From positions 24,588,001 to 24,652,000 of the forward strand of contig NC_080574.1 in NCBI RefSeq assembly GCF_029962835.1: DNA of 64,000 nucleotides, in the 5' to 3' direction. This document shows positions 1 through 64,000 of this stretch, piece by piece. Each line of letters begins with the position of its first letter. Position 1 is the first letter of the stretch. Source of the stretch: Magnolia sinica (lineage: Eukaryota > Streptophyta > Magnoliopsida > Magnoliales > Magnoliaceae). The position numbers and the translations under genes were made by a program. The notes below the pieces were generated by a model. The model saw nothing but the letters and a program-made list of their open reading frames with translations. It did not search any database and was not told where the DNA came from.

Positions 1-1109
1 TTAAATATCTCATGCGAGCAGATTTGAACCATGCAAAATTGGATGGACAAGATTGTTTGTAGATAGGCCAGTTGTAGATATTTTGGACCATCAGATTTTC
101 TGTGATTTTACTTCACACCAGTGGATGATGAGTAGACTGAACCTAATGGATGGTATAGATTGGCGATGCTGGTACCAACAGTCCCAATGCTAGTTGCACG
201 GGAAATTGGATCAAACCATTATTTAAAAGTCTCATTGTTAATGTTCGGATCTGCTCTCCCTTTCTATTCTACCACGCAACAATCCAGGCCGTTCATCCAG
301 TAGCTCGACATGGATAGCATTTCCCTGATGGGTGATCATCATTGTTCATGCGAATATGACTAGAAACTTTTTTCCTCGACCGTTGTTACTAAGTCCCAGT
401 TTGTGGATGATAGATTTCTCCGATGAATGAGAATTATGTCTAGTTGAGCCATCTGCTGTGGGGACTTTTAGATGAACGGTCTGGATTGTCATATGGTGAG
501 CCTCTAGCTCAGAGCACTGCTAGCAAGGATTCGAAGGAAGATTGTGATGGCAGGTGCCAATTAAAGGCCGATGACCCCACGGGTGACTGAAAAAAGCTAC
601 TTGTGCCGTGCATATGTTTCGGAGGAGTCATTATACTGTGGCGGACTGTGATGATTGGTATACATGCACTAAGAAAATTTTCATGGTGGGAATGCTTGTA
701 GCCTATATTGGATGATCGGGGCCATCCATTTGCAGCGCACTGCCTTGCATTGGCAATAAATGATTCAAAAAATAAAAAATAAAATAAAATCACGGACTTG
801 AAGATAAAGAAGATTGATTCTTCACCATGCCGTAGGATGCTGACTTGCATACCATCAATTAATGGTGACGATCATATTCTTAGCACATCTTCCCTGGATG
901 GTCACCCAACCACGCTATTGCCAAGAAGACCAACGATCCAGATCATCTTATTCTAGCTGTATGGTGCCCCATCGAGTGCACAAGCTTTAACAAAAATCTC
1001 ATGGTTAGACGGTCATCAATCCAAAATGAATTTATGTACTATGGCCGAAAGCCGTAGCTACTAATCCTTGAATGCGGAGCTTTCATGCTGTTTAGCGGGA
1101 TTTGTAGCG
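1..1109. other. No gene seen
   Basis: AT-rich non-coding plant DNA. The open frames here are short, carry no recognisable domain and overlap on both strands. Phrases such as 'ggatggtgtagat' and 'aacggtctggat' recur through the window and suggest old MITE debris, but no element ends could be fixed. Confidence 0.6.
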
Positions 1110-1622
1110 TGAACATGGATTGGGTACAACCCCGCCGGTCCCTAGCTAGGAACAGAGAGACCACCGTGATGTATGGGTTTTATCCACACCGTCCATCCAT
1201 TTTTCCATATCATTCTAGGCTTTATACCCAAAATGTGGCAGATCCAAGGCTGAAGTGTACCACACCACATGAAGCAGCAGTGATAATGACACTCACCGTT
1301 GAAACCTTTCTAGGTCTCGCCATGATCGTTAATTGCCATCCAACCTGTTCATAAGGTCACATGGACCTGGATGAAGGATAAACGCAAATATCAAATATCA
1401 GCCTGATCTAAAACTTCTGTGGCCCCCAAAAATGTTTTCAACAGTAAGTGTTTAATCCCCATTGTGTGGTCTATTTGAGCATTGGATCTGTCTCTTTTTC
1501 AGTGGTTTTCCATAAAATGATATGAAAAAAATGGATGGACGGTGTCGATGAAACCCATACATCACGGTGGCCCCTCAAAGCCTCTGTGCTAGGGACCGGG
1601 ATAGTATCCAATCCGCGTCCTT
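1110..1622. mobile_element. MITE with long terminal inverted repeats (GGGCCCAC family)
   Basis: A non-coding element of about 510 bases whose two ends are inverted copies. The left end reads GGATTGGGTACAACCCCG then GGTCCCTAGC. The right end, reverse-complemented, reads GGATTGGATACTATCCCG then GTCCCTAGC. The inner arms also pair, with a 'gatgtatgggttttatccac' type motif on the left and its inverted counterpart on the right. Similar elements lie near 18.1, 27.0, 27.6, 28.4, 31.9, 53.2 and 61.4 kb. There is no transposase, so it must have been moved in trans. The superfamily was not determined because no clear target-site duplication was found. Confidence 0.7.
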
Positions 1623-2284
1623 GCAGCGAAGGCATTGTAACTGAGCAGTAGTTAGTTGCTAAATGATCGGCCATCTTTTTACGAGCATTTATAGAATAAC
1701 AACAAGATCTGTGGGTCCGCCGGTGCATCAAGAGCCACGCCAGCGGAATTTCATGTGATTCGACCTGTCGATCGACCAGGTACACTGCCTCATTTTCAGC
1801 TCAAAATGCCACATCACCCACCATTAGTATTGTGTAGGGCCCACCGTAGTACTTACGCTTCTACCAGGTTGATTATGACTATTATACTTTGATTACAAAA
1901 GAAAATAAAATTAAGAAAAGAAAAAAAAAAAAGCCCATGTGGTGGGCCTAGTGTTTAAATAAAATGGACCTGTGGGTCCGTCTGGCTTGGAAGTAGACAT
2001 TTCACTTGCCTAAGTTCTGGAAAGGGTACAAAAGGAGTAGATGGTCCACTACAAATATTCTTGTTATTATTACTTGACCTCAACCAAGGAACGACAATTA
2101 AACTCAAACTAAATAATATAAAATAATATGACAAGAGAAGTTTAAGCCTCCTGTCCAATTTTTAAAACATTAAATGGCCTTTATATTTTAAAAAAATTGG
2201 ACTGCTAAAACAAATCGACACATATGCCAAAATTTGAAACATTGAGTGGGACACAATCGTTTAAAATGGATGATTAAAAGAAAC
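1623..2284. other. No gene seen
   Basis: AT-rich spacer with an A-rich run near 1895-1935. No coding or RNA signal was recognised. Confidence 0.5.
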
Positions 2285-2581
2285 TGACCTATTGACCCAC
2301 TTTCACAGTGCTTGTGAGGCACCAACTTACGTCCAAGGGCTCAACTGAGTTTGGAATGAGCCTGTTCTAGGTATTTAGTGCACTAAGAGAATATGTGAGT
2401 AGGACTTTCATGAGATCCATCCATCCATCAGGGATGCTGCCTCATGTTCACCTCAGAACCCAGAAATCATGATAGTCTAGAAATTAGGTAGGGCACACCC
2501 AAGGATAAAAGTTGGGAGACGACGCTGCCCATTAGTTTTCTATAAGAACTATAGTTTATATGTCATCCAATCTATTCATTT

Positions 2582-2733
2582 ATTTTTTATTTATTATTAT
2601 TATTATTATTTTTAACGTGCCCACACACCCCCACACACTCACACCTTAGTGGGATTTCCCCACCTATGGGTACTCGAACCCTTGACCAGGTGTTGAAACT
2701 CCTGAGAGTCTACCACTGGAGCAAGAGTAAGGA
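2582..2733 (-). mobile_element. tRNA-derived SINE
   Basis: Read on the minus strand, the head holds a tRNA-like promoter: an A-box-like stretch around CAGTGGTAGACTC and a B-box-like GGGTTCGAGTACCC. The tail is A-rich with TAA repeats at the low-coordinate end. The element is flanked by a near-perfect 15-base target-site duplication, CCAATYTATTCATTT, at 2567-2581 and 2734-2748. The empty site is visible in copy B near 5660, which lacks the insertion, so this copy inserted after the segment was duplicated. Confidence 0.8.
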
Positions 2734-3099
2734 CCAATTTATTCATTTGATGTGCCTTGTCAGGATAAAAGAATTACCTAAAAATCAAGGTATTCCAAAA
2801 CTCGAGTTGATCCATACCATGTGAATTTAGATTTTTTTTTTTTAAAGGTATAATTTTACAGAGTGGCCCACCCAAGTGTTGAACCATCTTGATTTTTGGA
2901 TCAAATCTAAACAAGGGGGTGAGGCACCTGATGGATGGAGTAGATTCCATACATGTAATGAACTTTTGGATAGTATGGATTGGCACATAATCGTTACAGT
3001 GGGACCCAGCTTGATGTGTATACATTATCCCTACCGTCCAGGGGATAGTGGGATATGCTGTGGGTATACTTGACATCTGCGCTGTCTAGTGGACAATGG

Positions 3100-3420
3100 A
3101 CCCACCTTAATGTTATGATTGGCTTCCATTGTCCATTGGACAGTGGGTCCTACCTAACCAAGTGATTTTGTGATATAGTGTGGCCCACCTAACCATGTGA
3201 ATTTGTGATACGACGTTGCCCACTTATATATGTGGGATTGTAACGTTTGTGTGACAGTTTACCTATATGGATTTTTATTGTATTTTTGGCCTTTAATCGT
3301 GTGAATATGTGATGTGTGAATGACCTCTAAATTATATGAGATTGTGGTGAATATGTGGCAACCAAACCATGTATAATTGTGATGTATATGTCGCTCACGT
3401 GAACCACGCAACTTCTTTTT
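3100..3420. repeat. Decayed minisatellite-like tract
   Basis: Phrases of the type 'gtggcccacctaaccatgtg' and 'gaatttgtgatacgacgt' recur about every 35 bases with heavy divergence. This looks like an old tandem repeat. No function is evident. Confidence 0.4.
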
Positions 3421-4199
3421 GGGTTCCTTTTAGCCATGGTGTGACGCGTCATATAAATGGAGTGATGATATATACAAAAGAAAAATAAGCTTTACAAGCA
3501 ATTCAAAAGGTTTTGATGGTGGGTGTCACCATCTGACTGTTACGTCTAATGTAGCTCCATTGCACTTTGGATCTGGCTCATTTTTGGAATTCAGGGATAA
3601 CTTGAAGAGCCACACCTTTTTGACAGCTAACATGTTTTCCCTGTACTAGTATGGGCCCTACACACCACATTTTAGAATAAGCTTAACCCTTACCCGGAGT
3701 AGCTATTCTTTATACTTTTGGTTATTGAAGAGTACCAAGGAAAACGATAGGTTGCGTGTACCTACCGTAATGGATGCGAGATTAGATTCTAGAGTTCTCT
3801 TTTCACTTTTGGTAACGCTCATTCCATTAGTTAGATTATGAACATTCATCACATGGACCCTGTGAATTTAGAGGATTTGTGTGGTTGAGTGCCCAAGCCA
3901 TGGTGGGTTCTACACCCATCTAATTGCATGATTTACTTTCTCAACTAAAAATGTATGCATAATTATGCTAGGATACATATTTTTTCCTCAGGTCAAAATC
4001 ACTCAACATTGAATATTTAAAAGATATGAAAAGACATTTGATTTAGGATGAGGATAATTTGGTAGTTTGGAAAGCATTGCTATTGGCTACTTGCTGCTCT
4101 TAAATAGCTCATTGATGGATGAACTATACCGGCTCAATATTAATGGATGTTCAGTTTCGTGTAAATTTTTGCAAAGTTACGAATTTGCATGATTTGTTT

Positions 4200-4510
4200 T
4201 CAAATCTGATTGGAATTCTTCCGAAGGATATATATTTGGGTGTAATTGGGATTAAAAGATAATCTAGGGCTTTCTAATTCGTACATAGGGTTTTAAAGGC
4301 TTGTAAGGGAGATTTGAGACTTGTTCGAATAAGATATTCTATCTCTCATAATTTCATGCTTTCATAGTGTTAACCGTCGCTTTGTGCTGTGGTTTTTTCC
4401 TGCGAGGTTTTTTCTACGTTAAATTTGATGTGTTTGCGTTGTGTTTGCTTAGTGTGATTAGATCACTCCACTTGATTCATCTATGTGTGCTTCTAAAGTC
4501 CCCCAACACT
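4200..4510 (+). mobile_element. Ty1/copia LTR remnant
   Basis: The stretch with 'ctttgtgctgtggttttttc', 'tgcgaggttttttctacgtt' and the following T/G-rich tail closely resembles the 3' half of the LTR seen at 43577-44055. It is a degraded, partial, old LTR with no internal region next to it. Confidence 0.55.
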
Positions 4511-4759
4511 CAATCACTCCATGTAAGTAGGCTGTGACCCGTGGGTTGCTCCACCTTTTTATGTCCTCCTCCTCCTCTCTCTCTCTCTCATTCAGCATGT
4601 TCTGCTGCACCCTTTTCCCCTCCCAAGCTTAGCATTACATGTGCCACATCCCTTTTAAAAGTAAGAGTTAGATGTCCAACTTTTTGTCCCGATATATTAA
4701 TAATTCAAAATTTAGAAGTTTCATCTAATTCCACATATTGATGAAATCTTTCCATCAGG

Positions 4760-6565
4760 AGGGATGCATTATTAATTTTGGCCTAAAAATAAGGCCGTTT
4801 TCATGCCTCACGGGATAGAAAAATGAATGAATAACTAGAAAAGTATTATATGTCTTAACAATCACTTTTACTCATTTATCAAAGAAAATAATAACAAGAA
4901 AACTATCACTTGTACCTCCTACATGGCTCCTCACCTTGAACATTTTAGCGCGCATTGTTCGAAGTTCCAGCCTTTGAAGACCTTTTGGGTATCACCCATC
5001 AAGGGTGTGACCCATCACATAGACAGCCTAGATCATTGAAACCGGACACCGAATCCACTAGCTGAAACATGGGTCATCTGATGTTTAATTCTCTTATTTA
5101 ACGTAGACAAATGGTGCAGTGCTCATGTAGCGATAAAATTTATAGTGCTACTCCTTGCATTCATTCACTTGACGGTCCAACCGATCTATCTGAATTATCT
5201 ATTCACCCCAGAACACATTATATAGACTACCATGCAAAAATTGTACTCATGGATGGGTGGTTACGATTGAAATGATTATTTAAAATCATAAGCAATCTAT
5301 GATGGGTCCTCATAAATAGATGGATCAAAGTGTTGATTAGACTTATTTTTTTGTGTAAACAATCTTAAAAATCCATATTAAAGTCCAATTCCATATTGCT
5401 CGTGAAGCACGAGCAGACATCCAAGGGCCCACCTAAGTTTTGGAATGAGCCTATTCTAGATATTGGGCGCACTAAGAGGCCATGTGGGGAGAACTTTCAT
5501 GAGATCCACCCCGTCCATCAGGCACGCTACATCATATTCACATTTGCACCAGAAGCTCATGGTCATCCAAAACTTAGGTAGGGCACACCGTAGACAAAAA
5601 CTATGGAGAGAATGAAAACCGTCAGTTTTCAGCCAACGGGGATGTTTATATGCCATCCAATTCATTCGTCTGATGTACCTCAATATGATGAAAGAATTAC
5701 CCACAAATCACAATATTTCAAAACGCATGTGGGCCATACCATGTGAATGTAGAGCTTTTTAGATATAATTATATGGGGTAGCCCACCTAAGTGTTGAATC
5801 GACTTCATTTTTAGCTCCATTTTTAGGACCAAGGATAAACAACAGGGTGATGCATCTGATTGGATGGTGTGGATTTCATGCATGTCAGGTCATTTCCACA
5901 CCTTAGGAGATGGTGACTTGGTCGGTTCCACGTGAGGCATGCAAATTTTTACCTTTTTTAGTGGACTACTTTTTTTTAGGTTCCTTTATTTGTGTGGCAC
6001 ATCTTATAATTGGAGTGATGATGTGTACAAAAAATAAAGTGCTCCGCATGCAATCTAAAAGGTTTTAATGGTGCCTGTGATCATCTCAACAGTTCCCTAT
6101 GGTGTAGCTTCGATACATTATGGATTACGCTGATATTTGGGATTCAGGGAGATCTTGAAGGGGCACACCTTTATGATGGATTAGATATTATACCTATGTC
6201 ATGATTTTATCTATTTTTAACGCATGCACACACGCCCCCACGCTCACACCGCAGTGGAATTTCACCACACCTATGGGTACTCGAACCCTTGACCCCGTGT
6301 TGAAACTCCTGAGAGTCTACCACCGGAGCCAGATAATTGTGAGACTCTCTTCACTAAAAATGCATGCATAATTGCGCATCTATTTCTATATATAACTGGT
6401 GTAGTAGGGGGCATTTTTTCCAAGCAATTAGTTTTTTGAAAGTACTGGACATTGAATATTTAAAGGATAGGGAAAAGGCATTTGATTTAAGATAAGGGTA
6501 ATTGGGTAATTTGCATAGCATGGTTGTTGGCAACCTACTCATAAATAGCCTATTGGATGACCAAT
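4760..6565. repeat. Non-coding segmental repeat, copy B
   Basis: Second copy, with four blocks in order. A short block (about 4760-4860) contains 'gaatgaataactagaaaagt'. A block at about 4970-5390 contains 'gcctttgaagaccttttg'. A block at about 5390-5890 contains 'gcacgagcagacatccaagg'. The last, at about 5890-6565, contains 'gtcatttccacaccttagg'. All four recur in copy C, but there the last one comes first. No gene was recognised. Confidence 0.65.
6209..6331 (-). mobile_element. tRNA-derived SINE, degraded
   Basis: The minus strand carries the same head as the 2582-2733 SINE, with B-box-like GGGTTCGAGTACCC and an A-box-like GGTGGTAGACTC. The A-rich tail is short, and a target-site duplication is not clear because the flank is rearranged relative to copies A and C. 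Confidence 0.65.
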
Positions 6566-7571
6566 GTTACTCGCTCATGTCAAGACTGTAAATTTCATGT
6601 CCACTAAACCAAACTAACGAAATCTCAATCAACAACATGCCTCCAAGTACTGGAATAAATAAAACAAATAACCATCCCAAAATTATGAACAATTGTCATA
6701 TAAAAAAAAATAAAAAATCAACAAACTAAAACAGAAATTACTCCAATAACATAAACTGTCCCGTCCTAAATAAGCAAATTGAATGGAAGTAAAATTAGCC
6801 TAATAAATCAAGCTCTTCCTCAGTCAAATAGGGCCACATATCTTATGGATTGTTTACCTATTCAGCCGCATCTTTCCATTTGTGTGCCAACGGCTCATCT
6901 TCCATTACATCTATTTATTTTTCACCAATAAAGTGTAAGCTAGCCAAGCCTAGTGAGAGTTCCCATCTTAGTTGGTCCACATACAGAGTGCATTTAATTT
7001 TCCTTAGTTTCGTTTAAGGCATGAGATGTAACAGTACATCAGATGGGATTAACATCCGTCCACTTGGGTTGAAATATTATCAACTCATATCACCACTTGG
7101 ATAGGCTTCCACCATTCAGTAGGCATGGGCATGACCCACATCTAAAAGCAAAGATGCTGGGATAAACTTTTCGTCCAAGAAAGTCCCCTGGGATAAACTA
7201 TGCATGTACTATGCGATGGATGATGATTAGGTTTCACCATTTGTTAATGGTTTACCATTATATTGTATTTCCTAGCACATATAAGTATGAAAATCATAGT
7301 ACAAATACCCTAATAAATCAAGTATTTATACATGTAAACATCGGTTGACAGACAATCACTAATTCTAACTTCAATCACATGAAACAAGCATCTTGACAGA
7401 ACATTAATCAAATACAATAGGTAACGAGCAACATATCTTAATCTTAATGAAGAAAAAACAACTTGGGATTACTCACCTTCGAATTTGGTCAGATTTATTG
7501 ATATAGAATAATCGAATTAAGAAGGTTCAAGAATTTCCTAAAATCAATACGCAACAACAATGTTTTTGTTT

Positions 7572-7602
<31 letters not shown>

Positions 7603-9269
7603 GACAAATTAATGTTAATTCATATGGTGGGCCCCACATCTGATCGATGGAGATTATGGTTGGGGTCCACGACATAATCAAATTGGATTCCTTTAGTTCC
7701 ATCACTTGATAATCTCACAATCTAATGTGGTACCTTCTCGATCAATCCTTATCAGACCAATGATTATTTAATTGATCCATTAATGATAATGAATTATAAA
7801 ATCATACATTTAATATCATACTTAATCAGATTCTTAAAAATTGAAGTGTACATAGTCTGATTATCCCTTTATTGATTGGTCCTACATTCTTTAGGTCGGA
7901 CCTACAAGGTGAACTCCGATCTCCATATCTCCTCGAGGGCAGCGTGGTTGTTCTCAAATTTGTTTTTTTTCAAAAACTTCTTTTTTAGAGAAACGTGTGT
8001 GTGGTGTATGTTATAAGTGGGCCCCACCCAGGGGTAGTGTGCATGATTCTCAAAATGTTCCAGATGTGTGACTTTATTTTTTATTTTTTAAAAATAAATA
8101 TTAAAAAGTGGTTATCCAACTATCATGATTGACAATGCAATTATAGTGCTAAAGTGGTGGGAGACTCATGTTATAAATTCTCTAAAAAATCACAAACGAA
8201 CTAACATTTAGGGACTAGAAATAGAACTTTGATCAAGTCTCCAAGTTTGGTTGATGATTTGGGTTTCAAAATTTTCTGGTTAAAATGTCCGGTAAACATA
8301 GATTAGCAAATGGACTGTCAGTTTTGAAAAAAGATGGCCCACTTGAAAGTCATGGTCCAAAAATACAATGGACGATGATGAGAGTGTCTATCGAAAAGAA
8401 AATACATATGATTGTTCTATACTACCTAAGGATTTACTATTTAAAAAACGGATACAATCTGATCGTGAGGAAGGGAAATTAATGGTGATGAAAGTGTAGG
8501 AAAATCTTCTCCAATTTTAAGTTGATGTGCCAATGGTTCCCCACACTCTGTGTGTGACCCGTTTTAAGATGAGATCCTATTGATAAGTCGGGATATTAAT
8601 ATTATTTGTTTTAAAAATATTGGCCTCCACATATAAGTGGACCACACAGGTTAAAAACATAATTAAAAAAAAAATAAAAATCAATGAGATGACATGATTT
8701 TGGGATAAAAATTATAATGTGTGGCTAGTCTAGTTTAGATAGGCCGTGGTAGAAAATTTTGGGTAAAACATAGGTCTAGAAACTATATTTTTGAAAGGTT
8801 TCAAGGTGCATGTATATCTACACCCTTGATGTAATTAAGGGGTGTCCTATAAGACGATGTAAGTGTGCAATCATGATGTCAACAATCGAATTAGGCTTGA
8901 TATGAAAAAGAATCACCCTGTTAGATTTACTCTCCTAGACGATCTGCTAAATGGAATATCATGGTTGATTTATGATTTAATGTTCAAGATTGAATAAGGA
9001 AAGGTGATTAAGTTGACGATCGAACTATAAGATAGGTTCCTCTAAAGATGTTTTATCATACCAATATTGAAATTTTGGTTTCTAAGGAGGATAAAGTCTG
9101 TTCTAATGAAGTTCATTTAGAGGTGCCAATACATGAGAGTACTATACTAGTGCAATTTATTGAATGCGAGCATGCATACTTGGGTAAATAAATATATAGA
9201 TTAAGCATGAATGTCTAGATAAATGCAAATGCATACATATACACGGGTACGCATACGTTCCAAAATTAC
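6566..9269. other. No gene seen
   Basis: About 2.7 kb of AT-rich DNA with a poly-T run near 7565-7602. No ORF with a recognisable domain, no RNA gene and no paired element ends were found. Confidence 0.5.
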
Positions 9270-11609
9270 GGGTCATTGTACGTTAGGTCATTTCCCCACC
9301 ATAGACAAGGTGACTTGTTCAGTTCACGTGAGGCACGCTAATATTTCCTATTAGAGTGGACTGCTTTTTGGGTTCTTTTGTGTGGCAAATCTTATAATTG
9401 GATTCACGTACGATGTATATGAAAGACAATGGGCTCCACATGCAATTTAGAAGTTTTTAAAGGTGCGCATCACCATCTCAGCACTTCCTGCTGGTGTAGC
9501 TCCACTACATTTTGGATTACGCTGATATATGGGATTCAGGGAGAACTCGATGGAGCACACCTTTTTGATGGATTAGATGTTATCCCTATGTCACCGTGGA
9601 CCCTACAAACCATGCTTTAGATAATTAAGCTTATTCCTTACATTGTAGAGGATTATTGAAGAGCGAAAATAAGAACGATAAGTTGCTTTTAGCTGTCACA
9701 ATGAATGCACGACAAGACTCTAGATGCCCCTTTTCGCTTTTCATAAAGTTCATGCCACTAGTTAGATCCAGAACATTCATAGATGAACGCTAGGTGACTT
9801 TAGAGGTTTTGTGTGGTTTGCCCAAACCATGGTGGGTTCTGCACCCAATTAATTGCATGATTTGGTCTACTACAACCACTTCAATAAAAATGCATCTATA
9901 TATATATATATAACACTAAGTAGCAGGGGACTTATTATTATTATTCCTTGCAATTAATTAGTTTTTCAAGAGTGTAGAACAATATTGAATATTAACCCAT
10001 TGATGTAGACAGCTCTCCCTCTATTTTAGAGCATGTTCCGCATATATTCAAAATATATTTTGGCCTAATAATGGGGCTGTTTTCACACCTGATGGCATAG
10101 AAAATGAATGAATAACTAGAAAAGTAATACTTTTATTTTCTTTTTCCCATGCAAGAGGAATACTTACAGAGGAAGAACTAGTTTTTTCTTTGATCTTCAA
10201 AAGAACCTCTTCTCCTTATTATGGGTCAAAGAGAGAATGGATTTGATATTTGGTTATTATATGTATCAATGACCTGGTCATGGGATCATGTAAATGATCC
10301 ATAAATGATGAAGGGATTGGGCTAGAAGAAAATGAAATACAAACAACGCGCTAGTCTCGTGGTAATAGATTCCACACGCCCACATACTCACACCATAATG
10401 AGTGTTTGAACCAATGACCTGGTGTTGAAACTTGTGTAAGTCTACCACTGAGCCGTAGGGTTGCAGGCAGAAAAGTAATTAATCTTTCCCACATGAGTGC
10501 AAAGTACATGATGGTTTTTGAGGTTGAACATCTTAGCACTATTCCAAGTTACAGCCTTTGAAGACCTTTTGAGTATCACCTATCTACGGTGTAGACCATC
10601 GCATATAGATAGACTAGATCATTGAAACCGGACACCAAAACCACTAGCTGTTGTCCCTCATTAGAAATATATAGCAAAGCATTTGGATGTAGGAGGGTTA
10701 TCTATTGTTTAATTCTCTCAGTTAACATACACAAATGCCCTAGTGCTCACGTAGCACTAAACATTATTGTGCTCTTAGTTGCGTCCATTCACTTGGATAC
10801 TCCAAGGGGTCGATCTGAACTGTCTATTCACCCGAGAACACATTATATAGACTGCCATGTGAAAATTTCACTCATCAAATGATCCGATCCATCTTTACTT
10901 TGGCCTTATTTTCCGTAGCCATCCCTTTTCAGAGTCATGGATATGGGATGGTTATGATTGCCTGTCAAAAGTGATTATTTAAAATCATGTGCAATCTATG
11001 ATAAGTCTTTATAAATAGATGGATCAAAGTGTTGATTAGACCTATTTTTGTGTAAACGATTTTGAAAATTCATATTAAAGTCTACTTCCACCGCTCTCGT
11101 GAGGCACGAGCAGACATCCAAGGGCCCACCTAAGTTTTGGAATAAGCCTATCCTAAGCATCTGCCACACTAACAGGCCATGCAGGAAGAACTTTCATGAG
11201 ATCCACCCCATCCATCAGGGTCGCTGCCTCATGTTCACCTTGGAGCAAGAAAAATCAAGATCATCCGGATCTTAGGTAGGCACACCCTAGGACAAAAGTT
11301 AGGAGAGGATGCAAACCATTAGTTTTCATCTAATCCATTCATCTGATGTGCCTCATTAGGATGAAAAAATTACCAACAAATCACAGTATTACAAAACTCA
11401 CGTGGGCTAGCTATACCTGTGAATGTAGATATTTTTAGGTATAATTCTATGGGATGGCCCACCGGAGTGTGGAATCAGCTTGATTTTCAGCTTCATTTTT
11501 TGAGCCAAGGATAAGCAACAGGGTGATGTACCTGATGGATGGTGTAGATTTCATGCACGGCTATGTCATTTCCTCACCTTAGAGAAGGTGATTCGGTCGG
11601 TTCCACGTG
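9270..11609. repeat. Non-coding segmental repeat, copy C (rearranged, truncated)
   Basis: It contains the blocks of copy B in the order D (about 9285-9990), A (about 10050-10120), B (about 10540-11085) and C (about 11090-11570), then the first bases of D again ('gtcatttcctcaccttagag'). Homology to copy B stops abruptly at 11609 after 'ggttccacgtgag'. The block order implies a tandem or circularly permuted ancestral array, not three independent insertions. Confidence 0.6.
10345..10470 (-). mobile_element. tRNA-derived SINE, highly degraded
   Basis: The minus strand keeps 'ctcagtggtagacttacac' and a weakened B-box. It belongs with the SINEs at 2582 and 6209 but is more diverged. It interrupts copy C between blocks A and B. 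Confidence 0.5.
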
Positions 11610-14352
11610 AGAGTGCTTGCGTCACAAACTATCAAGTGCTCCCTGAGTATAGTTACAATTAGTCTTCACAACATTGGATAAGAGAGGGTAAATTTGTCAC
11701 AAAAATATAATTACTTGCCAATGACTGAGATTTTACTGCACAAGGTCACAAGGGAATGTATAGATTTCCTCCACAGTCTTTCACTAGTGTAGTATGCATG
11801 AAGGACTGTGCAACAAGGGCTCTCTAGAGGCCTGTTGGTTACATGTCATCAACTCTATTCATTTATTGTATTGGATCAAGCTAGGATACCAACTCAACAA
11901 TTAGAAGGATCGGGCACCATACTAAGGGACAATGTGAGGATTGGTCACCCACAATTCCCTCTCTTTTTATCTCTCTCCCTGTGGAGCTTAATGCCTTTAT
12001 TGCTACCAATTCAATCTAATAAAAGGCTATATTTGTGAATGAAGGCTTGCATTCGATTTTTTGTGTGTGGATATGTGCGGGCGTGTCAGAGTCTACTCGA
12101 CTCAAGGTTTGATTGAACTGTTAGTGTTTTCCTATTTTGAACAGACTAATTGGAAACTGGACACAGGATCTAGTTATCCTCTCAACTACCGGTTGTACTC
12201 AACGTTCAGGCGATTTGTGAAAGTATAGGGGTAAGTCGTTCCGATTGAATTCTTTTTGCCTTGTGACAATAGACCTGCATTTATGGACTTAAGGACTAGT
12301 TCTTTTATTAGTACTTTAGCTTAATATTTCTCAAAAGACCAAGAATTAACAAATAAATAAAAGAAAATCAATTTTATTAATATTTGAATGCATGACCTAT
12401 TACAATAGACAATGTATCAAACAACCACATAAAATAAATAAAATAAATGAGAAATAAATACCTGAATCGACAATCAGAATAGATGATTGAGTCGATCAAT
12501 TAGCAGAATCTGACCAGATTGGTATGATCACCTAAATTGAAACTCAGTTAATCATGATCTAATAACTTAAAGTTGTAAATATTTAATTTACTCCTAAGGC
12601 ATTGTAGTGGAAGCCACTATGTAATAGCGATATGTGTTAGAACTAGGATAGGCTATACTAAGATAAATTAAAAAATAGATAAATGTGTTTGGCGTAGGGC
12701 ATCGAGCTCTTCTTCATGTGCTCCTTTTATACCTTGTCGAGGCGGAAAAACCCTCATTGGGTTTCCTTGTTGATCTTGGATCCTTCGCATATCTGTGATG
12801 TTTTCCAGATAAGAAAGTCTCTGGATAGATTTGAAATTGTTGGCTTCTTGAATCTTCTTCTCGTAGCTGGTCCGTTTAGTGGGAGATGTTTGTGGCCCAT
12901 TAATTGGATTTGGGATCAGTCTCAAGAATGTTCAAATCCCTCTGATGAAGACAACTGGGCCAAGATCAGGAAAATCGAAGCTGATTTGAGACTTGAAGTT
13001 GATCATGACCGCTCATCTGGTGGCCCACCTCTTATACTTCCAATCAAGGTGTTGGACAATCCAGGTCAAACCACCTCCTGCCTTTACCCTACGCCCTAGT
13101 TAGAACTCTTTACCCGAACCTAAACCGACTTATCCGAGCTGCAAAAAACTCAGAAAGGACCATCGGACGAACCAGCGCGTCACATAAAGCCCACATGCTC
13201 GGGCCCGACCCGAATGTGGCCCAGGAGGTAGTCTGACTATCGCAGGCGGTAGCCTGACTACCTCTTGCAGTACTTCGACTGCCGCCACTCGCGGCCCGCG
13301 TGTGGACAGTTGTCCCAGCGTCCAAAAGTCAACTTTCCTTCAAAATTATCCCTCCTCACTATTTACCAATTTACCAGCCCCATAAGCCAATGAGAGAATG
13401 CCATGTGGCATCTCTCTCTTCTCCACCAACCACTACTTGCCACCTCAACATTTACCCCTCCCAAAGCCAAAAATTACAGTAATGCCATTGGAGAAGGCTA
13501 TAAATAGCCCTCTACTCTTCTCATTTCAACACAACAATCAAGAGAGGGAGAGAGTGAGAGAGAAAGGGAGAGAGTAAGAGAGTAAGTGAGGAAGAGAGTG
13601 AGGGAAAGGGAAGGAGCTCTCAAACCTTCAAAGTTCTGATTTTTCAGCCACCCCCCTAACCACCCTCTCAACCTTTCCAACCCATAAGCCTAACCCAAAT
13701 TTAGTCATGGTTCAGTTTATGTCTAAGCCTATTCAAAAATCAAGCCAAGGATCCATCATCCTACAAGCATTCATCATGACATCTACTTCCTTCTCAACCC
13801 CCCTGCTTCTATAGATCTCTCGTGAACGTATGCTCTGTGACTTGCCGTACACCGAATCCTGTCACATCAGAAATTTCTAGTGATCTAGTCCATTTTTCAT
13901 TACCTTTTTTACATAAGCATCATCACATCCGCTTTCTAAGTATGCCGTTGAACGTATGCTTTGTGGCTTGTCGAAATCTCGGATCTTGCTACATCAGAAA
14001 TCCGTGTGTGTGCCTAGTCCCATCTCGACCACAGCATCCATTATCCCTTGAGATTATTTTTACTACACTAAGTAGAGACCGTACATTTGTACGGGCAGAG
14101 TGGGTGCCTAACACTTTCCCTCTCTGTAACTGAGGTCCCTTACCTAGAATCACAGATCCCAGACCAGGAGTCAATTTAAGGTAGGAGAGTCTTCGGATTT
14201 CTCCAATCTTATATATTCCGTGGGTTTTAGCCGACTGCGGGATTTTGAGATTAATTGGCTAGTGACGACTCCAATATCCACAAATCAGCCTAACCACCCC
14301 ACCATCAAAACCATAAAATTTAAACTAGCGTGGGTCCCGATTTTCAGTGTCT
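11610..14352 (+). mobile_element. Ty3/gypsy-like LTR remnant
   Basis: The right part resembles the 3' portion of Tat/Ogre-type gypsy LTRs. It has a TATA-like 'gctataaatagccctctact' near 13498, then 'gtgggtgcctaacactttcc' near 14101 and 'gactccaatatccacaaatc', and ends at 'tgtctaca' near 14352. The left boundary is set only by the loss of homology to repeat copy C. No gag-pol was recognised nearby and no matching target duplication was found, so it is a broken fragment or decayed solo LTR. The family call is by resemblance. Confidence 0.45.
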
Positions 14353-14575
14353 ACAGCTTCCCGAGGAGAAGATGTGGCCAATGGATTCATAATGCATGGC
14401 TCGGGACAAGGCCCGACAGCATTCACATTTAGAAGCCATGTGAATACATTTGGCTTGGGTCCTTGCATCCACCGGAATGGCCTTAAAGATGATCTTCAAG
14501 GTAAGTAAAGATAATTTTGGATGAATTTTTGGGTCCCAGACCCAAGCTGCCTATGCTTTGTTTTCCCCGGGAGTT

Positions 14576-14662
14576 CTAGACAAATGCCAGGCCTAACCGA
14601 CAACGAATTCTCCCGTGCTAGACAAATGCCAGGCTTAACCGACAGCGAACTCTCCCCGGGAG
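14576..14662. repeat. Two-copy tandem repeat, about 43 bases
   Basis: 'agacaaatgccaggc', 'taaccgaca' and 'ctcccc' occur twice in succession with few differences. No gene context. Confidence 0.7.
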
Positions 14663-14689
14663 TTCTATGAGAGCATTATCACATTTCTC

Positions 14690-15055
14690 TTTAAGATAAC
14701 TCCATGTGTTTTAATTAGGATGGCCAAGCACACCAGGTTAATTTTCGTTTTGTCATATGAGGATGAGGAAATGACATATACTACAGACGAGTAATGATGC
14801 AATGCTCTCATAACTTGTGTATCTCCTAATTGCATCGGGACAAAAATGTGAGCTGGATTTTATGGAAAGACTGCATCAATCGATACAATCAGGGCCGTCC
14901 AACTGTCCCATGCAATTAGGAATAGTATAGTTTGAGTGCCATGAGAGCACTGAATCGTTTCTCCTCTATAATATAATGTCACTATTATCCTTAAACGACG
15001 CACCCAAAACTTTGGTGTGCCTAACCTTCCTAATGAAAACATAAATAAAGTTTAT
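14690..15055. mobile_element. Foldback (palindromic) MITE
   Basis: The segment folds on itself about a centre near 14873. 'tgctctcataac' with 'cctaattgcatcgggaca' pairs with 'tgtcccatgcaattagga' with 'gccatgagagca'. Further out, 'aattaggatggccaagcaca' pairs with 'tgtgcctaaccttcctaatg'. Arms are about 150-170 bases, imperfect, with no coding capacity. A partial relative lies near 15500-15620. Confidence 0.7.
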
Positions 15056-15666
15056 TAAATAAGAGAATTAAACTATAGATAAGCCCTTCCGTTAATGAAG
15101 AGGTTCGCTACCTTACATGCACTGATGTATTGCAATTTCTTGTTGGGACGACTGTAGCTACTCTCAATGATCTAAACCGTCATATGATGGGCTCTACCAT
15201 GAACGAGGGACACCCATAAAACTTCAATATGAGTATATATATCTTCAACCTGTGATTATTTAACCCCTTTCTCCTTTGACTGTTGTTTTGGGGGTCATTT
15301 ATTGGATTTTCATCTTGAAGATTCTGTGTATCATCCATCCATAGTGTATCCAATCACATGAACGGTTTAGATCCTTGAAAACGGGCACCAGATCCACTAG
15401 CGACTGTCCCAACCTAAGAAATAACCCTTCATTAGCAAACGTCTAGGAGGACACAAGGGTTTTATCTATATTTTAACTCTCTTTTCTTGTGTCATTTGGG
15501 AATGAAGTAACGACATATACTACAGATGACAAACTATCTGGTGCTCCTAATTGCAAAGGGACAGTTGGACAGTCCCATCGATTAATGCAGGTTATATCCA
15601 TTTTATCCAGCCCACACCATGCAAATATCAGAGCCATCTGATGCTCCAATCCATCCTTGAGGTGGG

Positions 15667-15705
<39 letters not shown>

Positions 15706-17091
15706 CCATCGTTTTTAGATCATGGATGGAATGATCAGGATTGCCTGATAAGTGAGATTCATTAGAATCATAAGTGATCCAAGATGGCTTAAATTTCAGA
15801 ATGGATATATATTTCCAGGGAAATGACTTCTGCCGTCCATTTTATAGGCTATGGGTTGAATGATTAAGACCGTTCCGATGGGTATTATTTTTGCATGGTG
15901 ATAAATTAAATGTTGATGGGATGGACGGTCCCGATTAATCAATTGCACCACCAAGATTATAGTCTCCTAAAAGTAATGGATCATTTCTCATTACAGATTA
16001 ATTAAGACATGTTATTAAGCCAATCCCAAACAATTAAATATTAGGCACGAGCACGGCAACTACATATAGTATATAGACCATTTTTTTCTTTATATATAGT
16101 ATATAGACTCTTTTTTTTATTCTTTTTTTTTTTGTTCTTTTAAATTACCCATTTGAGGATGATTATGCAGAATGCCACGCGTGGTCGGTGCATAATGCCA
16201 CATATGGTCACTGACGCACCAGTTCTCTTTTAGCTTTAATAAATGAGAAAAAGTTTAATACTCTGACAGTGTGCGATGGATAATGCACAGGCACTTAAAA
16301 ATTACTTTGAAACTGCATACGTGGCATCAAGTAAATCAAATTAAACTGTCCAAATTATGATTTTCCCAGTTAAGATATATCATGATCTAAAACTTACGCT
16401 TATTTGATTATTTGGCTATCCGATTGGTGGACATTTATGGGACAATTAAAAATGAGAAATATCGAATGGTCCATATTAAATCAAAGTGTCAACAAATTAG
16501 CAGTTAGGATCATTCAACCAATCTGGTTTTGGCATTTAGATTTTGTGTTAGCAGTTCCAACAACTTGGTTTAATTAACTTAGTATATCCACATTTACATA
16601 TCAAACAATTATATGCCACCCTATTATAAATCTATGCTACATATTACACCCATTGTTTGCTTTTGGACATTTTTATTAGGGGATTTTGCGTCATATAAAG
16701 CCAAGGTACCATTCATGTTTTTCAATTGGACGGAAAAAAACCTTAATTATCAAAGTAGACCTCGAGTTGTATGAATGAATTCAGAAAAATAAAAATACCC
16801 CTGTTTTTTTCAGTTGCTTTACCCTAACAAGCAGAGATATTTTCGTTCGAAAACCAACGTCCATAACCTAAAAATTGGTTTTGGTCAGATAAGTTTTTAA
16901 GCGAAGAAGAAAAAAAGACATTGTACGGACTCGTCTATGGTACTAATTTTTTGTTTTATTTGCTACACCAATTAATTTAATAGGGTGGCAAACATTGAAT
17001 ATTCAAAATAAATTAATAGAATTTTAAGAAATGAAAATTGTGAAAAGGCATTTGTCTGACATATTGTTTATTTTTCGCTTATAAAAGCCGA
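15056..17091. other. No gene seen
   Basis: AT-rich DNA with a (TTA)n microsatellite at 15668-15702 and a diverged piece of the segmental repeat block B near 15330-15480. No coding or RNA signal was found. It ends where homology to 44056 onward begins. Confidence 0.5.
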
Positions 17092-18089
17092 CAAATTGCT
17101 TAAATTTTATAGTAATTAAGTATCATTCTTTGAGGAGATATAGGTTTGAAGCTTAAGTAGGTCACAGATTAGTAATTTGCATGTAGCTTGCACGATAGAG
17201 AGTTTTAAACAAAGGCTCTGTGAGACCCATTGTAACGATCATTGTGTGAAATTTATATTATCCATATGTTACTCCAGCTCATATTAAAATGTTAACCCAA
17301 AAACGAGATAGGTCTTAAGTCCCAGTATGCTATAGATTAGGAAAATATAAAGATGGGTCGACCACCCTTTTGTCTTTTGCTTTGGTGTTGGTGGCACATG
17401 TCACCTCCCCTGGTACGGTATAAAGAGAAATAGAGACAACACGGAATGCGACCAATCCAAAACATCGCTTGGATGTATTGGATGGCCATTCCGAACACGT
17501 GGAAGAGGAGTAATTAAAAAAAAGAAAAGTAAGAAATAATATTAAATGAAGGCAGTAGATAAAGACAACAGACAAGGAGCTGCAATCATGGCACAAAAAG
17601 GACAAAACAATAAAAGCAAGTCAATATCTTTGTGATAATTTGAACCAGACATGTCATGGGCTTTGCCATTCGATTGGAAATTAACCAAAATTTACCTTCA
17701 CGGAACTCAACCTAGCCATCTAAAATACATGACTTTTTTTCTGTTTTTTTTTTTTTTCCATTGAATGTGAACGTGAGCCATTGCTATTTTCATCTCCACT
17801 CCGTTCGCTTTTGGACCTACAAATGAACGGTTCTCACCTAGACCAGGCATGCCATGTGTGAAGTAAATGACATGGATCCATTGTAAGGACTCAGATTGCA
17901 TGGTGTGGTAGACGCCCACTGATTTATGTGGTGCGGATTTGGATTTACCTTATTTTTGGGTTCATTCCCTAACATGGTAGAATGCATGGATGGTGTAGGT
18001 AGAACGTGTACATGCCGTGGGGCTTACAGAAAATTGTCATTTTAACACACCACCAAGGTCGGTGGTGTGTGCCACATGAACAGGGATTG

Positions 18090-18585
18090 ATTACTATCCC
18101 CACCAAGACCTAGCTAGAGATGGACTGTCCTAGAAGAGGCTATGTGGGGCCATAGTGATGTATGTGTTTTATCCATGTTGTTCTCCGTATATTTTGACTG
18201 ATCATTTTAGGTGATGAGCTCAAAAGTAGGTAGATCAAAGGCTCAAGTGGACCACACAGGAATCAGGTGACAATGATGCCCACCATTACATCGATCCTTC
18301 CAAGGACCATTGTGATGTTTATTTGAATCCAATCTGCTTCTTAAGGTCACATAGATATGGAAGAAGGAAAAACATAAATATCCATGATCAGAAACTTCTG
18401 TGGCCCCCTAAGAAGTTTTCAACAATAGGTGTTCAATCCCCAGGGTTTCCTTTGGTATGGTCTACTTAAGCCTTCAATTTACCTTCTTTTTGGAATCATC
18501 TTCTAAAATAATCTTTCAAAATGGATGAGCAATATGTATAAAATGCATGCATCACGGTAGATCCCACAGATTCCCTACCCCCACA
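18090..18585. mobile_element. MITE, GGGCCCAC family
   Basis: Its arms carry 'gtgatgtatgtgttttatcc' on the left and, inverted near 18530-18560, 'gcatgcatcacggtagatcc' on the right. Structure and inner text match the 1110-1622 element. The same insertion is present at 45054-45549, so it predates the segmental duplication. Confidence 0.65.
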
Positions 18586-19060
18586 GAACTTTCTTAAAAT
18601 GCCTTTATTAAAGGAAAACTTGACATGAAAGAGTAACAGATCATCTGCTTGCTGCAAAAGTTTAGTTAGGCTTATATAAGTAATGTCATTGTCCACATGT
18701 TATCCCATTTTAGTTCTCATGCGGCTGGAGAAAACAAAGACAACTTAACCTTTCATGTGGTTAGCTAGCTATAGCTAAAAAAAAAAAACGTGTGCTATAA
18801 TTGCACATGTGCTTGCATGTGGGTAGGCGGCCATCAACATGCACGTGGCATTAGCAAACCTCCCAATAAATAAATAAAAGCTAACCTTTGTTTACTTATT
18901 GGTATTGTTGTTATGATCATTGCAGAGCAGTTGGATTGACAGGGCTGGCAATGGGTAGGCCGTCATTTCACGCTTGGATTGTAGTGACCCTCGATTAAAT
19001 AAAAAAAGGAAGAAAAAAAGATAGACGCAGGAATTTGATTTTCATTTTTCCAGCTCTTAG

Positions 19061-19876
19061 TAGGGCTGTCAATGTGCTGGGCGGAGTCAGCTGAAGTCTG
19101 TCCAAGCCCTGCCCACAAAGTAAAACCTAGGCCCTAGCCTGGCCCATGATGATTATGCAAGTCTGAGCCCAAGACCTGTCGCTCACTTTTGTGGGAGATT
19201 TGGGCTGTCCATTTAGTATACCACATCATGCATGTTACATGACAAAAATGCCCTTAGAGCGTGTTTGGTCCATGGAATAAAATGGTATTGAGTTGTATTA
19301 GATGGGATTAACATCATTATTGTACAATGATTGCATGTTTGGAAATACCATGGTATTTTACCCATCCAATCCCATGTTTGGGATAAAATTCTTGCCATGG
19401 ATAAACAATGGATTAAGAAAAATCCTGTTTGGTATACCATGGAATTGTAATTAACAGGCCAAATTCACAACGGATGTAGTTCACTTGTAAACATATATAA
19501 ACATAATTTCGCGTGTAAATGGTGCATATGGATAAACGACATGGATAAACGCATGAATCACTATGGGGCCCACGTGTTGTGGATTTCAAAATTCACGAAA
19601 ATCTTGCATGGAACCAAATGCAATTCCATCCCACCTAATCCCAACCTTTCTCATCCTCCCCAAATGTTGAATGGAATTTGCTGGGACCAAATGCAATTCT
19701 ATCCTACCTCATCCCATCTAATACCATCCGCCAAACATCCCCTTAGAATCTAACAAAGGCTGGGCTGACAGGCTCTTAAACAACGCCCAAGGCCATCCCA
19801 GCTTGAAAAATCCAACACGAACAGACTGACGGGCTCTTAATGAAAGCCCAAGCCCAAGCCCATCCCAGCCCATTTC
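19061..19876. mobile_element. Possible hAT-like non-autonomous element hosting a MITE
   Basis: The left part begins TAGGGCTGTCAATGTGCTGG and the right part ends CCCAGCCCATTTCTA, which are imperfectly inverted. 'agcccaagcccaagccc' text is typical of plant hAT-derived repeats. No 8-base target duplication is visible. A Tourist-type MITE sits inside. The call rests on the ends only. Confidence 0.35.
19257..19742. mobile_element. Tourist-type (PIF/Harbinger) MITE
   Basis: A 486-base element bounded by inverted ends (GAGCGTGTTTGG on the left, CCAAACATCCCC on the right) and flanked on both sides by the target triplet TTA (19254-19256 and 19743-19745), the usual Harbinger signature. The interior repeats 'ccatggaataaaatggtatt'-type text in inverted form. 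The duplicate is at 46221-46706. Confidence 0.85.
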
Positions 19877-21939
19877 TACGACGATGTGCAGAGTGGATGG
19901 CCAACACACCAAAATTCCATCATACAGATCCTAGCTGTATTAACCTTTTGTTTGGTTGAGCAAACCTCTGCCATATTTTAACCCGACCACCATGTGTGGA
20001 CAACCTATTGAAGGTTTACAATTCTTCCAGGCCGGTGGATGATTGGTGCATGCGATCCACAGTGGAGACCATTTCTATTTGGATGAATGAGCCGTGGACC
20101 CCACTTTCCCCAACTTGTGTAAACTGAAAATCCTAATGGCACTTTATAAAGTTTTGGGGCTTATCATCCTAAAAATATGCCTTTATCCAAGCAAAGAAAA
20201 CTGTGATAAATAGTGGAAGCTGAGAATAGATCCTTTGAAGTGTTGGGGTTCCCTCCTCATGTGAAGGTGGGACTCACACGTGTGGGCCTGAAGAGCGAAA
20301 CACATGAGGCCCTGGGTGTATTTTGGTCTTTTAGTTTTATCTTCTTCTTTTTTTAAGCAAAAGTTATTTTTTTTCGACCTGGAGAATTCTTACAACATTT
20401 TGAGAATGGGTTTTCTTGAAGAAGATCAAGAGCCTTGTACAATCTTCTCTAGTTATGTTGAGAGTTTTATACAATCTTTAGTTGATCAAGAAATATTTTC
20501 CTACATTGTTATTTGTAATTCATCTTTGGATGATGCATTTTGGGTATCAAAAAAATGTTTTTTTTAAATTTTTTTTAATTTTTATGATTGGAATTCTCTA
20601 ATTAAGACTAGAGAAAACTTGTATTTTCATTACTTATATTGTAGTGTATTTTGCGGACCACATCCCGTATTTTAGGTGTTTGATTTTCCACCTAAAAAGT
20701 TATTGTATCTCTTGTATTTTAGGTGTTTGATTATTTTCCTTCTTGTGTTGGAATGGTTAGCATTTACGGGCTGCCTTCTGACCAAACTTGCCTATTCTTC
20801 TGGCAGAACACACATATGGTGGGGCCCAATTGATGGACATTGTGGCCCTTGCACATATATATTGTTGGCACGTGTGCAAGGAGTAGGAATTGACCCAAGC
20901 ATATGCAAAGCAAACAAATCAGAGATGTGTCTATTTGTATAGTCCATAAGAATGGACCACTTGCCCATCACGGGCTTCTTTTTTCTTTTTTCTGAAGTCT
21001 TATTTGGACTTTCTATTTTTAGTAAGTATTGTTATTTTATAAAAGTTTCAATTTATTTGCATTACTGGTGTTAATTAGAATTACATTCTATTATTTAAAT
21101 ATTGGGACAGTTGCACATAAGGTGATGCCACCAAAATCAAATTGACTAGACCATCTTGATATTAGATTAATGGACATTTGTTTCTTGAGGTTGGACTTCT
21201 TGATGCTTTTCTTTTTACTGACGATTAGACGGCGTTCATGGTGAGTAAAGACAGTACTTCTATAATATTCTGAATTATAATCCATCTACAATATAACCAA
21301 CAAAAAGGAATTACATGTCCTGTATGAAATTTGCATTGAGTGTTTGATCCAAATAGTAAATTAGGAGTCATAAAATGAATTTACACAGGGGACTGTAGGG
21401 TCCAATAGCCCTTTACAACCGATCAGACGGTTTGTGCCTCGTGTCCGGTTAAGGCCCATTATTGGAAGGAATGATTATGCAATGAACCGACATAGGTTCT
21501 GTCAAGGAATGAGATGGCCTCCACTGGGCCATTTCACGCCCACAGAAACGCACGGTCAGGATGCTATTACGCCCATTAACAATTAATATCTGTGGTCAAA
21601 ATAGTTCGTGTAGACTATGGTAAAAGTTTGCCACCATTTATTCAAGTTATGTTTCTCATCCACTGACCACTGGGCAGACTTTGAAGGCAATGCGGTCCAC
21701 CCAAATTGTGGAACCCACAATGGATGGAACACAGCCTGAAATCGTCAATGATCAAACGCAAGTAGTCCTCTTGATTCACAAATTAAATTTGAAATAGTGA
21801 TTATTTTATTTTTAACTTTTTCAATTGATAGCTAACAATTGGATGGTTAGGATTTTTCTATCAGTGTGATCTGCGGATGTGTTCCATCTACAGTGGACCT
21901 TACAATAAAAGGACGCCTTGGGCTGAAGTTAATGGTTAG

Positions 21940-21945
21940 CACGTG
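21940..21945. promoter_or_regulatory. Conserved upstream G-box (CACGTG) of U1
   Basis: CACGTG lies about 800 bases before the U1 ATG inside a block retained upstream of other copies: U2 at 24995-25000, U4 at 48693-48698, U5 at 53151-53156. Each is followed by 'gaatggatg' and 'gacacc'. G-boxes bind bZIP and bHLH factors. Use here is inferred from retention only. Confidence 0.45.
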
Positions 21946-22536
21946 TAGAATGGATGAGACACCACAGCTTAAAGAATATACGCGGACAATCGTTGTGGTA
22001 GTGTACCAAACTGCGAGAGAAGTGCTGTTTGACTTTTGACTATCACAGGAGCTCAACGCGTGTGGTTTTCCATGGGACCGTTTGCTTGTCTTTAATTGAG
22101 GGGAAGAAACTTATGATAGAGCCATCACTATCGTAAGAGAGGTACAGCTCTCCCTTCTACAATCCACATGGACTGGTATATCAAGGACCTGGACCGTCCA
22201 ATAGTGGAATTTTACTAGACGGCCCACATGGATATTTAGAAACCATAAATAGGAATATCCAACCCATCATTTTCTCTCAGATTTCTCTCAACCAATCATC
22301 TTAAGGACACAAATCGAAGGGTTGGAAACATTCTTTTTATGGTCAATTTTTAAGAAGAATCCATCATTGGAAGGATGCACCAGGTGTACAGTCCTGATTA
22401 ACCGTCGAACCTTGTACTTAGATGATGCAAGGATCTGTTTACCATATTATGATATGACCATGCACCCTGTAATATTTGTAAGAACCTCCAGACCGACCTC
22501 CATCTAAACAACGTGCCACCTGATTTCAACGTACCG

Positions 22537-22539
<3 letters not shown>

Positions 22540-22603
<64 letters not shown>

Positions 22604-22679
22604 CTTATAAATACGAACCCAAAATCCCCTCCCTCAAACCAAAATCTTCGTTCTCACCTTCTTAGCTACTTACATTTGG

Positions 22680-22739
<60 letters not shown>
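22540..22739 (+). promoter_or_regulatory. U1 core promoter and leader: (CT)n, TATA box, (GA)n
   Basis: A (CT)n tract of about 60 bases (22540-22601) lies just before a TATAAATA box (22606-22613). The start site is expected about 30 bases on, near 22640. The leader ends in a (GA)n tract (22681-22737) that runs into the ATG. CT tracts at this distance are a known plant core-promoter feature, and GA tracts are sites for BPC/GAGA-binding proteins. The two tracts are complementary, so leader and promoter DNA could form a hairpin. No upstream ATG is seen in the leader. Confidence 0.7.
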
Positions 22740-22741
<2 letters not shown>

Positions 22742-23156
22742 GAGTGTAGAAGTGTTAGATGGCGCCACCATCCGTGCATTTGTGGAGGACGAGCTTGCCT
22801 TCAATGTCTCCGTCAACAACCATTTCGCAAGCCTCGACATAGACCACGACGGTCTCCTATCCTACACAGAGATGATGAAAGAGCTAAAGAGTCTTAGGGT
22901 CCTAGAGACCCACTTCGGCATTGACTTTGTGGAGTCGAGTCCTGATGAGATTGCACTCATCTACCGTTCCCTCTTCCTCCAGTTCGATCACGACCACAAT
23001 GGGACCGTGGACTTGGAAGAGTTCCGGGCAGAGACTAAAGAGATGATGCTTGCTATGGCGAATGGGTTAGGATTCTTGCCTGTTCAGATGGTGTTGGAAG
23101 AGGATAGCTTCCTCAAGAAAGCCGTTGAAAGGGAATCTAACATGGTCGCTGCTTAA
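22740..23156 (+). CDS. EF-hand Ca2+-binding protein, copy U1
   Basis: An intact intronless frame for 138 residues. It has two canonical EF-hand loops: residues 33-44 (DIDHDGLLSYTE) and 83-94 (DHDHNGTVDLEE). Each has acidic residues at loop positions 1 and 3, glycine at 6 and glutamate at 12. The helix LKSLRVLETHFGI links them. A C-terminal segment (residues 102-138) is rich in methionine and charged residues. There is no signal peptide or membrane segment, so a cytosolic or nuclear Ca2+ sensor is likely. The length and two-loop layout match small plant EF-hand proteins; I do not assign a gene symbol. The ATG follows the (GA)n leader directly and is the first in frame. U3 and U4 proteins are identical to each other and differ from this one at a single position (I74 here, L there). 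Confidence 0.88.
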
Positions 23157-24305
23157 GTCAAAACTAGTGTTGAACGCTTTTACTTCAGGGAATTCCATTT
23201 TTGTTTTTTATTTTTAATTTTTCATAATATGTATCCATTTCAATCTATGCTTTGAGAAATAAGTGTTGGGTTGCTCGAGGGCTTGTCCACACATTTTTGT
23301 CATATCTTTCATCCCACTGACAGAATATCAAATAAGGAAACAGGTGATGGTCCAACTGGAACTGTTTGGTGGACCCACCTTAAAGTGGTCCTATACTCAA
23401 AATTCATGATCAAACGATCCTAACCTGTGATTAGCGGACGTGTTATTCATTAAATTTCGACCCTTTATCACTTATCCTTTCATTCATTAGAAAATAGAAG
23501 CACAAGAATCAAGAAATAAAGATCAAGACACACGTGGACACTCACCACGTGTCAACTCACTGTTGAGGAACCGTGACAGCATGAAGAAACAAATCAAGCA
23601 AAGTAGATACAATTGCACAATCAAGTCCAAACAAGAACAATTTGAATTTTATGTGGAAAAATCATTGCGGAAAAAAACTATGGCATAAAGCGACTGATAT
23701 ATACTATGAAAGCATAAATTAAATGAGATAGAGTGTTACTGATTCGAACAAGCCTCCAATCCACTTCACAAGTCCTAGGTATGCCCTTCAAACAAGCTTC
23801 AAAGATATTTCACAAGCCTAAGATATGCACTCCAAACTCTGATGGACAAATTAAAAATCCTCATTAGTTATATTAACCACTAAAATCTTAATTATACCTA
23901 ATATATATAATATCACAATTGGAATAGAAACCAAGTCTCATACTTACGTAAGTTTGTGTATTGCGAATCTATCAATGACATCAAACTTACGGTGATGACA
24001 TTGAGTAGCAACATTGGAATATTTCAGTAACTACTATAAAATTTTTAGATTTTTTGATTTTTTCGATGACATCGAGTATCTATCAATGACATCGAGTGGT
24101 CCGTTAATGACATAAACAAACTCTGTAATTGACAGATTTAAGACATAAACAACACTCACCAAGTATCTAGCAAGGATTTGTGCTACCAATGTCTCTCTCT
24201 TTTTTAATCTTAAAGATATGCTTGTATATGAAGAGGATACATTAATTGAGGCATGTTTATTATTCTTGGGATTCAAACACAAGAACTTCTGCTTTGCTAC
24301 CATGT
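23157..24305. repeat. 3' flank of U1, shared with U3 and U4
   Basis: Non-coding. It is near-identical to 30637-31268 and 49877-50508 up to 'cctaggtatgccctt'. It then differs from them (23788 to about 24050) and rejoins U3 at 'gatgacatcgagtatctatc', ending at 'ctttgctaccatgt'. Two G-boxes (23531-23536 and 23546-23551) face each other within 21 bases and are kept in U3 and U4. Short 'atgacatcgag' phrases repeat near 23970-24110. It probably includes the 3' UTR. Confidence 0.8.
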
Positions 24306-24389
24306 CAGACTTGCTCTAAAAGCTCGAGCCATTAGAGGATGGTGTATCAATGTATATCAAGGGACTTTAACACTCCAACAAACGATATG

Positions 24390-25635
24390 AATTCTTTGAC
24401 CATCGCTATCCATTTTCACCAAAAGCCATTCCCCGGATCTCAACCCATTTCTGTGGATGGTTCGGCCCAACAGCCGTTCCAAGTGGGGAGAACCGGTGTG
24501 GCCCGTTTCGAGCTTATTCAAGTGGTGGCCCATAGAATAGGATATACAGACATTATGCAATGAATCAGCTTAGTTTCTAAGCCAGAATTAAGACGCGTCC
24601 TATGAGCCATTTTACACCCACAGAAAAGTTGCTAATAAGCCGATTTTAATAATAGAGGTCTTCGGTCAAAATATTCTCTGAAGATGAGGTCAAAATAATT
24701 GGGCTAGGCCATGGTGATATTTCACCACCATATTTTAAGCCACAACGTGTCATCTACCATACGCAGGGCAGACTTTTGTGAGGCCCACTTTGGATGGGTC
24801 ATAGCTCGAAATTGACAATGGATTCACAGGATGAATTTGAAATAGTGATTATTTAACTTTTAACTACTCTTCAATTGATAGCTCACAGATGGATGGTGGG
24901 GATTGATCTATCATATCAGTCACTTCCAGGATTTGCTCCATCAACAATTAATGGACCACACAACTGTACGCCATGGATTGCCGTTAAAGTTTCCCACGTG
25001 TGTTGAATGGATGAGACACCATAGTTTAAACAACATAAGATGACCATCACCATAATGTTGTCGCAAATTATCAAGACAGGAGCGTTTTAAGAATCAATGA
25101 CTAAATACATGTAATTTTCCATGTTACTGTGACACAAGGAAGAAACATACGGTGTAAAAACACGGTTCGCTTTTTTGCCACTGAATTGAAAAGACTTATG
25201 ATAGAGTCGTTTCTACCGTAATAAGTTTATAAATCCCCCATCTACCATCCACCTGGCCTGTTAGATGAAGGATCAGGACCGTCCAACTATATGCCTATGA
25301 CTCATAAACCATACTATTGTAAAAATATGAGCCGTCCCTTACTCAAATTTTCCTTATGCATATGAAGGCCCACCAATTAAACGTTCGGGAAACATCCTCT
25401 CTTTTCTTTCTTTTTTTTTTGGCCTTTTTACGCATGAGCCATCCATGGTAGGGTGCACCAGATGTACAGTCCGGATTGGCTGTGGACCCTTCCAGTTAGA
25501 TGGCACAAGGATCTGTATACCATATTATGATATGAACGTCTCCACCCTATAATTTCCGTAATAACGTACCGACCAAGATCGAAACAAGCGGCCATTTGAG
25601 AAGTTCAAACAACTAGCAACCAGCCAGCTGATTTA

Positions 25636-25637
<2 letters not shown>
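24390..25637. repeat. Diverged 5' region of unit U2
   Basis: Recognisable homologue of 21450-22500. Shared text includes 'aatttgaaatagtgattatt', 'gaatggatgagacacc' and 'aggatctgtataccatatta'. It is much more diverged than the U1/U4 pair, so U2 is an older duplicate. It retains the G-box at 24995-25000. No independent gene is present. Confidence 0.7.
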
Positions 25638-25695
<58 letters not shown>

Positions 25696-25792
25696 ACACA
25701 CACACAGACTTATAAATACAAACCAAAAATCCCCTCTCTCAAACAAAGATCTCCATTCCCATCTTCTTTGCTAAGTGTTTTCTATCAACTTA

Positions 25793-25860
<68 letters not shown>
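25638..25860 (+). promoter_or_regulatory. U2 core promoter and leader
   Basis: (CT)n at about 25639-25692, a short CA tract, TATAAATA at 25711-25718, and (GA)n at about 25799-25858 ending at the ATG. The same design as U1 despite divergence elsewhere, so the layout predates the U1/U2 split. Confidence 0.7.
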
Positions 25861-25862
<2 letters not shown>

Positions 25863-26277
25863 GAGTGTAGAACTGTTAGATGGCGCCACCATCCGCGCAT
25901 TCGTGGAGGACGAGCAAGCCTTCAATGTCTCCGTTGATGACCGTTTCAGAAGCCTCGACACAGACCACGATGATCTCCTATCCTACACAGAGATGATGGA
26001 GGAGCTAAAGAGTCTTAGGGTCCTAGAGACCCACTTTGGCATTGACGTTGTGGAATCGAATCCTGATGAGATTGCACTCATCTACCGTTCCCTTTTCATC
26101 CAGTTCGATCATGACCGCAACGGGTCCGTCGACTTGGAAGAGTTTCGGGCGGAGACTAAGAAGATGATGCTTGCAATGGCAAATGGGCTGGGATTCTTGC
26201 CTGTTCAGATGGTTTTGGAAGAGGATAGCTTCTTCAAGAAAGCCGTCGAAAGGGAATCAAGCGTGCTCTCTGCTTGA
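25861..26277 (+). CDS. EF-hand Ca2+-binding protein, copy U2
   Basis: An intact 138-residue intronless frame, clearly a diverged paralogue of U1 (for example Q19, D26-D27-R28, V63, N67, I80, K101, F125 and a different C-terminus, SSVLSA). The second loop (83-94, DHDRNGSVDLEE) is canonical. The first loop (33-44, DTDHDDLLSYTE) has aspartate in place of the near-invariant glycine at position 6. In EF-hand proteins that glycine allows the turn, so weaker Ca2+ binding at loop 1 is expected by family knowledge, not shown. The promoter is intact and no stop is seen, so it may be an active, functionally shifted copy. Confidence 0.88.
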
Positions 26278-26979
26278 GAACTTTTGCTTGCCACAAGTTC
26301 TTCAATTTTGCATGTTGCATGTGTGCCAGTTTCCTATCTTTGCACTACGTTCTGTTTAAGTTTTTTCTTTTCTATTCTTTTCTTTTTTGCTTTTGTACGT
26401 GAAAGTGAGAAAACGTATCTTTTGTAGTGTGGTTTCTACTTCTGGGGAGATTTTTACATATTGAGGTTTATATTAGGATATCATTGGAAAAATCTCACCA
26501 AATATAATAATATTTTAAGTTAATTTATAAATTTTGAAAAAAGAAATTACTTTCTTTTCTTTTTTTTTTTTTTTTACCATTTTCCGAGTTCAAAATCTCG
26601 TCGTGTAATCTATTTATCACGGTTATTATCATAATATTTTCAAATGGCCATTCTCTATATATGGAATAGTAGGATTCATGCGGTTGACCCCAGTTAATTT
26701 AATTTGAGATAAGGCTTAGACGATGATGATTACTACAAATGGCATTAGACCACTGTCCGGATCGCAGTCCGGACCGATGATGAGCAATCAAGCATGCCAT
26801 GGCTACGCTGATTTTCGACAGTCTATACGCCTCCAGCATCAGCTTACTGCTTTTTTCAAACGAAAATGCTAATGTAACTCGTGTTGGTATCATGGCTCAA
26901 ATCGCGACTCAACTTGGAACGTATGACTCACTATATGCTTTTAACCATCCATTCGGTGGCCGAAAATTAGATTGTTAGA
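26278..26979. other. No gene seen
   Basis: 3' region of U2, unrelated to the 3' flanks of U1 and U3, then AT-rich spacer with a poly-T run near 26559-26575. No element ends were recognised. Confidence 0.5.
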
Positions 26980-27420
26980 GTGGATTGCCTGCCAAAGGAA
27001 GCTAGGTGGAGGCGACTATGATGCTTGGAAGAAATCCACCCCGTCCATACGTTTTTGCCAGATCATACAAAGGCCCAAAAGTGAGGCAGATTCAAAACCC
27101 AAGTGGGCTACATAACAGGAAATAGTGAGGATTGAACGGCGACATTCGTGGGTCCACAGAAGTTTCGGATCAGGCTAATATTTTTGTATTTTCAGTTCAT
27201 CCAAGTAAGAATGACCTTGTGAACCGTATGGATGGCATATAAACATCAAGGTCGACCCCTCGAGGTTTCAACGATAGCCATTTTATTACCCACTTTTTCT
27301 TGTCGCACGGCCCACTTGAGTTTTGGATCTGCCTCATTTTTTGGCCTATGGACGGGGTGGACTTCTCACAGACATCAAAATGGACCCCACTTAGCTTCCC
27401 ATCGCGGGAAACTAATCCAC
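26980..27420. mobile_element. MITE, GGGCCCAC superfamily (variant)
   Basis: Inverted ends: GTGGATT then GGAAGCTAGGTGG on the left; CCCACTTAGCTTCC then AATCCAC on the right. Inner text resembles the 1110-1622 element. Non-coding. Confidence 0.65.
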
Positions 27421-27579
27421 GTCCTTGATTGACCTATGTGATTTAGATATATGACTCATTCACAATGGGACCACAATTTGAATGGTCTGGATTGCTCTAC
27501 GTCAGTGCATCGTACGAGGAGGCTCAGTCACCATCTTTTTTTTTTTTTAATGGTGCAAGACTAACATAGGTGTTTAGCC

Positions 27580-28088
27580 GGGAAGCGGATTGTGTAATGA
27601 GTAAACTCTGTGGGCCCACCGTGCATTATGTATTTTATCGACTCAGTCCATCCATTTTACCTGATAATTTTAAGCCTTGAGCCCAAAACTGAAGTACATA
27701 CAATGCTCAAATGGACCACACCACAGGAAACAATGTGAATTGAACGCCTACCGCTGAAAAATCCTTGGGGCTAAAGAAGTTTTCGATCAAGCTGATATTT
27801 GTGTTTTCCCTTCATCCATCCATGGCTGTGTGATCTTATGAACAGGTTGGATGACAAATAAACATCACTGTAGCCCCTGGGAAGGTTTCAACGGTGGAAA
27901 TCATTATTCCCACTGTTTTATGTGGTGTGAGAGCTTTCGATATGCTACAATTTTGGGCTCAACCCCTAAAATGATATGAAAAAACGGGTGGACAGCGTGG
28001 ATAAACCACATACATTCACGGTGGAACCAACAGAGTTTACTCAGTGCGATAAAAGCGTAGTGAGTTACTCAACACAAAATCCGATTTC
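27580..28088. mobile_element. MITE, GGGCCCAC family
   Basis: Left end GGAAGCGGATTGTGTAATGA then GTAAACTCTG. The right end, read inverted, gives GAAATCGGATTTTGTG, GAGTAACTC and GAGTAAACTCTG. Inner arms carry 'gtgggcccaccgtgc' and its inverse. A short open frame spans its right arm but is not coding. Confidence 0.7.
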
Positions 28089-28349
28089 GTACCGTCGAGG
28101 CACACAATTGATTGATTGTTCCAGCCTGATCTCTGGGCTCCAGAACAAATTCCGGGGCCCACCCCACAAACGGCCTGGATTAAATCTCGTTGGTAGTTTT
28201 AGCCGGCTCATATTCTAAAATTCTTTCACTGGGACTGTTGAATTCAAAACACGGCACCAGCTTTCAAGAGAAGAGTATTCACCATGAATGCTTCCTTGCG
28301 ACGATTTAGCTTCTTCGGGTGGCAACAAGCCGGGCCGCTGGGTTGACCA

Positions 28350-28785
28350 AGGGATGCGTCACCAAGTTCTATGGGCCCCACCATGATCCATGTGTCATAT
28401 CCACACCGTTTATCCATTTTGAGTGATCATTCTAAGGCATGGCCCCCAAAACGAGACAGATCCAAAGCTCAAGTGGACGGCACCACAGAAAGCAGTGGGA
28501 ATTAAACGCCTACCATTGATCACTTCTTGGGGGCCACAGGTTTTAAATCAAGCTTGTATTTGTCTTTTCCCTTCATCCAGATCTGTGTGACCTTATGAAC
28601 AGGTTGGATGGCAAATAAACGTCATTGTGGGCCCTAGGAAGGCTTCACTGTTTTTTATGGTGTGGTCCATTTGAGCATTGGATCTGACTCATTTTTTAGG
28701 TCCATGCCTTGAAATGATCTCACAAAATGGATGGACGGCGTGGATATAACACATACATAATGGTAGATCCCACAGAGAACAAGCC
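28350..28785. mobile_element. MITE, GGGCCCAC family
   Basis: Left arm with 'tatgggccccaccatgatcc', right arm with 'catacataatggtagatccc' inverted. Interior text closely matches the 27580 element. Three family members therefore lie within 1.8 kb. Confidence 0.65.
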
Positions 28786-30017
28786 CGTTATTATGTTAAT
28801 CGGCATGGTTCGGCCTGAAATCAAAGACCCAATTCAGAATGGGTTAGAGATGGGCCATAATGGAATGTTAAGGCCCAATAATTAAACGGGTAATACGATG
28901 GGGTCTCCAATTTGGACTCTGGTTTAGTTGGGCCAAATATCTAGAAATTTCATTATATTTTGCACCGAATTAGACTGATTAATCATGATATATTATGATA
29001 TTTGGTGTAACCAAACACACCCTAAACAAATTTCAATTTGGGAAAGGGAACAATAAATGAATTAGAAAACTACTACAATGAAAGAGGAATCTATCTTTGG
29101 AAACTATTTTCTCCTAAATGATCCAACTGTGGACCAGAGATCATGCGGCCCAAGTTGGTCAAACAGTCCATCCATATAGTCCAATAGCATAGTTCAAAAT
29201 CCCTAAAACCCGACTCGTTTTGAGGTTCGGTCAGGTTGGGTCGACTCAAAGACTCGCCTGACTCAGGCAGAAATTTGGTAGTTATAAAATAAATAGAAGA
29301 AAAAAAAAAACTAAGATTAGGATAATGGAGAAAAAACAACATCGCACCTGAGTAGGTCCTGATAATGTATGCTGCTTCTCTCAAGGTGGGACCCACTTGA
29401 TGGATGGCCTGAATCTCACACAGGCATGCCACATGGGCACATCAAGCTGTGCGGGGAGGGCTGCGATCTACATGACTCTGAAATTAACAGACTTCTGGTA
29501 CATAAGTGTTTCCGATGATTTATTTAACATGAAATAAAATCAGCTGGGGTAAACATGATGCATTGATTAGAAAATTTGGATTACCATTAATTTTCCTTCT
29601 TACATTAGGAAAGCATGAACTTACATATTTCAAGCAAGCGACTATTGCTGAAACCATTGTTTCAATTTCTGAAAGGTCACAGGCTTGGACGCAGCAGAAT
29701 ACTGACATCCATTCCGGTACCCTCTTCACTAATGCATTTGGCCTCATCTGCAGGAGACAGGAAGAGAAGTCATTCCAAAATAACATGCACCCATATGATT
29801 GCAATTCAATTTGATATAGCACGAAAATGCACCCTAATTGTAGTAATCATTCCTAATCATTAAAACTGAATGTTTGCAATTCAATTCACTTATGCATCCA
29901 AATATACGCTTGAATATTCCATTATTCCTACAGTTTTCTTGCCATCTCAAAGAAATTGAATTAATAGTTGCAGTTCAATTCAATAGTGCGCGCCAACACA
30001 GCCACTAATCATGAATA

Positions 30018-30021
<4 letters not shown>
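28786..30021. other. No gene seen
   Basis: Spacer between the MITE cluster and U3. Open frames near 29091-29863 overlap on opposite strands and show no domain. A TIR-like end GGCTGTGTTGGCGCGC is readable on the minus strand near 29988-30003, but no partner end was found. Confidence 0.5.
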
Positions 30022-30076
<55 letters not shown>

Positions 30077-30147
30077 TATAAATACGAACCCAAAATCCCC
30101 TCCCTCAAAACAAAATCTTCGTTCTCACCTTCTTAGCTACTTACATT

Positions 30148-30219
<72 letters not shown>
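30022..30219 (+). promoter_or_regulatory. U3 core promoter and leader; duplication starts in (CT)n
   Basis: (CT)n from 30022 to about 30074, TATAAATA at 30077-30084, (GA)n from 30150 to 30217. Upstream of the CT tract there is no similarity to U1, U2 or U4, so the duplicated block begins inside the microsatellite. U3 therefore lacks the upstream G-box block. Confidence 0.75.
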
Positions 30220-30221
<2 letters not shown>

Positions 30222-30636
30222 GAGTGTAGAAGTGTTAGATGGCGCCACCATCCGTGCATTTGTGGAGGACGAGCTTGCCTTCAATGTCTCCGTCAACAAC
30301 CATTTCGCAAGCCTCGACATAGACCACGACGGTCTCCTATCCTACACAGAGATGATGAAAGAGCTAAAGAGTCTTAGGGTCCTAGAGACCCACTTCGGCA
30401 TTGACTTTGTGGAGTCAAGTCCTGATGAGATTGCACTCCTCTACCGTTCCCTCTTCCTCCAGTTCGATCACGACCACAATGGGACCGTGGACTTGGAAGA
30501 GTTCCGGGCAGAGACTAAAGAGATGATGCTTGCTATGGCGAATGGGTTAGGATTCTTGCCTGTTCAGATGGTGTTGGAAGAGGATAGCTTCCTCAAGAAA
30601 GCCGTTGAAAGGGAATCTAACATGGTCGCTGCTTAA
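30220..30636 (+). CDS. EF-hand Ca2+-binding protein, copy U3
   Basis: An intact 138-residue frame, identical in protein to U4 and one residue from U1 (L74 in place of I74). Both EF loops (33-44 and 83-94) are canonical. The DNA shares 'gagtcaagtcc' and 'gcactcctctacc' with U4, against 'gagtcgagtcc' and 'gcactcatctacc' in U1. It has only the CT/TATA/GA core promoter, so expression may differ from U1, or it may depend on new upstream DNA. Confidence 0.85.
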
Positions 30637-31813
30637 GTCAAAACTAGTGTTGAACGCTTATACATCAGGGAATTCCAATTTTGTTTTTTATTTTTAATTT
30701 TTCATAATATGTATCCATTTCAATCTATGCTTTGAGAAATAAGTGTTGGGTTGCTCGAGGGCTTGTCCACACATTTTTGTCATATCTTTCATCCCACTGA
30801 CAGAATATCAAATAAGGAAACAGGTGATGGTCCAACTGGAACTGTTTGGTGGACCCACCTTAAAGTGGTCCTATACTCAAAATTCATGATCAAACGATCC
30901 TAACCTGTGATTAGCGGACGTGTTATTCATTAAATTTCGACCCTTTATCACTTATCCTTTCATTCATTAGAAAATAGAAGCACAAGAATCAAGAAATAAA
31001 GATCAAGACACACGTGGACACTCACCACGTGTCAACTCACTGTTGAGGAACCGTGACAGCATGAAGAAACAAATCAAGCAAAGTAGATACAATTGCACAA
31101 TCAAGTCCAAACAAGAACAATTTGAATTTTATGTGGAAAAATCATTGCGGAAAAAAACTATGGCATAAAGCGACTGATATATACTATGAAAGCATAAATT
31201 AAATGAGATAGAGTGTTACTGATTCGAACAAGCCTCCAATCCACTTCACAAGTCCTAGGTATGCCCTTGAAACCCTTAATAATGAATTAAAAAGTCATTT
31301 CTATTCTTCTATGCTACTCTCAAATCTTGATTACACATGATCTATAAAGTATCACAATTGGAGTAGGAAACAAATTGCACACTTACACAACTCTACGGGC
31401 ACGCTCGATGTGACTTTTGACGGCATCGACATCCCATTGAAAACCTCATCAAAACTTCTTCAATGACATTGAGTAGCAATGAAAACCTCAGTGGCATCAA
31501 AACTTCTTTGATGACATTGAGTAGCAATAATAAAATGTTCCAGCAACCAATATTAGATTTTTGAATTTTTTTGATGAAATCGAGTATCTATCAATGACAT
31601 CGAGTGGTCCGTTAATGACATAAACAAACTCTGTAATTGACAGATTTAAGACATAAACAACACTCACCAAGTATCTAGCAAGGATTTGTGCTACCAATGT
31701 CTCTCTCTTTTTTAATCTTAAAGATATGCTTGTATATGAAGAGGATACATTAATTGAGGCATGTTTATTATTCTTGGGATTCAAACACAAGAACTTCTGC
31801 TTTGCTACCATGT
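30637..31813. repeat. 3' flank of U3
   Basis: Shares 'gaaacccttaataatgaatt' onward with U4 (50508-50743) and rejoins U1 text at 31563-31813. A direct repeat, 'gatgacattgagtagcaat', occurs near 31456 and 31510 and one copy of it is missing in U4. The G-box pair lies at 31011-31016 and 31026-31031. Homology to U1 ends at 31813, where the CACTA-like hairpin begins. Confidence 0.8.
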
Positions 31814-31814
31814 T

Positions 31815-31910
31815 TGGAGTCTTTAGCTACGGATATAAACCGTAAGTATATTACTATGGATTAAATCCGTAGCTAAAGACTCCAATCATCCGTAGCCTTT
31901 GCTCGTATTG
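31815..31910. repeat. CACTA-like subterminal hairpin, left end
   Basis: TGGAGTCTTTAGCTACGGAT (31815-31834) is perfectly inverted at 31865-31884 with a 30-base loop, followed by another CCGTAGCC. 'TAGCTACGGAT...ATCCGTAGCTA' palindromes of this kind are typical of subterminal repeats of plant CACTA (En/Spm) transposons. The terminal CACTA motif itself is not seen, so the extreme end is missing or unrecognised. Confidence 0.6.
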
Positions 31911-31924
31911 ATGGTCTCTTAGAA

Positions 31925-32208
31925 GTTCTACGGGGGGCCCTCCACAATTTTTGTGTTCAATCTAATCCGTCCATCCATTTTGACAAATCATTTTAATGCG
32001 TTAGCTCAAAAATTAGATAAAGTTAAAGCTTAAGTGGACCACACCATAGGAAACAATGGAGATTAAGCGCCTTTTGTTGATTTGTGGTGTGGTCCATGTG
32101 AGTCTTCTATTTGCCTCATTTTTTGGGATAAATCCCTAAATAATTCTTTGAATTGAATGGAAGGCATAGCTAAATGACATACGTCATGGTGGGCCACACG
32201 GAACCCCT
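31925..32208. mobile_element. Short MITE, GGGCCCAC family
   Basis: 'gggggccctccacaattttt' on the left and 'cgtcatggtgggccacacgg' inverted on the right. About 280 bases, shorter than its relatives, apparently through loss of the middle. Confidence 0.55.
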
Positions 32209-32214
32209 AACATG

Positions 32215-32650
32215 ACCGTTCATCTCAATTTGGCGGCCGCGCGCACAAAAAACAAAAGAGCCCGCCCGCCCGCTGCATTTTTCATTCTCGCGCCCACCTC
32301 TCTCTCTATCTTCTCTCGCTCCTTTCTCTCTATCTTCTCCCCACTTCTCTCTCTCGCTCCCTGCCCATCCTTGACTGCGTGAGGGACTCGTTCTAACGGC
32401 TCCACTTCTCTCTCTCACGACCTCCCTCTGTCTCTCTGAAGCTCACTTGAATTAGATTCACGAAGGCGAGGTATTTTTTTTCTCTCTCTCTCTCTCAATC
32501 TCTCTCAATCTCAAGGTTGATTTATGAATTTGGGGATTTAATAATTTATGGATTTCCAATTCGAATGTGGACCCTCATTTAGGGATTTGGGATTTTAGGG
32601 CTTACAGATTTGAATGTGGACCCTGAATTTGGGTTTTTTTGATTTTACAA
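32215..32650 (+). promoter_or_regulatory. GC- and CT-rich stretch resembling a captured gene 5' end
   Basis: A GC-rich start (near 32233, 'ggcggccgcgcgcac') is followed by CT-rich text typical of plant 5' leaders. Then comes 'gaaggcgaggtatttttttt', which looks like a leader exon ending at a GT donor, and a T/G-rich stretch like a first intron. It stands out from its AT-rich surroundings. Inference: a gene promoter and first exon carried inside the putative CACTA element. No coding exon was recognised after it. Confidence 0.35.
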
Positions 32651-32728
32651 ATTGGGGATTTGGGGATTTGGGGATTTTGTTTCATGGGCCGTCGATATTG
32701 TGAAGGAAACATTGATGGACCTTTTAGA

Positions 32729-33772
32729 TTATGAAGAAAATGTTGAATCAATGGTTTTGTCGAATTTCAAGAACATCGAACGGTTAACAGCAAGTTTTTT
32801 TTTCAGCATCTGCATACTCACGCATCGAAGCACTCTCTCACTATCTAGTTCTATGCTTGCCTGTTCAGAACTCACAATGCTTTCCACCAACTTTCCATCT
32901 GATTCCATGGCCTTCTCATTTAGAACAACATCGATCCCAGTAGCTAGATCGATATTTTTGCATTTCGTGTCTCCACCCACATCTGAAGTAGAATGAGTGA
33001 CCATTTGAATTTGATCAACCTCATTGGTCATCACCTTTTCTATGTTCCCTACAGCTGTTTGAGTTTGATTAACCTCATCCATCACTTTCTCTTCCATCTC
33101 CACTGCAGCCAAGTTACCACCGTCTCCTGCAGCAGCTGTCAAGGGATGACCAACTTGCTTGATGGGAAGAGCATCTCGGTTTTGGCCTTCTGAAACAGAG
33201 GAATGATCCTCAACCAGTAACTTAGATTCAACATAACTATTACTATTTGCTGCAGTATGTTCTTCACCTACAGCTTCAACATGGTTTCCTAAATCACAAG
33301 CTTTATCTTCCTCTACAACTTGAACATCATTTCTAGAATCACCTGCTGGATGATCAACTGGCATCTTCTCCTCCCTAGTCATTGAATTCAGAATGGCAGT
33401 CCCATTAAGACCCATGTCAACTTGAAAAGGAATAGAGGGATTTTCGACCAAAGCGCCTATCAGGTTGTCGCTACTCCCAACAGGGAACTGATCTCCACTA
33501 GCATTAATCTCTTTGTGATTCTCACTGTCTAACAGAGTCGCCTTTTCCTCATTCACAGTGGCAGCACCATTATCAGACAGGCTCATATTCATGCTAGTAA
33601 CAAACATGAAATTAAAATTTAGATCGGGTAACACAGACCTTGTTAATTCCACAAGCGTACACACAGCCCCTCTACAAGCTGCCACATCTCTCAAATTGGC
33701 ATGTGTGCCAAACAAGAAATCCCCCATCAGGTGGGCTTGCTCGTGTATATGCTCTATCACCAAAATAGGCAT
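32729..33772 (-). pseudogene. Acidic 347-codon ORF, probably a captured gene fragment
   Basis: The longest open frame in the window. I recognise no domain. Residues 1 to about 57 overlap DNA resembling a dispersed 'cacctgatgggggatttc' repeat, so the genuine part probably starts near M60 (about 33595). From there it is rich in Asp, Glu, Val, Asn and Ser, without membrane or signal segments, as in disordered regions of plant nuclear proteins. Two near repeats, EEKVMDEVNQTQTAV and IEKVMTNEVDQIQMV, lie in its second half. It runs opposite to the helicase and methyltransferase scraps that follow. No promoter or partner exons were identified. A long exon of a larger host gene captured by a transposon is the best guess. 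Confidence 0.4.
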
Positions 33773-35502
33773 GTACCACCATCGGGTACACTAGTCTATG
33801 AAACAAATGGATGACTAGAAAGAAAGATATTCGGCCAAGTTTCTTCGGTCATCTATTTGTTAGGTACACTTTGCATAGCCCACATGAAAACTACAGCTTG
33901 ATCTTTTCGCGAGGGAATATACACATAGGGCCTGCTTAATGGAATGCTTGGATTCTTACATGCATATGCCACATTAGTATATGTGATCGCTTGTAGAGAA
34001 ACTGATAGATGGTTTGGATCTCAAGCATGTACCACAATCCATAATGGTACTATGTGGCTTTTAGAGTTGCTGGGATATACAAGCATCACAAGGATACGAA
34101 TGAGGATTCTGTGGATTTTCTTGCTTTCTTTTTTATTTGTGATGTATGCATTTCTATTCCCCAACTTCTAAGAGGGCATTATTGCAATCTTCTCTTAGGC
34201 ACTTCACAAATAACCAAATTGTGGAAATTCATCAACCATGAATTTGTATATCTGCATCCAGACTATCCACATCTTGTGCTCATAGTTGATAGAAAGTAAG
34301 CTGAAAATTACATCCATCAAATGATTCGAACCATCCATTTTGTGGTTGATGTCATACTTGGGCAGAGTGTTGGACCATGTAAACCAACAATATCTTTGCA
34401 TCAATACCATGGAGTTTAATAAACTAAATGCGTACCAGGAGATGTTGGGTTGTTGTTGAATCTTGAGGAGGCTCAGAGACTTGTTCTTGCTCGCCTTCTC
34501 TCCCTTTACATCACTTTCAAGATAGGGAAGAAGTGGAAGACATAAGAGATGCTTGGGGACCAACACTTCTATATACAGGGGACTCTTAAGAACATTCAGC
34601 CCATCAAGGTTCCTTAGCCCTCAAGTCTCTATGCTTTTAGAATGCCCACACTTGCTAAGACCCCACCACATGAGTGTCTATGATCAGCCCATATTATGTA
34701 GGATATGATCAAATCATAAGTGGGGCTCACAAACATGCTCATTAGTTAAGATCCAACAACTTGATTCAATCTATTTAATCAAATCATTGATCTATGATGG
34801 CCCACTAAACGGACAATAGTCTTACATTCTCCTCTTGAGCCACATAGATCGATGCTTTACTTGTAAAAATGAGTTAAGTGTTAACTGACAATAGTCTTGG
34901 TATTGATTCCCTAGTGGGGGTGGCTAACAGTGAAGTGTTAACTGACAGTGGGGTGTACTAACAAGCTATAAAAAAATTAAAATTTTTTTTATTAAAAAAA
35001 AGAGTTTGGAAATATTTTTTTTATTCAATTTTCTCATACCATGGAGGAATCTGGGCCATTTTAGGATGCAGTCCCAAAACTCAATCAGATCCAAATCTCA
35101 ACTGAAACACACAAGATCTTGTTTTTAGCACGATATAACTTTGTGCTTAGCATCTCCAAACTTTAGTGTCAGGTTGATTTTGTCCAAGAGGTTTATATGG
35201 TGCCTAGCTTGTTGTTTGGTTTTTGGTTTAGAAACTTGACACTTACACATGCTTCATATTAGTCGAAGCTCGAATTGTTTTAATTTTTAAATCTTGTTAA
35301 TTTTGAAAAGCTTCTCCATATTTATCTTTTTCATTTGAATGCATTTCAAATTGTATTGGATGATATCAAGGTTTTATTGATGTTAAGGTTTACCTACTTG
35401 TCTCCTCTTTTATTCAACTATGGAATGTGGGTTTTTTTGTGTGTGTGTGTGTATGGTTTCTTTTGCAAGAATAATACTTGATTTATATTTGATTCCAAGC
35501 AG
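33773..35502. other. No intact gene seen
   Basis: Mixed repeat debris ('ggtacactttgcatagccca', 'agtagtacacc'-type text) and AT-rich DNA, with poly-A/T near 34975-35020. The part just before 35503 reads like intron DNA of the helicase scrap, ending in a T-rich tract and CAG. Confidence 0.45.
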
Positions 35503-35598
35503 ATCTCCTTTTGTCATATGGCTATGAAGATGACTTAAAAGCCCTTATCCCACATGTCCCTCGACGCTACCAATGCCTTCTTATATCTCTACTTCAAG
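35503..35598 (+). pseudogene. Exon scrap of a DEAD-box RNA helicase (RH16/DBP9-like)
   Basis: Bounded by an acceptor (...caag CAG) and a donor (GTATGG). Translation gives LLLSYGYEDDLKALIPHVPR then RYQCLLIS. This matches the conserved stretch following the DEAD motif in plant RH16-type helicases, where the text is LLLSYGYEDDLK...P then RRCQCLL(M)SAT. The SAT motif is disrupted: after ISL the frame no longer fits, consistent with a one-base loss. No exons carrying the Walker motif or the helicase C domain were found around it, so it is a lone captured exon with flanking intron. Confidence 0.75.
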
Positions 35599-36014
35599 GT
35601 ATGGTATCTCAATTCTTTGTGTACTGGATTTGAAAGCTCATTCCTTTTCATTCATCACTTACTGCTACCAGCTTTTAAAGTTCATATCTATGTTCTTATA
35701 CTACTTTAAAAAAAGTTCTTGGAATACTTTAATGGTTGTCAATGTTAATAGCCTTAAATGGTCATGTAAAAGAAATCAATTATACCTATTTACAAGTGCG
35801 GGCATGGTTTGGTGATCCAGCTTGTTGATCTGATGGACCACACCTTGGATGGAATGTGCTCCAACCAATTCTAGTTAATTTTTAACCAAGTTACTGATTA
35901 AAGTCAGCCAAGTTGGATGGAGTCGATCTGACTGGGCCAGTTTTTTAGTACACGATAGTTTTCAGGATACTGCGTTAGTTGTAGTTTATCAGCTAACTTT
36001 GAAACTGTGCACAG

Positions 36015-36131
36015 GTTGCAAGCTGGGGTGCTTACCTGTTGAAAAGAAATGTATTGGGAATGTCCTTTGCACTGAGGGACTCACACGAGGCACAAGTGCA
36101 ATTTTCTTTGGAAAGAGGTGTGCCTACCAAG
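36015..36131 (+). pseudogene. Exon scrap of a plant pectin methyltransferase-like (PMT/QUA2 family) gene
   Basis: An exon of 39 codons between an acceptor (gtgcACAG) and a donor (GTACCC). It reads VASWGAYLLKRNVLGMSFAL followed by RDSHEAQVQFSLERGVPTK. This is the S-adenosylmethionine-binding region of the plant DUF248 (PMT) family, whose usual text is G-V-A-S-x-G-A-Y-L-L then SFAPRD-x-HEAQVQFALERG-x-P. The genuine family is Golgi-anchored and acts in cell-wall pectin methylation. Here the exon stands alone 416 bases from a helicase exon, so it cannot make an enzyme. Confidence 0.8.
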
Positions 36132-36698
36132 GTACCCCAATTACTAAACTTGTTGCCGCTGCATGCGATTAGAACTTGGAACCGTAGGGAGCAACCTAGA
36201 TCTAAGTCTCTTCATAACTTTTTATTGATTTTATGCATGTCTTCTATATTCTAGGACTTATCTGGTAGTTGCTAGTTGACCTTCCAGCACTGATACAACC
36301 AGATATGGTTATTCATCTGGGATTTCTTTCTGATGGATCTACTTACACTTGTTTACATCAAGAAAATTTTAGCTCCGGAAAACATCTATTAACATCCTTT
36401 TGGAACTCAAGACTGCAAAAGATATTCATAAGACACTGATGTGCGATGCTCTTCACACTGTGATTGATTGACCTCATTGGTGGAGCCTGTACTTCCCTTC
36501 TTATAATTCTTCTAAAAATGTCAACAGTGGCCAGATTTGGTGTTATCTATTAATACCTTTAAAGTATATGGATCTCTAATAACTTCAACTTCCAAGAAGC
36601 ATTTAATTTGGCAGGTGCTATTTGCTTTAAAGTATAGGTGGATGTTGTACATTCATGTATTGATTACTCAAGTATGACGGTTATGCGCATTCTTTCAG

Positions 36699-36752
36699 GT
36701 GGATGTTGCATGTGGGAGGGTTGGAGCTGCATATTTCAGATTCAAGCATCTG
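36699..36752 (+). pseudogene. Possible third captured exon, unidentified
   Basis: Eighteen open codons (VDVACGRVGAAYFRFKHL) lie between a good acceptor (attctttcAG) and a good donor (GTACGT). I do not recognise the protein. The signals and position, beside two firm exon scraps on the same strand, suggest another captured piece, but a chance match is possible. Confidence 0.3.
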
Positions 36753-37017
36753 GTACGTCTCTTGTCAAGAATGCACATATGTAGTTCATCAAACAATACA
36801 TTATGTGATATCGTGTGCATGATATCTATGTTGTAATTTCCCTCATGTATTTTGCTTAAAATCCATGTTTATGCATGATTCTCATGCATTGACATAGATT
36901 TGGGCCAAAAAGATCGAAATAGAAAATTTGAGAAAACAGGGGAATTTTCTTTTATAAAGTAAGTATTTGGGGCCAAGTGGTTATGTATTTGTTCCATTAA
37001 ATTTGCTTGAAATTAAT

Positions 37018-37370
37018 GGAGTAGACCCGGATGTGCGTTGAAGCTATCCGGATGTGCGTCGGAGCTATCCGGATGAGCGGGGTCTCTGGAAGGTGGGAAC
37101 CTGTTATGACCATGATGAAGCTATCCATTTTCTATGAAAACGACATTGGACGGGCCTGGCCATTTGGACAGGACGTGTTTATGTATTTGGTCGAAATTAA
37201 TGGAGCAGACCCGGATGTGCGTCGGAGCTATTCGGATGAGTGAGGGTCCCTGGAAGGAGGGAACTGCTGTTATGACCATTATGAAGCTATCCATTTTTTA
37301 TGGACAACATTGGAAGGGCCTGGCCATTTGTGCCGGATGGCCGTGTTTATATCTGTATTTGCAGGGACCA
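37018..37370. repeat. Two-copy tandem repeat of about 180 bases abutting the telomere-like array
   Basis: 'acccggatgtgcg' followed by 'tcggagctatccggatgag', then 'tgaccatgatgaagctatcc' and 'gggcctggccatttg' occur in both halves (37018-37198 and 37199-37370) with about ten percent difference by eye. The second half runs directly into the telomere-like repeat. Confidence 0.8.
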
Positions 37371-40300
37371 TACCCTTAACCTAAACCAAAACCTATATCC
37401 TAAATCCTAAACCCGAACACATTCTCAAATCCTATAACCTATAACCTAAACCTATAACCTATAACCTAAACCAAAGACCTATAACCTAAACCAAAACCAA
37501 AACCTATAGCCTAAACCCGAACCCATTCTCAAATCTAAAAAACCTATAACCTTAACTTAAACCTTAACCTATAACCTAAATCAAAACCTATAACCTAAAC
37601 CAAAACTAAAACCTATAACCTATAACCTAAACCCAAACCCATTATCAAATCCCAAAACCTATAACCTAAACCGAAACCGAAACCAAAACCTATAACCGAA
37701 ACCTAAACCCATTCTCAAATCCCAAAACCCAAACCTAAACCTAAACCTATAACCTAAACTCAAATCCCTAAACCTAGACCTAAACCTAAACCTATAGCCT
37801 AAACTCAAATCCCTAAACCTTAACCTATAACCTAACCTAAACCTATACTTATAACCTAAAACTATTCTCAAATCCCAAAACCTATAACCTAAACCTAACC
37901 TTTCCCTAAACCTATAACCTAAACTCAATTCCCTAAACCTAAACCTTTAACCTAGACCTAAACCTAAACCTATAACCTAACCTAAACCTATACTTATAAC
38001 CTAAAACTATTCCCAAATCCCAAAACCTATAACCTAAACCTAACCTTTTCCTAAACCTATAACCTAAACTCAATTCCCTAAAGCTAAACCTACACCTAAT
38101 CCTAATCCCAACTCCCTAACCTAAACCCAAACCTAAACTTGAAAATCCAAACTTAAACCCAATCCCGAACCTGAACCCGATTTCCTAAACCTAAACCATA
38201 ACCCATTCTCAAATCCAAAAACCTATAACCTAAACCTAAACCAAATCCAAAACTTATAACCTAAACCCGAACCCATTCTCAAATCCCAAAACCTATAACC
38301 TAAACTAAAACCAAAACCTATAACCTAAACCCGAACCCATTCTCAAATCCCAAAACCTATAACCTAAACCTAAACCTTAACCTAAACCTATAACCTATCA
38401 CCTAAACCAAAACCTATAACCTAAACCAAAACCAAAACCTATAACCTAAGCCCGAACCCATTCTCAAATCTCAAAACCTATAACCTAAACCAAAACCAAA
38501 ACCTATAACCTAAACTTGAACTCATTCTCAAATCCCAAAACCTATAACCTAAACCTAAACCTTAACATAAACCTATAACCTATAACCTAAATCAAAACTA
38601 ATAACCTAAACCAAAATGAAAATTTATAACCTAAACCCGAACCCATTCTCAAATCCAAAAACCTATAACCTAAATCAAAACCTATAACCTAAACCAAAAC
38701 CAAAACCTATAACCTAAACCCGAACCCATTCTCAAGTCCCAAAACCCAAACCTAAACCTAAACCTAAAACCTAAAATTCAACCTATAACCTAAACTCAAA
38801 TCCCTAAACCTAAACCTAAACCTAATCCTATAAACTAAACTCAAATCCCTAAACCTGAACTTATAACCTAACCTAAACCTATACTTATAACCTAAAACTA
38901 TTCTTAAATCCCAAAACCTATAACCTAAACTCAATTCCCTAAACCTAAACCTATAACCTAGACCTAAACCTAAACCTATAGCCTTAACGCCAATCCCTAA
39001 ACCTTAACCTATAACCTAACCTAAACCCATACTTATAACCTAAAACTATTCCCAAATCCCAAAACCTATAACCTAAACCTAACCTTTCCCTAAACCTATA
39101 AGCTAAACTCAATTCCCTAAACCTAAACCTAGACCTAATCCTAATCCCAACTCCCTAACCTAAACCCAAACCTAAACTTGAAAATCCAAACTTAAACCCA
39201 ATTCGGAATCCGAACCCGATTTTCTAAACCCAAACCATAACCCATTCTCAAATCCAAAACCTATAACTTAAACCAAAACCAAAACCAAGACTTATAACCT
39301 AAACCCGAACCCATTCTCAAATCCCAAAACCTATAACCTAAACTAAAACCAAAACCTATATCCTAAACCTGAACCCATTCTCAAATCCAAAAACCTATAA
39401 CGTAAACCAAAACCTATAACCTAAACCCGAATCCATTCTCAAATTCCAAAACCTATAACCTAAACCTAAACCTAAACTTAAACCTTAATCTAAACCTATA
39501 ACCTATAACCTAAATCAAAAGTAAAACCTAAACCTAAACCTAAAACCTAAACCTATAACCTATAGCATAAATCAAAACCTATTACCTTTCCCTAAACCTT
39601 AACCTAAACCTATAACCTATAACCTAAATCAATACAAAAACCAATACCTATAACCTAAACCTATAACCTATAACCTAAATCAAAACATATAACTAAAACC
39701 AAAACCAAAACCTATAACCCAAGCCCGAACCCATTCTCAAACCCAAACCCATTCTCAAATCCTAAAACCTATAACCTAAACCAAAACCAAAACCTATAAC
39801 CTAAACCAAAACAAAAACCTATAGCATAAACCCGAACCCATTCTCAAATCCAAAAACCTATAACCTAAACCTAAACCTAAACCTTAACCTAAACCATAAA
39901 CCTATAACCTAAATCAAAACCTATAACCTAAACCAAAATCAAAACCTATAACTTATAACCTAAACTCGAACCCATTCTCAAATTCCAAAACATATAACCT
40001 AAACCAAAACCCATTCTCAAATCCCAAAACCCAAACCTAAACCTAAACCTAAGCCTAAAACCTATAACCTAAACTCAAATCCCTAAACCTAGACCTAAAC
40101 CTAAACCTATAGCCTAAACTCAAATCCCTAAACCTTAACCTATAACCTAACCTAAACCTATACTTATAACCTAAAACTATTTCTAAATCCCAAAACCTAT
40201 AACATAAACCTAACCTTTCCCTAAACCTATAACCTAAACCCACGTCCCTAAAGCTAAACCTAGACCTAATCCTAATCCTATGGCCTAAACTCAAATCCCT

Positions 40301-41957
40301 AAACCTTAACCTATAACCTAACCTAAACCTATACTTATAACTTAAAACTATTACCAAATTCCAAAACCTATAACCTAAACCTAACCTTTCCCTTAACCTA
40401 TAACCTAAACCTATACTTATAACCTAAAACTATTCCCAAATCCCAAAACCTATAACCTAAACCTAAGCTTTCCCTAAACCTATAACCTAAACTCCATTCC
40501 CTAAACCTAAACCTATACCTAATCCTAATCTAAACTCCCTAACCTAAACCTAAACCTAAACTTGAAAACCTAAATCTAAACCCAATCCCGAACCTGAACC
40601 CAATTTCCTAAACCTAAACCATAACCCATACTCAAATCCAAAAACCTATAACCTAAGCCTAAACCAAAACCAAAACTTATAACCTAAACCCGAACCCATT
40701 CTCAAATCACAAAACCTATAACCTAAACCAAAACCTATAACCTAAAGTTGAACCCATTCTCAAATCCCAAAACCTATAACCTAAACCTAAATCTTAATAT
40801 AAACCTATAACATAAACCAAAACCAAAACCTATAACCTAAGCCAGAACCCAGTCTCAAATCCCAAAACCTATAACCTAAACCTTAACCAATAACCTAAAC
40901 CAAAACCTATAACCTAAACCAAAACCAAAACCTATAACCTAAACTTGAACTCATTCTGAAATCCCAAAACCTTTAACCTAAACCTAAACCATAACATAAA
41001 CATATAACCTATAACCTAAATCAAAACCTATAACCTAAACCAAAACCAAAACCTATAAACTAAACCCATTCTCAAATATAAAATCATATAACTTAAACCA
41101 TAACCTATAACCTAAACCAAAACCAAAACCTATAACCTATACCCGAACCCATTCTCAAATCCCAATATCTCTAACCTAAACCTAAACCGTAACCTAATCC
41201 TATAGCCTAAACTCAAATCCCTAAACCTTAACCTATAACCTAAACCTAAACCGTAACCTAATCCTATAACCTAAACTTAAATCCTTAAACCTTAACCTAT
41301 TACCTAACCTAAACTTATACTTATAACCTAAAACTATTCTCAAATCCCAAAACCTATAACCTAAACCTAACCTCTCCCTAAACCTATAACCTAAACTCAA
41401 TTCCCTAAACTTAAACCTACACCTAATCCTAATCTCAACTCCCTAACCTAAACCTAAACCTAAACTTGAAAACCCAAACTTAAACCCAATCCCGAACCTG
41501 AACCCGATTTCCTAAACCTAAACCATAACCCATTCTCAATTCCCTAAAGCTATAACCTATAACCTAAACCTAAACCTAACCTAAACTTATAACATTTTCC
41601 TAAACCTTTAACTTAAACCTAAACTATAAACCTAAATGTATTCTCAATTCCATAAACCCAATACTAAACAAAATCCTAATCTCAACTCCTTAACCTAAAC
41701 CTAAACTTGAAAACCCAAACCTAAACCCGATCCCGAACCCGATTTCCTAAACCTAAATCTTAACATATAATCAAGTTCCCAAAAGCTATAACCTATAACC
41801 TAAACCTAAACCTAAACCTATAACCTAAACCTAAACCTTAACCTAAACCTAAACCAAAACCTATAACCTAAACCTTAACCTATAACCTAAACTTAATTAT
41901 AACCTATAGCCTAACTTTAACCTAAACCTATAACCTAAACCTAAACCAAAACCTATA
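37371..41957. repeat. Interstitial degenerate telomere-like repeat array, about 4.6 kb
   Basis: Almost entirely variants of a 6-7 base unit (CCTAAAC, CCTATAA, CCAAAAC) derived from the plant telomere repeat CCCTAAA. The exact heptamer occurs in 'tccctaaacct' at many points. A longer-period module, 'acccattctcaaatcccaaa', returns at irregular spacing from about 37402 to 41525, so the array has higher-order structure. The strand is C-rich throughout with no switch to TTTAGGG. Apparent open frames on the minus strand (repeating RFRLGYRLRF) are by-products. Its position inside a transposon-like region and the degeneration argue against an active telomere. Confidence 0.9.
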
Positions 41958-42116
41958 ATCATATGGTGAGACCATTTCTTTTGTGTCAATTTCATTCCTC
42001 TTTGAGTTTTTTTTAATTCATTAAGAAAAAAAGTGGTTATACGTGATGCACTTCTTTCACTGTCTTTCTTTTCCCCAATGGGCATTCTAATTTATGAATG
42101 ACATGACTGTTTGTAG

Positions 42117-42155
42117 GATGATGGAATATACGAAGCTGTTGAAATTTCAGGGTGA
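42117..42155 (+). pseudogene. Possible captured terminal exon
   Basis: After an acceptor (gtttgtAG) there are 12 codons (DDGIYEAVEISG) then TGA. It could be the last exon of a captured gene, with the following bases as 3' UTR. The protein is not recognised. Confidence 0.25.
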
Positions 42156-42196
42156 AGTCGAGCACATTTCTCTAATGAAGCCAAAGATTTGTATTT

Positions 42197-42415
42197 TCAG
42201 CATTATTGTAATTGTAACTGTAATTGATTGTAATTGTAATTGATTGAATGAAGGATTGTAATTGTAATTGATTGAATGAAGGATTGTAATTGAATGAATG
42301 AATGAAGGATTGGAGTTGAATGAAGGATTGTAATTGAATGAATGAATGATTATGCAAGTGGTAATTGAATGAATGAATGATTATACAGTGGTAATTGAAT
42401 GAACAAAGGATTTAA
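42197..42415. repeat. Minisatellite, TGTAATTGATTGAATGAAGG-type
   Basis: Units of 18-24 bases built from 'ttgtaattg' and 'aatgaatgaagga' repeat about nine times with length variation. Confidence 0.8.
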
Positions 42416-42429
42416 TTTTTAGTGTACAA

Positions 42430-42712
42430 TATAGCTACGGATATTGACCATAGCCACTAATCAACAAGTGTAGCCTTTTCAATTTTGGTATATTGCTACG
42501 GACTTTCAACTACAAATAATATCCGTAGCCGTTTGAAAGTTTTCGCTATAGATATAATTGTTACGGATTATATCTGTAGTTGTTTAACTATAGCTATGGA
42601 TTAAATCCGTAGCCATAGGTTCCAGACTTATTATTACGGCACCTACGACTTGACGGTCGTGTTACGAACTAGCTATGAACTAAAATCGTAGCCATAGGTT
42701 TATGGCTACGGC
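42430..42712. repeat. CACTA-like subterminal repeats, right end
   Basis: At least eight copies of GCTACGGA, TCCGTAGC and decayed versions lie in alternating orientation, several as hairpins (for example GCTACGGACTTT near 42494 with ATCCGTAGC near 42520). This matches the palindrome at 31815-31884. The pair marks both ends of a putative CACTA element of about 10.9 kb with no transposase seen inside. The element end is cut by the copia remnant at 42713. Confidence 0.6.
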
Positions 42713-44055
42713 AAGCCGGTGAGCGTTCCTCACGCGGCTCACTTCAAGCTTTCCTCAGAACAATGTCCTAAATCTAATGAGGAAAAGCAGGTTATGTCTC
42801 ATGTGCCCTATTCGAATGCGGTTGATAGTTTAATATATGTCATGGTTTGTATGAGACCGGATATTTCACAGGCAGTCGGTGTTGTGAGCAGATACATGTC
42901 AAACCCCGGCAAGCAACATTAGGAAGCGGTGAAATGGCTACTTCGATACATTCGAGGTACGAAAGACTACGTTTTAACTTTTGAAAAGACATGGACAAAG
43001 TTGGTAGGGTATGTGGATTCTGACTATGCAGGCAGTATGGATTCCAGGAAGTCTACTTCAGGATACTCGTTTATACTAGCGGGTGGAGCAATCAGTTGGA
43101 TGTTGAAGCTTCAGTCAGTGGTGGCTCTTTTCACGATCGAAGCGGAATATATGGCAGTGACGGAAGCGTTTAAAGAAGGTGTTTGGCTCAGAGGCATGAT
43201 AAATCAGTTGGGACTTCAGCAGGAGGCCGTGCCGGTTAACTGTAATAGCGAAAGCGCTATCAATTTGGCTAAAAATTCTGTTTATCACTCACGTCCTAAG
43301 CACATTGATGTTTGTCACCACTTTATCCAACAGGTGCTTGAGGAAGGAGGCGTCATACTGGAAAAGATTCACATCAGCGTGAATCCAGCAGACATGCTCA
43401 CCAAGGTCGTTAATACAGAAAAGTTCAAGTTCTGTGCAACTTCTCTGAGCTAGGCGATGGCATAAAAGAAGGACGGAGTGTGCACGAGAAGCGTTGATTG
43501 AAGCTATGATGAAATGAAGAAATAAGATAAGAGGTCAAGGAGCTATATAGTTAAAAATTGAAGACTTAGTGGAGATTGTTGTCTCAAGCCTTAAATCTTT
43601 AGATTTTTCTTCGCTTCAACCGATGGTCAACCACTACCGGTCGAAGTCCAATGAGCTCACTTTTTAGTGTCTCGGGACTCACGACCGGTCGTGGTGATTG
43701 CTCGACCGGTCGTAGGGGCCTACGACTAGTCGTAACCTCGGCTCGACTAGTCGTAGCTTGCATTCGCTTCGAATCGATGTGGATCTGAAATTTGAGCCGT
43801 CTTTCACAAGAGTGCGAAAGGAAGTTGCCTAAACTATAAATAGGGGTCCCTAGGGCTTTTTAAATGATGAAAAATAATTCTAAAGCTTTCTAAAGGGGTT
43901 CTAGGGAAATCAAAAGTGTAGTAGGGTGAGATTCGAGGTTGTTCGAATCGGGTAAGTCCTCTCTCTTGTAAGTTTTTTTCATAGTGGATTTCTGTCACTT
44001 TGTGCCGTGGTTTTTTCCAGCAAGGGTTTTCCACGTTAAAACTTTATGTTCTTCT
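42713..44055 (+). mobile_element. Ty1/copia retrotransposon fossil: RT tail, RNase H and 3' LTR
   Basis: The left part encodes the end of the reverse transcriptase and the RNase H region of a copia polyprotein; recognisable phrases include YADSDYAG-like YVDSDYAG, STSGY and ADMLTK. A purine-rich tract (near 43567-43575) precedes the 3' LTR, which starts TGTTGTC at 43577 and is cut at 44055 where the U4 duplicon begins. Most of the element (5' LTR, gag, protease, integrase) is absent. It is broken, with at least one interruption in the remaining coding part as well as both truncations. With no second LTR, age cannot be estimated; coding text is still readable, suggesting moderate age. Confidence 0.85.
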
Positions 44056-45053
44056 CAAATTGCTTAAATTTTATAGTAATTAAGTATCATTCTTTGAGGA
44101 GATATAGGTTTGAAGCTTAAGTAGGTCACAGATTAGTAATTTGCATGTAGCTTGCACGATAGAGAGTTTTAAACAAAGGCTCTGTGAGACCCATTGTAAC
44201 GATCATTGTGTGAAATTTATATTATCCATATGTTACTCCAGCTCATATTAAAATGTTAACCCAAAAACGAGATAGGTCTTAAGTCCCAGTATGCTATAGA
44301 TTAGGAAAATATAAAGATGGGTCGACCACCCTTTTGTCTTTTGCTTTGGTGTTGGTGGCACATGTCACCTCCCCTGGTACGGTATAAAGAGAAATAGAGA
44401 CAACACGGAATGCGACCAATCCAAAACATCGCTTGGATGTATTGGATGGCCATTCCGAACACGTGGAAGAGGAGTAATTAAAAAAAAGAAAAGTAAGAAA
44501 TAATATTAAATGAAGGCAGTAGATAAAGACAACAGACAAGGAGCTGCAATCATGGCACAAAAAGGACAAAACAATAAAAGCAAGTCAATATCTTTGTGAT
44601 AATTTGAACCAGACATGTCATGGGCTTTGCCATTCGATTGGAAATTAACCAAAATTTACCTTCACGGAACTCAACCTAGCCATCTAAAATACATGACTTT
44701 TTTTCTGTTTTTTTTTTTTTTCCATTGAATGTGAACGTGAGCCATTGCTATTTTCATCTCCACTCCGTTCGCTTTTGGACCTACAAATGAACGGTTCTCA
44801 CCTAGACCAGGCATGCCATGTGTGAAGTAAATGACATGGATCCATTGTAAGGACTCAGATTGCATGGTGTGGTAGACGCCCACTGATTTATGTGGTGCGG
44901 ATTTGGATTTACCTTATTTTTGGGTTCATTCCCTAACATGGTAGAATGCATGGATGGTGTAGGTAGAACGTGTACATGCCGTGGGGCTTACAGAAAATTG
45001 TCATTTTAACACACCACCAAGGTCGGTGGTGTGTGCCACATGAACAGGGATTG

Positions 45054-45549
45054 ATTACTATCCCCACCAAGACCTAGCTAGAGATGGACTGTCCTAGAAG
45101 AGGCTATGTGGGGCCATAGTGATGTATGTGTTTTATCCATGTTGTTCTCCGTATATTTTGACTGATCATTTTAGGTGATGAGCTCAAAAGTAGGTAGATC
45201 AAAGGCTCAAGTGGACCACACAGGAATCAGGTGACAATGATGCCCACCATTACATCGATCCTTCCAAGGACCATTGTGATGTTTATTTGAATCCAATCTG
45301 CTTCTTAAGGTCACATAGATATGGAAGAAGGAAAAACATAAATATCCATGATCAGAAACTTCTGTGGCCCCCTAAGAAGTTTTCAACAATAGGTGTTCAA
45401 TCCCCAGGGTTTCCTTTGGTATGGTCTACTTAAGCCTTCAATTTACCTTCTTTTTGGAATCATCTTCTAAAATAATCTTTCAAAATGGATGAGCAATATG
45501 TATAAAATGCATGCATCACGGTAGATCCCACAGATTCCCTACCCCCACA
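45054..45549. mobile_element. MITE, GGGCCCAC family (duplicate of 18090-18585)
   Basis: Same insertion, same breakpoints and same text as the U1 copy. Carried along by the segmental duplication. Confidence 0.65.
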
Positions 45550-46220
45550 GAACTTTCTTAAAATGCCTTTATTAAAGGAAAACTTGACATGAAAGAGTAA
45601 CAGATCATCTGCTTGCTGCAAAAGTTTAGTTAGGCTTATATAAGTAATGTCATTGTCCACATGTTATCCCATTTTAGTTCTCATGCGGCTGGAGAAAACA
45701 AAGACAACTTAACCTTTCATGTGGTTAGCTAGCTATAGCTAAAAAAAAAAAACGTGTGCTATAATTGCACATGTGCTTGCATGTGGGTAGGCGGCCATCA
45801 ACATGCACGTGGCATTAGCAAACCTCCCAATAAATAAATAAAAGCTAACCTTTGTTTACTTATTGGTATTGTTGTTATGATCATTGCAGAGCAGTTGGAT
45901 TGACAGGGCTGGCAATGGGTAGGCCGTCATTTCACGCTTGGATTGTAGTGACCCTCGATTAAATAAAAAAAGGAAGAAAAAAAGATAGACGCAGGAATTT
46001 GATTTTCATTTTTCCAGCTCTTAGTAGGGCTGTCAATGTGCTGGGCGGAGTCAGCTGAAGTCTGTCCAAGCCCTGCCCACAAAGTAAAACCTAGGCCCTA
46101 GCCTGGCCCATGATGATTATGCAAGTCTGAGCCCAAGACCTGTCGCTCACTTTTGTGGGAGATTTGGGCTGTCCATTTAGTATACCACATCATGCATGTT
46201 ACATGACAAAAATGCCCTTA

Positions 46221-46706
46221 GAGCGTGTTTGGTCCATGGAATAAAATGGTATTGAGTTGTATTAGATGGGATTAACATCATTATTGTACAATGATTGCAT
46301 GTTTGGAAATACCATGGTATTTTACCCATCCAATCCCATGTTTGGGATAAAATTCTTGCCATGGATAAACAATGGATTAAGAAAAATCCTGTTTGGTATA
46401 CCATGGAATTGTAATTAACAGGCCAAATTCACAACGGATGTAGTTCACTTGTAAACATATATAAACATAATTTCGCGTGTAAATGGTGCATATGGATAAA
46501 CGACATGGATAAACGCATGAATCACTATGGGGCCCACGTGTTGTGGATTTCAAAATTCACGAAAATCTTGCATGGAACCAAATGCAATTCCATCCCACCT
46601 AATCCCAACCTTTCTCATCCTCCCCAAATGTTGAATGGAATTTGCTGGGACCAAATGCAATTCTATCCTACCTCATCCCATCTAATACCATCCGCCAAAC
46701 ATCCCC
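46221..46706. mobile_element. Tourist-type MITE (duplicate of 19257-19742)
   Basis: Inverted GTGTTTGG ends and flanking TTA triplets as in the U1 copy. Confidence 0.85.
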
Positions 46707-49289
46707 TTAGAATCTAACAAAGGCTGGGCTGACAGGCTCTTAAACAACGCCCAAGGCCATCCCAGCTTGAAAAATCCAACACGAACAGACTGACGGGCTC
46801 TTAATGAAAGCCCAAGCCCAAGCCCATCCCAGCCCATTTCTACGACGATGTGCAGAGTGGATGGCCAACACACCAAAATTCCATCATACAGATCCTAGCT
46901 GTATTAACCTTTTGTTTGGTTGAGCAAACCTCTGCCATATTTTAACCCGACCACCATGTGTGGACAACCTATTGAAGGTTTACAATTCTTCCAGGCCGGT
47001 GGATGATTGGTGCATGCGATCCACAGTGGAGACCATTTCTATTTGGATGAATGAGCCGTGGACCCCACTTTCCCCAACTTGTGTAAACTGAAAATCCTAA
47101 TGGCACTTTATAAAGTTTTGGGGCTTATCATCCTAAAAATATGCCTTTATCCAAGCAAAGAAAACTGTGATAAATAGTGGAAGCTGAGAATAGATCCTTT
47201 GAAGTGTTGGGGTTCCCTCCTCATGTGAAGGTGGGACTCACACGTGTGGGCCTGAAGAGCGAAACACATGAGGCCCTGGGTGTATTTTGGTCTTTTAGTT
47301 TTATCTTCTTCTTTTTTTAAGCAAAAGTTATTTTTTTTCGACCTGGAGAATTCTTACAACATTTTGAGAATGGGTTTTCTTGAAGAAGATCAAGAGCCTT
47401 GTACAATCTTCTCTATTAGGTGTTTGATTTTCCACCTAAAAAGTTATTGTATCTCTTGTATTTTAGGTGTTTGATTATTTTCCTTCTTGTGTTGGAATGG
47501 TTAGCATTTACGGGCTGCCTTCTGACCAAACTTGCCTATTCTTCTGGCAGAACACACATATGGTGGGGCCCAATTGATGGACATTGTGGCCCTTGCACAT
47601 ATATATTGTTGGCACGTGTGCAAGGAGTAGGAATTGACCCAAGCATATGCAAAGCAAACAAATCAGAGATGTGTCTATTTGTATAGTCCATAAGAATGGA
47701 CCACTTGCCCATCACGGGCTTCTTTTTTCTTTTTTCTGAAGTCTTATTTGGACTTTCTATTTTTAGTAAGTATTGTTATTTTATAAAAGTTTCAATTTAT
47801 TTGCATTACTGGTGTTAATTAGAATTACATTCTATTATTTAAATATTTGTAAGGACAGTTGCACATAAGGTGATGCCACCAAAATCAAATTGACTAGACC
47901 ATCTTGATATTAGATTAATGGACATTTGTTTCTTGAGGTTGGACTTCTTGATGCTTTTCTTTTTACTGACGATTAGACGGCGTTCATGGTGAGTAAAGAC
48001 AGTACTTCTATAATATTCTGAATTATAATCCATCTACAATATAACCAACAAAAAGGAATTACATGTCCTGTATGAAATTTGCATTGAGTGTTTGATCCAA
48101 ATAGTAAATTAGGAGTCATAAAATGAATTTACACAGGGGACTGTAGGGTCCAATAGCCCTTTACAACCGATCAGACGGTACGTGCCTAGTGTCGGGTCTT
48201 AGGCCCATAATTGGAAGGAATTAGAGACATTATGCAATGAACCGACATAGGTTCTGTCAAGGAATGAGATGGCCTCCACTGGGCCATTTCACGCCCACAG
48301 AAACGCACGGTCAGGATGCTATTACGCCCATTAACAATTAATATCTGTGGTCAAAATAGTTCGTGTAGACTATGGTAAAAGTTTGCCACCATTTATTCAA
48401 GTTATGTTTCTCATCCACTGACCACTGGGCAGACTTTGAAGGCAATGCGGTCCACCCAAATTGTGGAACCCACAATGGATGGAACACAGCCTGAAATCGT
48501 CAATGATCAAACGCAAGTAGTCCTCTTGATTCACAAATTAAATTTGAAATAGTGATTATTTTATTTTTAACTTTTTCAATTGATAGCTAACAATTGGATG
48601 GTTAGGATTTTTCTATCAGCCTGATCTTCAGGATGTAATCCATCCACAGTGGACCTTACAATTGGATACCTTGGGCTGAAGTTAATGGTTAGCACGTGTA
48701 GAATGGATGAGACACCACAGCTTAAAGAATATACGCGGACAATCGTTGTGGTAGTGTACCAAACTGCGAGAGAAGTGCTGTTTGACTTTTGACTATCACA
48801 GGAGCTCAACGCGTGTGGTTTTCCATGGGACCGTTTGCTTGTCTTTAATTGAGGGGAAGAAACTTATGATAGAGCCATCACTATCGTAAGAGAGGTACAG
48901 CTCTCCCTTCTACAATCCACATGGACTGGTATATCAAGGACCTGGACCGTCCAATAGTGGAATTTTACTAGACGGCCCACATGGATATTTAGAAACCATA
49001 AATAGGAATATCCAACCCATCATTTTCTCTCAGATTTCTCTCAACCAATCATCTTAAGGACACAAATCGAAGGGTTGGAAACATTCTTTTTATGGTCAAT
49101 TTTTAAGAAGAATCCATCATTGGAAGGATGCACCAGGTGTACAGTCCTGATTAACCGTCGAACCTTGTACTTAGATGATGCAAGGATCTGTTTACCATAT
49201 TATGATATGACCATGCACCCTGTAATATTTGTAAGAACCTCCAGACCGACCTCCATCTAAACAACGTGCCACCTGATTTCAACGTACCG

Positions 49290-49293
<4 letters not shown>

Positions 49294-49328
<35 letters not shown>

Positions 49329-49411
49329 CCCCCCCCCCCTTATAAATACGAACCCAAAATCCCCTCCCTCAAAACAAAATCTTCGTTCTCACCTTCTTAG
49401 CTACTTACATT

Positions 49412-49459
<48 letters not shown>
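49294..49459 (+). promoter_or_regulatory. U4 core promoter and leader
   Basis: (CT)n shortened to about 33 bases (49294-49326), followed by an uninterrupted C14 tract (49326-49339) not present in the other copies. TATAAATA is at 49341-49348 and (GA)n, also shortened, at about 49414-49457. The leader text 'cctcaaaacaaaatc' matches U3, not U1, so the switch from U1-like to U3-like sequence falls inside or just after the CT tract. Confidence 0.7.
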
Positions 49460-49461
<2 letters not shown>

Positions 49462-49876
49462 GAGTGTAGAAGTGTTAGATGGCGCCACCATCCGTGCATT
49501 TGTGGAGGACGAGCTTGCCTTCAATGTCTCCGTCAACAACCATTTCGCAAGCCTCGACATAGACCACGACGGTCTCCTATCCTACACAGAGATGATGAAA
49601 GAGCTAAAGAGTCTTAGGGTCCTAGAGACCCACTTCGGCATTGACTTTGTGGAGTCAAGTCCTGATGAGATTGCACTCCTCTACCGTTCCCTCTTCCTCC
49701 AGTTCGATCACGACCACAATGGGACCGTGGACTTGGAAGAGTTCCGGGCAGAGACTAAAGAGATGATGCTTGCTATGGCGAATGGGTTAGGATTCTTGCC
49801 TGTTCAGATGGTGTTGGAAGAGGATAGCTTCCTCAAGAAAGCCGTTGAAAGGGAATCTAACATGGTCGCTGCTTAA
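49460..49876 (+). CDS. EF-hand Ca2+-binding protein, copy U4
   Basis: An intact 138-residue intronless frame. The protein is identical to U3. Two canonical EF loops (33-44, 83-94). The coding DNA follows U3 at every site where U1 and U3 differ. The upstream region is that of U1, including the G-box at 48693-48698, so U4 pairs a U1-type promoter region with a U3-type gene. Likely functional if the locus is real; see the finding on possible haplotype duplication. Confidence 0.85.
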
Positions 49877-50743
49877 GTCAAAACTAGTGTTGAACGCTTT
49901 TACTTCGGTGAATTCCATTTTTGTTTTTTATTTTTAATTTTTCATAATATGTATCCATTTCAATCTATGCTTTGAGAAATAAGTGTTGGGTTGCTCGAGG
50001 GCTTGTCCACACATTTTTGTCATATCTTTCATCCCACTGACAGAATATCAAATAAGGAAACAGGTGATGGTCCAACTGGAACTGTTTGGTGGACCCACCT
50101 TAAAGTGGTCCTATACTCAAAATTCATGATCAAACGATCCTAACCTGTGATTAGCGGACGTGTTATTCATTAAATTTCGACCCTTTATCACTTATCCTTT
50201 CATTCATTAGAAAATAGAAGCACAAGAATCAAGAAATAAAGATCAAGACACACGTGGACACTCACCACGTGTCAACTCACTGTTGAGGAACCGTGACAGC
50301 ATGAAGAAACAAATCAAGCAAAGTAGATACAATTGCACAATCAAGTCCAAACAAGAACAATTTGAATTTTATGTGGAAAAATCATTGCGGAAAAAAACTA
50401 TGGCATAAAGCGACTGATATATACTATGAAAGCATAAATTAAATGAGATAGAGTGTTACTGATTCGAACAAGCCTCCAATCCACTTCACAAGTCCTAGGT
50501 ATGCCCTTGAAACCCTTAATAATGAATTAAAAAGTCATTTCTATTCTTCTATGCTACTCTCAAATCTTGATTACACATGATCTATAAAGTATCACAATTG
50601 GAGTAGGAAACAAATTGCACACTTACACAACTCTACGGGCACGCTCGATGTGACTTTTGACGGCATCGACATCCCATTGAAAACCTCATCAAAACTTCTT
50701 CAATGACATTGAGTAGCAATAGTAAAATGTTCCAACAACCAAT
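49877..50743. repeat. 3' flank of U4, U3-type
   Basis: Follows U3 through 'gaaacccttaataatgaatt' to 'gagtagcaat'. It skips one unit of the short direct repeat seen in U3 and ends at 'ttccaacaaccaata' (50743). The G-box pair is kept at 50251-50256 and 50266-50271. From 50744 it no longer matches U3. Confidence 0.8.
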
Positions 50744-52062
50744 AATCCAACGGTCAGATATAAACCGATGATCATGTGTGGCCCACCTAATAGGAGTCTT
50801 ACATAGACTTGCCTATTCTTCTAGCAGAATACACATACGGTGGGACCCCAAGTGATGGACATTGTGGCTCTTGTTGGCATGTGTGCAGGGAGTAGGAATT
50901 GACCAAAGCATATGCACATCAAACAAATTAGAGATGTGTCTGTTTGTATGGAGTCCAAAGGAATGGACTATTTGCCTCCATTGATCGAGTTCCAACTCTT
51001 CTGTCTCAAGATCGTAGAAAGTGTTGATCGGTTCAGACACATTATGGGGTGGTGCGCTTGGATGTACTATGTGTCCATATTACTTCAATTTAATGTGGAC
51101 AAGACTCCTGATGGGTAATTGTGAAGGGTTTAGCTACTGATGCCCTCTTCTATTAATAGGTTGTTGAAATGATGTTTTCATCTATGGATCACCAACCATA
51201 TTCAATCGATCAATCCCCTCCAGAATTAAACGGAGAAAGAGAGCACTCTAAATGTTCTTTCCTCTCCAAATAGTAAAGAGACAATGGTTCGATGGATCTG
51301 GATACGAATCCAACCCAATTTGCTTGCCAAATCCTCCAATGAGGCAATAATGATGTGGTTCAAGGGTGCTTATATTGCCAATTACCGTTGGATATAAGGA
51401 ACCTTTACAAAAATAAAGACAACACGTTCTAAGAAACAAGTTACTCAAACACATCTTATAAAAACTCCCGTTATTGCAAGGTGCATAAAAAATTAGGGGT
51501 AGCAATGGGCCGCATTTCGTCTTGGCCAACATTTACGACTCGATGGCCAAGCTAAACCCTGAAAAAAAATGGTCAGCCTGGCCTGGAAATTGATAAAACC
51601 CCTATCTCCTACTTAAATGTTCCTAATCTATAATTCATTCAAGTGGGCCACATATGCATAAAGAAATAAACATTTGGAGGAATGAAACAAACCATCTACA
51701 ATTTTACATTAAAGACGGATGAACCATCGGGCAATTCATGCATGGTCAGGCTAAAATGACTTGAGCCCAAGCGGGAAATTATGATACGGGTCACAGCAGC
51801 CATCACAGCTCCCTTAACAGTCAACTTTGTTTTAAAGGAATAAAATCTGTCTAACCCAATATCATTATAATGTCCCATTACAGGCATTTTCTTTATTTTT
51901 TCCTAATGGAGTCAAACTTCACATAATAACTCCCACCGTTACTGTTATGTGACCTTTTCTTAACAGCTGCTAATGCCAGAAAGGTTCCATTCAAAGCCGC
52001 AAATGCCCTCAATGATGGCGACCGCTTTAAGGGTTCCATGATTTAGATAGTTTGATTTGAAT

Positions 52063-52180
52063 TGCCATAGTATCATCCATGACACTACCAAAGTATCAAA
52101 TATGGCTTTGATGTAGAATCAATTACCATAGTATCATCCATGACACTACCAAAGTATCAAATATGTCTTTGATGTAGATC
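52063..52180. repeat. Two-copy tandem repeat, about 60 bases
   Basis: 'ccatagtatcatccatgaca', 'ctaccaaagtatcaaatatg' and 'ctttgatgtaga' occur twice in direct succession, almost identical. Confidence 0.85.
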
Positions 52181-52333
52181 GAACATAACTATAGTGAGGA
52201 TATGGGTGACACTCATCTCTATAGACGTGGCATGTACCTTAAATCAGAACTGTTGGAAGGATGGACCCAACGTGGAGAGGGTATAAACGCAAACCCAATT
52301 CATTAAATGACCTGACCAGCAATTAAAGGATGC

Positions 52334-52336
<3 letters not shown>

Positions 52337-52369
<33 letters not shown>
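52337..52369. repeat. (TA)n microsatellite
   Basis: About 16 uninterrupted TA units. Confidence 0.95.
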
Positions 52370-52372
<3 letters not shown>

Positions 52373-53190
52373 GACCATTCATTACTTTTTTCATTCTTAC
52401 ATTATGCCTACCCACAATTGATCTGTTGGGCTTGTAAGTGTAATTTTTTGGATTATAATCCATCTACAATGTAACCAACGAAAAGGAATTACATGTACGT
52501 CCTGTACCAAAAGTTACATCGAGTGGATGGTCGAATCCGCTAATCAGGAGCCAGAAACTGAATTTACACTGTGGGCTGTAGGGGCCAATAGCCCTTCCAA
52601 TTCCGGTCAGACCGTCTGCGGCTTGTTTCGGGCCTTCAGTCCATTGGAAGGAATTACAGACCTCATGCGATGAATCGACATATATAGGTTCCCTCCAGGA
52701 ATGAGATGGCCTCCATTGGACCATTTTACGCCCACAGAAATGCACGGTTAGGATGTTGATACGCCCATTAATAATAGATGTCTGTGGTCAAAAATATATT
52801 CTGAAGAGGGGTTGAAATAGTTGCGTAAGACTGATGAAAGTGCCACCATTTCTTTAACAGTGGTGTCTCATCCACTGTACAAAAGGCAGACTTTTAAGGC
52901 AATCCGGTCCGTCTAAATAGTGGGACCCACTGGGGGTGGAGTAGACCCCGAATAGTCATTGATCAAACGAAATTAATCATATGGATTCAGAAATTGAATT
53001 TGCAATGGCGATGGTTTTAAAAACAAACTTTTCCAATTGCCAGCCAACGAATGGATGGTTAGGATTTTTCTATTAGCGTGATATCCAGGATGTGCTCAAT
53101 CAACATTTCGACCTTACAATTGGACGTCTCGGATTAACGTTAACGGTTGACACGTGTAGAATGGATGCGACACCTCACTTAAATGGACAC

Positions 53191-53693
53191 GGATTTCCTG
53201 CTATGGCTTTCGCACGAAGTTCCTGTGTGGGGCCACTGCAATGTTTGCCACTCCGTTCATCCATTTTTTGATCTCATTTTAGTACATGTGACCAAAAATA
53301 AAATGTATCCAAAACTTAAATGGGCTACATGAGAGAAAATAGTAGGGATTTAGTGACCACCGTTGAACCATTTATATGGCCACAAAAGTTTTGTATTAGT
53401 TTAAGTTATTGGTGTTTTTACTTCATCTCTGTGAAAATGGCCTTATAAACAGTTTGGATGGAATATAAACATCATGGTGGAGCCTAGGAAGGTTTCAACA
53501 GTAGGCATTCCTTTTCCCACTGTTTCATCTCGTATGGCCCACTTGAGTTTTTGATCCTCCTCATTTTTTATCGAAGGTCTTAAAATGAGATCAAAAAACG
53601 GATGAACAGATTGGATTTATCACAAACATTACAGTGGGCCCCACACAGAATCTTGTGCAGGAAGTTCCTGCGAAAGCCTTTCGCAGGAAATCC
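53191..53693. mobile_element. MITE, GGGCCCAC family
   Basis: Ends GGATTTCCTGC...TGGCTTTCGCA on the left and, inverted, GGATTTCCTGCGAAAGGCTT on the right. Inner arms with 'tgtggggccactg' and its inverse. It lies directly against the Harbinger element and splits U5. Confidence 0.75.
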
Positions 53694-54412
53694 TCGTCCC
53701 TTAAGGGTGTGTTTGGCCGGAGCGATCCCATGGGATTAGGAGGTATGGGATGGCTTTTAAGGTAATGATGGTAGCATTAGTAGATGGTCGGCCGTCTTAT
53801 GGGATTTTCATATCCCTTTACCAAAACATGTGCCTGTTTGGTCCATCACAACCATCCTAGGATCACTGACGTGATCCTGTTTGGATGGAGATGGGATTCC
53901 ATTTTAATCCTTGCGATCCCACACCCACAGCGTGAGGTGGTTTGACTGCTCTCACCCAACATGCTTGTACTTCCACACCCAATCCAAACCGTCTGAAACC
54001 ATGGCCGAATCTCTGTGGGACCCACATCGTTATATCTGTGTCATCCAAACCATCAATGTGTTGTACTGTATCATCCGAACCGTCCAGAATGATTTGGATG
54101 GGTGGAAATATGAAGGCCATGACCGGGCTTATCATTGTGCGTACACTGCTTCCTATGTATGACTGTCCTGTTCGTGATCTGGGTCAAGCCACCTAATGCC
54201 AGGGAGCGGATTTGCTGCCACCCGGTCTTCATCTCAGCCATACACAACAAGGGATGATTAATTCCATTTGTGCATATGTGTGGATGTTTAGGGAATCAGA
54301 TCCAATTGGATGATTATGATATCAACTCCTAATGCAAGACGTACTATGACTATAGTATGTCATAAAATCATCCATTAATGTACCAATGTTAGTAAAACAT
54401 ACCCAACAATAT

Positions 54413-54814
54413 CTATAATTTTATCATAATATACAATACGAAAAAAACAACCATTACTCCAATCAGGAGTGCCAATAATCTCTCTGCAGCTGAAGGGGGG
54501 AGATCATCAGTAGAAGTTGGCCTGAAAATAGTTGCCCGGGCTGTCCATTGGATAGACAGCATTGCAGAATGACGGACATCAACTGCATCCGCTGAAGCTC
54601 CCACATCTCCAGATGGAGCTCCACATCCATGGGTCGGTGGTTCAGTTGCCAGATCGAAAAAACTGTCCCAATATGTTGTTGCATCTCTTCAATTAGTAAA
54701 CGCTCGATGGCGGCTCCGACTGTATCCATCCACCTCGACTCGCGCATCATCCCATGTAAGATAAATACCTTGCCGACGACCAACCAGGACAACATAGTAT
54801 TTTTTCTTCGCCAT
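54413..54814 (-). pseudogene. Harbinger-borne ORF with RNase H1 hybrid-binding-like domain and C-terminal membrane segment
   Basis: The frame starts MAKKKYYVVLVGRRQGIYLT and continues WDDARVEVDGYSRSRHRAF. This fits the small N-terminal domain of eukaryotic RNase H1 (hybrid-binding, Pfam Cauli_VI type), with YYVV, GR-x-x-GIY, TW and V-x-GY in the right order. After residue 41 a TGA (54689-54691) interrupts; the same frame then continues about 90 codons to a hydrophobic end (LLALLIGVMVVFFVLYIMI), which would be a tail anchor. No catalytic RNase H domain follows. It lies within the transposon, downstream of the Myb/SANT ORF on the same strand. What it did for the element is unknown. Confidence 0.6.
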
Positions 54815-55262
54815 CTGCCAAGAGAGGTTCAATATCGCAATGAATAACAACAAATTGAAAGTGATGCCTTTACATCACAAAGAAAAAATGTTAATCTAAT
54901 AAAAACATATGATGTCAGTTTGGGGAGCGTAACTTCTCTCTGTACGAAGTGTGTGGTCCTATCAATAAAATACTTATACAAGAAAAGCTCCAACACATCC
55001 AGAATTATATTGAATAATTACATATCAAGTATATGGAATCCAAAAATATAAGGAACATAACAAAATAAAGAAGTTATTACATGCCCAGAAAAAAAAAACA
55101 TCCGTTCACCAAAAACCACAAAATCTAAAAAGAAAAAGAGTTTCTTGTAGCAAGTGCTCTGCACCTCTAAATACCATATTAATGGTACCCCACTTGCAAA
55201 GTTTTTAAACCTCAAAGATCAGCAACAATCAAACAGAACCACCACCATCATTACCTTTCAAA

Positions 55263-56375
55263 TCAGACAGTTTTTTTTAGCCAATCAACAAGGCAATCTG
55301 GCCGTAGGGCAACAAAAAAGGAGGCAAGCTCGTGATCTTTATTCAAGAGCTGACCAACCTCAATAAATTCAGCATTGGTTAGCCCTTGAACCTCTTCCAG
55401 TAGGTCTAAGACACATCGTGTTTGGTTGATATTCTTTCCTACAGAGAAGTTACGCATAGCCTCTGCGACACTCGTGAGAGATATGCCTACGACATTACAT
55501 GGTCAAGCAGGTTGCATCCTTTTTGTTGTTCCACTCCCACCACAACTAGTATTGGAATCAGTTCTATGGATGGCAGTATCTTGAAACGGCCTATTTTTCC
55601 TTGTTTGACTGTCCGTTGATTAGCCATATATGCCAGGTGATTCAGAGAGGTTTTCCTCAGAAAGGTCCACGGTAGCATCTGTGTCATCGTCCAGCCCTCT
55701 CCACGAATCATTGAGGTCTCGATAAACACGAGAACAGGATGCTGTAATGTTCCTACTTCCTTGCGCATATCTGCCCGTAGCCTGGTCAGACTTGACAATC
55801 ACCGATAAATCATCCATCCGTTCAATTCGCTTGCCTTGCAACCTCTCAGCTCGCGGATGAGACTATAAACATGATAATTTTAAATATCAGTAAATGTCAG
55901 TTAACTATCAAAATTTAATACAACAAAATACTTGAATTTAGGTTACCTTTAAATACTCCTCCCAAACCTCGTCTGGGGCCGTCACCACCATCCGCTCGCA
56001 GTCCCAACCAAAACCGCTCGCAGCTAGCATGTCCTTTATATCACTGTACTCCCTCTTGTGATACCTCAATCTATTCTGTATATTTTGCCAGGTGACAATA
56101 ATCTGTGTACGTTTATGTACCTCGTCGGCTGCCGCTTAATATGCTTCTCGTTTGAAGCCATTATCTGCCTTTTTACCTAGCGCGATTTGCTCAATCAAGG
56201 TGTCGAACAAAACTTGATCCATAGTTCCAGTCCATTTGATCTTTGCAGCACGAGAGGAAGGCTCTGCCAGAGATTTTACGGACTTCCCATGCGGTGAGCA
56301 ACGTGTCGGTAGAACCGGGCTATGCAATGGCGATTGAGTCGGAGTCGTAGTAGAACCTCTCAAATTGGCCGACAT
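55263..56375 (-). pseudogene. Harbinger ORF1, Myb/SANT-like DNA-binding protein
   Basis: It begins MSANLRGSTTTPTQSP. The Myb/SANT-like region starts at KIKWTGTMDQVLFDTLIEQI and runs on through WQNIQNRLRYHKREYSDIKD and GFGWDCERMVV to DEVWEEYLK. An intron of 84 bases (55863-55946, GT...AG) follows, then a Ser/Asp-rich exon. An in-frame TAA (56136-56138) interrupts the domain, and further breaks follow the stop at 55620. In active Harbinger elements this protein brings the transposase to the terminal repeats. The order and strand relative to the transposase are as expected. 55263-55457 encodes a plausible C-terminal part (TNAEFIEVGQLLNKDHELAS). Confidence 0.75.
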
Positions 56376-56624
56376 ATCACCTATGTATAGAAGGGAATAC
56401 AGTTACACAAAAAGAATAATAAGGAATACAGTATGTGTCAATTATAAGATTTCCCAAAATGAATATGTACACGTCTAAAACAATTCTTGATGTATGAAGA
56501 TTTTTTTTTTTCAAAAATTGTACAAGGTGCAAAAAACTATTACTTCGAAGTTGTACAAAAAACAGGTAAAGAAATTACTTTCCCCCAGGCAGTAGGTCAT
56601 GATTATCACAAAAACCAAGTAGGA

Positions 56625-58001
56625 TTATCGAATCCTACTATTGTTTTGGGTGTCTTCCCACATACGCTCCGTGATCCTATCACGAGTTCTGATCCAGTCA
56701 TCCTTCGCTTGTTGAGTGACTTGGACTAGCCATTGCCTTTCATCAATTGTTGATACCTCATTTGGGGTAGTATTTGCCTCAACGTCACCCACTAATACAC
56801 CTATGTCACACAAGTCTTGGTCCAACCCATCCTCACTCCGTATGAAATTATGTAGCACATAACAAGCAACGACAATTTTCACCTGTGTATCAAAGGGATA
56901 TTGCACAGGCGTCTTTAGAATTGAAAATCTCCCCTTCATCACACCGAAATATCGTTCAATTACATTTCGCAATTGCGCATGCTGATAATTAAATAATTCT
57001 TTCACATTCATGGGTGATCTCCCGCTATGGTACTCCTGCAGATGGTATCGAACTCCACGATAAGGGGCCATGAACCCTAGTGAATGAGCGTAACCAACGT
57101 CCACAACGAAGTATTTTCCTACACAATTGCAGGAATAATTCTTTCAGTTTTGCATGAAGACGATAATATGCACCAATTAATATTCGATTGATACTGAATA
57201 TTAGTTACCGTGGGGCATAATAAGTAGATCGTTAGATCGCGTCAGGGCATTATGTAGTACCCGCGCATTCGACGTTGAACCTTCTCATCCAGCTAACACG
57301 TACAATATTGACATATCAAATGAACAAGCTGCAAGTACATTCTGCGACAAGAAACCTTTTTAGTTGCGGAAGCTTGCATGTTCTGATGCTGGTATGTGTG
57401 CCGAAATATGCGTCCCATCGATCGCACCCACGCAATCCTATAACGGCAAAGTTGTCGAGCCTATAGGATTAGTATCAGATGATATCTCTTTTTACGTGTA
57501 GATTTATAAATGATTAGTTAGTCTATAATGATACCTGAAAATAACTAGACCAACGAGTATTTTCCTGAATCTCAATCGGTGTTTCTTCGCCCACCTGCTT
57601 AACATATTCAGGGTACAGGGAAACAATCGCCTCTAAAACTTGGTAAAAGTGACGGCTTATAGTTTCACCAAATCGACAAAATCTGTGTCCTATCACACGA
57701 TTTCAGACGTTGTGGCCAACTGTATGCAAGAAATACACAAGTTGTTCTTCCAAACTAACATTACGTGTATCGCGTAGGGTCGTCTTATCACGCAGTACTT
57801 CACATAGATGGAAAAATGCGTCCTGCTTCATCCTAAGTTGGGTAATGCAATCCTTATCTCCTGTTCGAATAATTGAATTGATAAATCTGGCACGCGCGTC
57901 ATCTCTATTCGAGCTGGTTCTCTAAACATGTAGTGCCGACAGTATTCCTCAATACCTATAACACATGCAACCACCGCTAGGAGAACAATGGAATCAGCCA
58001 T
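56625..58001 (-). pseudogene. Harbinger transposase (DDE_Tnp_4 / ALP1-like), inactivated
   Basis: It starts MADSIVLLAVVACVIGIEEY, as in plant Harbinger transposases. The three catalytic acidic residues are visible: D in CVGAIDGTHIS, D in KYFVVDVGYA, E in LRNVIERYFGVMKGRF. An intron of 90 bases (57119-57208) separates the first D region from the second. Breaks: stops at 57703-57705, 57360-57362 and 57284-57286, plus a frameshift near 57830. The last 160 codons are open. Related host proteins (ALP1) exist, but linkage to a Myb/SANT ORF and terminal repeats marks this as a transposon gene. Confidence 0.85.
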
Positions 58002-59626
58002 GTCATCCTCATCTTCAGAGCTATCACCTATCAACCACGTATGAATACACGTGGAAATAAAGGACTTTACAAAAATCGTAAACCGCCCAAGTAGAAAAGA
58101 GTTTGAAAACAATTAATTGAAGTTGAAATTGTTTCACTTAGTGTTTTCATTGATTAATCGAGTTAACAAACACGTTCCATCGAGAACAAGTTTTAAAAAG
58201 TCCAAATTAAACAAGTTTTATAGCTGAAGAGTAGAGGAAATCTGTCCAAGGAGTCGAAAAGAAAGTATTCTCTTCTTAGAAACTATTTATTAAACAAGTT
58301 TTAAAACCAATAGTGGAACACTGTTCGTAAACCAATGGCAAAAGCAAATTGAAATTGGACAATTGGATGTTTCTCATTGGTAACTAAGTTATAGTATGAA
58401 TTGCTTGGGTGCCACGAACGCAGCGGGTAACTAAGTTACAAGTGTTTGTGTTTCACCTATCACTCTGCCTAGGCATCAAAGTCTTTCCAAATCAAGGAGA
58501 AGCTACTTTCTTATCGGAAATACACAAATTGCCATGAATTTCAGAGTTACTTGCACATGAATATCACATATTCCCATGCACATTATCAACCTAGCAGTAT
58601 CCACATCCATTAGGTTGTAAAAGAACATACCGAAACTATGTGTTGCAGATATGTGGACGCGATATCACTATAACCGAATGTCTCGCTCTAATCTGTAAAT
58701 AATCACGCATATATATGAAAACGTAATTAGTTTTTAAAGCAGTTGATCAACACAATAGATTTGGAAGTGAACAAAGAGCATCCACCAAATGTTTTGAATC
58801 TGCATAATGTGTTAACTCTGATAAAGAAATGATCTAACCTGAGAAAAATACGCACCAATTTTATAGTTGTGGCACCCACAAGGTGAGAGTCCTGCCATTT
58901 TTTTTTACCTGTGGCTCGCTCAATAAATGTTTTCATTTTATATCAAAGCTGTCCATTGAGAAATTTTGATGCTACAGCCATTTGCACCAATTTTCTTATA
59001 TATGGTGCTGTGCCAGGGAGCCACCTTGATGCATATATTCAATCCTACTCTCAGATTTGCCCCTCACCACAAGGACACAGCATTTTTCTTTTATGTTATC
59101 TTATTAGGTTCCTTCATGGAGGTCCATATCCAGCCAACAAAGGAATGTATCGCCATGTATTTTGTTGTGCAATATCAGAACAAAAAAAACAGATGGAACA
59201 TGTGGTAGCAACATTTTCCTCAGAAAGGTATATCAAAATGGTATGAAGTCAAAATAGTAGTCAACAGAGATGAACAAAGATTGAATATTCCATATCATCA
59301 CAGGTCCAATCCAATGATCCGTAATGAAACATGCACCACATGCATACTAGGCAATCATGAATCACAAGTGATCATAGAAATGAAAACGAATAAACACCCA
59401 AAACATTTTCAAAGTATATGCTGGGTCCAAAAACCGTCTCCAGATCTTAATCCATGCATCAAATCAAATAACTTGTGGTGGTAATAGAGATCAGGCAAAA
59501 GAACGTCTTCACCCACCGTTATGAAAAAGAAAAAAAGAAGAGGAAAGACCTTTTTTTTCTTCGAAATATCAACGTTTCTATCAACAACATCAATAACCAC
59601 ATTCCGTCTAAAATATCTTTCTGACA

Positions 59627-59935
59627 ATGCTACCAAAACAGATACAATGCACCAGAGATGAAAACACACCAAAGATGTCAGATAATGAATTAGCAACTGT
59701 CCATAATGTGGATGCAGATAGATGGTTAAGAATAGTAGGAATTGACCATCCACCTTTAAAAAAAACATCGGATAGAGATGAATTAGCAGTGTTTCGGTTG
59801 CGGGAGCAAATGGATGAAATGAGCATCCACATTGAAAAAATCATCCGTTCAGCACGTTTTATGACCATGATACACCCTGTCTCCGAAATTTCAAGTACTA
59901 CGCAATCCGTTCACACAAACAATCAACATACATAG
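59627..59935 (+). CDS. Unidentified 102-codon ORF in the Harbinger element, opposite strand
   Basis: Starts at an ATG and reads in part DADRWLRIVGIDHPPLKK then DELAVFRLREQMDEMSIHIE, a charged, protein-like composition with a possible amphipathic helix near residues 58-78. No domain was recognised. Frames on the other strand overlap it. It lies in the 3.4 kb between the transposase start and the right terminal repeat, where no gene is usual for this family. A captured fragment or chance ORF are both possible. Confidence 0.25.
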   Translation: MLPKQIQCTRDENTPKMSDNELATVHNVDADRWLRIVGIDHPPLKKTSDRDELAVFRLREQMDEMSIHIEKIIRSARFMTMIHPVSEISSTTQSVHTNNQHT

Positions 59936-61418
59936 ACTACTACAGGCCAATCGAAGATATTACAGGTGTACCTACGCACGATGTTCCCAAAATTCTGGTC
60001 ACTTGAAATTCAGATAGGAAAAAAAGTAAATTAATTTATATGTTAGGATTTCCTCAAGTGAAGGGGAGAAACCAGTGAACAGTAAAACCGTTGGCATCCT
60101 TATCATGCCATGTTCAGTATTAGTACACAAGTTCAAACAATCCGCAAATCAATTGAAATATTAACTCAGTTGAATCGTCGGAAGATCGAATTCAACCAGC
60201 CAGTATAGATATGTGGTAACCCTAATAGAGAATAGCTATTATGTCAGTCATCCACCATAGTACAGAAAAAAATGAAAAAGAAATATAACAATAGCCGGAA
60301 ATATATGGAACGTGTATTAAGTTGAAGATCCAACGGATATCCTTTCACCTTCACAAAAACCAAATTGTTTGGTGCTAATAACAGGGTGCCAAAAGTGCTG
60401 AGTAGTAACAGTAATCAAGTAATATGTAAAGAATAATAACACACAGAGGTATGAAATTTTTTCTCTCCTAAAATCCATTTTAATCCACCACCGTGTCCAT
60501 GGGCGGTGTGTAAACCGAACCATTTCTATGTCATGCAAGAAGTCGTGCCTCTCCAAAACCCGATGATCTGTATGACATACCCACTGATAGCAACTGCTCT
60601 GTGTAGAATCCGAGCACGATGGATTTCAATCCCAATTCCTTAACCAATCCATCTCCTGATCTCCGCCAAAAGAGGCGTTAATCGTGCATGCATGCGAACC
60701 TACAGATCTGACCGTCGACCCTTCACAGTGCAAAGCATATGGCAGAATGATGGATTTTGCGAAGTCGACTACTTGCAATTTCGAAGAGATTAATTTCACA
60801 CATGGACATTAGAAAAAGTTTTGGAAGTTTTGAAAACGGGACGACATCCGATTGAAGTATTGATAACAACAGAACATCCTGAAACGGCTAATCCGGAGAC
60901 AAATTAGGAGAAAATCAGGGTAAGGGAGACATACCTCACGCAAGAGCAGCGACACCTATGCAGAGACGGGAGCTTACCTTCCCCCCGTAGGGCGATGAAT
61001 GGAGCAAGACCTGCTGCAACCATGGATAAATAGCCGGTGATGGACGTTGCTGACCGAGGACCATACCATCAGCAGTTCATCTCTGCTAGTACGGACCTGA
61101 GCACTGCGGGAAGGGATATTTTAAGCAGCGAGGGCGTTTCCTCTCCGGACACGCGAAAATCCAGTTGCAGAGTGAAATCCCGCGGGATTTGTTGGTGGGC
61201 TCGAGGAGACGAGAGAGGTGGGATGGGATATCAGGGCGATATCCACCATACACGATTTCAACAGCCATGGGATTGAGAGGCATTGCGGATCCCACGCGAC
61301 GCAAACGCGCGCGTGGGATGTGCACGCGGGATTGCGTCATCCCATCCGCCGTAAGCTATATTAATCCCACTGCCCAAACACGCCCCAAGCGGGAAAATCA
61401 CCATCGTGGATCCGGAAA

Positions 61419-61938
61419 CGGATTGGCTACTCCCCTGCCACCAGCCCTGTGGCTGGTGGTCGGTGCTCTGTGGGCCCCACCATGATGTATGTGTTTCATC
61501 ATTCTGATCATCCTTTTTAAAGATCATTTTAGGGTTTTAAACCAAAAAATGAGATTGGATATCTCAGGTGGACCACACCACAAGAAAACAATAGTGATTG
61601 GATATCCACCATTAAAATCCTCCTAAGGCTCATTGTACTGTTTATTTGACTTCCAATCTGTTGATTAGGTCATTAAGGCCCAGATGAAGGGAAAAAACAA
61701 AGATCAGCTTGATCCAAAACTTTTATGGCCCCCAAAAGGTCTTTAATGGTCGACGCTCATTCAACACTGTTTCCTGTAATGTGTTCCACTTGAGATTGGG
61801 ATATATCTCATTTTTGGTCTCATACCATAAAATGATCTGGAAAAATATATGGACGGCATGGATGAAATACGTACATCATGATGGGGCCCAAAGAGCACCG
61901 ACCACTAGCCATTGGCTGATGGCAAGGGATGCCAATCG
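61419..61938. mobile_element. MITE, GGGCCCAC family (long arms)
   Basis: Left arm GGATTGGCTACTCCCCTGCC then 'ggtcggtgctctgtgggcc'; right arm, inverted, CGATTGGCATCCCTTGCC then 'ggtcggtgctctttgggcc'. A second small inverted repeat (CCAGCC...GGCTGG) sits in the left arm. It lies 32 bases from the Harbinger right end. Confidence 0.75.
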
Positions 61939-61959
61939 TTTCATGTGGAACCAAACATA

Positions 61960-62455
61960 TAGACAGGTGCGGTTTGACTTTTGACTATCTTAAGGGACGC
62001 AACGCGTGTGGTTTGCCTTGGGTCCGTATTCTTCTATAATTTAATTGAAGAAAGTTATGATAGAGACGTCTCTATCATAAGAGGAATATAGACCTCCCAT
62101 ATATCATCCGCATGAACTGGTAGATGAAAGATCAGGACCATCCAGCTAGTGGTATATAAATTGACTTTCCACGTGTATGATTTAGAAACCATACATATAA
62201 GTATCTGAGCCATTATTTTCTTTCACTTTTTTCTCAACCGTTCATCTGAATGCCGCCATGGTTTGGAAACATCCTCTTTTAGTCAACTTTTAAGAACGAT
62301 CCATAAACGGATCGACGCACCATTCCAACGGCAAGCTAGCAGCTAGCTGATTACAACGTACCAAGTCCTCTCTCTCTCTCTCTCTCTCTCTACTTATAAA
62401 TACAAACCCAAAATTTCCTCCCTCAAACCAAAATCTTCATTCCCACTTTCTTAGC
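61960..62455 (+). promoter_or_regulatory. U5 proximal upstream region and core promoter
   Basis: Resumes the U1 homology from 'ggtttgacttttgactatc' (compare 22027) through 'aacatcctcttttagtcaac' to a short (CT)n (62368-62391), TATAAATA at 62395-62402 and the start of the leader. The distal part of the same region is at 52435-53190, so about 8.8 kb of transposons separate them. The leader is then cut at 62458 by a MITE pair. Confidence 0.65.
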
Positions 62456-62458
62456 TAA

Positions 62459-63438
62459 GGGCCCGTTTGGCCGGTCGGATTGGAAGGGATTGGATGGTAT
62501 TAGAAGGGATTGGAAGTCAAATCGGAATTGGAGAGGGCCAAAGAGTCGGTGATGCGATCCCAATCCCATGATCTCAGAAAATGAGGACATGACCATTACA
62601 TTTAAATCCCATCAAATCCACCTTAATCCTTCAAATTTGCCGGGACTGTTTGGTTCTGAGGATCTAGAAGGATGAAAAGGTTTAATAGGATTGGTAGCGG
62701 CCAAAGAGATATAGCAATCGGGATATATCAATCATGGATCTCCGACATCCTGATCGAATTCACCATCATCGCTGAAATCCATGCCATCCACCCTAATACC
62801 ATTCAATCCTTCCAATCCACCCGGCCAAAAGCTTGGGGCCTGTTTGGGTGGTGGGATTAGAAGGGATTAGGTGGGATGGGATTCGTCTCGTTCCGTGCCA
62901 ATTCCCCTTCATGTTTGGAAAGAAATGGAAAAGCTTGGAATTACATTAAATGGAATTGCATTGGGTCTCGTGCCAATTTCACTCCATGTTAGCAAGTTGT
63001 GTAGGTCCCACCATGATGTGTGGGCTATATCCACACCGTCCACCCATTTATCGAGATTATTTTAGAGCATGGACCAAAAAATCAGGTAAATCTAAAGCTC
63101 AAGTGTACCCCACCATAGAAAGCAATGGGGATTGAGTACTTACCGTTGAAAACTTCTTTGGGGCCACCTAAGTATTGGATCTACCTCATTTTTAGGAACA
63201 TGCCATAAAATAAGGTTATAAAACAAATGAACAGTTTAGATATAACATACCGTATGTTATTTTCAGTAATTTTAAATGATGGTGGGTATATCCATTCAAT
63301 GCATTACCTTATTATCAACAATGCATGGCATTGATTTTATCCTATGGCAACTGGGGAAAATCTCTGCCATGGGTAATAATTATGTTTTTTTATCCCATCC
63401 CACCCAATCCCTTCTAATCCCACCGCCCAAACAGGCCC
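62459..63438. mobile_element. Adjacent or nested Tourist-type MITEs in the U5 leader
   Basis: GGGCCCGTTTGGCCGG at 62459 and, inverted, CCGCCCAAACAGGCCC ending at 63438 are flanked by the target triplet TAA (62456-62458 and 63439-63441). Removing the insert restores 'ttagctaagtgttttcta', the text of the U2 leader. A second head, GGGGCCTGTTTGGGTGG, starts near 62835 after an eroded tail CCGGCCAAA, so two related elements lie together. A partial GGGCCCAC-family MITE (63000-63255) sits within the second. Confidence 0.8.
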
Positions 63439-63441
63439 TAA

Positions 63442-63467
63442 GTGTTTTCTACGTACTACTTTTGGGG

Positions 63468-63503
<36 letters not shown>

Positions 63504-63906
63504 GTTAGATGGCGCCACCATCCGTGCATTCGTGGAGGACGAGTGGACCTTCAATGTCTCCATCAACGACCGTTTTGCAAACCTCGATGTAGATCACGAT
63601 GGTCTCCTATCCTACACAGAGATGATGAAGGAGCTAAAGAGTCTTAGGGTCCTAGAGACCCACTTCGGCATTGACTTTGTGGAGTCGAGTCCTGATGAGA
63701 TTGCACTCATCTACCGTTCCCTCTTCCTCCAGTTCGATCACGACCACAACGGGGCCGTTGACATGGAAGAGTTCCGCGTGGAAACTAAAGAGATGATGCT
63801 TGCGATGGCGAATGGGTTAGGATTATTGCCTGCTCAAATGGTGTTGGAAGAGGATAGCTTCCTCAAGAAAGCCGTTGAAAGGGAATCAAACATGGTTGCT
63901 GCTTGA
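63442..63906 (+). pseudogene. EF-hand gene copy U5, start codon lost
   Basis: Codons homologous to U1 residues 4-138 begin at 63499 (GAA) and end at TGA 63904-63906; 63442-63498 is residual leader with a short (GA)n. The 11 bases that hold the ATG in the other copies (agATGagtgta) are absent, so the (GA)n tract runs straight into codon 4. No in-frame ATG lies upstream before a stop. The first usable ATG is at 63622 and would give about 94 residues lacking EF loop 1. Both loops (DVDHDGLLSYTE and DHDHNGAVDMEE) are otherwise canonical and the frame is open, so loss is recent. Differences from U1 include W19, T20, I25, D27, R28, M92 and V97. Confidence 0.8.
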
Positions 63907-64000
63907 GTCAAACTAGCATTGCCCACTTTTACTAGAGAGAATTCCATTTTTTTTTTCTTTTTCTTTTTAGTTGAATATGTATCCATTTCACTCTATTATA
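63907..64000. other. 3' flank of U5 (partial)
   Basis: Diverged match to the U1 3' UTR ('gaattccatttttt', 'atatgtatccatttca'). The window ends here. Confidence 0.7.

What the first reader, a model, noticed from the sequence alone, without database searches (positions are those of the whole stretch)
54413..54814. RNase H1 hybrid-binding-like domain plus tail anchor inside a Harbinger element
Harbinger elements normally encode only a transposase and a Myb/SANT protein. Here a third ORF on the same strand begins with the YYVV...GR..GIY...W module of RNase H1 and ends in a hydrophobic helix, with no RNase catalytic domain. If shared by relatives, it may be an undescribed accessory protein that binds RNA:DNA hybrids or dsRNA and anchors to a membrane.
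Basis: partly seen in the sequence, partly recalled or inferred. Interest (0 to 1): 0.75.

Follow-up and report, generated by a model that had tools for sequence, protein, structure and literature searches.

The report
Third gene in plant Harbinger transposons
Many Harbinger jumping genes in this plant genome carry, besides their two usual genes, a third one for a small protein with an RNase H1-type nucleic-acid-binding head and a membrane-type tail; selection has kept it, so these elements probably use it, but what it does is not known.

Summary
The domain holds (Pfam PF01693, RNase H1 N-terminal, E=1.6e-12), inside a Harbinger element (53705-61385). The real result is genome-wide. Capped searches of this 1.84-Gb genome list 428 distinct places matching the domain or the full protein. 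Of the 150 best domain matches, 66 have a listed SANT or DDE gene within 12 kb, every one upstream on the same strand. The gene co-diverged with SANT (r=0.82, 12 elements) and keeps one plan: hybrid-binding-type domain (HBD), variable linker, C-terminal hydrophobic helix. In the window's family (29 copies), internal branches show purifying selection (omega 0.36; HBD 0.16); terminal branches are near neutral (0.91); other frames show none. I conclude that it is a real third gene of many, not all, Harbingers here. Papers I could search describe Harbingers as two-gene elements. Function (nucleic-acid binding, membrane anchoring, perhaps anti-silencing) is inferred: W43 is kept, but of the KK59/60 pair that human RNase H1 needs, position 60 is never basic here. 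No transcripts, structure model or other plant genomes were available.

The parts
53705..61385 (-). Whole Harbinger element, 7681 bp, genes on the minus strand
   Evidence: TIRs GGGTGTGTTTGG.../GGGCGTGTTTGG...; DDE_Tnp_4; SANT
53705..53716 (+). Terminal inverted repeat, 3' side of the genes; flank TAA at 53702-53704
61374..61385 (-). Terminal inverted repeat, 5' side of the genes; flank CAA, against TAA at the other end
   Evidence: copy L041 (94% identical over the 701-base query) has TTA on both sides
54413..54814 (-). Third ORF (HBD + linker + C-terminal hydrophobic helix), broken in this copy by an in-frame TGA
54671..54802 (-). RNase H1 N-terminal / hybrid-binding-type domain (residues 5-48)
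   Evidence: Pfam PF01693 E=1.6e-12 with X at the stop
54689..54691 (-). In-frame TGA, codon 42
54422..54478 (-). Hydrophobic helix, candidate tail anchor (residues 113-131, 2 residues before the stop)
   Evidence: hydropathy of relatives, same position
54815..54826 (-). Candidate 3' splice site CTCTCTTGGCAG directly before the ATG
   Evidence: AG directly precedes the start position in 40 of 62 rows against 5.7% background
55263..56375 (-). Myb/SANT (ORF1) gene, broken in this copy
56625..58112 (-). DDE_Tnp_4 transposase gene, broken in this copy
   Evidence: genome match at window 56847-57422 with 2 TGA and 3 TAA inside

Best explanation
The ORF is a dead copy of a genuine third gene of a large group of Harbinger elements in this plant. 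The gene encodes a 120-145 aa protein with an N-terminal RNase H1-type hybrid-binding domain, a fast-changing linker and a single C-terminal hydrophobic helix, as in tail-anchored membrane proteins. SHOWN here: presence, position downstream of the transposase and SANT genes on the same strand, co-divergence with them, and purifying selection on internal branches. INFERRED: (1) the protein is put into the ER or nuclear envelope by its tail, domain facing cytosol or nucleoplasm; (2) the domain binds double-helical RNA or RNA:DNA hybrids; (3) it helps the element multiply. The mechanism I consider most likely (about 0.35) is an action on the element's own transcripts, or their dsRNA or hybrids, at the ER/nuclear membrane, that is, shielding the element from RNA silencing. 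Less likely (about 0.2 each) are tethering or localising the transposition complex, and a protein-protein role of the domain without nucleic-acid binding. The confidence below is for the third-gene claim, not for this mechanism.
For: Domain; 4 relatives scanned reach E=1.1e-11 to 2e-17. The DNA search gave 41 matches, 66-97% identical besides the window itself, 40 of 85 candidates scored. SANT found within the 1.5-kb flank of 23 of the 29 loci that match the protein, the window copy included. Upstream of 4 other distant copies: SANT and DDE in 4 of 4. Upstream of 7 further copies: SANT in 6 of 7 (one, L065, by its C-terminal half only, by eye), DDE in 5 of 7. Of the 150 best PF01693 matches, 66 have a listed SANT or DDE within 12 kb, each upstream on the same strand, 0 in other arrangements; at 10 kb about 0.24 chance pairs are expected against each of the two first lists. 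Converse: of 10 DDE-SANT pairs drawn at random from the 30 without a listed HBD, 7 have the ORF downstream. Selection (29 copies): omega internal 0.36 against terminal 0.91, 2dlnL 30.9; HBD 0.16, linker 0.54, helix 0.45; shifted frames 1.87 and 2.47; part of SANT in 23 of these copies 0.33/0.97. Without the two most doubtful rows (L037, L038): 0.35 and 0.83, 2dlnL 28.9; with a tree from flanking DNA only, 28.1. Codon bootstrap: internal 0.25-0.52, below terminal in 60 of 60. Co-divergence, 12 of 14 elements: HBD-SANT r=0.82 (p=0.0004), HBD-DDE 0.39 (p=0.005), SANT-DDE 0.48. Helix: in 16 of 16 proteins or second exons that I picked as readable, hydropathy peaks 0-7 residues from the C-terminus; in 4 tested, 0 to 2 of 2000 shuffles reach the peak. 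Matches running from domain through helix in two groups.
Against: No expression, splicing or protein data. Not all Harbingers here have it: L075 lacks it, L069 keeps only a helix-like remnant (by eye), L077 seems truncated. For L049/L064 neither DDE nor SANT was found, and for L050/L065 no DDE. The helix part alone does not reach significance for selection (2dlnL 3.65, or 3.27 without two rows), and the L049 helix is weak (1.65). The HBD-DDE correlation is modest (0.39). At the human K59 position the family has R or K in 40 of 57 and at K60 never a basic residue (0 of 57), so hybrid binding may be weak or lost. The anti-silencing role has no direct evidence. In pooled lists a few pairs lie in other arrangements (3 with 428 places; 4 with 300). 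One genome only.
Confidence: 0.85

Rival explanations
1. A host gene fragment captured by one or a few Harbinger copies (transduplication), with no function for the element.
For: Such capture is described for long PIF elements of grapevine (PMC2528002, passages), and the HBD is a host-type domain.
Against: Present in at least three groups with HBD distances up to 0.66, co-diverging with SANT; purifying selection like that on SANT; upstream, same-strand SANT/DDE partners in every linked case of the PF01693 list.
Confidence: 0.05
2. The HBD exon is not a separate gene but a 3' exon of the SANT or transposase mRNA, joined by (alternative) splicing.
For: A splice-acceptor-like CAG stands directly before the ATG in many copies, and a conserved donor-like AAG|GTACGC lies 155 nt upstream in the window's family.
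Against: Where read, SANT genes end in their own stop several hundred bases upstream (e.g. window, L068). In the L001-L008 type the AG lies a few bases before the ATG (e.g. TTGCAGCGAAATG, L001), so an upstream frame would not be kept in common. This fits a 5'-leader intron better.
Confidence: 0.2
3. The domain is a protein-protein interaction module (for instance with transposase or SANT), and the protein retains or imports the transposase at the nuclear envelope; no nucleic-acid binding.
For: The KK59/60 pair is not conserved. Harbinger transposase localisation is regulated: an export signal in TPase limits activity, and ORF1 is needed for nuclear entry in the zebrafish element (PMC2836001, passages).
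Against: Two aromatic positions of the RNase H1 domain are nearly invariant (Y 53 of 57; W 52 of 57, 4 of the other 5 being stops), and W43 is needed for hybrid binding in the human domain (PMC10639055).
Confidence: 0.25

Closest known systems
PIF/Harbinger elements (Ping, Pong, PIF, Harbinger3_DR)
   Same: TIRs, TTA/TAA target site, DDE_Tnp_4 transposase and Myb/SANT ORF1
   Different: [quoted passage not shown] here a third conserved gene follows SANT
ISL2EU (Harbinger-like, animals)
   Same: A Harbinger relative with an accessory protein of another family (YqaJ exonuclease; PMC9179366, passage)
   Different: There the exonuclease stands in place of the Myb gene; here the protein is additional, and it is HBD + helix
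RNase H1 hybrid-binding domain (PDB 1qhk and 3bsu)
   Same: Sequence match E=0.00029 and 0.0076 for the L012 protein; W43 and Y29 positions kept
   Different: No RNase H domain found; KK59/60 replaced by mostly [RK] or Q and A/S/G; a C-terminal helix is added
Caulimovirus P6/viroplasmin (Cauli_VI)
   Same: Same Pfam family; P6 is recalled (no call) to suppress silencing
   Different: Lies in a DNA transposon beside a DDE transposase; no other Pfam family passes its cut-off
Transposon-encoded anti-silencing proteins such as VANC of VANDAL/Hiun (recalled, no call)
   Same: Extra gene of a plant DNA transposon that could counter host silencing
   Different: Recalled as an unrelated DNA-binding demethylation factor without a membrane tail; not compared here

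Membership tests
PIF/Harbinger superfamily | DDE_Tnp_4-type transposase | tested here: met
   E=2.8e-12; relatives
PIF/Harbinger superfamily | Myb/SANT ORF1 | tested here: met
   window piece below the Pfam cut-off on its own; the whole domain, with a stop, aligns in the window at 152 bits to the L061 one
PIF/Harbinger superfamily | TIRs with 3-bp TTA/TAA target-site duplication | tested here: met
   L041 TTA on both sides; window TAA against CAA, one base apart. Both ends were checked in these two elements only
RNase H1 hybrid-binding domain (PF01693) | Profile match over the curated cut-off | tested here: met
RNase H1 hybrid-binding domain (PF01693) | Hybrid-contact residues (W43 and KK59/60, whose mutation compromises binding, PMC10639055) | tested here: inconclusive
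   W43 position W in 52 of 57; K59 position R/K in 40 of 57; K60 position basic in 0 of 57
RNase H1 enzyme | RNase H catalytic domain | tested here: not met
   only PF01693 passes its Pfam cut-off in the window reading and 4 relatives
Tail-anchored membrane protein | Strongest hydrophobic stretch within a few residues of the C-terminus | tested here: met
   16 of 16 chosen sequences, 0-7 residues after; Kyte-Doolittle only, no dedicated predictor or signal-peptide test
Tail-anchored membrane protein | Post-translational insertion into a membrane | not testable with these tools
   needs localisation or insertion assays
Caulimovirus viroplasmin | Gene of a reverse-transcribing virus | tested here: not met
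   lies between Harbinger TIRs beside a DDE transposase

The most novel reading that the evidence does not exclude
A major group of plant Harbinger elements is a three-component system. Its third protein is a membrane-anchored binder of dsRNA or RNA:DNA hybrids that protects the element from RNA silencing (or organises transposition at the nuclear envelope): a membrane-based counter-defence of a cut-and-paste DNA transposon.
Probability: 0.25. Interest if true: 0.88.

Novelty: new variant of a known kind. Interest (0 to 1): 0.72.

Why it matters
[quoted passage not shown] A third selected gene would mean that two-gene transposition assays miss part of the biology of many natural lineages, and a membrane tail on a DNA-transposon protein is unexpected. 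It also gives a testable candidate for how such elements reach high copy number under RNA silencing. It may further explain many small plant proteins that databases would label 'RNase H1 N-terminal domain' (inference, not searched).

Tried and rejected
Overlapping 110-aa ORF in another frame (54463-54795): rejected as a gene; no Pfam match, and the two shifted frames show no purifying selection and hold 152 and 212 stops against 39 in the true frame over 29 copies. Recent host-gene capture: rejected by co-divergence and selection. The first codon-model fit was badly converged (a negative likelihood ratio for one control frame) and was replaced; one search repeats it without L037 and L038, because L037 has no recognisable HBD part and both sit on long branches. 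Relatives in IMG/VR viral contigs: none by this search. Other plants could not be searched: the tool says it holds no relatives of this genome. An NCBIfam search failed on wrong coordinates and was not repeated. Literature: 10 searches of the open-access library. Nine of them (all but 57) sought this gene; four gave no paper at all (13, 33, 46, 58; in 13 the underscore term may not have worked), and in the listings of the others no title or abstract start describes it. Most listed papers were not opened. Passages were seen in PMC4289320, PMC2836001, PMC9710019, PMC9179366, PMC10639055 and PMC2528002; in PMC2213677 the five terms sought had 0 occurrences. Repbase and subscription papers were not searched. 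A host RNase H1 gene as the origin of the domain was not sought.

Full report
WHAT IS IN THE WINDOW. The window is 64 kb of a 1.84-Gb genome (G000:C2:24588001-24652000); that it is a plant, magnolia-like, is my guess from gene content, genome size and 19 large contigs, not a result. The part before the stop alone matches Pfam PF01693 (RNase H1 N-terminal domain, Cauli_VI) at 4.7e-12, the whole with X at the stop at 1.6e-12. The ORF sits in a 7681-bp element with TIRs ending at 53705 and 61385, with a broken DDE_Tnp_4 transposase and a broken Myb/SANT gene upstream on the same strand. L041, 94% identical over the 701-base query, has both TIRs and TTA on both sides. So the anatomy is right, and this copy is dead.

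THE FAMILY. A DNA search with 54200-54900 found 41 matches; besides the window itself they are 66-97% identical (97 is a short piece), with 40 of 85 candidates scored. Of the 30 loci fetched, one of them the window copy, 29 match the protein and 28 have the HBD part (L032 neither, L037 only linker and helix). L012, L022 and L023 are uninterrupted over the window protein's 133-residue length; L017 also, but without ATG at the start position. SANT lies in the 1.5-kb flank of 23 of the 29. The ORF is more conserved than its surroundings: mean pairwise identity 0.78-0.82 in the windows on the ORF against 0.49-0.75 in the flanking windows.

SELECTION. A codon model of my own with separate omegas for internal and terminal branches (29 copies, stops as missing data) gives 0.36 on internal and 0.91 on terminal branches, 2dlnL 30.9 against internal omega 1. 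By part: HBD 0.16 (26.5), linker 0.54 (5.9), helix 0.45 (3.65, just short of significance). The two other frames of the strand give internal omegas of 1.87 and 2.47. A 118-codon part of SANT in 23 of the copies gives 0.33 and 0.97, 2dlnL 18.5. Without L037 and L038, whose alignment is doubtful, the result is 0.35 and 0.83 (28.9; HBD 0.17, linker 0.58, helix 0.46 with 3.27), other frames 2.15 and 2.69; with a tree from flanking DNA only it is nearly the same (28.1). Bootstrapping codons 60 times gives internal 0.25-0.52, below terminal every time. This is the pattern of a gene that moving elements needed and that decays after insertion, and it resembles that of ORF1. Limits: fixed tree, branch lengths scaled from a nucleotide tree, single-nucleotide codon steps.

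HOW WIDESPREAD. Searching the genome with PF01693 gave 1159 first-look candidates; 150 were scored and all 150 exceed the cut-off. Full-length proteins of two groups returned 150 scored matches each (of 1139 and 1047 candidates). In one search, 29 of the first 30 rows run from residue 3 or earlier to 119 or later of 125, and 28 of them to 124 or later, that is, domain through helix. Pooled these are 428 distinct places matching the domain or the full protein, some of them partial. The caps make this a lower bound on matching places.

CONTEXT. The lists of 150 DDE_Tnp_4 and 150 Myb_DNA-bind_3 matches used (one search had 159 matches, of which I entered 150 listed rows) are themselves samples of 1542 and 1316 candidates. 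Even so, 31 of the 150 PF01693 places have a listed SANT and 18 a listed DDE within 10 kb, each upstream on the same strand, with 0.24 chance pairs expected for each list. With a second DDE list (150 of 1396 candidates scored), 66 of 150 have one or the other within 12 kb and none is in another arrangement; the other 84 have no listed partner, which with sampled lists does not show that they lack one. In the pool of 428, 95 have a SANT or DDE partner and 3 pairs lie in other arrangements. Direct reading upstream: SANT and DDE in 4 of 4 (L042-L045); of seven further copies (L061-L067) SANT in 6 (L065 by its C-terminal half, by eye) and DDE in 5 (L061 partial), L064 neither. Conversely, of 10 DDE-SANT pairs drawn at random from the 30 (of 37) without a listed HBD, 7 have the ORF downstream; L069 shows only a helix-like remnant by eye, L077 seems truncated, and L075 has a TIR-like end without the ORF. 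So many but not all Harbinger lineages here carry it.

DEEP CONSERVATION. Twelve of 14 elements examined have usable DDE and SANT matches (L049 and L050 dropped out). Their HBD distances correlate with SANT (r=0.82, p=0.0004) and DDE (r=0.39, p=0.005) distances; SANT and DDE correlate at 0.48. By these distances there are three groups (window type with L046 and L051; L047, L048 and L059; L005-L008); no tree of the groups was built. Across 16 proteins or second exons that I picked as readable the plan is kept: HBD, linker without visible similarity between groups, hydrophobic helix 0-7 residues from the end (mean hydropathy 1.65-3.27). In the L001-L004 type an intron of 118-128 bp separates HBD and helix exons, in phase 0 in L002-L004 (TATCAG|GTTT... 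ATTTAG|GC). AG directly precedes the start position in 40 of 62 rows against 5.7% background; three rows are second stretches of copies already counted, 38 of 59 without them. A donor-like AAG|GTACGC is conserved 155 nt upstream in the window's family. I read this as an intron in the 5' leader; it needs cDNA.

WHAT IT MAY DO. The closest solved structures by sequence are RNase H1 N-terminal domains (1qhk, 3bsu). In 57 HBDs of this genome (62 rows less the window copy, three repeat stretches and the weak L064) the tyrosine at the Y29 position is kept in 53 and the tryptophan at W43 in 52 (4 of the other 5 are stops). The K59 position is R or K in 40 and Q in 8; the K60 position is A, S or G in 52 and never basic (numbering counted from W43 on the alignment). 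W43A and KK59/60AA both compromise hybrid binding of the human domain (PMC10639055, passages). Binding is therefore plausible but not assured. The C-terminal helix fits tail anchoring. Combining both, I think an action on the element's RNA at the ER/nuclear membrane, probably against silencing, is the best single guess (about 0.35). Localising the transposase is a good rival, since Harbinger TPase localisation is reported to depend on ORF1 and on an export signal (PMC2836001, passages).

KNOWN OR NEW. PMC2836001 and PMC9179366 describe Harbingers as two-gene elements, and PMC9710019 does so too (passages). The grapevine survey reports captured host sequence in long PIF elements but, in the passages seen, no such gene (PMC2528002). 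The one PF01693-transposon link found is a captured piece in a fungal Helitron (PMC4289320, passages). Nine searches of the open library listed nothing whose title or abstract start describes this gene. Repbase was not available, so prior notice there cannot be excluded.

LIMITS. One genome, no transcripts, no structure model, capped lists.

Noticed in passing
window 53190-53690 and 61450-61911: Inverted-repeat, MITE-like stretches stand close to both ends of the Harbinger element (51-nt arms, 90% complementary, at 61450/61861; the left one seen by eye).
   Followed up: no
window 52060-52178: Two tandem copies of a 61-bp unit, 96% matches, followed by a TA run of 16.5 units at 52337-52369.
   Followed up: no
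window 49460-49876: ORF of 138 aa on the + strand with EF-hand-like calcium-binding motifs (recognised by eye).
   Followed up: no
L001-L004 (from about 1648 to 1766-1776, oriented): An intron of 118-128 bp separates HBD and helix in one group, while other groups have an uninterrupted ORF: intron gain or loss inside a transposon gene.
   Followed up: partly
L075; also C8:52875073 and C10:54682016 by similar DDE-SANT spacing: Harbinger lineage with a long transposase frame and a different SANT protein, with a TIR-like end and no third gene; only L075 was read.
   Followed up: partly
L055 (451-1256, oriented); L049 and L064: Two third-gene ORFs lie in tandem in L055, and a second weak HBD match lies upstream of the L049 copy in L064.
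   Followed up: no
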